From IMG/VR virus record IMGVR_UViG_3300012920_000077, positions 1 to 44,418 of that record: a DNA stretch of 44,418 nt. One strand, 5' to 3'. A program made the position numbers and the translations under genes. The notes below the pieces were generated by a model, which saw nothing but the letters and a program-made list of their open reading frames with translations, had not been told where the DNA came from and ran no database searches. This DNA is from a virus. Below, piece after piece: positions 1 through 44,418 of this stretch (its first letter is position 1; each line of letters begins with the position of its first letter).

Positions 1-851
1 ACTTTAAACTTTTCTTTACCGGTAACAGTAGCCATTGCTAATTCTCTACCACAAAGAAGTCCAACAAATACCCATGTAGTTGACATAGGAATATCATTGA
101 GTTCTTTAAAGAAAAATAATATGATCCAATACACACCATCAATGATAGTAGCACTTCTTACATAACGAGTGTTATGTTTTTCAAGTACAATGTTTTGAAT
201 CTTACCACCACCTTCTCTAAACATATACCAAAGACCAAATACAAATACTGCACTGATCATTAACATCATGTCGACTGGTATTTCTCTAGGAAGGAATACA
301 GCTATGTTAGCCATATCATGTGATAGCCAAGTCCACCAAAGAAATCCTGTTGTAAACCATTGGCCAACTCGCCAATAAATTTTATGTTCTTCTTTAACTG
401 GTTTAGCTTCATCTAATATTTTACTAACTACAATCCATATAACATATGCTGCTACTGCTGCAACTGCATATCCCATCATAGATTTCATTAGCATTTTTTC
501 TAATACAAACGTACTAGCAAAAGCACTTAAAACTAAAAAAGACGTACTCACTGGTACGCCTATCCTTGTTAATATTAATAGTAATCCTGGAGCCATGGCA
601 TGATACCATTGAATCTCCTGGAAAGGTATTTTGTTGAGACGACCATAAGAAATGTCTCCGCCATATTGGTACCAACCGTACCATAAAGCCCATAAGAGTA
701 CTGCAGAAGCAGCTCCCCACATGATCTTCCAATTTACTTTTTCGTTATTACTAGCAATCCATGTCCCTAAAGTTTGAACTGAATCATTAGCTATAACCGA
801 ATAAGCGGCGAATAAAAATCCTATAGCCATCCACAGAGTTACAAGTTCCAT
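1..851 (-). CDS. PiT-family (phosphate) permease-like membrane protein, 3' end outside window
   Basis: An open frame of 283 codons runs from an ATG at 851 off the left edge. An AGGAAG ribosome site lies 9 bases before it. The protein is strongly hydrophobic with many membrane segments. Three features resemble the PiT (PHO4) inorganic phosphate transporter family. An Asn-Asp pair sits in the first helix (residues 22-23, family GANDVAN). A GVPVSTSF segment lies near residues 98-105 (family PxSTTH signature). A second-half segment SHDMANIAV is near residues 177-185 (family HGANDVAN). PiT proteins move phosphate with sodium or protons across the inner membrane. The motifs are degenerate, so substrate and activity are inferred. 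The C terminus is not in view. Confidence 0.6.
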   Translation of the reverse strand, partial: MELVTLWMAIGFLFAAYSVIANDSVQTLGTWIASNNEKVNWKIMWGAASAVLLWALWYGWYQYGGDISYGRLNKIPFQEIQWYHAMAPGLLLILTRIGVPVSTSFLVLSAFASTFVLEKMLMKSMMGYAVAAVAAYVIWIVVSKILDEAKPVKEEHKIYWRVGQWFTTGFLWWTWLSHDMANIAVFLPREIPVDMMLMISAVFVFGLWYMFREGGGKIQNIVLEKHNTRYVRSATIIDGVYWIILFFFKELNDIPMSTTWVFVGLLCGRELAMATVTGKEKFK

Positions 852-875
852 TGTAATTTATCTTCCTATGTTATG

Positions 876-1136
876 CTATACTTGATTATTATTATCTATA
901 GATTTTTCTTTTTCTAAACAATATATTACTTTAACAGTATTTGCAGTAGGATATGTAGCTTTACCATATTCTTTAAGAGCCTGCAAATTCATATCAACAT
1001 GATTAAAACATTCTTGTTGTGTTTCAAAATATAATGGTTGTCCATGTAAGTGAGTGATCTCAACAGAATCATTTTCTGGAATCTGTGTAGGATCAGCCCA
1101 CCACATTACAATAGCTATAATAAAAACTTTAGTCAT
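876..1136 (-). CDS. Small exported two-cysteine protein, unknown function
   Basis: An 86-residue protein. A short hydrophobic N terminus (residues 3-13) could be a signal or membrane anchor. It is followed by a soluble part with cysteines in 'QQECF' (residue 43) and 'VIYCL' (residue 73). The layout recalls two other small proteins of this window (21075-21296 and 38318-38536). It sits just downstream of the 72-residue gene at 1138-1356 and just upstream of the permease-like gene. No family recognised. Confidence 0.65.
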   Translation of the reverse strand: MTKVFIIAIVMWWADPTQIPENDSVEITHLHGQPLYFETQQECFNHVDMNLQALKEYGKATYPTANTVKVIYCLEKEKSIDNNNQV

Positions 1137-1137
1137 A

Positions 1138-1356
1138 TTATAGACCTAATACTCGAGAGACCATTCTTTTTTCTCTAGGTAATTCTTTACCTTCGTTAAT
1201 CTCTTCCATAATCTGCTCAAAGTAAAAAGCAGCATCAGCTTGATCATTCTCTTCTAAGAGTTCTTTACAATCACGAAAAAAATTTCTTAGATTCATTTGA
1301 CTAAGTCCACTATCTAAACTAGCCTTTTTCCATTTACCTGGTCGTTGATTACTCAT
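1138..1356 (-). CDS. Hypothetical protein
   Basis: A 72-residue soluble protein, basic at the N terminus and acidic and helical in the middle. Its ATG overlaps the stop of the upstream 59-codon gene (ATGA), which supports translational coupling. A GGGAGAAG ribosome site precedes it. Not recognised. Confidence 0.7.
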   Translation of the reverse strand: MSNQRPGKWKKASLDSGLSQMNLRNFFRDCKELLEENDQADAAFYFEQIMEEINEGKELPREKRMVSRVLGL

Positions 1357-1532
1357 ACTCTTCTCCCTCTTGTATTATTATTACGACGTTCACGATCATG
1401 CCTTTTCTTAATCTCTTTCTGACGATGCTTTTCTCTAAACATCGGATCAGCATGTTCATATCCTCTAATACCAAAACTTTTAGCCCAAGCTGAAAGTTGA
1501 TCTATACTATGTCTCTTTGAGATTTTATTCAT
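1353..1532 (-). CDS. Small basic protein
   Basis: A 59-residue frame read directly from the sequence. It has a strong AGGAGG ribosome site 7 bases before its ATG at 1532 and ends in an ATGA overlap with the next gene. The C-terminal half is dense in Arg, Lys and His (residues 34-58, with runs such as RERR and RGRR), so it may bind nucleic acid. It is the first gene after the promoter at 1550-1578. No family recognised. Confidence 0.7.
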   Translation of the reverse strand: MNKISKRHSIDQLSAWAKSFGIRGYEHADPMFREKHRQKEIKKRHDRERRNNNTRGRRV

Positions 1533-1549
1533 ATTAGCCTCCTACTAAT

Positions 1550-1578
1550 ATTATACAACATTAATAAAAAAAGGTCAC
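1550..1578 (-). promoter_or_regulatory. Early-type promoter overlapping a terminator
   Basis: On the minus strand GTGACC (1578-1573) is followed by 17 bases and TATAAT (1555-1550). The -35 hexamer is the 3' arm of the terminator hairpin at 1573-1597. It would drive the genes at 1532 and downstream. Confidence 0.55.
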
Positions 1579-1597
1579 CAGAATAATTCTGGTGACC
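1566..1597 (-). terminator. Rho-independent terminator
   Basis: A perfect inverted repeat at 1573-1597 (arms GGTCACCAGAAT / ATTCTGGTGACC) is followed on the minus strand by seven T. It lies just past the stop of the DUF932 gene and so ends that transcript. Confidence 0.85.
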
Positions 1598-1604
1598 AAC
1601 TATG

Positions 1605-2561
1605 TTAAGCAGCTTCCGCAAATTTAACAGCTGACTTTAAAGCATTAGCTTTACGGATCTGATTAGGTCCATACCAAGAAGAATACAAACGATTGTCTGA
1701 GTTTCTACCTTGTACGTGATCTGTAATATAAGTTACAGAATTGAATGCCTGCCACCAAGAACCTTCAGCATACTGAGCTCCTGGTTGAAGTTCTAGAGCA
1801 TCATAACAATCTTTAGCATTTCTTGATAAAGTATCAAGTGAAAGCTCTTTACCCTGTACACGCTTATCAGCTGTACGAGGAAATACTGTGTTGTAATATT
1901 CAATTAATGAATTAACAGTATAACGCTTTTTACCAAGAAACTCAGCCATATCTTTATATGTGTTAAGCTGAGTTTTAGCTACACCTAAAGATCTTTTAAC
2001 TTCATTAGCATTAAACATTCCACGATGACCTACCTTAACAAAGTTATCGCTTTTACTTTGTAGAGAGAAAGTAAGTGTGTTATTACATACTACACGAATT
2101 GGTGTAAATCGAACATCAATAGATTTACCATACTGATGAGGATTAGAAAATAAAAGATATGAATCAACTTTGTCTCCACCAAACAATTCAAAAGACTCTT
2201 TTACTTTAGCAAGAGCCCAAACCATTTGACCTCCACGAAGAGATCCAGCAGTGTGCATTTCCATATCACCGCCCATGATGAAATCGTTAAAGAATTCAAA
2301 TGCAGTATCGTTTTGTACTGGATTCCAATTCTCACCAACATTAGTAAGAATCTTACCATCAGTTTCACGAACTAGAGATTTTTGACCGGTAGCCATACGC
2401 TTACCATCAAATTCAATAAAAGATTCTACTTCTCGAACTTTCCAGTTTAGATTAGCTTTATCCATCATCTGGATTGGAGTTAGATCATTACTAACTTCTA
2501 CACCTAGACCATGCCATGGAACTTCTCCTGCATAAGCCATTGTTTCAATTTGATGTGCCAT
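1605..2561 (-). CDS. DUF932 / TIGR03299 phage-plasmid-like protein
   Basis: A 318-residue soluble protein that starts MAHQIETMAYAGEVPWHGLG. This N-terminal pattern (start, then 'PWHGLG' around residue 15) and the 'RVVCNNTL' segment near residues 155-162 match the DUF932 (phage/plasmid-like TIGR03299) family. The biochemical role of that family is not settled. GGGAGAAAAG precedes the ATG. A terminator follows the gene directly. Confidence 0.8.
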   Translation of the reverse strand: MAHQIETMAYAGEVPWHGLGVEVSNDLTPIQMMDKANLNWKVREVESFIEFDGKRMATGQKSLVRETDGKILTNVGENWNPVQNDTAFEFFNDFIMGGDMEMHTAGSLRGGQMVWALAKVKESFELFGGDKVDSYLLFSNPHQYGKSIDVRFTPIRVVCNNTLTFSLQSKSDNFVKVGHRGMFNANEVKRSLGVAKTQLNTYKDMAEFLGKKRYTVNSLIEYYNTVFPRTADKRVQGKELSLDTLSRNAKDCYDALELQPGAQYAEGSWWQAFNSVTYITDHVQGRNSDNRLYSSWYGPNQIRKANALKSAVKFAEAA

Positions 2562-2572
2562 ACTTTTCTCCC

Positions 2573-2776
2573 TTAATTATATTGACTCCAAAATTCATTC
2601 CACAACTCTCCAACTCCTTCTTCGATAGTTAGAGAATCAACTGTTGGTACCATCCATTTACCTAATGATACAGCTTGATCAATAGCTTCTGAGATATGCT
2701 CAGACTCTTTGATAATATCTACTACTTGATCCCAAAAATTTTCTTCGATTTCTAGAATGTAACTACTCATTCCCAT
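2573..2776 (-). CDS. Hypothetical acidic protein
   Basis: A 67-residue acidic protein with two Trp-rich ends and no membrane segment. AGGAG lies 8 bases before the ATG. It is the first gene of the leftward unit that ends at the 1566-1597 terminator. Not recognised. Confidence 0.65.
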   Translation of the reverse strand: MGMSSYILEIEENFWDQVVDIIKESEHISEAIDQAVSLGKWMVPTVDSLTIEEGVGELWNEFWSQYN

Positions 2777-2811
2777 AATTTACTCCTCTTAAATTTTTAT
2801 TTTATAATTAT

Positions 2812-2842
2812 ATTATACTTTTATTTTAAACAAAAGTAAACA
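2812..2842 (-). promoter_or_regulatory. Probable early promoter (suboptimal spacing)
   Basis: Minus strand: TTTACT (2842-2837) lies 19 bases before TATAAT (2817-2812), preceded by the ACTG shared by other promoters here. The spacing is longer than in the other copies. It would drive the genes from 2776 leftward. Confidence 0.5.
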
Positions 2843-2876
2843 GTTATTTTTGTTTTTTTTAAATTTTTTTTTCACA

Positions 2877-2884
2877 TAAATAAA
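2877..2884 (+). promoter_or_regulatory. T4-type late promoter box
   Basis: CATAAATA, one base off the T4 late -10 box TATAAATA, lies 28 bases before the ATG at 2913. It is the only clear promoter for the plus-strand operon that runs to 6176. Confidence 0.5.
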
Positions 2885-2912
2885 CTATACCAACCAAACT
2901 CATGGAGGGCAT

Positions 2913-3113
2913 ATGAATTTAAACGATAAGGTTGGCAATACAATTTTAAAAAGAGGAGATATAGTAAAAGCTCCTTCTGGTTCAAATGAATGGGTTGTGA
3001 TAAAACACGACGAGAATTATAAAGTTGTATTAGCCTGTATAAGTAAATATATGCATAAAGATCAAAATGATGTGAAAGAGTGGTATAAAATAAATGAGTT
3101 GTCAAGAAAATGA
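2913..3113 (+). CDS. Small hypothetical protein
   Basis: A 66-residue protein with a GGAGGG ribosome site. The sequence 'KRGDIVKAPSGSNEWVVI' suggests a small beta-barrel like those of short DUF2158/KOW-like proteins, but this is only a resemblance. It overlaps the next gene by 20 bases. It is the first gene of the late plus-strand operon. Confidence 0.6.
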   Translation: MNLNDKVGNTILKRGDIVKAPSGSNEWVVIKHDENYKVVLACISKYMHKDQNDVKEWYKINELSRK

Positions 3114-3741
3114 TAAAGCTCTTGCAAGACTTGCAACAATGTGTGATTGGCAAGAGTTTCGTGGATTCAACAGTTCCAAGATACTAAAAGAATTAGAACC
3201 ATTTAAAAACGAATGGAAAAGATATAATCCCAAAAAATTAGGAAATAACAGATGGGGACTTAGCGTTACTAGCTTTGACGGTGGTTTATCTGGAATTCCT
3301 GATTTAACTAGTTTATTAGATTATGAAAAAGAAACTGGAGTTGTATTACATAATCATGATTTAAATACACCAACACCAGTTTGGGAACAAAGCTCTGAAC
3401 TCAAAAAACTTCTAGATCCATGGAAACGTTGGATTACTAGATGCCATTTTTTGCGTTTAGATAAAGGTGGATTTTTTCCAGATCATTACGATGTCAATAA
3501 ACATGATTTTTCATATGATGAAATTAGATTCATAGGTTTTGTAAATACTAATGAATATAATTTAAAATGGATATATGATGATAAAATTATTAAAACTAGA
3601 GATGGTAGTTTTTGGTATTTTAATGGTAATAAAAGACATTGTGTTTTTTCTACTAGTGATGATATGATCTTATTAGTAGTTTGTATGAGTTGGGATAAAG
3701 ATCTTTTTATTGAAATGTTAGATAATGGTCGTGTAAAATAA
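3094..3741 (+). CDS. 2OG-Fe(II) oxygenase / Asp-Asn hydroxylase-like protein
   Basis: A 215-residue soluble protein. The C-terminal half looks like a double-stranded beta-helix dioxygenase. It has a candidate iron-binding H131-Y-D133 in 'GGFFPDHYD', a following 'RFIGFVNTN' strand, and a distal H182 in 'NKRHCVFS'. That spacing fits the HxD...H metal triad of aspartyl/asparaginyl hydroxylase-like enzymes. Related proteins hydroxylate amino acids, small molecules or DNA bases; the substrate here is unknown. No ribosome site is obvious, so translation may depend on the overlapping upstream gene. The next gene follows its stop directly. Confidence 0.6.
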   Translation: MSCQENDKALARLATMCDWQEFRGFNSSKILKELEPFKNEWKRYNPKKLGNNRWGLSVTSFDGGLSGIPDLTSLLDYEKETGVVLHNHDLNTPTPVWEQSSELKKLLDPWKRWITRCHFLRLDKGGFFPDHYDVNKHDFSYDEIRFIGFVNTNEYNLKWIYDDKIIKTRDGSFWYFNGNKRHCVFSTSDDMILLVVCMSWDKDLFIEMLDNGRVK

Positions 3742-5007
3742 ATGTTGATTTTATGGTGCTTGCTAGGTATAGTAGCTGGCATAATTTTTGGAATGATTCC
3801 TGGAGCTGGTCCTTTTCTAGCTGTTGCATCTTTGTATTCATTATTAACAATAAGTGATCCAATTGGTATCTTTACATTTTATGTAGCTCTGTTAATCACA
3901 TCTAATTATATGAATAGTATTACTGGTATTTTATATGGTATACCAGGTGATGCTGCTGCAGCAGTTACAGCTCATCATGGTCATAAATTATTATTAAATG
4001 GTCAAGGACATATGGCTGTTAGTAATAATGCTATTTCAAGTACTATTGGATCTGTTTTTGCAATTGGATTATTTTTTGCTTTTTTACCTAACATATATGA
4101 TGTATTTAAATTTTACAATAGTACTATACAATTAGTAATTATTTTTGTAGCTATACTTTTATTAACAGCTCTGTCAAAACAATCAATATGGAAAACTATA
4201 TGTTTGTTTTTGTTAGGTGGTATCTTAGCTAAGATTGGATTTAATAATTTAACTCATCAAACTTGGGGTACTTTTGGAATAACATATTTAACATTAGGTA
4301 TACCATTTAGTGCTGTAATGATAGGTTTGTATATAATTCCTGAAGTGTTAAAGTTCCAAACATTACAATTTGTTAAAACTCAAAAAGTAACTAAATTTGG
4401 ATATTCACCAAATACTTTACCATCAACATTATTAGGAAGTTTTGTAGGATTCTGGTGTGGATTGATTCCTGGAGTTACAAATATATTAGGAAGTTATTTA
4501 AGTGCAAGTTTTATTAAAAAAGATATTAATAAGATTGCTGCAGCAGAATCAGCTAATAATAGTGGAGCTTTAAGTTCATTACTTCCACTTATTATTTTAG
4601 GTATACCAATAGTTGGTAGTGAGATATTAATATATTACTTAATAGTGGCTCAAGGATTTACTTTTAGTTTAGAAACTGTTTATACATTCTATAATGTACT
4701 TTTTTATGTTCCTATAATTATTAGTATATGTTTATTAGTATCTTGGATTGGATTTAATTACTTAGCATATATTACTAACATATATAAAAAGTATAAAAAC
4801 TATTTTAACATAGGAATAGTTTTATTAATTATTTTAGTTAGTTTAAATATTTATCCTATAAAAGAATGGTTTATTATTTGTTTAATAGCAACTAGTATTA
4901 TAGGATATCTTATTAGACATTGGGATACGTTTCCTGTTTTGTATGGTTATTTTTTAACAGATTTATTTTGGGATAACTTAACTCGAGTTATTATAATATA
5001 CACATGA
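3742..5007 (+). CDS. tctA: TctA-family tripartite tricarboxylate transporter permease
   Basis: A 421-residue membrane protein. 'GMIPGAGP' at residues 17-24, 'GILYGIPGDAAAAVTA' near 62-77 and a second-half copy 'CGLIPGVTNILGSYLS' match the duplicated, Gly-Pro-rich TctA (DUF112) family. The C-terminal 'FPVLYGYFLTDLFWDNLTR' matches the family's closing motif. TctA is the large membrane subunit of TTT transporters, which take up carboxylates using a periplasmic TctC protein and a small TctB protein. It is shorter than the usual ~500 residues, but both halves and the end are present. Its ATG abuts the previous stop, and its end overlaps the next gene by 4 bases (ATGA). No TctB is visible here. Confidence 0.85.
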   Translation: MLILWCLLGIVAGIIFGMIPGAGPFLAVASLYSLLTISDPIGIFTFYVALLITSNYMNSITGILYGIPGDAAAAVTAHHGHKLLLNGQGHMAVSNNAISSTIGSVFAIGLFFAFLPNIYDVFKFYNSTIQLVIIFVAILLLTALSKQSIWKTICLFLLGGILAKIGFNNLTHQTWGTFGITYLTLGIPFSAVMIGLYIIPEVLKFQTLQFVKTQKVTKFGYSPNTLPSTLLGSFVGFWCGLIPGVTNILGSYLSASFIKKDINKIAAAESANNSGALSSLLPLIILGIPIVGSEILIYYLIVAQGFTFSLETVYTFYNVLFYVPIIISICLLVSWIGFNYLAYITNIYKKYKNYFNIGIVLLIILVSLNIYPIKEWFIICLIATSIIGYLIRHWDTFPVLYGYFLTDLFWDNLTRVIIIYT

Positions 5008-6176
5008 AAAATTTAATTTTAGGATATCCTCGAGGACAAAATAAATGGCAAGGATTATCTGAAGCATTAAGCAAACTTGGACAGCTATCTGATATTGTAA
5101 TTGATAACTTTGATCAGATTAAAGGTCCTTATGATAAAATATGGACTATGGCTGAAAGTCTTTTACCTCTTCAAGCTAAGTTAGAGCAAAAATTTAATTT
5201 AAACAATATTTCATTACAAGCTGCAGAAATCTTATCAGATAAAAAAAAGATGGATGATTTTTGTACTAATATTGGTATACAAGATATTATACCATACAGT
5301 GTTATTCCTAAATGTTTAGATGACTTGAATAGGTTTAGATATAAACCATTCATAATAAAACCTACAATTGGATCTGGTACTAAACAAGATTATAAAAATA
5401 AAATTCATTATATGGCATGGAATAATTTGAAAGACTTTACTGAAGATGTATACAGTGAGTTAGTATTTCAGGTTAACAGATCTGGATTTATTGATGAGCA
5501 GTTTGGAAATAGATTAAATTATTATATGGCTCAAGAATATTTACCACATACTAAATTGTATGCACCATATGTTTATGTAAATGAACATCAACAAATAATT
5601 CCTATAATTTGGGTAGAAGGTGATATACAAACTAATGTTATAGATCAATATCGATTTGAAAGTAAACCAATAGGGTTTATGGCTATTGATAATGATCAAG
5701 TGCCATCAGATGTATTAAAACATTTTACTTATTATTATCAAGCTATTGTAGATGAATTAGAAATAAAAAATATGTTTTTTGCAGGACCAGATTTTTACGT
5801 TGGATCAAATATAAAAATTATAGATTGTAATCCAAGAATAGGCCAAGGGTTGCAAATACTTAATGAACTAAACAATTATAATGTTTTATCATCATTAATA
5901 GATAATAAAAAGTTTACTATAGAGAATAAATTTTATTGGACTTTAGCTAAATTAAAACCTGGAATTATAAAACGAGTAAAAGATATGTCTCACTTACAAT
6001 CATATATTACTAGTAGTAACCTGAAGCCAGGAATGGAAATAAGTTGGTCTTTTATTGTTCAAAGCAGTGTAGCTAAAGTTGGATTAAAGATTTCAGGAAA
6101 GACAAAATCCGATATGCTAGAAACATATCGGATTGTTTGTGCACAAATACAAGAGTGTATTGAATATAAAGACTAA
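5004..6176 (+). CDS. ATP-grasp family ligase
   Basis: A 390-residue soluble protein with ATP-grasp features: a 'DKKKMDDFC' helix near residue 79, the nucleotide-binding 'FIIKPTIGSGTK' at 116-127, and the metal-binding 'IIDCNPRIGQGLQ' at 272-284. ATP-grasp enzymes join a carboxylate to an amine or thiol through an acyl phosphate. The substrate cannot be told. It is translationally coupled to TctA (ATGA), so it may act on what the transporter imports or on a product of the neighbouring oxygenase; that is inference. It is distinct from the ATP-grasp-like protein at 34776-35375. Confidence 0.8.
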   Translation: MKNLILGYPRGQNKWQGLSEALSKLGQLSDIVIDNFDQIKGPYDKIWTMAESLLPLQAKLEQKFNLNNISLQAAEILSDKKKMDDFCTNIGIQDIIPYSVIPKCLDDLNRFRYKPFIIKPTIGSGTKQDYKNKIHYMAWNNLKDFTEDVYSELVFQVNRSGFIDEQFGNRLNYYMAQEYLPHTKLYAPYVYVNEHQQIIPIIWVEGDIQTNVIDQYRFESKPIGFMAIDNDQVPSDVLKHFTYYYQAIVDELEIKNMFFAGPDFYVGSNIKIIDCNPRIGQGLQILNELNNYNVLSSLIDNKKFTIENKFYWTLAKLKPGIIKRVKDMSHLQSYITSSNLKPGMEISWSFIVQSSVAKVGLKISGKTKSDMLETYRIVCAQIQECIEYKD

Positions 6177-6955
6177 CTGTTTAAATCAACTGCAGCCAAG
6201 GTTTTGGATACAATGGATTCAGCATTGTTAGAATCAACAACATATGTCTCTGTACCGTCAAATGAAGAAAGCCACTCTTTCGAAGTAGATAATTTAGAAA
6301 CTATACTTCTATAGTTAGATACGACATTAGCTTTTGCATTAACAGATAAAATAACATCTACAAAAGCAAAGTCTAAATCACCATTTGCACTAAATGCAAA
6401 ACAAGTACCATCAGCTTCAACTTTTGATTGTTTTGTTTGAATTGTAAAAATAGTATCTGCATCTCCACCTAGATAACCTCTAGTCGTTGCACCACTCCCA
6501 TCATATGGAACAATTGTTATAGAAGAGTTTAGTTTTGAAGAAAGATTATCTATAAATTTAGCTACAGCTGGTGTATCACCCCATGTAGCAATTTTTATAG
6601 TTTCACCTTTCATATCATCCATAGAAGAATATTTACGACTACATAAAATAGTCTCATATACTTGAAGAGCTATAATAGTATCCTCATTTAGTGGTACTGA
6701 AGGTATATCAGGATTACCTGGCCATTCAGTACTCCACATAGTAATAACATTACCACGATCAAAGTAGCTTGACGCAACTACTGGATTACCAGCTTGTATA
6801 AAACTACTATCAGTATTGTTATCAGCTTTAAAAATCATTGAAAGAACAGCTTTAAAGCCACCAGAATCACTTCCAGTATTGACTATAGCTATATTATCTG
6901 CATGTGCAGAAGTTGCAATTGTTATTGCAAATAAAAAAGATATAAATTTTTTCAT
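6173..6955 (-). CDS. tctC: TctC-family periplasmic substrate-binding protein
   Basis: A 260-residue protein with a classic signal peptide (MKK, hydrophobic core, cleavage after 'SAHA' near residue 19). The mature part resembles TctC/Bug binding proteins: 'DSGGFKAVLSMIF' near residue 30, the 'SSMDDMKGETIKIATWG' segment, and 'IVPYDGSGATTRGYLGGDADTIF', which matches the family's VPYkG-ga-allgG-vD core. It is shorter than the usual ~320 residues. It would capture a carboxylate in the periplasm and deliver it to TctA. It converges on the tctA operon, their ends overlapping by 4 bases, and has a GGAGTG ribosome site and its own early-type promoter. Confidence 0.8.
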   Translation of the reverse strand: MKKFISFLFAITIATSAHADNIAIVNTGSDSGGFKAVLSMIFKADNNTDSSFIQAGNPVVASSYFDRGNVITMWSTEWPGNPDIPSVPLNEDTIIALQVYETILCSRKYSSMDDMKGETIKIATWGDTPAVAKFIDNLSSKLNSSITIVPYDGSGATTRGYLGGDADTIFTIQTKQSKVEADGTCFAFSANGDLDFAFVDVILSVNAKANVVSNYRSIVSKLSTSKEWLSSFDGTETYVVDSNNAESIVSKTLAAVDLNS

Positions 6956-6975
6956 ATCAATTCACTCCATTATTA

Positions 6976-7004
6976 ATTATAATATTATTTAGTTAAGTTG
7001 TTTA
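6976..7004 (-). promoter_or_regulatory. Early-type promoter of tctC
   Basis: Minus strand: TAAACA (7004-6999), 17 bases, TATAAT (6981-6976). The -35 overlaps the end of the upstream gene. It would give tctC separate expression from the late tctA operon. Confidence 0.5.
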
Positions 7005-7409
7005 GGTGCCTCCACCCAATAGTATACCCATTATTTCTTCATGAGTTATATCAAAATCTAAATTATTTCCTATAGAAAGAACACAAGCATATTGTGCATT
7101 ACCTTCTAATATAAGATATGTTCCAGTTTCTGGATTCATAAAAAATACAATCCCAGCTAATTGATCAGATCCATATTGATTTCGGACATTAGATACTGCT
7201 ACAAAAGTTGCATTGAAATCATAAAGTTCAACATAATGATTTAATATTTTATCAGGAGTTGCACATTGAATCGGCTTTTGTTTATATACAGCATCGTTAG
7301 CATTAGCTGGAATAAAAAAGAATAGAAAAACTAGTGTAATCATTACTGTGGCTAAAATGATAGCTGTAGTTGTTTGAAATTCTTTTACTATTTTCATTAA
7401 TTTAGTCAT
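7002..7409 (-). CDS. Membrane-anchored periplasmic protein, unknown
   Basis: A 135-residue protein with one membrane segment (about residues 15-34, ending near 'ANAND') and a soluble domain with two cysteines ('IQCATP' and 'YACVLS'). One membrane segment rules out a standard four-helix TctB, although the gene sits directly upstream of tctC. Function unknown; a link to the transporter is only positional. Confidence 0.7.
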   Translation of the reverse strand: MTKLMKIVKEFQTTTAIILATVMITLVFLFFFIPANANDAVYKQKPIQCATPDKILNHYVELYDFNATFVAVSNVRNQYGSDQLAGIVFFMNPETGTYLILEGNAQYACVLSIGNNLDFDITHEEIMGILLGGGT

Positions 7410-7410
7410 A

Positions 7411-7602
7411 TTACTTTTCTAATTTATATAGAATAAATTCTCCATTTTCAGCTAGTATTGTAATTGCAGGAACACCAGCTGGTTTATTTTTACCAACGTA
7501 TTCCCATTCATATCCAGCTAATAGCTGTTCATTAGCTGTTTGTATATATTCAATATTATCTGCGACCCAAAGACCAGCAGCTAAAAATAATCCTATTACC
7601 AT
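7411..7602 (-). CDS. Small membrane-anchored protein
   Basis: The start is the ATG at 7602, preceded by a perfect GGAGG 4 bases away, giving 63 residues. A TTG 12 bases upstream is less likely. The first 13 residues are hydrophobic (signal anchor); the rest is soluble, ending 'FILYKLEK'. It begins right after the tmRNA coding piece, so the tmRNA promoter may also feed it. Not recognised. Confidence 0.65.
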   Translation of the reverse strand: MVIGLFLAAGLWVADNIEYIQTANEQLLAGYEWEYVGKNKPAGVPAITILAENGEFILYKLEK

Positions 7603-7659
7603 TATAACCTCCAAATTTAAATGCCAGATTCTGTTTCCAGGCTCTGGCGGGCCCAGAGA

Positions 7660-7701
7660 TTACGCAGCTAGGCGAATCTCAGGTGCAAAGTTATCGTTTG
7701 C
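7660..7701 (-). other. tmRNA tag reading frame
   Basis: Resume codon GCA at 7701-7699 follows GUAACU. The frame codes ANDNFAPEIRLAA and stops with TAA at 7662-7660. It closely parallels the known tags of E. coli (AANDENYALAA) and Caulobacter (AANDNFAEEFAVAA). The final LAA is of the type recognised by ClpXP. Confidence 0.92.
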
Positions 7702-7749
7702 AGTTACTTTTTGAAGACTCAAACACCAGTCGATCCTAACTCTCCCCCC

Positions 7750-7835
7750 ATAAGCACACCAACCAGGCCGAGTTGGTTCAGGTCGCGTCTTTTACTTGTC
7801 GCTACCAAGTAGGAGGCCTTTACTCCTTGTGCTTA
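7750..7835 (-). other. Intervening transcribed spacer of the permuted tmRNA
   Basis: This segment joins the acceptor CCA end to the 5' end of the coding piece and must be cut out to yield two RNAs. Its ends lie in a perfect 11-base inverted repeat (CCATAAGCACA at 7748-7758 and TGTGCTTATGG at 7828-7838) that extends the acceptor stem into one long helix, a plausible processing substrate. A second hairpin (CCAACCAGGCC/GGCC-type arms near 7760-7785) fills the middle. Confidence 0.85.
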
Positions 7836-7893
7836 TGGTGGAGGAGTCGGGAATTGCACCCGAGTCCTGTATGCCTTCAGACATCTTCACGTT

Positions 7894-7901
7894 TATTTAT
7901 A
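7894..7901 (-). promoter_or_regulatory. T4-type late promoter of the tmRNA
   Basis: A perfect TATAAATA on the minus strand, ending 4 bases before the estimated start of the acceptor piece. Transcription would begin almost exactly at the mature 5' end. It predicts late, gp55-dependent expression. Confidence 0.7.
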
Positions 7902-7937
7902 TTATAAAGTAATACTACTGTTTTGGCAACAAAAAAA

Positions 7938-7945
7938 TATAAATA
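7938..7945 (+). promoter_or_regulatory. T4-type late promoter
   Basis: A perfect TATAAATA, 63 bases before the ATG at 8009. It is divergent from the tmRNA promoter, the two boxes lying only 36 bases apart. It should drive the plus-strand genes 8009-9049. Confidence 0.7.
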
Positions 7946-8008
7946 GATGTAGAGCGAGCTTTATTAATCCTTGAAACAAATTATGATAACTTAGTAGAAG
8001 GTGGACAT

Positions 8009-8476
8009 ATGGATCCAGTTACAGCTATCGCTGCAGCTACAACCGCATTTAACGTTATTAAAAAAGGTTTTGATATGGGCCGTGATATAGAATCTATGTA
8101 TGGTGATATGGGTAGGTGGATGGGTGCAGTATCTGATGTTAATCAAGCAAATAAAATGGCAAAGAATCCACCCATATTTAAAAAATTATTTGCTGGGTCT
8201 TCAATAGAAGAAGATGCAATGAATGCTTTTGCAGCTAAGAAGAAAGCAGAAGAAATGGAAAATGAATTACGTACTTATGTTAATTTAGTTTATGGTCCTA
8301 ATTCTTGGAATGAAATAATAAAACTACAAGCTAAAATACGTAAAGATAGACAAGAACAAATTTATGCTCAACAAGAGTTAAGAAGTTATATTATGAATGT
8401 TATAGCTATTATAATAGCATCTCTTGTTCTTGTATCAGCTGTAATTGGTATGATATGGCTATTATTACAGGCATAA
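8009..8476 (+). CDS. Late protein with C-terminal membrane anchor
   Basis: A 155-residue protein with an AAGGTGG ribosome site. The N-terminal half is amphipathic and helical, the middle (residues 65-125) is a charged likely coiled coil, and the last ~25 residues form one strong membrane helix. A tail-anchored late protein beside a cell-wall hydrolase could belong to lysis or virion assembly; this rests on position only. Confidence 0.7.
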   Translation: MDPVTAIAAATTAFNVIKKGFDMGRDIESMYGDMGRWMGAVSDVNQANKMAKNPPIFKKLFAGSSIEEDAMNAFAAKKKAEEMENELRTYVNLVYGPNSWNEIIKLQAKIRKDRQEQIYAQQELRSYIMNVIAIIIASLVLVSAVIGMIWLLLQA

Positions 8477-8477
8477 T

Positions 8478-8816
8478 ATGAAATGGATATCCAGGGTAAT
8501 ACAAACTATATTCATAATAATTTGTGCTCTAACATATTTGTATTTTGTATTTCAACCTACAACAGCTTGGGGTGAGGGAAGAACATATAATAAAAAAGAA
8601 AAAGACACATTAATTATTAACTGTCACTTGGCAGCAAGAAAAGTTATTAAAAAACAAAAAATATGTCTTTATCGTGGAGCTAACAAAACAGAAGAAAATG
8701 TGTTTATAAATAAATTTGAGTACTGTCCAAAGACAATTAAATGTATATATGAACCAAACAAAAAAGCTCCAATGGTTCAAGAAGCTCTAAAAAGTATAGA
8801 GAGAGCATTAAAATGA
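8478..8816 (+). CDS. Small secreted or membrane-anchored protein
   Basis: A 112-residue protein with an N-terminal membrane segment (about residues 8-25) and a basic, Lys-rich periplasmic part carrying four cysteines (in INCHL, KICLY, EYCPK and IKCIY) that could form two disulfides. It begins one base after the previous stop and overlaps the next gene by 4 bases (ATGA). A spanin-like role is possible but not shown. Confidence 0.65.
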   Translation: MKWISRVIQTIFIIICALTYLYFVFQPTTAWGEGRTYNKKEKDTLIINCHLAARKVIKKQKICLYRGANKTEENVFINKFEYCPKTIKCIYEPNKKAPMVQEALKSIERALK

Positions 8817-9049
8817 GTATAGTTAATTATATAAAAAGTAAAATCTCCGATATAAGAAAACAATTAAATGTTGAACCTTATAATGGAGATTTTGATAATT
8901 TGAAGTCAACAATTGTAACAGAAAGATATCGTTACTATCCTCCTAAGCCTGTAGAAATGCCTAAGGCATCTCCCATCGGTAAAAGACGTGATCTCCGATC
9001 TGTCGTGTCTTCGTTTTCGTCTCGGCCCATTCAGGATAAACGTAAGTAG
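8813..9049 (+). CDS. Small basic hypothetical protein
   Basis: A 78-residue Arg/Lys/Pro-rich protein starting in an ATGA overlap. Its last 29 codons run antisense to the end of the hydrolase gene (8961-9491). The overlapping part is visibly richer in G and C. Tight coupling to the upstream gene is the main support; an earlier true end through a frameshift cannot be excluded. Confidence 0.55.
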   Translation: MSIVNYIKSKISDIRKQLNVEPYNGDFDNLKSTIVTERYRYYPPKPVEMPKASPIGKRRDLRSVVSSFSSRPIQDKRK

Positions 9050-9491
9050 CATGATAGTGAGTTGCACCTTTAGTTGAATCATGAAAATAACCTGAATGAG
9101 TATTAATAACTTTCATAGCTATAACTCGAGCTATTGACCACACTTCTTGATCAATTTCTGGAATCACATCTGACTTACCGTCACAGAACCAACTAAATTG
9201 ACAACGATGTTTTATAGGAATCAAAATTGAAGGATCTTTCCATGATGGTCTAGTAGGTCCTTGTTCTACAACAGCACAATAATTATCTGGATATCTCCAA
9301 TCGTTTACTCTATTACGAGTAACTAAGGCTACAGCTATCATACCTCTTAAAGGTTGATTTCGAGCCTCCCAATATATATTTTTAGCTAGGCAAGTTTCTT
9401 CAGCAGCTCTGTCTGTATGATCATCAGCAAAAGCTGGTGGATAACAAGAATACATTAATAATAATGGTAATACAAAAAGAAAGTTCTTCAT
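8961..9491 (-). CDS. SleB/CwlJ-type cell wall hydrolase
   Basis: A 176-residue protein with a signal peptide (to about residue 22, 'PAFADD'). The mature domain matches the Hydrolase_2 (SleB/CwlJ) family: 'CLAKNIYWEARNQPLRGMIA' with the likely catalytic Glu, 'VALVTRNRV', 'CAVVEQ', 'CQFSWFCDG' and a 'YHATYVYPEWA' C-terminal motif. It should cut peptidoglycan from the periplasmic side during lysis. A separate T4-like lysozyme is encoded at 26328-26771. Its start overlaps the upstream stop (TAATG). Confidence 0.85.
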   Translation of the reverse strand: MKNFLFVLPLLLMYSCYPPAFADDHTDRAAEETCLAKNIYWEARNQPLRGMIAVALVTRNRVNDWRYPDNYCAVVEQGPTRPSWKDPSILIPIKHRCQFSWFCDGKSDVIPEIDQEVWSIARVIAMKVINTHSGYFHDSTKGATHYHATYVYPEWAETKTKTRQIGDHVFYRWEMP

Positions 9492-9670
9492 TAGAATACC
9501 TCCATTTTTAACACTCTATAATTTTCGTGTCTAATTCTTTGTTTAATACGTTTCTTAATATTATCGTAAGCAATTGTTTCATTAATACCAAATCCAAAGT
9601 CGTAGAATTCTCTACGTCTACCAGTTGGTGTATACCATTCATAAGTTATTTTTAATTCAACAAATTTCAT
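9491..9670 (-). CDS. Small hypothetical protein
   Basis: A 59-residue frame that links its neighbours by TAATG overlaps at both ends, with a GGAGAGC ribosome site. The sequence is basic and aromatic ('TYEWYTPTGRRREFYDFGFGIN'). Not recognised. Confidence 0.7.
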   Translation of the reverse strand: MKFVELKITYEWYTPTGRRREFYDFGFGINETIAYDNIKKRIKQRIRHENYRVLKMEVF

Positions 9671-9948
9671 TATGATGCTCTCCTTGCAAGAACATCATTA
9701 ATGTCAAATACTGCAAAGTAGATTGGCTTTGAAACATGATCACCACTTTCATCTTTAGTAGCTTCTGTTTTTGAGAATCTAATTAAAGTAGCTGCTTTTT
9801 TAAGACCAGCAAGAGCTTTACCGGTAATACCATCAAGTTTAACAGCTTGCTTAAAAGTTACAAATTCATCATCATAATCATATCCAGCTTCAAGAAGTAA
9901 GACTTCATTTCTACCTGTATATTCATTTCCATTTACATAATTTTTCAT
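9670..9948 (-). CDS. ArdC N-terminal-like (ssDNA-binding) small protein
   Basis: A GAGGAG ribosome site selects the ATG at 9948 (92 residues) over an ATG 27 bases upstream. The pattern 'NGNEYTGRNEVLLLEAGYDYDDEFVTFKQAVKLDG' follows the N-terminal domain of ArdC antirestriction proteins (YxGxN...L...W/FxTFKQA). ArdC binds single-stranded DNA and protects incoming DNA. Only this domain is present; the C-terminal metalloprotease domain is missing. The repeat-bearing early promoter at 9987-10015 precedes it, which fits an early anti-host role. Confidence 0.55.
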   Translation of the reverse strand: MKNYVNGNEYTGRNEVLLLEAGYDYDDEFVTFKQAVKLDGITGKALAGLKKAATLIRFSKTEATKDESGDHVSKPIYFAVFDINDVLARRAS

Positions 9949-9986
9949 GATATTGACTCCTCTTTCTTTTATCATTTTATAGTTAT

Positions 9987-10015
9987 ACTATCCTATAAAA
10001 ATAACAAAAGGTCAA
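9987..10015 (-). promoter_or_regulatory. Early promoter (repeat type)
   Basis: Minus strand: TTGACC (10015-10010), 17 bases, GATAGT (9992-9987). It carries the same upstream block as the promoter at 22162-22190. Confidence 0.75.
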
Positions 10016-10038
10016 CAGAAAAATTTAATTAAAACAAA
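10006..10038 (-). repeat. 33-bp promoter-associated repeat, copy 1
   Basis: Identical to 22181-22213 except for one base. It covers the -35 TTGACC and an AT-rich upstream tract (TTTTAATTAAA), which may act like an UP element. Confidence 0.85.
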
Positions 10039-10044
10039 AATTAT

Positions 10045-10686
10045 TTAGATATATTTATCAATTATGGGAAATATAGGTCTAAGAGCTTCAGCACAGGCAA
10101 TTGCTATCTCTCTATGTTCTTTTTGAGTTCCGTTACCAGAACGTAATTCAATATAATGGATCCATGAACGAAGAGTTCCGTTCATATACATGCGTGATAG
10201 TGTCATACCTTCAGGTAAAACAGCTCGAGCTTGTTCTTTAGCAATATTATTTTCAAGAGCCCAGGAATATGAGTTTTTAACAGCAACAGCAACTTCAGCT
10301 TGTTTTTTTATCCACTCCATTTTAACATCTACATTATCTGTTTCAGTACTATTTTGTCTATTCTTTTTATCTTGCATTCGTGCTTCTTTAAATACAGTGA
10401 ACTCTGTTTGCTCTGCATATCTTTGAGAAAATTCTTGAAACGAAAACGATCTATGTCTTAAAATTTGTCTTGCTATATCTCGAGTAGTTTCAATCTCTAA
10501 GCAAGCAGATACCATCTCGAACGGCGACCAGTGTTTTTCTTTTGCGAGGTAGTTGAGTAGTTTTTCTGACGTTTGTTTGTTGTTCTGATTCGTCGGATTG
10601 GATACACGGGCACAATACGCGATAAGATCTTGGACACTGTTATCTCCTTCTACTGGTTGTGAATAACTAATTAGTTTTACTATCAT
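10045..10686 (-). CDS. thyX: Flavin-dependent thymidylate synthase
   Basis: A 213-residue enzyme that methylates dUMP to dTMP using FAD and methylene-tetrahydrofolate. The ThyX signature RHRxxSxxxxSxR is intact: R77-H-R79 through 'FSFQEFSQR'. The C-terminal 'LPEGMTLSRMYMNGTLRSWIHYIELR' also matches the family. It supplies dTMP for an AT-rich phage genome, together with the dUTPase/dCTP deaminase at 15403. It follows the zinc-finger gene directly. Confidence 0.95.
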   Translation of the reverse strand: MIVKLISYSQPVEGDNSVQDLIAYCARVSNPTNQNNKQTSEKLLNYLAKEKHWSPFEMVSACLEIETTRDIARQILRHRSFSFQEFSQRYAEQTEFTVFKEARMQDKKNRQNSTETDNVDVKMEWIKKQAEVAVAVKNSYSWALENNIAKEQARAVLPEGMTLSRMYMNGTLRSWIHYIELRSGNGTQKEHREIAIACAEALRPIFPIIDKYI

Positions 10687-10905
10687 TTAATAACTATCTG
10701 CCACTTTACTTAATATATCTTTTAACAATTGTGATTGAATGTTTGATTGTTTTACAAATTTTATATCACAATAATTACAAACTACATAACCTTTTTCAGG
10801 TACTTTATAAAACACTTTTGGATGATCATTTTCACAAGAGACTATTTCTTTATCAGTATAAATTACAGTATTTGGATATATTTCATTTGGATCATGTTTA
10901 TCCAT
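10687..10905 (-). CDS. CHCC zinc-finger protein
   Basis: The start is taken as the ATG at 10905 (72 residues), which overlaps the end of the methyltransferase gene; a longer frame to 11016 would run far into that gene. The pattern 'CENDHPKVFYKVPEKGYVVCNYCDIKF' matches the zf-CHCC fold (C...HPxV/I...C-x2-C) known from NDUFS6 and small bacterial proteins. It should bind one zinc. Its partner is unknown. Confidence 0.75.
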   Translation of the reverse strand: MDKHDPNEIYPNTVIYTDKEIVSCENDHPKVFYKVPEKGYVVCNYCDIKFVKQSNIQSQLLKDILSKVADSY

Positions 10906-11422
10906 TATTTTTATAAAACCAAGTATTATCTGGCCCTTCTTCATATTGAGAGCTATGCATTGATACTGCCATTCTAACTCCAAGCATATTAATATCATGA
11001 CCTGAAATAATACCACCTGGTTTTACTTTAGGTGCCCACAATTTAATATCTTCATTTACACTATCCATATCGTGACTAGCATCAATGAATATAATATCTA
11101 ACGATTTATCTTTAAAGTTAGAATGAGCTCGATTAGTAAAATCTCTTATAATGTGAGCCCTGTTAGGATATTGTTTACAAAACTCAAGTAATTCAGGATA
11201 CCACTTTACTGGTTTAAATTTCAATAAATCTTTAGTCTCTGTAATTTTATTTGCTAACCAATATTTGTCAGGTGTAAAAACATCTACTCCATACCAATTT
11301 ACATTAGAACATTGAGTAACAATTGCTTTAAATGTAGGTCCTTTTAAAACACCTAATTCAACTCCTGTATAGTGATTTTCACCTATTTGTGCACTTAACC
11401 AAGCTGCTCTATGTTCACTCAT
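10898..11422 (-). CDS. Class I SAM-dependent methyltransferase (Methyltransf_24-like)
   Basis: A 174-residue protein with a Rossmann-type layout. Motif I is 'GVELGVLKGPTF' (residues 20-31), the acidic strand end is 'YGVDVF', and 'SLDIIFIDASHDMDSVNEDIKLWAPKVKPGGIISGHD' is the typical Methyltransf_24 core. It starts in a TAATG overlap with the carbamoyltransferase gene, so the two are probably co-translated. The substrate is unknown; sugars or small molecules are usual. Confidence 0.8.
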   Translation of the reverse strand: MSEHRAAWLSAQIGENHYTGVELGVLKGPTFKAIVTQCSNVNWYGVDVFTPDKYWLANKITETKDLLKFKPVKWYPELLEFCKQYPNRAHIIRDFTNRAHSNFKDKSLDIIFIDASHDMDSVNEDIKLWAPKVKPGGIISGHDINMLGVRMAVSMHSSQYEEGPDNTWFYKNNG

Positions 11423-12732
11423 TAAAATACCTTTACTTCATATTGTTTTTCAAATGCATCAGCATCTTCAACTGTATTAACCATTGGTAATCCTTTTATA
11501 TTTAGAGATGTATTTAATAACAAAGGACATCCTGTTTTTACATACCATTCTTCTAATATTTGTCTTAATACAGATTTACAATTTTCTTTTACAACTTGAA
11601 CTCTTGCAGTTCCATCAACATGTGTTACAGAATCAAAATCATGTTTAGCTTTAGCTACATATTGCATATATTCATTCATAGGACCACTAAAATATTTATC
11701 AGCCCATTCTTCTAATATTGCTGGTGCAAATGGTCTAAACTGTTCTCTTTGTTTTATATCATTGACTAATTGTTTTATGTGATGTACTCTTGGATCAGCT
11801 AACAAACTTCTATTACCTAAAGCTCTAGGTCCATATTCGGCTCGACCATTAGCAACTCCACAAATTGATTTATCAATTAAATATTTGACCACTTCTCTAG
11901 GATTTATTTCTCTAGTAATATTAGTTCCTAAGTAAGGACTATATTCATACATCTTATTTTTATAAGCTAGAGCTGCACCCAAAGCAGATCCTGCATCTCC
12001 TGGATTAGACATTATCCACACTTCTTTAAACATATCATGTACTTTAGAATTAGCTACACAGTTAAGAGCAACACCTCCTCCATAACATAGATAATTTGAA
12101 TAGTATTGAGCTCTTTTCATTATTTTACATATTTCTGTTTCAATAATTTCTTGAGCTGAAGCTGCTAAATCCATTTCATTAGGATAAATGGTCATTATAC
12201 CTTTATGATAATTTTTATATGGTTTTAATTTATAAAGAGGTTTTCCATAAGCTGCCATACCCATTGTGATATATTCTTCTTCCATAGGTTTTAAAAGACA
12301 GGCTTTTGTTACAGCAGAATAAAATAAACCTAATGACTTAGGATATTTCAAAGACCATTTCTTTTTCTTTTTATACCAAATAGAAGCTGTATCCCATTCT
12401 CCTATTGCATCTATAACTACACAAACTGGTTCTTCTTTAAATGGTCTAGTATAATAAGCTGCAGCAGCGTGAGACCAATGATGCCAAATATAATGATCAT
12501 ATTCTTCTCTTGGTTTCCAAGATTGACCACCCCATAATCTTCTAGTATTTTTCCAAAATGGTTTTTCATAAAATATAGTTTTACCTATAGGCTTATATTC
12601 ATTAGGTAGATTCTTATCATTTTTTATACGAGTAAATCTTTCTGCATGATATGCTGATTCTATTTCAAAATCATTTACATAAGCCCAGGAAGCATCATGA
12701 AAGCCACAAGAAATACCAGTAACTACACTCAT
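11422..12732 (-). CDS. NodU/CmcH-type carbamoyltransferase
   Basis: A 436-residue enzyme of the NodU/TobZ family, which transfers carbamoyl from carbamoyl phosphate through an adenylate. Visible motifs: N-terminal 'GISCGFHDASWAYV', metal-binding 'HHWSHAAAAYY', 'VVIDAIGEWDTAS', 'YGGGVALNCVAN', and the C-terminal 'GRAEYGPRALGNRSLLADPR' with 'RPFAPAILEE'. Families like this decorate sugars or antibiotics; relatives occur in marine T4-like phages, with target unknown. It overlaps gp41 by 4 bases and the methyltransferase by 1. Confidence 0.9.
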   Translation of the reverse strand: MSVVTGISCGFHDASWAYVNDFEIESAYHAERFTRIKNDKNLPNEYKPIGKTIFYEKPFWKNTRRLWGGQSWKPREEYDHYIWHHWSHAAAAYYTRPFKEEPVCVVIDAIGEWDTASIWYKKKKKWSLKYPKSLGLFYSAVTKACLLKPMEEEYITMGMAAYGKPLYKLKPYKNYHKGIMTIYPNEMDLAASAQEIIETEICKIMKRAQYYSNYLCYGGGVALNCVANSKVHDMFKEVWIMSNPGDAGSALGAALAYKNKMYEYSPYLGTNITREINPREVVKYLIDKSICGVANGRAEYGPRALGNRSLLADPRVHHIKQLVNDIKQREQFRPFAPAILEEWADKYFSGPMNEYMQYVAKAKHDFDSVTHVDGTARVQVVKENCKSVLRQILEEWYVKTGCPLLLNTSLNIKGLPMVNTVEDADAFEKQYEVKVF

Positions 12733-14096
12733 ACGTTAAACTCTTTAAATCTTTCAGATATAGCACCATTATCAAATACTGGAGTATCATCTGTTAATGT
12801 TTGTTCACTAACTTCAACATCGGATAATCTCATCTTTGTACGATCAACACCAATAACAAATCTTTTATTAAATGTTGGATCATTATAACGATTCTTAAGC
12901 TGTTTAACCATCAGCTGACCAGCTTGTTCAAGTTCTTCTGTTGATATAATAGCAAACATAAGATCAGCAGTTGCAGGAAGACCAAACGATTCAGAAGTGT
13001 CTTCTAAACCTATATCAGAGTTTGAAAATCCAGAACGTGTAGTTTGTGTTGCAGAGAATAATGGAACATCATATTCAACAGCTAAACCTCTAAGTTCTTC
13101 TGCAATAGCTTTTATATAACTATATGAATTGATAGCACCACCCATACCTTTCATTCTTGAACTTGCACAAATATTTAAATAATCAATAAAGATAACATCA
13201 GGTGCAAATTCTCGTTTAAGTTTTAGTTCTTCAAGTAAAGCTCTAAAATGTCCAGCATGAGCTGATCCTGTTGGATATTCTTTTATAATTAATTTACCAT
13301 TAGTTTTTTTAGAAAGATCTGAAACTTTTTTAGTAAACATATTTTTAGATAAATGTTCTAACTGATCGATAGGAACATTAAGTAAGTTTGCATCTATACG
13401 TTCTGCAATACGTTCTTCAGCCATCTCCATAGTAATATATAAAACATTACGACCTTCTGTTAATGCAGCAGCAGCCACATGACACATAAAAAGAGACTTT
13501 CCAACACCAGTACCAGCAAGAGCAATGTTGAGAGTTTTCTTGGGTACACCACCTTTTGTAATCTTATTAAAAAGATCAAGATCGAATGGTATTCTATCTT
13601 CTTCGGTATGATAAAATTCGTAGCGTTCTTCAACATTTTCAATATAGTCGTGTCCAACATTTTTATCAAAAGATACTCCTAATGCTTTTTGTAAAAGATC
13701 TGGTAATGCATTCTTTGTTAATGTCTGATGCTTACCATCAATAATAGAAATAGATTCCATAATAGCATTATAGATTGCTCTATCTTGACACCACTTTTCA
13801 GTACTATCTAATAACCATTGTTCATCTGAGGTATCTTTTTCAAATAAATGAGGAAGAATATCAATAGCCATTGTATATTGTTCATCTGTAAGTTTATTAG
13901 TTTGATCTATTTCTACTTTAAATGCATCACGAGTAGGTAGCTTATTATACTTAGCTACAAACTTACCAGCTTCTTTAAACAATATTCTATAGATACCTTC
14001 AAAATAGTCAGGCTTAACAAATGGCAATATCTTACGCATGTATTGCTCATTAGTTAATATATTTCTTAATATTATTTGTTCAAGATTTGTTTTCAA
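12729..14096 (-). CDS. 41: DnaB-like replicative helicase gp41
   Basis: A 455-residue DnaB-family helicase that unwinds DNA ahead of the T4-type replisome. The N-terminal domain is helical (to ~150). The Walker A motif is G195-T-G-V-G-K-S201, Walker B lies in 'DVIFIDYLNI', and 'LFSATQTTRSG' is the typical DnaB sensor motif. The position next to uvsX and the length match T4 gp41 (475). Confidence 0.95.
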   Translation of the reverse strand: MKTNLEQIILRNILTNEQYMRKILPFVKPDYFEGIYRILFKEAGKFVAKYNKLPTRDAFKVEIDQTNKLTDEQYTMAIDILPHLFEKDTSDEQWLLDSTEKWCQDRAIYNAIMESISIIDGKHQTLTKNALPDLLQKALGVSFDKNVGHDYIENVEERYEFYHTEEDRIPFDLDLFNKITKGGVPKKTLNIALAGTGVGKSLFMCHVAAAALTEGRNVLYITMEMAEERIAERIDANLLNVPIDQLEHLSKNMFTKKVSDLSKKTNGKLIIKEYPTGSAHAGHFRALLEELKLKREFAPDVIFIDYLNICASSRMKGMGGAINSYSYIKAIAEELRGLAVEYDVPLFSATQTTRSGFSNSDIGLEDTSESFGLPATADLMFAIISTEELEQAGQLMVKQLKNRYNDPTFNKRFVIGVDRTKMRLSDVEVSEQTLTDDTPVFDNGAISERFKEFNV

Positions 14097-14391
14097 TTTT
14101 TCTTTCTTTCATTATTACAGAATTTGTATCAATACCATCTCTAATAATAGCTTGTAACAAGTCTCCAGCATACTCTTGAAGTTCAGTATTGTCAACAGTT
14201 AATTCAGAATCAGGTGATGATATTACATCAAAATTAAATGTCATAATATCTTTTCCCTTTTCGTTTATACTAATTGCACCAAACTTCAGGACAGTTTCAA
14301 CAAAATCACCAGAAAGGATTCTTACATTCCAGTCATTAATGTTATCATTATCTGGAATTAATTCATAATCTTTTAATTCAATTAAGGTCAT
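14080..14391 (-). CDS. Conserved hypothetical protein between uvsX and gene 41
   Basis: A 103-residue acidic protein with no membrane segment. It overlaps both neighbours (14 and 17 bases). Its position between uvsX and 41 suggests a role in recombination or replication, but no domain is recognised. Confidence 0.75.
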   Translation of the reverse strand: MTLIELKDYELIPDNDNINDWNVRILSGDFVETVLKFGAISINEKGKDIMTFNFDVISSPDSELTVDNTELQEYAGDLLQAIIRDGIDTNSVIMKERKIENKS

Positions 14392-15403
14392 TAGGTTTCA
14401 CTATTGAATAATGTTTTTTAATGTAATCTTTAAAATTTGTTTTATTCAAAATTTCTTTCCAAAAGTCTTCATTCAAAGTATCTTTTTCTCTTACTTTAGG
14501 ATCTATTAACTCACCAGTATCTTGATTAACTTGTTGGTACCAACCATTAGATGGTTTAGCTACAAAATCACCAAGTATAGCAATATCTAATAATCCTGAC
14601 CACTTTTGTACTCCACCATCCCAAGATACGCTTATTGGTATTTGAGATTTTTCTTTCACAAATCTAGATTTTTCTACATTAATTACAAAGTGATATCCTT
14701 TTATTTCAGTACCTTGTTTATCTTGACGTCTACCCAATATCCAAATATTATCTGCTGAATAATATATTCCTGTACCACCAGATACTACATCTTTAGGAAA
14801 TAATCCAATCTCTTTGTAAGTATGATTGACAGCAATCATAGGAATACTTTTCATATTTAAATATGGTGTACACATACGAAACAATCCTTTGAGAGCTTTA
14901 GCTCTTGACATATCAGCTACAGACTTTTCGTTTACAGCATCTTCTAATTCTTTCTTAGAAGCTAAGTTACCAACAGAATCAATTACTATTATAACTTTAT
15001 CACCTCTCTCAAGACCTTCTAACTGAGCTATCATATCAAATTTTAATTCTTCTACATTAGTTATAGGTGTATGAAGTACTCTGTTTGTATCAATGTCAAA
15101 GTTCTCAAAATAAGATTGTGGTGATCCAAACTCACTATCATAAAATAATAACACAGCATCTTCATATTTCTTTAGATAAGATGATGCCATAATTAAAGCA
15201 AATGAAGTTTTAAAATGTTTAGAAGGACCAGCTAGAACAGTCAATCCTGGAGATAGACCTCCATCAATAGATCCTGATAAAGCTACATTCATCATAGGAA
15301 CGTCAGTTGGAATCATCTCAACTTCATTGAAGAATTTAGAATCAGAAAGTACTTGTGTAAGTTTTACTTTTGAATTCTTTTTTAATTTATCCATTATTGA
15401 CAT
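14378..15403 (-). CDS. uvsX: UvsX recombinase (RecA-like)
   Basis: A 341-residue RecA-fold strand-exchange protein. Walker A is 'GPSKHFKT' at residues 59-66, the form typical of T4-like UvsX. Walker B is 'VIIVIDSVGNLASKKE', and 'IPMIAVNHTYKE' matches the L2-adjacent strand. It loads on ssDNA with UvsY (37292) for recombination-dependent replication. The ATG overlaps the upstream stop by one base. Confidence 0.95.
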   Translation of the reverse strand: MSIMDKLKKNSKVKLTQVLSDSKFFNEVEMIPTDVPMMNVALSGSIDGGLSPGLTVLAGPSKHFKTSFALIMASSYLKKYEDAVLLFYDSEFGSPQSYFENFDIDTNRVLHTPITNVEELKFDMIAQLEGLERGDKVIIVIDSVGNLASKKELEDAVNEKSVADMSRAKALKGLFRMCTPYLNMKSIPMIAVNHTYKEIGLFPKDVVSGGTGIYYSADNIWILGRRQDKQGTEIKGYHFVINVEKSRFVKEKSQIPISVSWDGGVQKWSGLLDIAILGDFVAKPSNGWYQQVNQDTGELIDPKVREKDTLNEDFWKEILNKTNFKDYIKKHYSIVKPNDLN

Positions 15404-15921
15404 TATTTTGTTCCTGCATATTTTTTATCGTGTTCTTTACCTAGACCATAGTCTCCATCATAGCTAGAAAGAGCTTCTGATTTAAAGCATAAAAATTGGC
15501 CTATCCTAGTTCCTTGTTTAATTCTAGTCCTAGTAGATAGATTACCTATTATATGCATTACTCCAGCCATTACACCATTATAACCAGAGTCATATAATCC
15601 AGAAGTTAAATAAATACCATTTCTATTAAGTGTAGAACGAGTGATTACCCAACCAGCTTCATCTTCACCTACATTAATTATATTTTCCATAATTACTTCA
15701 TATGACCCGGTACTTAAATTATAATAACCATCTTCATCTGGTTCTATTTCAACACTACCTCTATGAGTCTTGTGATTATTGCTTACTTCAAAATCATTTT
15801 CCCATTTAATAGCAAATAATTTACCAAGTCGAAGATCAACTGCATTAGGTTGAACATCTCCTTCTTGAATATTAGTAAGAGTAGAAGTGGATTGTTTACC
15901 ACCAATATTAATCATTGTCAT
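15403..15921 (-). CDS. dUTPase / dCTP deaminase-family protein
   Basis: A 172-residue trimeric dUTPase-fold protein. 'QPNAVDLRLG' near residues 25-34, 'ITRSTLNRNGIYLTSGLYDSGYNG' around 92-115 (motif III of the family) and the C-terminal 'SYDGDYG' match dCTP deaminase/dUTPase proteins. It would make dUMP for ThyX or remove dUTP. Which of the two reactions it performs cannot be told. Two in-frame ATGs lie 6 bases apart; the first is used here. Confidence 0.85.
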   Translation of the reverse strand: MTMINIGGKQSTSTLTNIQEGDVQPNAVDLRLGKLFAIKWENDFEVSNNHKTHRGSVEIEPDEDGYYNLSTGSYEVIMENIINVGEDEAGWVITRSTLNRNGIYLTSGLYDSGYNGVMAGVMHIIGNLSTRTRIKQGTRIGQFLCFKSEALSSYDGDYGLGKEHDKKYAGTK

Positions 15922-16198
15922 TAGATGACCTCTCTTTATTTTTATCTAATTCATTCAATAAGAAAATACTATAATGAATAATCTTCATAATATCTTTAGG
16001 ATTTTCACCATCTTTCTTACCAAATCGTTTAACATATTTTACTATATTAGACAGATATGCTTCTTTAGCTATACCTAAGTCTTCCCAATCATCACACACA
16101 TCACCTTTAGCTCCATTATAATGAGCACTATAGGTAGCATCTATATATGCTTTTATGCCTGCAATAATTTTATCTTCATTACGTTTATATTGTATCAT
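15908..16198 (-). CDS. DUF3310-like nucleotide-kinase-associated protein
   Basis: An AGGAG site 10 bases before the ATG at 16198 selects a 96-residue protein over an upstream ATG at 16216. 'SNIVKYVKRFGKKDGENPKDIMKIIHYSIFLLNEL' resembles the DUF3310 helical domain found in phage nucleotide-metabolism proteins. It overlaps both neighbouring genes. Confidence 0.55.
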   Translation of the reverse strand: MIQYKRNEDKIIAGIKAYIDATYSAHYNGAKGDVCDDWEDLGIAKEAYLSNIVKYVKRFGKKDGENPKDIMKIIHYSIFLLNELDKNKERSSNDND

Positions 16199-17036
16199 TA
16201 GGACGCTCTCCTGCACATAATGTGTTAATGTATTCTATATTATACATTACAATTTCAGCTGTGTCAACATCTACGCTTGGACCCATACTAAAATCAACTT
16301 CTTTTTCAAACTTACCATTAATTAATCCAGTAGGTGAATTATCAAACTTTATACCATTTAGACCAGCCCATACAGCTGCAGATGAATCCCATGTAGCAAT
16401 ATTTCCAGCATATGGCCATAGTAGTTCTATTTCATTAGGACCATCAACCATACCCAAACAATGAAATCGTTTGTATGATCTCTCATCATCTAACAATCCT
16501 CGTTCTTCAAGAGCACGTAATATTCCCCAACGAGAAAGATATCGTTGAAGTTGATTATCTTTTTCAACACCATATGCATTAGGACAACCAAGAATAGATA
16601 AACCAATACGATCTACTAGTTTACTATTTAGAGCCCACTCCATACACTTCATATAATCGTCAAAGTCTCCAATCTTAGATTGAGGAACAAAGAAAGTTTT
16701 ATATCCAGCATCTTTATAAATGTTAGCTGTTTCTACACAAGCATCAATAGTTTTTTGACCTGGCTCATTAGGATAATCAGACATAACAATCATGTCTGCA
16801 TTACATAACTTTGCCATAGGAAGGAGATCATCTGTTGAATACATAGGACGTCCTTGCTTATACATTTCAAAAGCAGAGTTGTCCATTATTTTAAATTTTA
16901 CATCTTTTAGATTAGCATAGTAATCACGGTACTCTTGATCTTCTTCAACTAAATGAGCTAGTAAAAGATGAGCACCGTTACTATGAGTGAATCCCGGCAG
17001 ATAAGCTGTCGGTGATATGTGACAAAAGTCTATCAT
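16185..17036 (-). CDS. TGT/DpdA-like base-exchange enzyme (candidate)
   Basis: A 283-residue soluble protein with a GGAG ribosome site. It looks like a TIM barrel of the tRNA-guanine transglycosylase superfamily: 'KIMDNSAFEM' (49-58), 'ADMIVMSDYPNE' (80-91), 'RIGLSILG' (143-150), a 'LGMVDGPNE' segment (194-202) and 'IATWDSSAAVW' with D217, which could be the nucleophile. DpdA enzymes of this superfamily insert 7-deazaguanines into phage DNA. The folE-queD-queE genes 2 kb upstream in the same direction make that reading attractive. Assignment is by pattern only; a tRNA-acting or unrelated barrel is possible. Confidence 0.5.
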   Translation of the reverse strand: MIDFCHISPTAYLPGFTHSNGAHLLLAHLVEEDQEYRDYYANLKDVKFKIMDNSAFEMYKQGRPMYSTDDLLPMAKLCNADMIVMSDYPNEPGQKTIDACVETANIYKDAGYKTFFVPQSKIGDFDDYMKCMEWALNSKLVDRIGLSILGCPNAYGVEKDNQLQRYLSRWGILRALEERGLLDDERSYKRFHCLGMVDGPNEIELLWPYAGNIATWDSSAAVWAGLNGIKFDNSPTGLINGKFEKEVDFSMGPSVDVDTAEIVMYNIEYINTLCAGERPNDTI

Positions 17037-17058
17037 AATAACTCCATTATAAAATAAT

Positions 17059-17087
17059 ATTATACTTCAAAAAAGAAAAATAGTCTA
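17059..17087 (-). promoter_or_regulatory. Early promoter
   Basis: Minus strand: TAGACT (17087-17082), 17 bases, TATAAT (17064-17059), 23 bases before the ATG at 17036. Confidence 0.65.
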
Positions 17088-17095
17088 CAAATATT

Positions 17096-17338
17096 TTATT
17101 TGTGATTTATGTGATCTAATGGAACAGCAGCCATATGATCATCATGATGTACTTTAACATATGAATGAGCACCCATTCTCATCATACCACCATATGTTCC
17201 AGTTTTAATAGGTTTCTTACCTTTTGGTTTTGGATCAGAATGATCTGTATACGATACTTGTCCACCCTTACCTACTTTTTTTAAATGTTTACGAACTTCA
17301 GGATATTGCTGTTCTCGAATATCTTTAAATTTTTTCAT
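17096..17338 (-). CDS. Late basic protein with capsid-targeting-like N terminus
   Basis: GGAG places the start at ATG 17338 (80 residues), not the GTG 12 bases upstream. The N terminus MKKFKDIREQQ resembles T4 capsid-targeting peptides of internal head proteins (such as MKTYQEFIAE) and contains I-R-E, a match to the gp21 cleavage rule (I/L)xE. The rest is basic and His/Gly-rich with 'KPKGKKPIKTGTYGG', fitting a DNA-associated head protein. It has its own perfect late promoter although it lies among early genes. Function is inferred from these signals. Confidence 0.65.
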   Translation of the reverse strand: MKKFKDIREQQYPEVRKHLKKVGKGGQVSYTDHSDPKPKGKKPIKTGTYGGMMRMGAHSYVKVHHDDHMAAVPLDHINHK

Positions 17339-17362
17339 TGAGCTCTCCACTTGTTACAACCT

Positions 17363-17370
17363 TATTTATA
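17363..17370 (-). promoter_or_regulatory. T4-type late promoter
   Basis: Perfect TATAAATA on the minus strand, 24 bases before the ATG at 17338. It lies inside the end of the upstream T-fold gene. Confidence 0.7.
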
Positions 17371-17731
17371 CATTAGGAAAGCTCAAGCGACAACCATTTT
17401 CTCCATCTTCAGAGACTTCAATAGCTATATCTATATCAGGATAATGATCATGTACATATTCAGCTAATTCACGAGCTATCATTTCACAACTCTTATAATC
17501 AAGTTGCATTGTTCCTTTATCATAAAGAGATTCAAGTTCTCTTTTAAATAAAATAAATTCTACATCTCTATCATCATGCATCACTTCAAGTTCAACCCGA
17601 AAGTGAAATATATGACGATGAGGATGTCCTAAGAAACTTACATCTTTTAACTTAGGATCATTTAGAGCAGCAGGATATTTATGAATACCTTCTTTTCTAA
17701 AAGTAACCCAAATAAAATCTTTACTTTGCAT
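17366..17731 (-). CDS. T-fold-like conserved protein (QueD-like remote resemblance)
   Basis: AGGGAG 10 bases ahead marks ATG 17731 as start (121 residues). The text 'FLGHPHRHIFHFRVELEVMHDDRDVEFILFKREL' recalls the strand-and-His layout of PTPS/QueD T-fold enzymes, and the end 'IEVSEDGENGCRLSF' recalls their last strand with its conserved Glu. A standard Cys-x3-HGH zinc site is absent. It might act in the nearby deazapurine pathway, but this is uncertain. Confidence 0.5.
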   Translation of the reverse strand: MQSKDFIWVTFRKEGIHKYPAALNDPKLKDVSFLGHPHRHIFHFRVELEVMHDDRDVEFILFKRELESLYDKGTMQLDYKSCEMIARELAEYVHDHYPDIDIAIEVSEDGENGCRLSFPNV

Positions 17732-17767
17732 ACTAATATACTCCCTATTAATCATTAACATATTATA

Positions 17768-18088
17768 CTACACTTCAAAGCAATAGACACCTCTGTATCT
17801 AGGATTATTATCAAATACTCCTTTTTTGATACCTACAGGATCATATTGTTGATTATATTCTGGTACATGATTATTGATACACTTTTTTTCTAATTCAAGA
17901 ATTTCTTTTTCAGTTCTAAGAGCAGGAGATACTAACCATCTAAATTTACCTTCTCCTTTATGTTTTTCTTCAAGAGCTTTTCTAAATACAGAAATTGTAT
18001 ATCCTTCGATGCGAGTAGCTTCTCTATGATTATGTTCTAATTTTTGTAAACCTAAACAACTACTACCAATATATTTTATTGAGCTCAT
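17768..18088 (-). CDS. GIY-YIG-like protein
   Basis: The start is ATG 18088 (106 residues), in a TAATG overlap with the 37-codon gene upstream. 'IKYIGSS', then a basic helix and 'FRWLVSPALRTEKEILELEKKCINNHVPEYNQ' follow the order of a GIY-YIG nuclease domain (YIG strand, basic helix, Glu, closing N). The first GIY strand is reduced, so catalytic activity is uncertain. It could be a small endonuclease. Confidence 0.5.
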   Translation of the reverse strand: MSSIKYIGSSCLGLQKLEHNHREATRIEGYTISVFRKALEEKHKGEGKFRWLVSPALRTEKEILELEKKCINNHVPEYNQQYDPVGIKKGVFDNNPRYRGVYCFEV

Positions 18089-18201
18089 TACGACACCTGA
18101 TATGCAATATAAAGACAAAGTAAAATAATAAAAATTTTTCCATAATCAAGATCAAAGTCGGTACCTTCACCAAACTTCTTTTTAAATTCACTAAATTTCA
18201 T
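18088..18201 (-). CDS. 37-residue membrane microprotein
   Basis: A short frame with GGAGAAG before its ATG at 18201 and a stop that overlaps the next start (TAATG). It has a charged N terminus (MKFSEFKKKFGEG) and one membrane helix (residues 22-34). Perfect fit between neighbours argues it is real. Confidence 0.55.
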   Translation of the reverse strand: MKFSEFKKKFGEGTDFDLDYGKIFIILLCLYIAYQVS

Positions 18202-18203
18202 AA

Positions 18204-18539
18204 TTAATCTTCTCCTTCTAATAAATCAGAATATTTTTTAAGTTTTAGTCTTTTATCATAATAATGACTATCTATATCATCCCAGGATATTACATCCCAT
18301 TGTATCATCATTTCAATCATAGTATATACATCACCTATTTCTCTTTTTAGATTTTGTACATGTTCGTCATTATCATCATATAGTTTTGTGGTTCTAAGAA
18401 CTTTTGAACAAGCCTGAATTAGCTCTCCACACTCTTCCATAGTAATGGTAAGTAGCTGCTGTCGAGCATCTAATTTATTCATATGAATTTCATCACTCTT
18501 TTTCAATTGACCCTTAGTATCATCCCACAATAATTTCAT
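18204..18539 (-). CDS. mazG: MazG-like nucleotide pyrophosphohydrolase
   Basis: A 111-residue all-helical protein with the MazG metal-binding pattern: 'EECGELIQACSK' (residues 35-46) and 'EIGDVYTMIEMM' (about 67-78), i.e. ExxE and ExxD. MazG enzymes hydrolyse (d)NTPs to monophosphates. MazG-like proteins are common in marine T4-like phages. The ATG overlaps the folE stop by one base. Confidence 0.8.
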   Translation of the reverse strand: MKLLWDDTKGQLKKSDEIHMNKLDARQQLLTITMEECGELIQACSKVLRTTKLYDDNDEHVQNLKREIGDVYTMIEMMIQWDVISWDDIDSHYYDKRLKLKKYSDLLEGED

Positions 18540-19228
18540 TACGTTCTAGTCCCTGCAAATACTTGTTGCATTTTTATATAATCTAAAAACTCTTGCTTAA
18601 CTGATGGATTAAAGAATTGTCCACGAAGCTCAGTAGTTTGAGTAAGAGAGCTATGAGCAAGAACACCTCTGTGTTCCATACATCCATGTGTAGCTTGAAC
18701 ATATACAGCTAAATCTTTTGTTCCTGTATGTTTCATAAGTTCATCAGCAATTGTCATAGTTAACTCTTCTTGTAATGTACCTCTATTAGCACACCATTGA
18801 GCTATACGAGTATACTTAGATAAACCAATAACTTTCACTCCAGCTAACAAACCAATATATGCTACACCCTTTACAGGCTGATGATGATGAGAACACATTG
18901 AAATAAGTTCTGCTCTAGTTACAATGATACCACCATATCGAGTATCTGGATCAACATTAGGAAAAGCTGTAACTTTTGGAGCTTTATCATATCGCCCACC
19001 CATAATCTCATTAATATACATTTTAGCAAGTCTACGAGGAGTATCCATTGAATTAGGATCAGTATAACGATCAATAACTAGAGAATCAAGAACACTTTCA
19101 AACTTAGAAGTAAGTTCTTCTATAAGTTTTAGCTTTTCATCATCATTAATATATTCAGAAATATTATCTCCAGCCCAATATCTTTTACCAGCCTTCTCTA
19201 ATCTATTTTTAATAGTTTGACTTATCAT
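18539..19228 (-). CDS. folE: GTP cyclohydrolase I
   Basis: A 229-residue FolE that opens GTP to dihydroneopterin triphosphate. Zinc ligands are visible: Cys in 'ISMCSHHHQPV' with its His residues, and the second Cys in 'ATHGCMEHRGV'. 'GLSKYTRIAQWCANRGTLQEELT' is the family's helix. Its product feeds QueD (next upstream gene), the first step to preQ0/queuosine-type deazaguanines; it could also feed folate. Single-base overlaps tie it to queD and mazG. Confidence 0.95.
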   Translation of the reverse strand: MISQTIKNRLEKAGKRYWAGDNISEYINDDEKLKLIEELTSKFESVLDSLVIDRYTDPNSMDTPRRLAKMYINEIMGGRYDKAPKVTAFPNVDPDTRYGGIIVTRAELISMCSHHHQPVKGVAYIGLLAGVKVIGLSKYTRIAQWCANRGTLQEELTMTIADELMKHTGTKDLAVYVQATHGCMEHRGVLAHSSLTQTTELRGQFFNPSVKQEFLDYIKMQQVFAGTRT

Positions 19229-19680
19229 TAGTATAGTTCTCCTTCATAGATAGCACTATTAGCACCATGCTCAGCACACTCAACACTTACTACCCAACAT
19301 CTACGTTCAGTAGCTTCATTAATTAAATTCTGAGCAAAATCATATGCATGCTTTGCAAACATTTCTACTCCAACACCATTAAGTATTGTAAGTTCAGCTA
19401 AACCCTTTTTTTCTAATTCCTTAAAATCATCTAAATGAGGATCTAAGATATCCAATACTACTTTATGATCAAAAGTATCTTCTAACCATTTCTTCAGAGG
19501 CTTAAGACTTCCAAAGTCAACAACCCAGTTTTTCTCATCAAGTTTATTACAACTAAAAGTAAATTTAAAAGCTAAACTATAACCATGTAAAAATTTACAA
19601 TGACTATGAGCTTTAGGTTGTCTAAAACAAGCACTTAATCCAATATTATGACCATACGTCTTTGTACTATAATAACTCAT
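19228..19680 (-). CDS. queD: 6-carboxy-tetrahydropterin synthase (QueD/PTPS family)
   Basis: The start is ATG 19680, in a TAATG overlap with the PRTase stop and after GGGAG (150 residues). 'CFRQPKAHSHCKFLHGYSLAFKFTF' (18-42), 'NWVVDFGSLKPLKKWLEDTFDHKVVLD' and the closing 'SVECAEHGANSAIYEG' match the PTPS/QueD T-fold. The usual HGH is HGY here and the first His is replaced by Cys18, so this is a variant subfamily. It would turn the FolE product into 6-carboxy-tetrahydropterin. Confidence 0.85.
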   Translation of the reverse strand: MSYYSTKTYGHNIGLSACFRQPKAHSHCKFLHGYSLAFKFTFSCNKLDEKNWVVDFGSLKPLKKWLEDTFDHKVVLDILDPHLDDFKELEKKGLAELTILNGVGVEMFAKHAYDFAQNLINEATERRCWVVSVECAEHGANSAIYEGELY

Positions 19681-20132
19681 TATTCTTTCTCCCAAGGAAA
19701 TACTATCCACTCATTATCACACATTCGTGCATGAATATCAACATTAAAATTAGAAGTTTCTCTTTCAAAGAGAGCACATGTATGAAAATCTGTATCAAAC
19801 CCAGAAGTTACTCCTTCCATAGTTAATCCTGTATCATTAATATCATCTACTATTAGAGTATGATTGGGAATAAATATTTTATCTTTTATACCACCATCTC
19901 TATCTTGCCATGTTACAACTTTCATAGGAATACCAAGTTGATGAGATAATGCTACAGCAGGAATTAAACCGCCTCTGTTAATACCAATTATTAAATCGTA
20001 TTTAGCACCCCACTGATTAATATGATCAGTTATATTTTCTATAGAATCATTAAACTCTTTCCAGGTATAATAATATTTAGGAGGCGACATATAATCACCT
20101 GCAGTAGTAAATTTTAAATCATTCATACTCAT
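19680..20132 (-). CDS. Phosphoribosyltransferase inside the deazaguanine operon
   Basis: A 150-residue type I PRTase. 'YDLIIGINRGGLIPAVALSHQLGIP' gives the pyrophosphate loop and 'TLIVDDINDTGLT' the PRPP-binding motif. It is closest in style to xanthine/hypoxanthine PRTases. The start ATG 20132 is just past the queE stop; an earlier start would overlap queE. Lying between queD and queE, it may handle a purine-like base (guanine or a 7-deazaguanine). That link is inferred from position. Confidence 0.8.
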   Translation of the reverse strand: MSMNDLKFTTAGDYMSPPKYYYTWKEFNDSIENITDHINQWGAKYDLIIGINRGGLIPAVALSHQLGIPMKVVTWQDRDGGIKDKIFIPNHTLIVDDINDTGLTMEGVTSGFDTDFHTCALFERETSNFNVDIHARMCDNEWIVFPWEKE

Positions 20133-20133
20133 A

Positions 20134-21075
20134 TTATGTTCCAATCGCGTTTCCAAATAGGTAGCAATGTAATCTACCAGATACATTATATCCTCTTTTA
20201 AAAGCTATTGCAGCTACTTCTCCAGCTGATGCTTCTTGTTCTTCTACAGTAGCTCCAACAGGCATTATATAAACAGGCCATGTAACTCCCGCTTCTCTAA
20301 ACATAGCTAATACTTCTTCCATTTCATCCCATTGTTCTTTATGAGGACCCATAACAAACTTTAATTGTCCATATGGAGATTTAGTTAAACGATTAGCATG
20401 ATATGCCATCAAATTATAATCTTTTACTATTTCTGGATGTATAGCTTTTTCTCTTTTTTCTCCAGCTACTGTCCATAGTTTAGGAGATACAGAAAAGAAT
20501 ACTGGTATAGACCATGTACCTCTATTCATTAACATATTTCTAAAGTCATCTGTAAGTTCTTGAGTTCCATTAGTTTCCCATGTTATACAAGCTGGAGTCT
20601 TATTAGGTATACCTCTCCATTCTTCATTTAATTCAATAACAGCTGCTTGTGCATGTTTCATTAATGGTTCTCCACCAGTAAAACACATATGAGCTCTTTG
20701 TCCTGATACTGGATGTATAAATCCACCTTCAGGATTACTATCAGTTATAGAACATTCTATAACAGCATCCCATATTTCTTTAGCAGTTTTTTGACCCATA
20801 AGATGTTTAAACTTTTTAGACCATGTATAAGAACTATCACATCCTTTATCCCATACAGGCAAGTCTTCAACTCTATTAACAGTTTTAGGATCAAAATCTT
20901 TATACGGAAGTTCCCATGATTCTGGATTAGTAGGATCTATTTGTCCAAAACCATCACATTGTAAATTACATAAAAAGAATCTTAACCAAAGAGTATGAAC
21001 ACCAGTATATAATCCTTCTCCTTGTATAGAGTTAAAGATTTCACTATACATATATTTTCTTTGTTTTTTTTCCAT
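20134..21075 (-). CDS. queE: 7-carboxy-7-deazaguanine synthase, radical SAM
   Basis: A 313-residue QueE, which converts carboxy-tetrahydropterin to 7-carboxy-7-deazaguanine. It opens with the QueE pattern 'YSEIFNSIQGEGLYTGVHTLWLRF', has the cluster cysteines C36 and C40, then 'GCDSSYTW' with C79, and 'CFTGGEPL'. In ordinary QueE the third Cys follows two residues after the second; here 38 residues intervene, which also explains part of the extra length. AGAGGAAAAG precedes the ATG. Confidence 0.92.
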   Translation of the reverse strand: MEKKQRKYMYSEIFNSIQGEGLYTGVHTLWLRFFLCNLQCDGFGQIDPTNPESWELPYKDFDPKTVNRVEDLPVWDKGCDSSYTWSKKFKHLMGQKTAKEIWDAVIECSITDSNPEGGFIHPVSGQRAHMCFTGGEPLMKHAQAAVIELNEEWRGIPNKTPACITWETNGTQELTDDFRNMLMNRGTWSIPVFFSVSPKLWTVAGEKREKAIHPEIVKDYNLMAYHANRLTKSPYGQLKFVMGPHKEQWDEMEEVLAMFREAGVTWPVYIMPVGATVEEQEASAGEVAAIAFKRGYNVSGRLHCYLFGNAIGT

Positions 21076-21296
21076 TACTTTTCCTCTATAGTAACTTTTT
21101 CAGTTGGTGTAGGTATACAATAAGCTATACCAGTAAAATTAGGAACACTCATTAAAGAGTGATTAACATTATGAGCTGCTTCTTGACACCTATGATATTC
21201 ATAATACACCATTTTCCTTGAGGCGTCAAGATCTATTCCATTTCCATCTTCTATTACTAATGTCCATAGTAATACCATACCCCACAAAGTTTTCAT
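21075..21296 (-). CDS. Small exported two-cysteine protein
   Basis: A 73-residue protein with a hydrophobic N terminus (residues 3-15) and two cysteines ('YHRCQEAA', 'IAYCIPTP'). Same layout as the proteins at 876-1136 and 38318-38536. Its stop overlaps the queE start (TAATG). Function unknown. Confidence 0.65.
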   Translation of the reverse strand: MKTLWGMVLLWTLVIEDGNGIDLDASRKMVYYEYHRCQEAAHNVNHSLMSVPNFTGIAYCIPTPTEKVTIEEK

Positions 21297-21300
21297 ACAA

Positions 21301-21612
21301 TTACTTTTTCTTTCTATAATAAGTTTCGTAAATGTAAGCTATACCATTAATATCAGGATGTTTTCTTATCCACATTCCTGTATCAGGTTGAAAATGTTTT
21401 TTAAAAAAATTGTCTAGTTTACGGTTACCAGTCTTTTCTTGTGGATTAACTTTTAAAGCTAAACTATCAAATTCTTTATCAGACATGATTTCATCATTTC
21501 TCATTTCGTATGCATAAGCCGCTACTGAAAGACGAATTCTATTTTTTATTTCTTGATTAACTGGCTCATGAAATTTTTCATTATAAGCAGGAGAAGATTC
21601 AAATACTACCAT
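21301..21612 (-). CDS. Conserved hypothetical protein
   Basis: A 103-residue basic protein. 'RIRLSVAAYAYEMRNDEIMSDKEFDSLA' is a helical segment resembling the N-terminal helical lobe of NAD-dependent DNA ligases ('YYxxDxPxISDxEYD'), but no ligase core follows. GGGGTGA precedes the ATG. Not otherwise recognised. Confidence 0.65.
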   Translation of the reverse strand: MVVFESSPAYNEKFHEPVNQEIKNRIRLSVAAYAYEMRNDEIMSDKEFDSLALKVNPQEKTGNRKLDNFFKKHFQPDTGMWIRKHPDINGIAYIYETYYRKKK

Positions 21613-21851
21613 TAGTCACCCCATCCTTCAGGCTTAGGAACTATATTAACAGATCTATCTGTTACAGATTCTAAATCATCAGCTAAAGTATTAAAAGTTA
21701 CTAATTGATCATGTAAGTCACAACAACCAGAGCTTGATCTATCTTGATCTAATGCATGTAATACATTTATCTTATCTTTTATACTATATGACAATTGTAA
21801 TATTTCTTCTAATACAGACAATTTCATTTCATCATTACTAACTATTTTCAT
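21612..21851 (-). CDS. Hypothetical protein
   Basis: A 79-residue acidic helical protein with a Cys pair ('SGCCDLHDQL'). One-base TAATG overlaps tie it to both neighbours. Not recognised. Confidence 0.65.
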   Translation of the reverse strand: MKIVSNDEMKLSVLEEILQLSYSIKDKINVLHALDQDRSSSGCCDLHDQLVTFNTLADDLESVTDRSVNIVPKPEGWGD

Positions 21852-22126
21852 TACTTAACTCCTTTTACTTGCTGAGCAAAGTATACAGGATCATTCATGC
21901 ACTTTTCAAAGTCTTCGAAAAGATCATAAGCAGCTTCGTTTGTATCAAAACCATAATCTGTAGCAAAATCCATTGAAGAACAAAAGTGAACAGGACCGTG
22001 TACATCATTCATTACACAAATGTCTGCTAACATACCAGCTGTTTTAGCCCAACCGATTTTATTTCCAGGTCCGTGAAAAATATTAAGTCCACCGTTTTCT
22101 GCATCTATGAAAATTGTTTTTGTCAT
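21851..22126 (-). CDS. Hypothetical protein
   Basis: A 91-residue acidic soluble protein ('AENGGLNIFHGPGNKIGWAKTAGML'). GAGGAGC precedes the ATG. It is the first gene after the repeat-bearing early promoter at 22162-22190, so it heads the operon that includes queE-folE. Function not recognised. Confidence 0.7.
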   Translation of the reverse strand: MTKTIFIDAENGGLNIFHGPGNKIGWAKTAGMLADICVMNDVHGPVHFCSSMDFATDYGFDTNEAAYDLFEDFEKCMNDPVYFAQQVKGVK

Positions 22127-22161
22127 TTTTAAGCTCCTCTTGCTTTTTTAATTATGTCTAT

Positions 22162-22190
22162 ACTATCCCTTATAAATTAGAAAAGGTCAA
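22162..22190 (-). promoter_or_regulatory. Early promoter (repeat type)
   Basis: Minus strand: TTGACC (22190-22185), 17 bases, GATAGT (22167-22162). Same hexamers, spacing and flank as the promoter at 9987-10015. Confidence 0.75.
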
Positions 22191-22213
22191 CAGAAAAGTT
22201 TAATTAAAACAAA
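22181..22213 (-). repeat. 33-bp promoter-associated repeat, copy 2
   Basis: Matches 10006-10038 at 32 of 33 bases. It extends from the -35 region into an AT-rich upstream tract. Confidence 0.85.
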
Positions 22214-22218
22214 CTTTT

Positions 22219-23184
22219 TTATAGATTTCTGTAAATAAATTCTATAGCACCATCAGCTTCTCGATCCATAGGTCTATTCTCATACCAATTACCAGTATCA
22301 AGATCTAACTCTCGACACAATTGAGATATCTCAGCAGAAGTAATAGGATAATTTTTCTTTACAGCATTACCAGCTATAGCTACCATAATCTGATACATTT
22401 TACGATACCATCCAGTTTTAGATATCATTCTATATTCAGCTTCTAGTTTACGAGGGAAGAAAGGACAATCTTTATATGATGTCCAAAATATACTAGCATT
22501 GTCTAATTTAGACTTTCTATGTTCAATAATTTGCTTTTGCATTTCTTCAGGTAAGCGATCAAAGAAGTTATTCAATGTAGCTTTTTGAGCCATAGGATAT
22601 TTAAATATAAGCTCATCAGGATCTACAGGATTACCTTTATTGTAATCATAGATAAAGTTATTAGCTCCAGAATATTGAGCAGGAACATAATACATACGAG
22701 ATAAATCTTTTGTTTGTTTATCTCCAAGATCTCCTAGTTCAGATTGTAAAGCATACCAAAAACTTTTGATCTGTTCATTAGGTACAGCTTTTGTAAGAGG
22801 AAATACTAAACGAAACTTAGGTAATGTTTCAGTACTACTTGCAGTACTATAACAAATCCAATTGTAATGACCAAACTGTTCTACTAAGTAAGTATACAAA
22901 TCACCATTATATTCTAAATCATCTACATCTACAGCAGCCCAACTAGCCCACTCAATCACATTTTCATTCTTACGAGTACTATCAGGTTTAAATATAGCTG
23001 GAGAGATTAACTCAGCATCTTGTTTACTTGCAAGCTGTCTTTCAGATAATTTATAAAAGAAATCTACAAAAGACTTCCATCCACCATTAATGTTTACTCG
23101 TCTATGAGTTTTGTTATCATATACATATCGTTTTTGCTTATCCCACCACCTAGGTGAGTTAAATACAGTAAATGCATACGTCAC
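22219..23184 (-). CDS. Archaeo-eukaryotic primase (PrimPol)-like protein
   Basis: A 321-residue protein directly downstream of DNA polymerase (4-base overlap). '[15 protein letters not shown]' near residues 80-94 fits the AEP catalytic hhDhD motif. '[20 protein letters not shown]' and '[12 protein letters not shown]' fit the following AEP strands and the Arg-Tyr-Pro segment of phage PrimPols. It may prime replication beside gp41 in place of, or besides, a T4 gp61 primase; no TOPRIM-type gp61 is seen in this window. Resemblance is by eye. Confidence 0.5.
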
Positions 23185-25727
23185 GTAAAGAACTCCTCTA
23201 AACTAGCAATTGGTTCAGCATTCCATCCAACAGCTTCAAGGATTGGTTTGAGAGGCTCAAGGAATGTTTTTTCATATTGTCTATTATAGTCGATATATTT
23301 ATGAAGGTCAAGTTCTTTTGGTAAGTTAAGAGGATATGTTATCACATTTTCTTTAATAGGATTAGGTAATTTCAAATAACAAAATTTTATCTTTTCACCA
23401 TTATTAATCTTTTCATATTTTTTATTTAAATTAAATTTATCAATATAATGATTATATAATAGAGCTCCACGAACATGAATAGGAGTAGAATTTACTTTTA
23501 CTTTTCCTGAATTTGTATTCCATTCTTTATTATACTTAGGTGCACAATAAATATTTACTGGATGAGAGAACTTAGTTAATTCTTTACATCCTCGAGGAAA
23601 CGAAACATCTTCTGGATTAAGATTACAAAACTCTTCACGAAAATCTTTTATAAACTGTTGAACATCCTGTTCAGACTTTTCAATAATAACTCTAAATAGT
23701 TCTTTAAACTTATCTCTAACAACTTGAGGAGTAGATGATTTGATAGCTTCAATACCCATAATCTTTAATTTAGGTTCAGCATACTGAACACCTTCGTTAT
23801 TAAGTACATTTAAGAAATATCTTTTCTTAGCTACCCAGATACCTCTATCAGCAATAACTTCACGAGCCATCTCCATACGATTTTCATATGCATACATTCT
23901 AGTTGAAAGATTTCCGTATGCTTTCTCAAGGATATTCTCAAAGTGTTCATTACAAATCTTATCAAGAAACTTCAACGGATCTTTAGGTTTAAACTTTTCA
24001 ACTAATGGTTTCATATTAACATATAATGAATCAGTATCAATAGCTATGACATAATCTTCACCTAACGATTCTAATAAATTATTCATCTCTTGATTAATAG
24101 CTTTCTCAGCCCAACGAATAGATAACTGACCTGAAGTTGTAATAGCTTCTGCAATATCATTATCAAAGTATCTAAATCCAGCATTACCCAAAGCACCATA
24201 CAAAGAATTCATAAGAATCTTAATAGACATCTGTTGGTTCTCAAGCTGATTAACTTTAGCTTCTAATTGTTTAGATGTGCCCTTTTGTATTTGTTGTTGA
24301 GTTTTTAACATCTCATTCTTGATTTGACGACGCTCATCATAGTACTTCTTAATAATAGCTGGAATAATACCTTGACGTTCCTTAGTAAATCTAATACCAG
24401 TAGCACTAATACTAGATGATCCAGGATTAGGTAATGGATTACCATTCAGTATATTTTCTACATTTACATCTGGTATACGACCAGGAAGTTTTGTTTCAAT
24501 ACTCATATTATACTGAACAATTAGGTTAGGATACAAAGAGTTTAAATCAAATGATACAACCCATTCATGCATACCCACTTGAGGATCTTTTACAAAGGCT
24601 CCTGGAAACTTAACTTTATGTTGTTTTCTTCTTGGAGGAATAGCAACATTCATCTTATTTAATAAACGATATATTATTGAATCCCATATCTGTACAGTAC
24701 CAAATGTATCAGCATAATTAACACCACCACGATAAGCCATAGTCATAGCAAGAGTAATCAAACCCATCTTTTCTTCTAATCGATCAACAAGCTCAACATC
24801 TTTTATATTATAGTCAACAAACTTTTGAAAGTCTTTTCTATACAAAGAATATAGACTGCCGTGTTCTTCATAAGATAATTTACGTTCTCCTAATACAACA
24901 TGAGCAATATGATCTAACTTATAAGATTCTTGCTGACCATACGAATATCCAAACTTCTGAAATAAATCATAATAATCTAATTGTTGAATACCTAATATAT
25001 TATATGTAATATGTTCACGTCCAGCTATTACAATATCTCGTTGAGAAACTATATTCCATGGAGAGAATTTTTTAAATACATCTCCACCTATTATATTTTG
25101 TACTCGTCTTATTAAATATGGAAGATCAAACATTCTAGTATTCCATCCTGTAATGACATCAGGACAGAACTGAGGATCATGCCAAAACTTCAAAAAGTCA
25201 GTTAATAATTCTATTTCATCACTACATTTTTTATAAAAAACTTTTTGATCAGTTATTATAGTTTTACTGACATCATAATCATATAGTCCCCACACATAAT
25301 AATTATTATCAATATTATTCTTACATGTAATTGTAATAACAGGATGTGCAGCTTGTTCTACAAATGGAAATCCATCATCAGATGCAACTTCAATATCAAT
25401 AGTAGTTACATTTACTTTATCTCTTTGGAATTTTATTTCATCTGGGAATTGTTCTGTAATATATTGAGTGACATAATTATCTGAACCATATATGTCTTTG
25501 TTTACAACATCACTATAGCGATCATATAGTTGATCACCATGTTTCATACTATCCATTAATTTAGGTTTGAGAGCAAGACCATCAGGAGATATCCATCCAG
25601 TCTTTACAGAGGATGATTCAAACAAAGTAGGTTGAAAGAATATCTTACGAGCTACTTTCTCATTATTTTCAATTCCACGGTATAGGATATTATTACCGTA
25701 ACGATTTACAGATGTGTAAAAATTCAT
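23181..25727 (-). CDS. 43: DNA polymerase gp43 (family B)
   Basis: An 848-residue replicative polymerase with proofreading exonuclease. Exo I is D111-I-E113 ('[12 protein letters not shown]'), with Exo II in '[15 protein letters not shown]'. Polymerase motif A is '[12 protein letters not shown]', motif B '[18 protein letters not shown]', and motif C 'AIDTDSLYV'. The N terminus aligns with T4 gp43 (FYxSxxxxGNNI), so the ATG at 25727 is right, yet there is no ribosome site: the promoter's TATAAT ends only 6 bases before it. The mRNA is probably leaderless or nearly so. Confidence 0.98.
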
Positions 25728-25733
25728 ATTGTA

Positions 25734-25762
25734 ATTATACTAAATTATTTTAGAAATGTAAA
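25734..25762 (-). promoter_or_regulatory. Early promoter of gene 43
   Basis: Minus strand: TTTACA (25762-25757), 17 bases, TATAAT (25739-25734). The start codon follows 6 bases after the -10, so transcription should begin at or beside the ATG. Confidence 0.75.
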
Positions 25763-25769
25763 CAGTTAT

Positions 25770-26087
25770 TTATACTGCAAACGATTCACCACATCCACAA
25801 GATGCAGCTGCGTTGGGATTTACAACTTTTAAATATGATCCGCCTAGTTCTTTTACGTAATCTACTGTACAACCAGCAACATACATTTCAGCCATAGGAT
25901 CTAAAACTAATACACCTTCAATAGGTTCACTCCATTTTACATCAGGCCAATTTTTTTTGAAATCCCAAATATATTGAAAACCAGAACAACCACCACCTTT
26001 AACACCAAGTGTAACATAGTCGTCATTATTCTTATCTCTTAATACATCAGTTAAATATTCTTGTGCTGATTCAGTTACTTGTATCAT
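25770..26087 (-). CDS. IscA/HesB-type iron-sulfur carrier
   Basis: A 105-residue A-type Fe-S protein. The three cluster cysteines are present: C34 in 'GGGCSGFQY', and C97 and C99 in 'SCGCGESF'. Such proteins hand Fe-S clusters to client enzymes. HesB-like proteins occur in marine T4-like phages. A possible client here is the radical SAM enzyme QueE. Its stop codon lies just before the gene 43 promoter. Confidence 0.93.
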   Translation of the reverse strand: MIQVTESAQEYLTDVLRDKNNDDYVTLGVKGGGCSGFQYIWDFKKNWPDVKWSEPIEGVLVLDPMAEMYVAGCTVDYVKELGGSYLKVVNPNAAASCGCGESFAV

Positions 26088-26335
26088 GCCATTTGATCCA
26101 GTATTGCATTGAAATTATTTCCTCCTACTATATTATAAAGAATAACCATAAATAAAATAAACCACACCAACCAAAAAATGTAGAAACCAATAAACCTGTA
26201 GATCTTCTCCATAGGTAAGTATTTTTCAAATAGCGTTTGTATATCCCAAACATATCTAAAAAGTAATAAGTAACAAAACCACCTTACATATTTATTTGGT
26301 ACTGTCTTTGGGTTTATTTCTTGTTCTTTACCCAA
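26084..26335 (-). CDS. Small membrane protein
   Basis: An 83-residue protein with two membrane segments (about 17-32 and 44-69). It overlaps lysozyme by 8 bases at its start and iscA by 4 at its end. The start is a TTG at 26335, since no ATG occurs before the second helix. Next to the lysozyme gene, a holin role is conceivable but unproven. Confidence 0.6.
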   Translation of the reverse strand: MGKEQEINPKTVPNKYVRWFCYLLLFRYVWDIQTLFEKYLPMEKIYRFIGFYIFWLVWFILFMVILYNIVGGNNFNAILDQMA

Positions 26336-26771
26336 CAGCTCTCATTCTTTCAACTAATCTATCTGCTCTGTTTGTTACTTGCTTATACCATCTACTATCA
26401 ACCATTTCATCTGCTGCTTTATTCCAGTCTCTACTATCAACTCCAGCTTTCATACCTTTAAATTTAGATAATCTTGGTCTGCCCATATTAAACATCATGT
26501 TAGCAATTATTCTTTGAGCTTCTTCTGGCAAATCGTCAAAGTCTGAGTAAAGTTGGTGGCAATCTGACACGACTGTTTCAATATCTTGGTTGAAGGCTTC
26601 AACACATCTACTGTTATCAACTGGCGTTCCAACTGGTAATCCATGTTCTGGATCTGATTCAGTGACAAGATGACCAATGCCAAAAGTAGGAAGGCCAAGG
26701 TGGTCGAGGTATATTTCTTCAACATTACCTTCGTCATATTCTATCTCTTCCCTAAGTTTATCTATATCCAT
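26328..26771 (-). CDS. e: T4-type lysozyme (endolysin, GH24)
   Basis: AAGGAGAG places the start at ATG 26771 (147 residues). The T4 lysozyme catalytic layout is preserved with a +3 offset: E14 ('DEG'), D23 ('YLDHLG') and T29 ('PTFGIGH'). It cuts peptidoglycan glycan strands at lysis. There is no signal peptide, so a holin is needed. It belongs to the small late block after the terminator at 26963-26993. Confidence 0.9.
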   Translation of the reverse strand: MDIDKLREEIEYDEGNVEEIYLDHLGLPTFGIGHLVTESDPEHGLPVGTPVDNSRCVEAFNQDIETVVSDCHQLYSDFDDLPEEAQRIIANMMFNMGRPRLSKFKGMKAGVDSRDWNKAADEMVDSRWYKQVTNRADRLVERMRAVG

Positions 26772-26950
26772 ATTTGTTTCTCTCCTTGCATATAACAATT
26801 TTCAGTGGGTTTTGTACCCATTTGTCTAGCCCAACTCAATTCTTGAATTAATCTATTATACCAGGCTTTATCCATTTTATCGTGAGCTTTATTCATATCT
26901 TCTTTCAACTGAGATATTCGAGTATCAATATATTTATCCTGTTTAGTCAT
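26762..26950 (-). CDS. Small hypothetical protein
   Basis: A 62-residue charged helical protein with GGAGGATC before its ATG; it overlaps the lysozyme start by 10 bases. First gene after the late promoter and hairpin. Not recognised. Confidence 0.65.
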   Translation of the reverse strand: MTKQDKYIDTRISQLKEDMNKAHDKMDKAWYNRLIQELSWARQMGTKPTENCYMQGEKQIWI

Positions 26951-26962
26951 AAATGATCCTCC

Positions 26963-26993
26963 AAAAGTAAAAGGACGAGAGTCCCCGTCCTTT
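26963..26993 (-). terminator. Terminator hairpin after the hsp20 unit
   Basis: An inverted repeat AAAGGACG / CGTCCTTT (26970-26993) with an 8-base loop, followed on the minus strand by a T-rich tract. It also forms the 5' leader of transcripts from the late box at 26994-27001. Confidence 0.8.
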
Positions 26994-27001
26994 TATTTAT
27001 A
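26994..27001 (-). promoter_or_regulatory. T4-type late promoter of the lysozyme block
   Basis: Perfect TATAAATA on the minus strand, immediately upstream of the terminator hairpin and 44 bases before the ATG at 26950. It fits late expression of lysozyme. Confidence 0.6.
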
Positions 27002-27005
27002 TAGC

Positions 27006-27254
27006 TTAGGAATTTAGTTTTTTAAGTTCTTTTTCATACCATTGATATGTTGTAACATCTAAATCATGATTGATTTGATGTTTAGTTTTTGGCCGGTAAT
27101 CTCCAGAACGATATAGCTGTTCAGCTAAATGCGCGTTAGCTTGTTGATAACGAGCAAACTGTATTCCAAGTATTGTTTTTAGTAAGAATATTTTTAGTCC
27201 GCGTATAAAATCTTTAAGCAGACTCTGTGAGTAATTCAGCACTAGAGTTGTCAT
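27006..27254 (-). CDS. Small hypothetical protein
   Basis: GGGGAG marks ATG 27254 (82 residues). The start lies inside the end of hsp20 (41-base overlap). Basic, with an amphipathic helix near residues 15-35 ('GLKIFLLKTILGIQFARYQQAN'). The terminator follows the stop. Not recognised. Confidence 0.6.
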   Translation of the reverse strand: MTTLVLNYSQSLLKDFIRGLKIFLLKTILGIQFARYQQANAHLAEQLYRSGDYRPKTKHQINHDLDVTTYQWYEKELKKLNS

Positions 27255-27678
27255 TGGTTTTTCTCCCCGTTCCAATTGTTATTTTCTGGGGTCGCTTTTC
27301 CTCTGGCAGGACTACTTCTATATTGACAGTAAGAATCCCATCCGTTAGATCAGCACCACTGACTTCCGCGTACTCTGATAACCTAAACGATTTTTTAAAC
27401 TTTCGACCAGAGATTCCTTTATGGACATATGATTCTTGATCTCGTCTTGGTTCACGATTACCTTTTATAGTAAGTACGTGTTCTTTGAGTTCAATATCTA
27501 TGTCATCTTTTGAGAATCCAGCTATCGCGACTTCAATGTCATATTTCAAGCCGTCATACTTGACGACATTATGAGGTGGATATGAATCATTTGCGTGATT
27601 TGTTATATTTTCGAGTTCATCAAAAATATGGTCGAAACCTAAAAAAGCGTTCCTTGGGAACATAAAAGTACCAGTCAT
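27214..27678 (-). CDS. hsp20: Small heat-shock protein Hsp20
   Basis: A 154-residue alpha-crystallin-domain chaperone that holds unfolding proteins. The domain spans about residues 37-137: 'YDIEVAIAGFSKDDIDIELKEHVLTIKG', then 'FKKSFRLSEYAEVSGADLTDGILTV' and 'RPQKITIG'. Hsp20 is common in T4-like phages of marine bacteria. The gene looks richer in G and C than its neighbours. AAGGAGATAG precedes the ATG. Confidence 0.95.
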   Translation of the reverse strand: MTGTFMFPRNAFLGFDHIFDELENITNHANDSYPPHNVVKYDGLKYDIEVAIAGFSKDDIDIELKEHVLTIKGNREPRRDQESYVHKGISGRKFKKSFRLSEYAEVSGADLTDGILTVNIEVVLPEEKRPQKITIGTGRKTNDNSSAELLTESA

Positions 27679-27738
27679 TGCTATCTCCTTTTGTTAAGCA
27701 AGATTAAAATTTAGACCCACATTGTGGCATCTGTATAT

Positions 27739-27768
27739 TATATATAATAATTATTTCTTAAAAGTCAA
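27739..27768 (-). promoter_or_regulatory. Early-type promoter of hsp20
   Basis: Minus strand: CTG-TTGACT (27768-27763), 18 bases, TATATA (27744-27739). The -35 sits just after the regA stop. Confidence 0.55.
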
Positions 27769-27773
27769 CAGTA

Positions 27774-28148
27774 CTATTGTTTATTTCCAATATTATATTT
27801 TGGACATAGTTCCCATTGTTCTTTTTCTTTAAAAGGAATAATTTTTATTTGTCGAAGAGGTGCTAATGTAGCTGCTTTAGATCTATCCTCAATTGTAACT
27901 AATCCCCAATCACTCATTAGAGTAGCAATTGTATTTCTTCTAGCAATATCATTTTCTTCTAAATTGGATTTTTTTCCATCTAATAAGAATAGCTCTTTGA
28001 AATGTACAATAAAATATCTACCTTGTTTATGAAGTATATGACAAGATTGATATAATTTTTGATCTTTACGGGATGCTACACCAATACGTGTTAATGTTTC
28101 TCTAACCTTTAAAAAATCATCAGGTTCATTAAGAGTAACCTCTAACAT
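27774..28148 (-). CDS. regA: RegA translational repressor
   Basis: RegA binds start regions of phage early mRNAs and blocks translation. 'DFLKVRETLTRIGVASRKDQKLYQSCHILHKQGRYFIVHFKELFLLDGK' is very close to T4 RegA. The start is set at ATG 28148 (124 residues, matching T4's 122); a GTG at 28187 would add 13 residues and overlap gene 62. The order 44-62-regA is the T4 order. Confidence 0.95.
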   Translation of the reverse strand: MLEVTLNEPDDFLKVRETLTRIGVASRKDQKLYQSCHILHKQGRYFIVHFKELFLLDGKKSNLEENDIARRNTIATLMSDWGLVTIEDRSKAATLAPLRQIKIIPFKEKEQWELCPKYNIGNKQ

Positions 28149-28173
28149 GGTATGTGGCGACCATTCGATTAAT

Positions 28174-28551
28174 TTATTTTCTTCCACCTTTACAAACTTT
28201 CTTTTTCATCAAATCTATTTGTTCGTTTGTGAGAAGGGATAAGGCTTGTTTGGCTTTTTCGTTGCTATATCCATAATACGCCTTAACTACTTCCACGTCA
28301 CTGACAGTTTCAGGTTTTATCCATTTAGAAAACCGTCTTTTCTTTCTAATAATATTTAGTAAAAAAGAAAATTGTAGCCTGTTATCTATGTGATGATTTA
28401 TGTTCATTTCATTAGCAATCATCACTGTATCATTAAAATAACTTAATGATCTATTAATCATAAATCCATTATATGCATCTTCAGTAATATCATCTACCAT
28501 GATATCTTTTTTAGAATAGTTAATGCAGTTTAAATATTCAAATGGGTTCAT
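28174..28551 (-). CDS. 62: Clamp-loader small subunit gp62
   Basis: With gp44 it loads the gp45 clamp. The start is ATG 28551 (125 residues): 'MNPFEYLNCINYSKKDIM' matches T4-like gp62 N termini. 'AYYGYSNEKAKQALSLLTNEQI' is its C-terminal helix pair. It overlaps the DUF551 gene by 14 bases. Shorter than T4 gp62 (187), as in other marine relatives. Confidence 0.88.
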   Translation of the reverse strand: MNPFEYLNCINYSKKDIMVDDITEDAYNGFMINRSLSYFNDTVMIANEMNINHHIDNRLQFSFLLNIIRKKRRFSKWIKPETVSDVEVVKAYYGYSNEKAKQALSLLTNEQIDLMKKKVCKGGRK

Positions 28552-28777
28552 TAGGTTTCTCATCTTGATCAGGATGCCAATGTGTGACATCTCCAGTTAA
28601 AAAACCGTAATCACAAGAAAACATATGCATCCCTTTCCATTCTTTACCATCTTCATCTACATAGTATCCATCAAAAGTACCTCTATGTCTACCGATTGGT
28701 TCAAAATAATACCATACTTTTTGCCCTTGCTTAGGCATTCTATCTTCTACAGATATCCAATTGTCAATATTCTTCAT
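28538..28777 (-). CDS. DUF551-type small protein
   Basis: A 79-residue protein with the DUF551 pattern: 'WISVEDRMPKQGQKVWYYF' at residues 7-25 and closing 'VTHWHPDQDEKP'. Function of that family unknown. It overlaps both neighbours. Confidence 0.75.
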   Translation of the reverse strand: MKNIDNWISVEDRMPKQGQKVWYYFEPIGRHRGTFDGYYVDEDGKEWKGMHMFSCDYGFLTGDVTHWHPDQDEKPNEPI

Positions 28778-28928
28778 ATTCTACTACTACCGCTGTATTA
28801 TAATTAGCAGCCTCCTTTTCAGCTTGTTCCTTAGATTCAAATAATAATGGTGGGCTAGTAATTTGACCATCTTCAGTAATATATTCCCATTCTTCAAATG
28901 GTTTATATTTAATAGCATATATTATCAT
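28764..28928 (-). CDS. Small hypothetical protein
   Basis: A 54-residue acidic frame ('FEEWEYITEDGQITSPPLLFESKEQAEKEA'). Its ATG follows the PRTase stop directly, and its end overlaps the DUF551 gene by 14 bases, filling an otherwise empty 150-base gap. Confidence 0.6.
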   Translation of the reverse strand: MIIYAIKYKPFEEWEYITEDGQITSPPLLFESKEQAEKEAANYNTAVVVEYEEY

Positions 28929-29330
28929 TCATACTCCAGGAAGCCTAAATAGTGCGTTTACGTTATGTGTGTCTTTTATTTTACCTCTAGCAAATATAAC
29001 CCATTTAGGATTATAATCAAAAGACATTGTGCGGTAGTGTTCATATACATAATCATCAAAACTCTTTCCTGTAGTATATATATCATCAACTATCATAGGA
29101 GGTCCTTCTGTTGCATACTTCCGTAATGCATCAGCTAATGGTATTCCTCCTCTTGGTATTCCTTCAACAGAACCAAAAGATCTTTTATTATATTGCATAA
29201 TCATGGCTGCAAGACAATCCCACTCTTTTGGTGAAATAGCATCACATTCTAATTTCCATTTAAGAGTTTTACCAGCATGACTTACAAAATCACCTAGTTG
29301 AAACAATTTAGCATATTCATCGTAAGGCAT
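28929..29330 (-). CDS. Phosphoribosyltransferase-fold protein
   Basis: A 133-residue PRTase-like protein with 'VEGIPRGGIPLADAL' (pyrophosphate loop) and 'PMIVDDIYTTGKSF' (PRPP motif). The substrate is unknown; it is different from the PRTase at 19680-20132. It overlaps gene 44 by one base, so it is part of the clamp-loader operon. Confidence 0.78.
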   Translation of the reverse strand: MPYDEYAKLFQLGDFVSHAGKTLKWKLECDAISPKEWDCLAAMIMQYNKRSFGSVEGIPRGGIPLADALRKYATEGPPMIVDDIYTTGKSFDDYVYEHYRTMSFDYNPKWVIFARGKIKDTHNVNALFRLPGV

Positions 29331-30253
29331 TACAAAAACTCCACATTAGCCATTATCTCTGTCATACAAGCTACTACATTCAATTCATGATCAGCAGCAA
29401 ATGCATTTTTATATTGATAATCAGCTAAAATTAATACTATTTGAGGAACACATGGTGGTTTGATATGATCTATCATTCTATCATATATTCCTCTAAAAAT
29501 AGCAGATGCATCTGTATCTATATTGTTTGTAACCCATTGTCTCATCTTCTTAAAATCTTTATTTTTTAAATAAGTAAAAAGATCATCATAGTTATCTTCT
29601 TTTTGTGTATATACAAATTGACCACTTATAGAAGCACGTTGCATCTCATTTATTACACGTCTCCAATCAGGAGCGTATTTCATTATAATAGGTGGAATAG
29701 ATTTATTATCAAATCTAACATTTTCTTTAGAAAGAATATCTTGTGCACGTTGCATCATACTTTCACAAAGAGGTATTAAATCTTTCTTAGAAGTATTAAA
29801 TTCATATACACCACATCGTGAATGTAGTGGTTCAATAATTCTGTTCTTAAAATTACAAGTTAAAATAAATCTACAGTTATTTGCAAATTCTTCTATAAAA
29901 GCTCTCAAAGCTGGTTGTGTAGATTGAGCATTTAAATAATCAGCTTCATCTAATATAACTACTTTATATCCACCTTGAAGAGAAACAGTACTTGCAAACT
30001 GTTTTATCTTCGTGCGAAGAGTATCAATGTTACCTTCTTCAGAGCCATTTATTATTATATAATCTAGACTAAGTTCTTTACAAAGAGCTTTTGCAACAGT
30101 AGTCTTTCCAAGACCAGCAGTACCAGTGAAAAGCATATTAGGCAATTCTCTGGTATCTACTAGTTTTTGAAAAGTTTGCTTGAGACCATCAGGTAAGATA
30201 GTCTCAGCAATAGTTTGAGGACGGTATTTTTCAACCCAGAGAAAATCATTCAT
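29330..30253 (-). CDS. 44: Clamp-loader large subunit gp44 (AAA+)
   Basis: A 307-residue AAA+ ATPase. 'WVEKYRPQTIAE' opens it as in all RFC-like loaders. Walker A is G44-T-A-G-L-G-K-T51, Walker B 'VVILDEADYLN', and the arginine-finger 'SRC' motif is 'EPLHSRCGVYEF'. It loads gp45 with gp62. GGAG lies before the ATG. Confidence 0.96.
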   Translation of the reverse strand: MNDFLWVEKYRPQTIAETILPDGLKQTFQKLVDTRELPNMLFTGTAGLGKTTVAKALCKELSLDYIIINGSEEGNIDTLRTKIKQFASTVSLQGGYKVVILDEADYLNAQSTQPALRAFIEEFANNCRFILTCNFKNRIIEPLHSRCGVYEFNTSKKDLIPLCESMMQRAQDILSKENVRFDNKSIPPIIMKYAPDWRRVINEMQRASISGQFVYTQKEDNYDDLFTYLKNKDFKKMRQWVTNNIDTDASAIFRGIYDRMIDHIKPPCVPQIVLILADYQYKNAFAADHELNVVACMTEIMANVEFL

Positions 30254-30277
30254 TTACATACTCCATAATAAAATTAT

Positions 30278-30306
30278 ATTATATCACAAATTGTTGAGTA
30301 AGTAAA
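30278..30306 (-). promoter_or_regulatory. Early promoter of the 44-62-regA operon
   Basis: Minus strand: TTTACT (30306-30301), 17 bases, TATAAT (30283-30278), 25 bases before the gene 44 ATG. Confidence 0.7.
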
Positions 30307-30558
30307 CTATTCTCCTTCTTTAACTGCAGGATCTTTTACAGGATCCTCTTCATCATCCTCCATAGCAGCTTCTTGTGATAAGTTTTCACAGATTTGAACA
30401 ATCTGTATACATTGATCACGAAGACCACCAATAGTGGATAATTCTTCTCCTTTGAAGGCACCACGCTGTGTCATTGCATCTATCACAGCAATTGTACTTC
30501 TTGACGCTTTATTTGCTACATCATGTAGATCTTCATAAAGTTTATTGTTATCTGACAT
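30307..30558 (-). CDS. Hypothetical protein between genes 45 and 44
   Basis: An 83-residue helical protein ending in a very acidic tail ('MEDDEEDPVKD'). CGGAG precedes the ATG. Position suggests early expression with the clamp. Not recognised. Confidence 0.7.
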   Translation of the reverse strand: MSDNNKLYEDLHDVANKASRSTIAVIDAMTQRGAFKGEELSTIGGLRDQCIQIVQICENLSQEAAMEDDEEDPVKDPAVKEGE

Positions 30559-30573
30559 ATTTTACTCCGTTAA

Positions 30574-31254
30574 TTAACTAAATGTCGACGTTTTTTCTAA
30601 TGCAATCCAATACTGAACTGAAAGATCAGGACTCGTGTGACTAAATTGCGAAATGAGCCTGGAAGATATTTCTACATCATAGTCCCCCGGTAGGATTTTT
30701 AAATTACCAATACTAAGAATAAAATTAAAGTTCTTAGATTGATCAAACTCTCCATCGATATCTATAGAGAATGTATTTGACGTAGAATTAGAAGTTTCTA
30801 CAACAGAAAGACTAAGGACATTATCCTTATTAGATATTGAAACTTCTTCATGTCCAAGAGTTGCTGCAGCTCGTTTAATTTTGTTAAGTATATTATTTGT
30901 TAAAGTAAACTTAACATCAGCACCTGGCATGGTAATTTCTTTCTGAGGGGTAGTTAAAGTATCTTCTGAAGAGAAGAAATATTTAACTTTAGATCTACCG
31001 GTAGAATCATTAACTATGACGCAACTATCTTCAAATCGAAGACGAGGTGCATCTACTAGAGAAAGAACACCGATAAATTCATTAAGATCATAGATCCCAA
31101 AGTTTGTTGGAAACTCTTCTATTACTTTAGCACCAGCTAATACAGTTCGAGCTTCACTAATAGTCTTGAGTTGACTACCTTGTTTGATTAGAATATTCTG
31201 ATTGATACCAGAAAAGTTCTTTAATATTTGTAATGTATTATCACTTAATTCCAT
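30574..31254 (-). CDS. 45: Sliding clamp gp45
   Basis: GTGGAG places the start at ATG 31254 (226 residues; T4 gp45 is 228). 'MELSDNTLQILKNFSGINQNILIKQG' is the classic gp45 N terminus and 'FNFILSIGNLKILPGDYDVEIS' its C-terminal domain. It tethers gp43 and, in T4, also activates late promoters with gp55. Confidence 0.96.
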   Translation of the reverse strand: MELSDNTLQILKNFSGINQNILIKQGSQLKTISEARTVLAGAKVIEEFPTNFGIYDLNEFIGVLSLVDAPRLRFEDSCVIVNDSTGRSKVKYFFSSEDTLTTPQKEITMPGADVKFTLTNNILNKIKRAAATLGHEEVSISNKDNVLSLSVVETSNSTSNTFSIDIDGEFDQSKNFNFILSIGNLKILPGDYDVEISSRLISQFSHTSPDLSVQYWIALEKTSTFS

Positions 31255-31265
31255 AATTAGCTCCA

Positions 31266-32978
31266 CTAGGCTACCATTTTACTAAAATTCTTTTCCTTCT
31301 TGAATTCTATTCGATTATCAAATTTATTATCTAGAATCTCACCTTTGTGAGAGATAACAAATATATTTGTATCTTCAGATAAAGTATACAATATTTTAAG
31401 TAAATTGTCAACACCTTCATGATCAAGAGATGAGTCAAATGTTTCATCTAAGATTAATAAATTTGTAGATATAGAATTCTTCATCTTAGCTACTTGTCTC
31501 CAAGTAAACAATAATGATAAATCTATTCTTTGTTTTTCTCCTTCAGAAAAAGAATCATATGTAAATTCATCTCTATGACGAGAACGAATAGTTTCAGTAA
31601 AACTTTCATCTAAATTAAAATGTACATAAAAATCTAACACTTGAAGATATTGATTAACTAATTGATTAATAACAGGAAGATATTGTTTTATTATTTTAGT
31701 TTTAATTCCTGTATCTTTTAACATTTCAGACATTACAGTGTTATAAGAAATATTATCTGATAATGTGAATTTAGTATTCATATGATTATCTCTATCTTTA
31801 ATCATATCTGATAATTGTAATTCAGCTGAATCTAAATCAGCTGTTACACCTTTGCTTAAATGTTCTTGATACTCGTTTATGTTTGCTTGTAGTGATGTGA
31901 TTTGAACATTATTTTCTGATAACGTAGTTAATTTAGTTTTAAGAGCTTTTAAATGATCTGTAGCTTTTTTAATATCTGTCTCCACAGCAGTACCTGATTC
32001 ACCTATAGATTTTAATGTACTTTTTAAAGACTTAGCTTGCTGTTTAGACTTTTCCATAATCTTATCTTTATGTTCTTGTGATATGTTTTGATCACATACA
32101 TCACATACTTCATTTTCAGAAAAGAATTTACTTCTCTTTCCTAATTCAGACATTTTTGTTTTTGTATCTTGACTTGAAAGTAATAGAGCTTGTCTTTGAT
32201 CTGCTAACTCTTTCATATTGTTTTCAGTATCTTCAATAGCTTCATCAAGTCCTAAACTTAACATACTATTTTCATATTGTAATGCATCTATATTCTTTTG
32301 AGCTTCTGTTATTCTATCTTCATATGCTTTTTTATTTTCATTAGTTACATATGTTACATCAGTAATATATTTCTTTTGTGTATCTATTTTAGTTTTTAAT
32401 ATTTCAATAGTGTATCCTATTTCTTTTAATTCATCTTTCAAAGCAGATTGTTTTTCTCTTAGTATTACATTCATCTTTGAGAATACACCAATGTCCAAAA
32501 GATCCTCAATAACATCTCTTCGATTTATAGCAGATAGTTGCATAAATGGAATAAAAGAGGAGGAGCCCAGAACAACTACCTGATGAAACGACTTATGATT
32601 TAGTTTCAAGATGTTTTGCTCAAGGATCTTTTGGTACTCTTTGGCATGGGAAGACTGATTGATCATAACACCATTTTTCCAGATTTCAAATATACCTGGT
32701 TTAATGCCACGGACAATTTTATATTCAGCTTTCCCTATACTAAACTCAACTTCAACAATACAATTTTTATTATTAATTGAGTTTATCATTTGAGATCTCT
32801 TAATATTTCTATGAGATCTTCCAAATAAACTAAATGAAATGGCATCCAACATAGTTGACTTACCAGCTCCATTTTGCCCAACAATTAATGTTGTTTTGTT
32901 AGAGTTAAGTTTAATTTCTGTAAAATTATTTCCTGTTGATAGAAAATTTTTATAACGAACATTTTTAAAAATAATCAT
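31266..32978 (-). CDS. 46: Recombination endonuclease subunit gp46 (SbcC/Rad50-like)
   Basis: A 570-residue SMC-like ATPase. Walker A 'GQNGAGKST' is at residues 34-42. A coiled coil about 180-430 carries the zinc-hook 'CDVCDQN'. The C-terminal signature 'SFSEGEKQRIDLSLLFTWRQ' and Walker B 'LLILDETFDSSLD' complete it. With gp47 it resects DNA ends for recombination and host DNA breakdown. Confidence 0.96.
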   Translation of the reverse strand: MIIFKNVRYKNFLSTGNNFTEIKLNSNKTTLIVGQNGAGKSTMLDAISFSLFGRSHRNIKRSQMINSINNKNCIVEVEFSIGKAEYKIVRGIKPGIFEIWKNGVMINQSSHAKEYQKILEQNILKLNHKSFHQVVVLGSSSFIPFMQLSAINRRDVIEDLLDIGVFSKMNVILREKQSALKDELKEIGYTIEILKTKIDTQKKYITDVTYVTNENKKAYEDRITEAQKNIDALQYENSMLSLGLDEAIEDTENNMKELADQRQALLLSSQDTKTKMSELGKRSKFFSENEVCDVCDQNISQEHKDKIMEKSKQQAKSLKSTLKSIGESGTAVETDIKKATDHLKALKTKLTTLSENNVQITSLQANINEYQEHLSKGVTADLDSAELQLSDMIKDRDNHMNTKFTLSDNISYNTVMSEMLKDTGIKTKIIKQYLPVINQLVNQYLQVLDFYVHFNLDESFTETIRSRHRDEFTYDSFSEGEKQRIDLSLLFTWRQVAKMKNSISTNLLILDETFDSSLDHEGVDNLLKILYTLSEDTNIFVISHKGEILDNKFDNRIEFKKEKNFSKMVA

Positions 32979-34036
32979 GCTATCTCTAGTGCTTGTGCCT
33001 CTGTCATAAGTTCTCGCATATTGACTTTTATTCTATCTTTATCTAAATCTGTATCTACACCATCTATATAATCGTCAACTAATTGCGATGTATCTTCTAA
33101 TTCAATTCCTGTATCGTCAACATTTGCTCCAAGAAACTCTTGAAAGTTTTCAGCAATCTTTAGTTCATAGATATTTTGATTTTGAATACGATCAATAAAT
33201 CTATCAAATGCTAACGAATCATTTTTATTGACCACAATGACTTTAACAAATTTATTATCAAGATGATCAACTTTATAATCATTATACTCTATTTTTTCAT
33301 CATTGTAAACAATTTTTTCAAATAAAGTATTAGGATTATGTATTTGTTCTATCTCTCTTGTTTCAGTATCAACTATGTGAAAGTGTTTTTTATCATGTGC
33401 ATCAGACCAAAAAAATTCCATTTGACTTCCAAGATACCAAATGTTATCTAATCTAGATGATACATGATAGTGTCCTGTTAATACTAATTCAAACTTCTCA
33501 AATGTTTTATGATCCATTCCATGAATGTTTTTTATACCTCTCATCATTTCAAACCCACCTAACTCAAGATGGGCTCCTAACCAATCAGCTTTACACTCTT
33601 CAATAAACTTCATAGATTGATCATAATTCTCACTACATATCCATGGAAGTAAAGCTAGTTTTAAAGAACCATATTCCATAACTCGAGGTTCCATAACAAT
33701 ATGGATCTCATTCATATAATGACCTAAACATTCTTTTAATGAATTTAAATCGTTTGTATTTTTATAATACGTATCATGATTACCAGGAATAATATCCATT
33801 TTCATTCCTCTATTACGTAATTCATTTAGAAAATGTTTACGATTGTGATTAAGAGCTTTGAAGTTTACAAACTTTCTATGATCATAAAAATCACCTAAAT
33901 GAACTATTTGTTCAATACCTCTTTTCTCACATTCTGGGAAAAATATATCTTTATAAAATGTAGCTGCATTATCTAAAAATATTTCTGAAGAATTACGAAT
34001 GCCTGTATGAGTATCATTTAATATAGCTATCTTCAT
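32975..34036 (-). CDS. 47: Recombination endonuclease subunit gp47 (SbcD/Mre11-like)
   Basis: A 353-residue calcineurin-like phosphoesterase. Metal ligands appear in order: 'AILNDTHTG' (D-x-H, residues 8-10), 'QIVHLGDFYDHR', 'DIIPGNHDTY', and 'ELVLTGHYHVSS'. It partners gp46 and overlaps it by 4 bases. Confidence 0.96.
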   Translation of the reverse strand: MKIAILNDTHTGIRNSSEIFLDNAATFYKDIFFPECEKRGIEQIVHLGDFYDHRKFVNFKALNHNRKHFLNELRNRGMKMDIIPGNHDTYYKNTNDLNSLKECLGHYMNEIHIVMEPRVMEYGSLKLALLPWICSENYDQSMKFIEECKADWLGAHLELGGFEMMRGIKNIHGMDHKTFEKFELVLTGHYHVSSRLDNIWYLGSQMEFFWSDAHDKKHFHIVDTETREIEQIHNPNTLFEKIVYNDEKIEYNDYKVDHLDNKFVKVIVVNKNDSLAFDRFIDRIQNQNIYELKIAENFQEFLGANVDDTGIELEDTSQLVDDYIDGVDTDLDKDRIKVNMRELMTEAQALEIA

Positions 34037-34626
34037 TTCATAAACTCACTTAAATCAGAATCAGCAGTTTTAGCTCTTCTTCTCTTTTTCTCTTCTTTAT
34101 ATATGGTATCAAAAACATGATCAGATTGTTTAACTTTATCTATTCTGTCTCTTAAATTATCTACAAACGATTCAATCACTTGTCCAGCAGCTTTATCAGC
34201 TAAATCAAGATCAACAAAGTTTTCAATACCTGATCTTTCTAAATATTTTAATTTAACATCTTGTTGCTTTTTCTCTTTAGCAATTCTTCGTAAAAATGCA
34301 AACCAACTAATCTGTGTAAAATATGCAAATGCATTAGGTTTACCGGTTCTAGTTGCTGTCTTTAAATTATAATTACCAATAGCTTTTAAACAATTTTCAA
34401 CTGCATCCATAACCATTTCTTCGCGATACGTATATCTACTAAAATTAGATTTATGAGATAACCCTTCTGCTATTTTTAAAAAGCATTGAGCTATGTAATC
34501 TGGTACAATTGGTCTGTCTTGTTTAACAGCTTTAGCTTGATCAGCAATTGTAACATAATCTACTACTGCTTGAGAAAAATCCGAATTGTTAACATAGTGT
34601 ATGTTTGCTCTGGTTTTTCTAGCCAT
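34033..34626 (-). CDS. 55: Late-transcription sigma factor gp55
   Basis: AAAGGA selects ATG 34626 (197 residues; T4 gp55 is 185). 'SRYTYREEMVMDAVENCLKAIGNYNL' and 'AFAYFTQISWFAFLRRIAKEKKQQ' match the region-2-like core of gp55. It directs host RNA polymerase to TATAAATA late promoters, several of which are seen in this window. It overlaps gp47 by 4 bases. Confidence 0.95.
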   Translation of the reverse strand: MARKTRANIHYVNNSDFSQAVVDYVTIADQAKAVKQDRPIVPDYIAQCFLKIAEGLSHKSNFSRYTYREEMVMDAVENCLKAIGNYNLKTATRTGKPNAFAYFTQISWFAFLRRIAKEKKQQDVKLKYLERSGIENFVDLDLADKAAGQVIESFVDNLRDRIDKVKQSDHVFDTIYKEEKKRRRAKTADSDLSEFMK

Positions 34627-34652
34627 AAAATATCCTTTCACATAACATTAAT

Positions 34653-34681
34653 ATTATACATAACTTTCTAACAAAAGTAAA
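34653..34681 (-). promoter_or_regulatory. Early promoter of gp55-gp47-gp46-gp45
   Basis: Minus strand: TTTACT (34681-34676), 17 bases, TATAAT (34658-34653), 26 bases before the gp55 ATG. Confidence 0.75.
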
Positions 34682-34716
34682 TGATAATATTTTTATTTAA
34701 GAAAAAAATTTAATTG

Positions 34717-34745
34717 TTGCCGAATCCGGTTTTATGGTGTATAAT
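34717..34745 (+). promoter_or_regulatory. Possible plus-strand promoter facing the head-ward genes
   Basis: TTGCCG (34717-34722), 17 bases, TATAAT (34740-34745). No plus-strand gene follows; transcripts would start near a G7 tract (34763-34769) and run antisense into the gene at 34776-35375. Confidence 0.45.
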
Positions 34746-34775
34746 AAAACTAAGGTTTTGGCGGGGGGGATATAT

Positions 34776-35375
34776 CTATTTAACAAATGCTCCTATTCGT
34801 CCGTGTATATCAGCACATTCTTTATATGAATATCCTGGTGGTGGTGTTGTATCTTGACCTTCCCATACTGGACGAAATTCACTAATACCATCTTTAAAAT
34901 CTTCATTCTCTCTAAAATGTACTTCAATTAATTTATTATCTATAAATTCACAATTAATAACTGGTTTATCCTTATATTGTTCTAATATTTTAGGAAATGG
35001 AATGTAACGATCTGTTTTTTTCCAACAAGTCCATTTAACTAAATCATTATGTGGTCTAATTCCTTCTACTACTAATTTAGGTTCACCATAATAATAATCA
35101 ATACTATAATGTCTACCTATAAACCATTCACACCAAAAAGATCCATATGGAAGATGAGTCGTAAGTTCTTCTAACCACATTTCTTGTGCACCTAATCCTA
35201 ATCCTAATGCATTTACACAAGGTCTTACAATATATGAACCTGGTTTAGGAACATCCATACCAGCTGGTCCACATATATATCCTAACTTTCTAGATAATAT
35301 TAGTTTATCTAGAACCCATAGCTCATCAGGATTACTATAACTTTTCCAATATAAATCTTCACCGCCGTCTTCCAT
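34776..35375 (-). CDS. ATP-grasp-like conserved phage protein
   Basis: The start is ATG 35375 in a TGATG overlap (199 residues). 'GSYIVRPCVNALGLGLGA' looks like the ATP-binding hairpin and 'CEFIDNKLIEVHFRENEDF' like the metal-binding Glu/Asn strand of ATP-grasp proteins. 'YGSFWCEWFIGRHYSIDYYYGEP' lies between. The protein is short for the fold, so it may be a minimal or inactive version. Substrate unknown. Confidence 0.5.
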   Translation of the reverse strand: MEDGGEDLYWKSYSNPDELWVLDKLILSRKLGYICGPAGMDVPKPGSYIVRPCVNALGLGLGAQEMWLEELTTHLPYGSFWCEWFIGRHYSIDYYYGEPKLVVEGIRPHNDLVKWTCWKKTDRYIPFPKILEQYKDKPVINCEFIDNKLIEVHFRENEDFKDGISEFRPVWEGQDTTPPPGYSYKECADIHGRIGAFVK

Positions 35376-35857
35376 CAATGTATTGTCTTAGGTTTAAATC
35401 TGATTATATTTGATGTAGATGATGAATCGTTTTCATTAGTTTTTACTTTATCCATCATACTATCTAATAAATCTTCAAATTCATCATCTGACATTGATTC
35501 TACACCAGGAGCAACTTCATCCATAGGCATACTTTTTTTCAACAACTTCTTTTTTAAATTTTTAACAGTCTTATTATATTGTTTTACTATTTCTGCCATT
35601 GGAGTAACTTCTCCAATAACATGATTAGAATTTAATGTTTGTAGTATAGCTGGATCATCTGCAAAACCCATCCATGGTCTAAATGCATATAATCTCATTC
35701 CTCTTCTAAAATCTTCTGCTACAATAATTTTAACAACACCACGAACAATCATAGCACTGTTATCATCTGTGGCATGTTGAATTACTTCACATAGTATTTC
35801 ATCATCGTTTGATAATTTAAATTGTTTTATTTTTGATATAGGGTTCATATCAGTCAT
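35375..35857 (-). CDS. Sm-like domain protein (putative)
   Basis: A 160-residue protein. Residues 10-60 ('FKLSNDDEILCEVIQHATDDNSAMIVRGVVKI') have the two-strand pattern of an LSm domain, as noted in other marine T4-like phage proteins; then a basic linker and a very acidic end. It may bind RNA. It overlaps uvsW by 8 bases. Confidence 0.5.
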   Translation of the reverse strand: MTDMNPISKIKQFKLSNDDEILCEVIQHATDDNSAMIVRGVVKIIVAEDFRRGMRLYAFRPWMGFADDPAILQTLNSNHVIGEVTPMAEIVKQYNKTVKNLKKKLLKKSMPMDEVAPGVESMSDDEFEDLLDSMMDKVKTNENDSSSTSNIIRFKPKTIH

Positions 35858-37319
35858 CTAAATCTACCTTGTATGTTTTATATTCAAATTTTTCATTTTT
35901 ATATATTTTTAATCTTTCAAATGAATGTAATAAAGAAAAATTCTTTCCTGTTATATCATCACTAATATCATATAAAGTTGTTGATCTTCCGTCATCACTT
36001 TTTCTCAATCCTCTACCAATACTTTGCAACACTCTAATTTGTGATTTACTTGGTGAAGCAAATATAATATTATGTAGGTTACGTATATTTATGCCAGTTG
36101 AAAAGGTTCCTAATGATGCAACTACAATTGCATCCTTTTGTTTTTCTACAATACCTCTAACAGCTTCTCTATCAGCTGTATCTGTTCCACCTGACACAAA
36201 AAATGCTTTTCGTGATTCTTTTATTTTATCTTGTATCATGTCAAATAATGGTTTTCCATGTTTTTCAACATAATTATATAGAACTAATGTATTTCCTGTT
36301 AAGTCAAGAGCTAAGTTACGAATAAATTTATTTCTATTGTTATTAGAAACTAAAAAATCTATTTCTTCTTGATAAGTTTTGGTACCATAATTCTTTTCAA
36401 TTTTTTTAGAATATTTTAACATTATTCTCATTATATTTAGTTTAGCTAATGTATCATTATCTTGTAGTTCTCTAGTAGTAGTAACTTTGTATGTACGACC
36501 AAATAATCCTTGTAATACTAATTCATGAGTTAATGTACCATCTAGTGTTCCAGTTGTTCCAAATCTATATTCTGCTTCTGTAGCTTTATTCATAATTGTC
36601 ATAAGAGATTTAGATTTAAAACCATGACATTCGTCTCCAAATATAGCTCCAAATTGTTCAAACCATATTTTAGGTAATTTATATATTGATTGCCATGTTG
36701 AAATAATAATACGTTTTTTAGTAACTTTATCTTTACCAGAATATATTTTATGACATAAATTATCTACATCATATCCATAATCACGAAAGTCTCCATACAA
36801 TTGTTCTACTAATCCTGTTGTAGGAACAATAATAAGAATATTATCTTTTTGTGCTTCTAAAATCCATCTTACTAGTAAATATATAATTAATGATTTACCA
36901 GATCCGGTAGGAGATAAAAGAATAGCTCTTTTCTTTTTAAGACCGTGAGCTATTCCTTCTAGTTGATAATCTCTAACTTTAAAAGGTAATCCAATACTAT
37001 TACAGTGATTATTCAATATACTGTCATCAATCTTATCTTCTTGATATGGTAAACCATAATCTGTTTTTATAGGATCAACTGTATAGTTATGCGATCTACA
37101 AAATTGAACAAGATGATGAATTAATCCAGCAGGAAGTTCTCCTGTTTGTTTAGTAAATAAACGAATTTTACCATCCCAAACTTTACGTTTATAGGCTGGC
37201 ATAAATTTAAATCCAGGAACGTAAAAGCTAAAAAATTCTGCTAACTCTTGCGCAGCACTAGAACTGCAATCTATATGCAAGTTAGCATGATTTAGTTTCC
37301 TGACTCGAATTGTCTCCAC
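35850..37319 (-). CDS. uvsW: UvsW helicase
   Basis: A 489-residue superfamily 2 helicase that, in T4, remodels forks and R-loops and shifts replication to the recombination mode. Walker A 'SPTGSGKS' is at 136-143, motif II 'GDECHG' near 226-231, motif III 'GTTGTLDG', and motif VI 'SIGRGLRKSDDG'. The N-terminal 'FFSFYVPGFKFMPAYKRKVWDGKIRLF' domain is typical. It overlaps uvsY by 28 bases. Confidence 0.96.
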   Translation of the reverse strand: METIRVRKLNHANLHIDCSSSAAQELAEFFSFYVPGFKFMPAYKRKVWDGKIRLFTKQTGELPAGLIHHLVQFCRSHNYTVDPIKTDYGLPYQEDKIDDSILNNHCNSIGLPFKVRDYQLEGIAHGLKKKRAILLSPTGSGKSLIIYLLVRWILEAQKDNILIIVPTTGLVEQLYGDFRDYGYDVDNLCHKIYSGKDKVTKKRIIISTWQSIYKLPKIWFEQFGAIFGDECHGFKSKSLMTIMNKATEAEYRFGTTGTLDGTLTHELVLQGLFGRTYKVTTTRELQDNDTLAKLNIMRIMLKYSKKIEKNYGTKTYQEEIDFLVSNNNRNKFIRNLALDLTGNTLVLYNYVEKHGKPLFDMIQDKIKESRKAFFVSGGTDTADREAVRGIVEKQKDAIVVASLGTFSTGINIRNLHNIIFASPSKSQIRVLQSIGRGLRKSDDGRSTTLYDISDDITGKNFSLLHSFERLKIYKNEKFEYKTYKVDLDD

Positions 37320-37735
37320 TTAATCATATTCCCAATAGTTTGATGTCGCCATTTAATATTATCGACTATCTCTGCAAGTGTATCTATCAACGTTTTATAG
37401 TACTGTATTTTTTCTTCAGACTTTTGAATCTCAGGATCAGAATCATAATAATAATCCATTTCACCTTTTAGTATTTTTAAACCATCAAATGGATCTGGAT
37501 CCCAACCAAGATCTTCAATTGATTGTTGATCCATTTTACCATTATAGTATAACCATTTTTGTTTTAATAAAACTTTTTGTTCCATCTCTACTTTCTTCAA
37601 CTGTAACTTAGAAGTTGATAAAAGTTCAAGATATTTTGCATGTAATAAAGGTGATTGGCGAGATGCATCATCTAAATGCATAGAATCAATGTGACAGTCT
37701 TTCGTCCACATATCGTGGATACTTTTTAAATCCAT
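37292..37735 (-). CDS. uvsY: UvsY recombination mediator
   Basis: A 147-residue helical protein that helps UvsX displace single-strand binding protein. 'IHDMWTKDCHIDSMHLDDASRQSPLLHAKYLELLS' and the closing 'IKWRHQTIGNMIKWRQFESG' follow the T4 UvsY pattern, with matching length (137) and the T4 order uvsY-uvsW. Confidence 0.88.
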   Translation of the reverse strand: MDLKSIHDMWTKDCHIDSMHLDDASRQSPLLHAKYLELLSTSKLQLKKVEMEQKVLLKQKWLYYNGKMDQQSIEDLGWDPDPFDGLKILKGEMDYYYDSDPEIQKSEEKIQYYKTLIDTLAEIVDNIKWRHQTIGNMIKWRQFESGN

Positions 37736-37749
37736 AATGTAAAACTCCT

Positions 37750-38313
37750 TTAAGTGAGTTGTCTATTCACAGTTATTGATGGAGATCCATCAACATTAGA
37801 TGTATAACTAGCTTTGCTAAGTTCAAAATAAGAAAATCTAAATGATGCTGCAAAAGTAATAAATGCTTCTCCACCACTTGTTGATTCAAACTGAACATCA
37901 GCTAATGATGTTGGAATACAATCTATGTATTTTACAGTTTTAGTAACATTGTTATGGCTTGATAATATAGAAAGAGTTATATCAGCCATAGCAGGAGGTT
38001 GTGCTGCTGTTCTTTGAGCAGGACTTACATGATTAATATCTAAATTGCGTCTCATCCAAGAATACATCTCATCATATGATTTTAAATCTTCATCTAGTAT
38101 AATATTAGCCTGAAGTTCGTTAAAAGTCAACTTATCTCCTATAAAAGGTACTCCTGTAATTTTTTTATAAGGAACTTCAACTGCATTCATTATCATTCCA
38201 GGATGTAAAAAACTTTGACAAAAAAATTCTAAGTTAGGAAAATTTTTTCTATCAATAGTTAGTTTAAAAGAAGTAGGTTGAAGATAGTTTATATTACTCG
38301 TTAAGTTAGCCAT
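37750..38313 (-). CDS. Tail tube (gp19/gp54)-like virion protein
   Basis: A 187-residue beta-rich protein. 'SFKLTIDRKNFPNLEFFCQSFLHPGMIMNAVEVPYKKITGVPFIGDKLTFNEL' and 'DLKSYDEMYSWMRRN' fit the T4 gp19-like tube fold, in which a beta sheet ends with a W-containing helix. It could be the tube subunit or a tube-initiating baseplate relative. It follows uvsY upstream in the same direction. Confidence 0.6.
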   Translation of the reverse strand: MANLTSNINYLQPTSFKLTIDRKNFPNLEFFCQSFLHPGMIMNAVEVPYKKITGVPFIGDKLTFNELQANIILDEDLKSYDEMYSWMRRNLDINHVSPAQRTAAQPPAMADITLSILSSHNNVTKTVKYIDCIPTSLADVQFESTSGGEAFITFAASFRFSYFELSKASYTSNVDGSPSITVNRQLT

Positions 38314-38317
38314 ATTA

Positions 38318-38536
38318 TTAATCCTCTACAATTTTAACGGGATGCATTTTTCCATTAACTTCTTTTAATTCAAGTTTTCCTTCAGCACATCTATATCTAT
38401 TAGACATAGCTCCTGTATTTCTAACAATTTCTCTTTTTGTTTTTAAACAATCAGATAATGAGTTTTTAGGTGTATACTCTAAAGGAGTACCATCTACAAA
38501 TAAAAATAAAATAAATCCACTAAACATTTCTATCAT
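38318..38536 (-). CDS. Small exported two-cysteine protein
   Basis: A 72-residue protein with a hydrophobic N terminus (residues 4-14) and two cysteines ('LSDCLKTK', 'RYRCAEGK'). Same arrangement as 876-1136 and 21075-21296. Function unknown. Confidence 0.65.
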   Translation of the reverse strand: MIEMFSGFILFLFVDGTPLEYTPKNSLSDCLKTKREIVRNTGAMSNRYRCAEGKLELKEVNGKMHPVKIVED

Positions 38537-38537
38537 T

Positions 38538-38930
38538 TTAATGTCCGTTCTTAATATCGTCTATTTTCTCTTCTAATTTACTTATTCTTTTCTCAAAAAA
38601 ATCAAGAGTTAACTTTTGTTGTTGATCATAAGGTGCATCACCATTTTCTATATCTTCAGATAATTTTTCTAATTGACCAGCTATATGTTCTATTAACATA
38701 AACTGTTCACTATCTGCGGGTAAACTTCCCATTTCACCTCTAGGCCATTTTATACGAAATTCTGTATTTTCTTTTAAATCAGTACTCATTAGAGTAATGT
38801 TAGTTTCAATTTGATTTAGTCTTTCAATAACTCCAAAATAAGCCCAAGTACCTACTGCAGCTGCAGCAATTAAACTTATTATGTTACGAAGAGGAGTTGC
38901 TACTACTGTATTATCACTTATCTTTGCCAT
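38538..38930 (-). CDS. Membrane-anchored coiled-coil protein
   Basis: A 130-residue protein with one N-terminal membrane helix (about 16-32, 'ISLIAAAAVGTWAYFGVI'), then coiled-coil stretches around 'WPRGEMGSLPADSEQFMLIEHIAGQLEKL' and the C-terminal 'FFEKRISKLEEKIDD'. The conserved look suggests a virion or envelope role. No family name known to me. Confidence 0.7.
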   Translation of the reverse strand: MAKISDNTVVATPLRNIISLIAAAAVGTWAYFGVIERLNQIETNITLMSTDLKENTEFRIKWPRGEMGSLPADSEQFMLIEHIAGQLEKLSEDIENGDAPYDQQQKLTLDFFEKRISKLEEKIDDIKNGH

Positions 38931-39072
38931 TTTTTAATTTCTCTTTATAATATACTATTTCTTTTTCCAATTGATCTATATATTGTTTTAACTCTTTTAT
39001 TTCTCTTTCTTGAGCTTCCATACGATCATAATGGAATTCTCTATTATCATGTACATTAAGATTATATCTCAT
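38914..39072 (-). CDS. 52-residue coiled-coil protein
   Basis: A frame from ATG 39072, overlapping the next gene by 17 bases. Residues 17-50 form an unbroken charged coiled coil ('EREIKELKQYIDQLEKEI'). No ribosome site: the late box TATAAATA ends 5 bases before the ATG, which would give a leaderless message. A second in-frame ATG is at codon 18. Confidence 0.6.
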   Translation of the reverse strand: MRYNLNVHDNREFHYDRMEAQEREIKELKQYIDQLEKEIVYYKEKLKNGKDK

Positions 39073-39077
39073 GCCCT

Positions 39078-39085
39078 TATTTATA
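39078..39085 (-). promoter_or_regulatory. T4-type late promoter
   Basis: Perfect TATAAATA on the minus strand after the gp23 terminator, heading the genes 39072-37750. Confidence 0.7.
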
Positions 39086-39097
39086 TAGGTTTAAGTT

Positions 39098-39123
39098 AAA
39101 AAAAAGGGCCGGTAAACCGGCCC
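39098..39123 (-). terminator. Rho-independent terminator after gene 23
   Basis: GGGCCGGT / ACCGGCCC hairpin (39106-39123) followed by eight T on the minus strand. It is the strongest terminator seen in the window, as expected after a major capsid gene. Confidence 0.95.
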
Positions 39124-39149
39124 AGTTTAAAGTATGACTTCGTTTTTTA

Positions 39150-40520
39150 TTAGTCGAGAATGTTGTCTACTCTGAAAATTCTGTAGTACTGGTTAGCACG
39201 CGCAGTATTACCGAAGTCGATATTATCTCTTGGAGTTGCAGTAACAAATGGGTTAACTTGCATTCCGTAACGAGTTTTGAAACCAATTCTTGGCTGGAAT
39301 GTATCCTCACCAACTGCTCTGACCATTGTTAATGGTACATATGGGCAGTAGAAAAGACCAGCGTCATATGGGTTGGTTCCCTTATATCCTACAACCATGT
39401 AATCATGGGATGCATATGGATCAATATAGATTCTCATACGACCGTTGATTGTACCAGCAAAAGTATTACCAGTGTCATCAACTTGTAAATTTGTTGACAT
39501 TTGAGGAGTATAATCCATCATGCCAGAAGCTGCAAGAGCAGAAGCTACATCTGAAGAACATATTGCGATGTTACCTTTTCCTCTACGAGTTTCTTTAGCA
39601 ATTGTGTTAGACTCTCTTTCCATCTGAAGAATAAGTCCTTTAAACTTCTCAACTGACCATCTACCATCAGCATCACTTGATAAATCAAAAATACCTTTAG
39701 TAGTTATGTTAGCTTGTAAAGAACCAATCTTAGCTTGACCATTAATTGTTCTCACAACTTCTCTGTTGATCTCAGCTAAAATTTCTGTTGATAGAATATT
39801 TGCTAACTCAGTCTCAGCGTCAAGACCATGAATTGCTTTCAAGTCTTGTGCTAATTCTAAGCTGTATTCTGCTTTAAGAGCTCTTGACTTAGCAGTAACT
39901 GTTGCTTTATCAATTGTGAAACCCATTTCAGCAAAATTTTCTGAACCTGATGAACCAAGTGCCTCAGCTTCTGCAGTTGAGTATGGATCAATTAGTCCAG
40001 CTGGATTAACAGCTGAGTCAGCAATTGTGCCACTACTATTACCATCGGCGTGACCTTCTAAACCAGATGTTCCACCTTCTGTTTGGTTTGAAGCTGTAGC
40101 TGAATCACCTGAATAATTTGTAAGTGCTTCATTAAATAGCGCTTCAGTACCTGCACCACTGTTATCATTAGCATTGGCGCCGGCTTTAGTTGTTTTATAT
40201 CTTGACTTCATCGCGAAGATTAAGCCAGTTGGACCTGACATTGGCTGAACACCACAAATGTCATAAGCCATAAGGTTTGGCATTGCTCTTCTTACAAGTG
40301 CAATTAGAACTGGGTTCCAATTTGCAACTGATGAAGTAGAGTTTGCTGGAGCTGCCTCATGAAGCATTCCTTCTTCTTTAAGAGCAATCTCCTGGTTTTC
40401 TAGAACAGCTGCTGTTACAGCTTTTCTGTGACTGTCTTTAATAGTACCCGCAGCCTCTTCATTTAGAACTGGGGCCCATTTCTCGACAAGTTTATCATAA
40501 GAAACTACATTTTGTGTCAT
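39150..40520 (-). CDS. 23: Major capsid protein gp23
   Basis: A 456-residue precursor. 'NWNPVLIALVRRAMPNLMAYDICGVQPMSGPTGLIFAMKSRY' is the T4-like gp23 signature, and 'FQPRIGFKTRYGMQVNPF' its C-terminal end. The N-terminal propeptide should be removed by gp21 after E55 in 'MLHEAAPAN', which fits the (I/L)xE rule. AAAGGAGT precedes the ATG. A strong terminator follows. Confidence 0.97.
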   Translation of the reverse strand: MTQNVVSYDKLVEKWAPVLNEEAAGTIKDSHRKAVTAAVLENQEIALKEEGMLHEAAPANSTSSVANWNPVLIALVRRAMPNLMAYDICGVQPMSGPTGLIFAMKSRYKTTKAGANANDNSGAGTEALFNEALTNYSGDSATASNQTEGGTSGLEGHADGNSSGTIADSAVNPAGLIDPYSTAEAEALGSSGSENFAEMGFTIDKATVTAKSRALKAEYSLELAQDLKAIHGLDAETELANILSTEILAEINREVVRTINGQAKIGSLQANITTKGIFDLSSDADGRWSVEKFKGLILQMERESNTIAKETRRGKGNIAICSSDVASALAASGMMDYTPQMSTNLQVDDTGNTFAGTINGRMRIYIDPYASHDYMVVGYKGTNPYDAGLFYCPYVPLTMVRAVGEDTFQPRIGFKTRYGMQVNPFVTATPRDNIDFGNTARANQYYRIFRVDNILD

Positions 40521-40534
40521 TTCTCTGGACTCCT

Positions 40535-41614
40535 TTAATTTTTAATTTGGGTTTTGAGGGCTGAAATATACTGAGCCATTGAACCACTTACCTCTACGGT
40601 ATCACCGTCTTCTTCTTGTGATTCAAGATCTAAGGCATCAGCAGATGCAGTCTTTTTGTTAAAATAAGATTCTTTAACTGTGAGTACTTTTTTAATAAAA
40701 GTTTCTTCGTCATCAAAATCTACGTCTTCAACTAAAGACTTTAATTTGTCTATCTGAGATTCAGCAAGATCGCGTGATGCTTCATTGATAATAGCATCTC
40801 GTTTTAAATGCTCAAGCTCTTCAGACATTTCAATAGCCTTTGCTGTGGCATCGTTGAGCTTTACTTCAAGCTCATCACATGTTTCAGCTAATTCGTCAAC
40901 CAGGTCAGTCTTTGAATCCGGAACATCTATATAAGACTCTGCGAATAGATCTTTCATTCCATTCATAAATGTCTCAGCAATTTCCGTACGCAAGCCTGTT
41001 TGGATAGCGACTTTATTATCTTCCATCCACTGTTCGACTACGTAATTGAGGTAGCTATCTACTTTTTCAACAATTCCCTCTTTGGTAGAATTAATTTCTG
41101 CCTCGAGTTCCTCGTTATATTTTTCTTCTAAGCGATTTATCTCATCAGTTAGTTTTGACTTAATAGCAGCTTCGAAAATGACACCAGCTTTATCTTTGAA
41201 CTCTTCACTTAATGTTGCTTCATCAGCAATTAAAGCGTTTAGATCATCAGAAAAGTCAGTTTGATAGTTAAGATCAACTTGATCGTCAACTACTTCACCA
41301 TCTTCGTCAGCACTTTCAGACATCAACTTCCTAAGAGCGACAGCAAGATCTTCCTTCTTCATGGCAGCCATATGATTATATGCTTGATTAATCATACCAG
41401 CTTTAGTGCCAGGCATTTTAGCAGGAGCATCTTTTACAGTCTTATCGCCTTTACGCTTTTTAGCACTCTTACCAGCATTCTCTGCACTATCTACAGATGC
41501 AACTGATTGAGCTTCAGCGTTTTTAGGATCGTGAGCCTCTTCCACAACTTCGTCCTCAACTTCGTCGTGGAGTTCAACTTCCTGATCTTCTTCGATTTGA
41601 TTTTCATCAGTCAT
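40535..41614 (-). CDS. 22: Prohead core scaffold gp22
   Basis: A 359-residue acidic, almost wholly helical protein: acidic N terminus, a basic patch at ~52-75 ('KSAKKRKGDKTVKDAPAK') and long coiled coils from ~130 on. Order 21-22-23 and composition match the T4 scaffold, which is cut by gp21 during maturation. The ATG has AGGGAG upstream. Confidence 0.92.
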   Translation of the reverse strand: MTDENQIEEDQEVELHDEVEDEVVEEAHDPKNAEAQSVASVDSAENAGKSAKKRKGDKTVKDAPAKMPGTKAGMINQAYNHMAAMKKEDLAVALRKLMSESADEDGEVVDDQVDLNYQTDFSDDLNALIADEATLSEEFKDKAGVIFEAAIKSKLTDEINRLEEKYNEELEAEINSTKEGIVEKVDSYLNYVVEQWMEDNKVAIQTGLRTEIAETFMNGMKDLFAESYIDVPDSKTDLVDELAETCDELEVKLNDATAKAIEMSEELEHLKRDAIINEASRDLAESQIDKLKSLVEDVDFDDEETFIKKVLTVKESYFNKKTASADALDLESQEEDGDTVEVSGSMAQYISALKTQIKN

Positions 41615-41626
41615 TATTGACTCCCT

Positions 41627-42286
41627 TTATATTTTATTTTTGAGTAACGAGAGGAAATTTTTAAACTCACGAACTTCTGTCTCATATAGATTAGCTCGCG
41701 GAGCCTTTTTAATTTCAGTCTCCATTTGTTCAATAGTTTGTGCCTCGATAATACCGTTATTCCAAATCCATTCAACACCTTCCATAACTCCATTAACAAA
41801 AGCGCTTGGTGCAGATGGATCTTGTACAATATCTACGGCGTTCAGCATAAAGTCGGGTTTAACGACCATTGCATCTTTATCGCGTTGCAAACTCCCCATA
41901 CCACGAGTCGAAACACCCAGTTTGACACCACCATCTAGGAGACCTTCAACAATCTTACCCATAGGAGTGTTCAAAATGGTTGCTTTACCCACAACATCAT
42001 TTCCCTTCCAATTAAGAGAATCAATCTTGTGAGAAACCTTGTCTAAATTAACGGTCGGACCTTCAGGATGATTTAATTCCCCAACTGCGCGTCCTTTAGA
42101 AACTTGCTCTTCTGTATATTTGTTAACAGCAGATTCCATTACGCCGCGTGGATATATACGACCGTTTCGATTCTTACTTTCTGCTTGCATAAACACACCT
42201 TCAATAGAATATTTTTTGGAGCCATCTTTCTTAGCTTCAGTTAACACTTCTAAATTTTGATCTGTGTATTCTGCAATCAGTTTCAT
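41627..42286 (-). CDS. 21: Prohead core protease gp21
   Basis: A 219-residue serine protease that cleaves head proteins after (I/L)xE. 'YSIEGVFMQAESKNRNGRIYPRGVM' is the family N terminus; the candidate catalytic His is H73 in 'ELNHPEG' and Ser S126 in 'GVSTRGMGSL'. AAAGGATA precedes the ATG. It ends just before gp22. Confidence 0.96.
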   Translation of the reverse strand: MKLIAEYTDQNLEVLTEAKKDGSKKYSIEGVFMQAESKNRNGRIYPRGVMESAVNKYTEEQVSKGRAVGELNHPEGPTVNLDKVSHKIDSLNWKGNDVVGKATILNTPMGKIVEGLLDGGVKLGVSTRGMGSLQRDKDAMVVKPDFMLNAVDIVQDPSAPSAFVNGVMEGVEWIWNNGIIEAQTIEQMETEIKKAPRANLYETEVREFKNFLSLLKNKI

Positions 42287-42290
42287 ATTT

Positions 42291-42563
42291 TTATCCTTTC
42301 GGATATGTTATTTGTGTTAATTTAACAGCTGCATTAGCTGCAAACATTTTATCTGTTTGACCTTTTTTAATAAATACTGTTTCACCACCTGCAATTGTCA
42401 TTGATGCACTATCTGTATTTCCAGCAGCAAACATTGTTAATAAGTAAGCAGTAGCAGCTGAATTAACTACTCTTATATTTCTACCATCACTAACAGTGGT
42501 AGCTGTTATATTAGTAGTAGGTGCAGAAATCTCAGTTGTTAATGGTTTGTAAACATTTGACAT
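42291..42563 (-). CDS. Small Thr/Ala-rich head-cluster protein
   Basis: A 90-residue beta-rich protein ('TTVSDGRNIRVVNSAATAYLLTMFAAGNTDSASMTIAGGETVFIKKGQTDKMF'), 4 bases upstream of gp21. The composition and location suggest a structural or decoration protein. Not recognised. Confidence 0.7.
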   Translation of the reverse strand: MSNVYKPLTTEISAPTTNITATTVSDGRNIRVVNSAATAYLLTMFAAGNTDSASMTIAGGETVFIKKGQTDKMFAANAAVKLTQITYPKG

Positions 42564-42565
42564 AA

Positions 42566-42787
42566 TTAGTACAACTTTCCTTTAAATTGTTTTATAAATT
42601 CTGTAGCAGCTTTTTCAGCCTCTTTTTGTGAACGATAACGATCTAATCTATCACCATCAACAAAAGCTACAAATGCATTACCTTCTTTATAAACCTCAAT
42701 TTTTATTCTACCAACCTTTTTACTTACTATTGCTTTCCCTGTTGGCTTTCTACCAGTCAGTTCTCTTATCTGTGTAAAGGTCTTCAT
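42566..42787 (-). CDS. Late basic protein with capsid-targeting-like N terminus
   Basis: A 73-residue protein starting MKTFTQIRELTGRKP, close in pattern to T4 capsid-targeting peptides (MKTYQEFIAE), with I-R-E as a gp21-type cut site. The rest is basic ('IVSKKVGRIKIEVYKEG'). It sits between the gp67-like gene and gp21, the place of gene 68 in T4, and has its own late promoter. It is probably a prohead core or internal head protein. Confidence 0.65.
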   Translation of the reverse strand: MKTFTQIRELTGRKPTGKAIVSKKVGRIKIEVYKEGNAFVAFVDGDRLDRYRSQKEAEKAATEFIKQFKGKLY

Positions 42788-42805
42788 TTTTGTATTACTC
42801 TGGTT

Positions 42806-42813
42806 TATTTATA
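42806..42813 (-). promoter_or_regulatory. T4-type late promoter
   Basis: Perfect TATAAATA on the minus strand, 18 bases before the ATG at 42787. It should also feed gp21-gp22-gp23. Confidence 0.7.
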
Positions 42814-42876
42814 ATTTTATCGTTTTCTAGTTAATCTAAATTTTCTAGGCAAGATATAGGAATTTTTTCTTGTTTA

Positions 42877-43218
42877 TTATTTTTCAACAGATTCATCGTC
42901 TTCGTCACCCATCGGCTCTTCCACATCTTGACCGGGCTCTTGTATTTCTTCTGTCCCGTCGTCTTCCTCATCATAGGAATCTTCGGTTTTGGAAACTTCC
43001 TCTTCTTTTTCATCTTCGAGATCCAATTCCATTTGTTCTTCATCTGGATCTTCTTCAGGTTCTTCTCCATTATAAATTTGTCCAGATAGTTTAATTTTTT
43101 CTTGATCTAAAACATCAGATATTTTTATATTTAATATTTCTCCAAAAACATCATTTGCTTTATTAAAATCTTGATCTAATGCATGTTGAATTAGATCTTT
43201 TGTCAATGATTCACTCAT
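42877..43218 (-). CDS. 67: gp67-like acidic prohead core protein
   Basis: A 113-residue protein: 'DLIQHALDQDFNKANDVFGEILNIKISDVLDQEKIKLSGQIYN' is typical of prohead core proteins of marine T4-like phages, followed by an extremely acidic tail (residues 52-113). T4 gp67 is likewise a short acidic core protein upstream of 21-22-23. AAAGGAG precedes the ATG. Confidence 0.65.
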   Translation of the reverse strand: MSESLTKDLIQHALDQDFNKANDVFGEILNIKISDVLDQEKIKLSGQIYNGEEPEEDPDEEQMELDLEDEKEEEVSKTEDSYDEEDDGTEEIQEPGQDVEEPMGDEDDESVEK

Positions 43219-43237
43219 TATTTTCTCCTTTTATATT

Positions 43238-43276
43238 TTATCCATATATTAAATCTCTTGCTCTTGTCTCTGTCAT
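43238..43276 (-). other. 12-codon mini-ORF repeating a neighbour's start
   Basis: ATG 43276 opens MTETRARDLIYG and stops. It repeats the N terminus of the gene at 43572 (MAETRAR), so it may be a duplication remnant or a leader peptide. No strong ribosome site. Confidence 0.35.
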
Positions 43277-43281
43277 ATTAA

Positions 43282-43572
43282 TTAGTCATCTTCATTATAG
43301 TTAAAAGCAAATATCGGAACTTTATACCATCCGCCATAGTCGGTCTCATTGTTTCCTACCCAGATGTATAGTGAATCCCAACCAAAATTTCCATCTTTAT
43401 CTTTAAATACAAAACCAAGATCTCCGACTGTGTTGCCACTAGTAGGAAGATCCGTGATGGCCGTGTACACTGTCACAGCACTGACGTCGAGCGTACCGGT
43501 AGGAGTTATAGTGTTAGCTGCAACTGCCTTTGATGCTCTCCTTGCTATCTTTCTTGCTCTTGTCTCTGCCAT
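43282..43572 (-). CDS. Small structural (tail-fibre-associated) protein
   Basis: A 96-residue protein: basic N terminus (MAETRARKIARRASKAV), then a beta-rich domain ('TDLPTSGNTVGDLGFVFKDKDGNFGWDSLYIWVGN') of a kind seen in marine phage tail-fibre regions. It follows the LamG-repeat gene by 9 bases. Confidence 0.65.
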   Translation of the reverse strand: MAETRARKIARRASKAVAANTITPTGTLDVSAVTVYTAITDLPTSGNTVGDLGFVFKDKDGNFGWDSLYIWVGNNETDYGGWYKVPIFAFNYNEDD

Positions 43573-43581
43573 TTTATCTAT

Positions 43582-44418
43582 TTATCCCGTTATAGCTGCA
43601 CTTGGTGGAGTAAAGTCTTTGGTGTATATTGCTTGACCTTTTATAAGTCTAAAGTTTGATATATATCCTTGAAATCCCCCACTAGTTCCGGTAAATATTC
43701 CTAATGAAGGTCTCAGAGTAGTCCTACCGTTAGCGTTGATGCTATTAGTATATGTTGTGGTGCTATCTATTGATCCATCTACAAAAGTTGCTAGATTACC
43801 AGAAGAGCTACCATTTCTAACAACTGCAACGTGATGCCACGTACTATTAGCTACATTTTGTGTGTTACTTCCATAACTCAATGTGGAACCTGCATAAAGA
43901 TATATTGTTCCATTAGTATCATTCAATAAAATCTGAAAATTGTCATCAACATTTCCACTGTTACGATCCATTATGAGTATCCTTTGGTTTTTTGCATTGT
44001 GTACAGCATAACCGCTTGCAAAGATCCAAAATTCAATCGTAAAATCACCATCAAGTAGAAAATCAGCATGTGCATCTATATTAAAGTAATCAGATGTACC
44101 ACTAGCTCTTTCAAAGTAAAGTGATGACATGCCACCAATAGGAGCAAATGTACTGATTGCTATACCGTTGTTATATATTGTGTGTCCGGTATCAGAACCA
44201 TCAGTAAGACGGTTAACATCACCACCAGCATAAGTAGAAGTATGTCCAGCTAACAGTTTTACATTTCCTCCACTGTTTCCAATAGTAATTCCATCTTGAA
44301 ATGATGTTGTAGTAGTTAATGTTTCTTTCTTAGGAACAAATGGATAACGTGATTGTCTAGTATATCTAAAATCCGAAAACCTTCCATCTAGTGTGAAAGA
44401 AGTAGAATAATATCCTCC
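43582..44418 (-). CDS. LamG-domain (ConA-like lectin) virion protein, 5' end outside window
   Basis: The frame is open from the right edge to the stop at 43582 (278 codons), so an internal ATG at 44130 is not the start. The last ~180 residues form a LamG/ConA-like domain: 'YFERASGTSDYFNIDAHADFLLDGDFTIEFWIFAS', 'WHHVAVVRNGSSSGNLATFVDG' and 'GFQGYISNFRLIKGQAIYTKDFTPP'. The same closing pattern occurs near the window edge ('GRFSDFRYTRQSRYPFVPKKE'), so an earlier LamG copy precedes it. Probably a tail-fibre or adhesin binding cell-surface glycans. Confidence 0.8.
   Translation of the reverse strand, partial: GGYYSTSFTLDGRFSDFRYTRQSRYPFVPKKETLTTTTSFQDGITIGNSGGNVKLLAGHTSTYAGGDVNRLTDGSDTGHTIYNNGIAISTFAPIGGMSSLYFERASGTSDYFNIDAHADFLLDGDFTIEFWIFASGYAVHNAKNQRILIMDRNSGNVDDNFQILLNDTNGTIYLYAGSTLSYGSNTQNVANSTWHHVAVVRNGSSSGNLATFVDGSIDSTTTYTNSINANGRTTLRPSLGIFTGTSGGFQGYISNFRLIKGQAIYTKDFTPPSAAITG

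Follow-up and report, generated by a model that had tools for sequence, protein, structure and literature searches.

The viral locus and its gene layout

The window, by which we mean the whole 44.4-kb stretch of DNA analyzed here, is a virus record from IMG/VR whose gene content was read from its open reading frames (ORFs). It encodes a T4-like set of proteins comprising DNA polymerase, clamp, clamp loader, UvsX, a DnaB-type helicase, the major head protein, scaffold, and prohead protease, and it is probably a fragment, since its left edge falls within a gene. The capsid protein is closest to that of phage C48C1 (65% identity), for which no host is given, and about equally similar (58 to 59%) to those of a Stenotrophomonas phage, Pelagibacter phages HTVC008M and Mosig, and Methylophilales phages; the SAR11 host assumed in an earlier note on this DNA is therefore only one possibility and is not established.

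Four adjoining genes form the subject of this analysis (Table 1). The earlier note had reported two of them, a tctA and a tctC gene of the tripartite tricarboxylate transporter (TTT) type, and both ORFs are present at the positions and on the strands listed. It had also described them as convergent and overlapping by 4 bases; however, 1.2 kb lies between them and is occupied by an ATP-grasp ligase gene, and it is with this gene that tctC shares a convergent, tail-to-tail overlap of 4 bases (positions 6173 to 6176). On its other side the ligase gene overlaps tctA, which lies on the same strand, head to tail by 4 bases (positions 5004 to 5007). Two enzyme genes left out of the earlier note thus flank tctA, a hydroxylase upstream and the ligase downstream. 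The 66-amino-acid (aa) ORF ahead of the hydroxylase has no homolog in related loci and hence probably lies outside the core module.

Table 1. Positions in the window of the genes discussed in the text
Feature	Position	Strand	Basis
66-aa ORF	2913..3113	+	ORF list; heads the plus-strand run; 20-base overlap with the hydroxylase gene
AspH-like Fe(II)/2-oxoglutarate hydroxylase, 215 aa	3094..3741	+	HxD...H triad; sub-threshold PF05118; Mosig relative
TctA-type permease, 421 aa	3742..5007	+	PF01970 (E 8.9e-59); duplicated Gly-Pro motif
ATP-grasp ligase, 390 aa	5004..6176	+	Profile-profile match (E 5.8e-12); invariant ATP-grasp residues
TctC-like periplasmic solute-binding protein, 260 aa	6173..6955	-	Sec-type signal peptide; fold and profile matches; PF03401 not reached
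Polytopic membrane protein, about 320 aa	3..851	-	PiT/PHO4 phosphate transporter-like motifs
Nol-like carbamoyltransferase	11425..12732	-	
dCTP deaminase	15406..15921	-	
GTP cyclohydrolase	18542..19228	-	
QueE-like radical SAM protein	20137..21075	-	

A contrast in promoter type had also been proposed, with a late box for the tctA operon and a sigma70-like site for tctC. We found this to be unsupported, because the region upstream of the operon holds no exact TATAAATA (the nearest sequence is CATAAATA, at about position 2876), the window as a whole shows no excess of TATAAATA (8 found versus 12 expected), and sigma70-like sites are no commoner there than chance (42 found versus 49 expected).

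Several other genes of the window are recorded in Table 1, among them those for GTP cyclohydrolase and a QueE-like radical SAM protein, which suggest a deazaguanine pathway. The polytopic membrane protein contains PiT-like motifs (ANDSVQTLGTW; PMSTTWVFVGLLCGREL), and full-length versions, which often adjoin the TctA module, occur in three related loci (L050:6230-7195, L060:6116-7075, and L063:3231-4196). The PiT/PHO4 likeness is a lead only, as Pfam family PHO4 matched just one member of this protein group (E 0.12).

Identity of the four proteins

The permease is a TctA by the family model: it scores 199.6 bits against PF01970 over residues 3 to 395, where the curated cut-off is 28.9, so that the check proposed in the earlier note bore out its assignment. 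The signature of the family is given in PMC5812351 as a duplicated G-Hy3-G-Hy3-G-Hy2-P-G-Hy-G motif, and the GxxxGxxxGxxPG core occurs twice in all 27 phage TctAs compared (27/27), in agreement with the earlier reading; in the window the copies begin at residues 9 and 232, and the last Gly of the second is a Thr. Relative to cellular TctAs, the phage proteins are about 80 aa shorter at the C terminus, ending before the last hydrophobic segment, and their second LGIPG position has a different sequence. A phylogeny against host copies had been suggested, and in the tree that we built, the 21 alphaproteobacterial TctAs included stand apart from the 27 phage TctAs, which form one clade with a local support of 0.76 and a very long stem. 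Judged by sequence, the phage TctA was not copied recently from any of the host genes sampled, because it belongs to this separate, long-stemmed clade and because its best cellular match among 289 genomes of the alphaproteobacterial class, viral contigs in one metagenome-assembled genome (MAG) left aside, reaches only an E value of 1e-27. Some records of the phage collection match TctA at 24 to 30%; a number of these are unannotated, and one is clearly bacterial by name. When PDB sequences were searched with profiles of TctA, the TctC-like protein, and the ATP-grasp protein, all matches were at chance level.

The 260-aa protein is more divergent. It and its full-length relatives carry a Sec-type signal peptide, which we read from the alignment, and a VPYxGSG...DxDTIF core is present in the protein and in all relatives; the earlier note had recognized the signal peptide and a VPYxGxGA...GGxxD core. 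The test against PF03401 that it had proposed went the other way: the window protein has no match, and the best of 23 members reaches an E value of 0.027, below the curated cut-off. The best Pfam score for this group belongs instead to PF12849 (PBP_like_2), with an E value of 4.4e-4 in 2 of the 23 members. A structure model built from 10 sequences was discarded (pLDDT 48); one built from 23 sequences has a mean pLDDT of 72, with only 1 of 5 models good. The first PDB fold match of the latter is MatC (6hke; E 2.8e-5) and the fourth is AdpC (5oei; E 1.2e-4), both of them TTT proteins, MatC being a TTT binding protein that in this structure carries malate. The model is moderate, with TM-scores of 0.4 to 0.5 for these matches, and other type II binding proteins follow close behind MatC and AdpC. 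In the viral structure library BFVD, the top-ranking match bears the name "Bordetella uptake protein", and PBP2_Bug_TTT is the label of three among the four that follow. Such phage proteins (e.g., A0A6J5T9X7) are, like ours, phage-borne binding proteins and supply its best viral fold matches, but they are only about 15% identical to it and 280 to 317 aa long.

In a profile comparison with four binding-protein groups, the TctC profile was the best match (E 7e-4 over 234 columns; reversed TctC profiles as controls, 0.25), whereas the PBP_like_2 and TAXI groups gave matches of only 45 to 50 columns and the PstS-like group gave none. The 289 genomes contain no match to the TctC-like protein, with the exception of the one MAG that holds viral contigs. 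From its sequence and predicted fold, the most fitting reading of the protein is a highly divergent periplasmic binding protein of TctC-like type, and it probably works like a TctC even though its PF03401 score stays under the cut-off.

Like the earlier note, we see no TctB: across the window and 10 related records, PF07331 gave nothing beyond chance-level matches. This negative is a weak one, because sequence conservation in TctB is low and the records could be incomplete. Weak TctB matches at positions 213 to 581 were rejected, since they fall inside the long polytopic membrane protein with PiT-like motifs. In Comamonas, both TpiA and TpiB were needed, according to PMC5812351.

The ligase profile matches cellular ATP-grasp enzymes with a probability of 97.5 over 330 columns, the C-terminal part included (reversed control, 0.48), and the nucleotide- and metal-binding residues (K, GSG, and D-x-NPR-x-G) are invariant. 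Among known enzymes the protein comes closest to L-amino-acid-ligase-like ATP-grasp enzymes (PF13535 with LAL_C2), in that the match is near full length and the cellular relative L225 carries PF13535 together with LAL_C2; the phage protein differs from them in passing the cut-off of no Pfam family and in occurring, among the sequences searched, only in the viral module. In the hydroxylase, the HxD...H triad is invariant across 24 aligned members. PF05118 stays below its cut-off (best E 0.012), a profile search of PDB retrieved beta-hydroxylase chains at E values of 0.04 to 0.09, and the protein is 33% identical to one of Pelagibacter phage Mosig annotated Asp_Arg_Hydrox.

Distribution, linkage, and selection

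Searching with an alignment of four TctAs yielded 49 virus contigs plus two from a Rhodobacteraceae MAG, which together with the window make 52 TctA loci; these counts include repeated assemblies of a given virus, and 23 of 39 full-length loci were left after removal of near-identical TctAs. All four genes are present in 43 of the 52 loci. The other nine are accounted for by contig ends, which cut seven of them, and by two loci, apparently of one virus, without the hydroxylase. Wherever it could be measured (46/46 loci), the ATP-grasp and tctC genes are convergent, with an overlap of 4 to 20 bp, and in five loci of one virus group this pair is inverted relative to tctA. The surroundings differ: tail-fiber and glycosyltransferase genes in one group of loci, gp32 and gp59 homologs in a second, and DUF932, endolysin, and thymidylate synthase genes in the group of the window, or at least three genomic settings around a constant four-gene core. 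This pattern is an argument for joint inheritance and exchange of the four genes.

Pairwise distances among the four proteins are correlated (Mantel r 0.82 to 0.91), which shared phage ancestry can also produce, and on its own this correlation is no proof of a common pathway. The module genes are under purifying selection, as every pair for which dN/dS could be computed gives a value below 1 (TctA, 0.02 to 0.33; TctC-like, 0.08 to 0.25; ATP-grasp, 0.10 to 0.78, above the values of the other two). In several close pairs of loci (L025/L026, L033/L038, and others) the ATP-grasp gene outpaces its neighbors in divergence, as if swapped or selected for change; for L025/L026, its dN is 0.286, compared with 0.010 for TctA.

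A search of 50,697 phage records gave no match to either the TctC-like or the ATP-grasp protein, and the sampled genomes hold no close cellular homolog of the two, except for the viral contigs in one MAG. The Rhodobacteraceae bin carries the module on two contigs (L062 and L063; FZLS01000099 and FZLS01000023). We rejected these as bacterial copies because their gene neighborhoods match those of virus contigs; they are probably phage contigs binned with the bacterium. Some loci (L002, L054 to L056, L005, and L007) hold an extra gene within the module, between tctA and its neighbor; it encodes an FkbM-type methyltransferase in L002 (11922-12581), a second Asp_Arg_Hydrox-like protein in L005 (11930-12415), and other products elsewhere.

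Proposed role and alternatives

In TTT systems, an exported TctC binds a solute in the periplasm and passes it to TctA, which imports it together with an ion. The phage module resembles this system (TC 2.A.80, TctABC) in its TctA with the duplicated motif and in its TctC-like protein with a signal peptide and with MatC and AdpC among the top folds; it differs in lacking a detected TctB, in its C-terminally shortened TctA, in a binding protein under the PF03401 cut-off, and in having tctC on the opposite strand with an enzyme gene between. We favor, with a probability of roughly 55%, the reading that the four genes constitute a virus-specific module for TTT-like, TctB-less uptake, with enzymes acting on the substrate. 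In its favor are the gene identities, at the strength given for each above, the conserved linkage and order, the correlated distances, the purifying selection, the several genomic contexts, the export signal, and the lack of close cellular relatives in the sampled genomes. Against it weigh the sub-threshold PF03401 and PF05118 scores, the moderate structure model, the undetected TctB in view of the Comamonas result, and the two loci without the hydroxylase. The TctC-like protein would be exported to the periplasm during infection, where it would capture a solute, most likely a carboxylate-bearing one, and pass it to TctA in the inner membrane; TctA would import the solute by ion-coupled symport without a recognizable TctB. 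From their linkage, we infer that both enzymes would act on the imported compound or a derivative within one common pathway, the ligase joining carboxylate and amine by amide ligation and the hydroxylase adding a hydroxyl group with the consumption of 2-oxoglutarate and oxygen. A fuller version, which we put forward only tentatively, is that this is a phage-evolved, TctB-independent importer with a dedicated ligase and hydroxylase, moving between T4-like lineages as one module, by which an external carboxylate is imported and converted; it would be a viral pathway and not a borrowed host gene.

The earlier note had proposed that a phage carrying both TctA and TctC might rewire carbon uptake. 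The pair itself stands, for TctA by the family model, for the TctC-like protein by fold and profile, and above all through its conservation across many virus contigs; membership of the latter in PF03401 does not. Rewiring of carbon uptake is unsupported, given that TctB was not found and that the two overlooked enzymes are linked as tightly as the transporter genes.

An unlikely alternative, yet the one that survives best, is that the four genes are a cell-surface (lipopolysaccharide or glycan) modification cluster against superinfection, to which the transporter supplies a precursor or in which it has another role. Many loci adjoin glycosyltransferase, FkbM methyltransferase, nitroreductase, and carbamoyltransferase genes beside tail-fiber genes, and pelagimyophages have been reported to carry O-chain genes for host modification (PMC7029224). 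However, the four-gene core occurs without those neighbors in the window and in L040 to L048. A periplasmic binding protein together with an importer is also not known to be usual in surface-modification clusters. We consider it improbable that the 260-aa protein is a member of some other type II binding-protein family without a TctA partner, with TctA acting alone, as most archaeal TctAs are presumed to do, and the linkage incidental: the PF12849 score points that way, as does a report that archaeal TctAs are mostly stand-alone genes (PMC5898192), but profile comparison favors TctC over the PBP_like_2 and TAXI groups, MatC is the top PDB fold match, and tctA and the tctC-like gene occur together wherever the contig permits, in changing contexts. 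Least likely is that the module has no transport role in infection, with the binding protein serving in sensing, phage exclusion, or adsorption and TctA repurposed; non-transport roles such as signaling have been proposed for bacterial TctC homologs (PMC5812351), and the altered LGIPG position and missing last hydrophobic segment would fit, but the duplicated motif is retained throughout, purifying selection on TctA is strong, and genes for two soluble enzymes accompany it.

Published mentions of tctA in phages were limited, in the literature searched, to a "protein domain hit" in a contig from a SUP05 virus (PMC4164917; mentioned again in the review PMC6359870) and to a norB/nirK myovirus scaffold with "tricarboxylate transport" genes (PMC8115048). 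These share with our loci the presence of such genes on virus contigs; they differ in being a single domain hit or a passing mention, the excerpts describing no binding protein, ATP-grasp enzyme, or conserved module. Neither the pairing of tctA with tctC nor the two enzymes nor the constant gene order is described in that literature.

Metabolic genes of viruses are, as a rule, single copies derived from a host. In the present case a permease, a likely binding protein, and two enzymes make up a conserved module without a close cellular relative in the sampled genomes, found in dozens of virus contigs yet absent from all records of the phage collection searched. The recurrence of these four genes in many uncultured T4-like phages suggests that such phages equip the bacterium they infect with a nutrient-uptake route of their own; if this is true, phages build an uptake pathway of their own inside infected cells.
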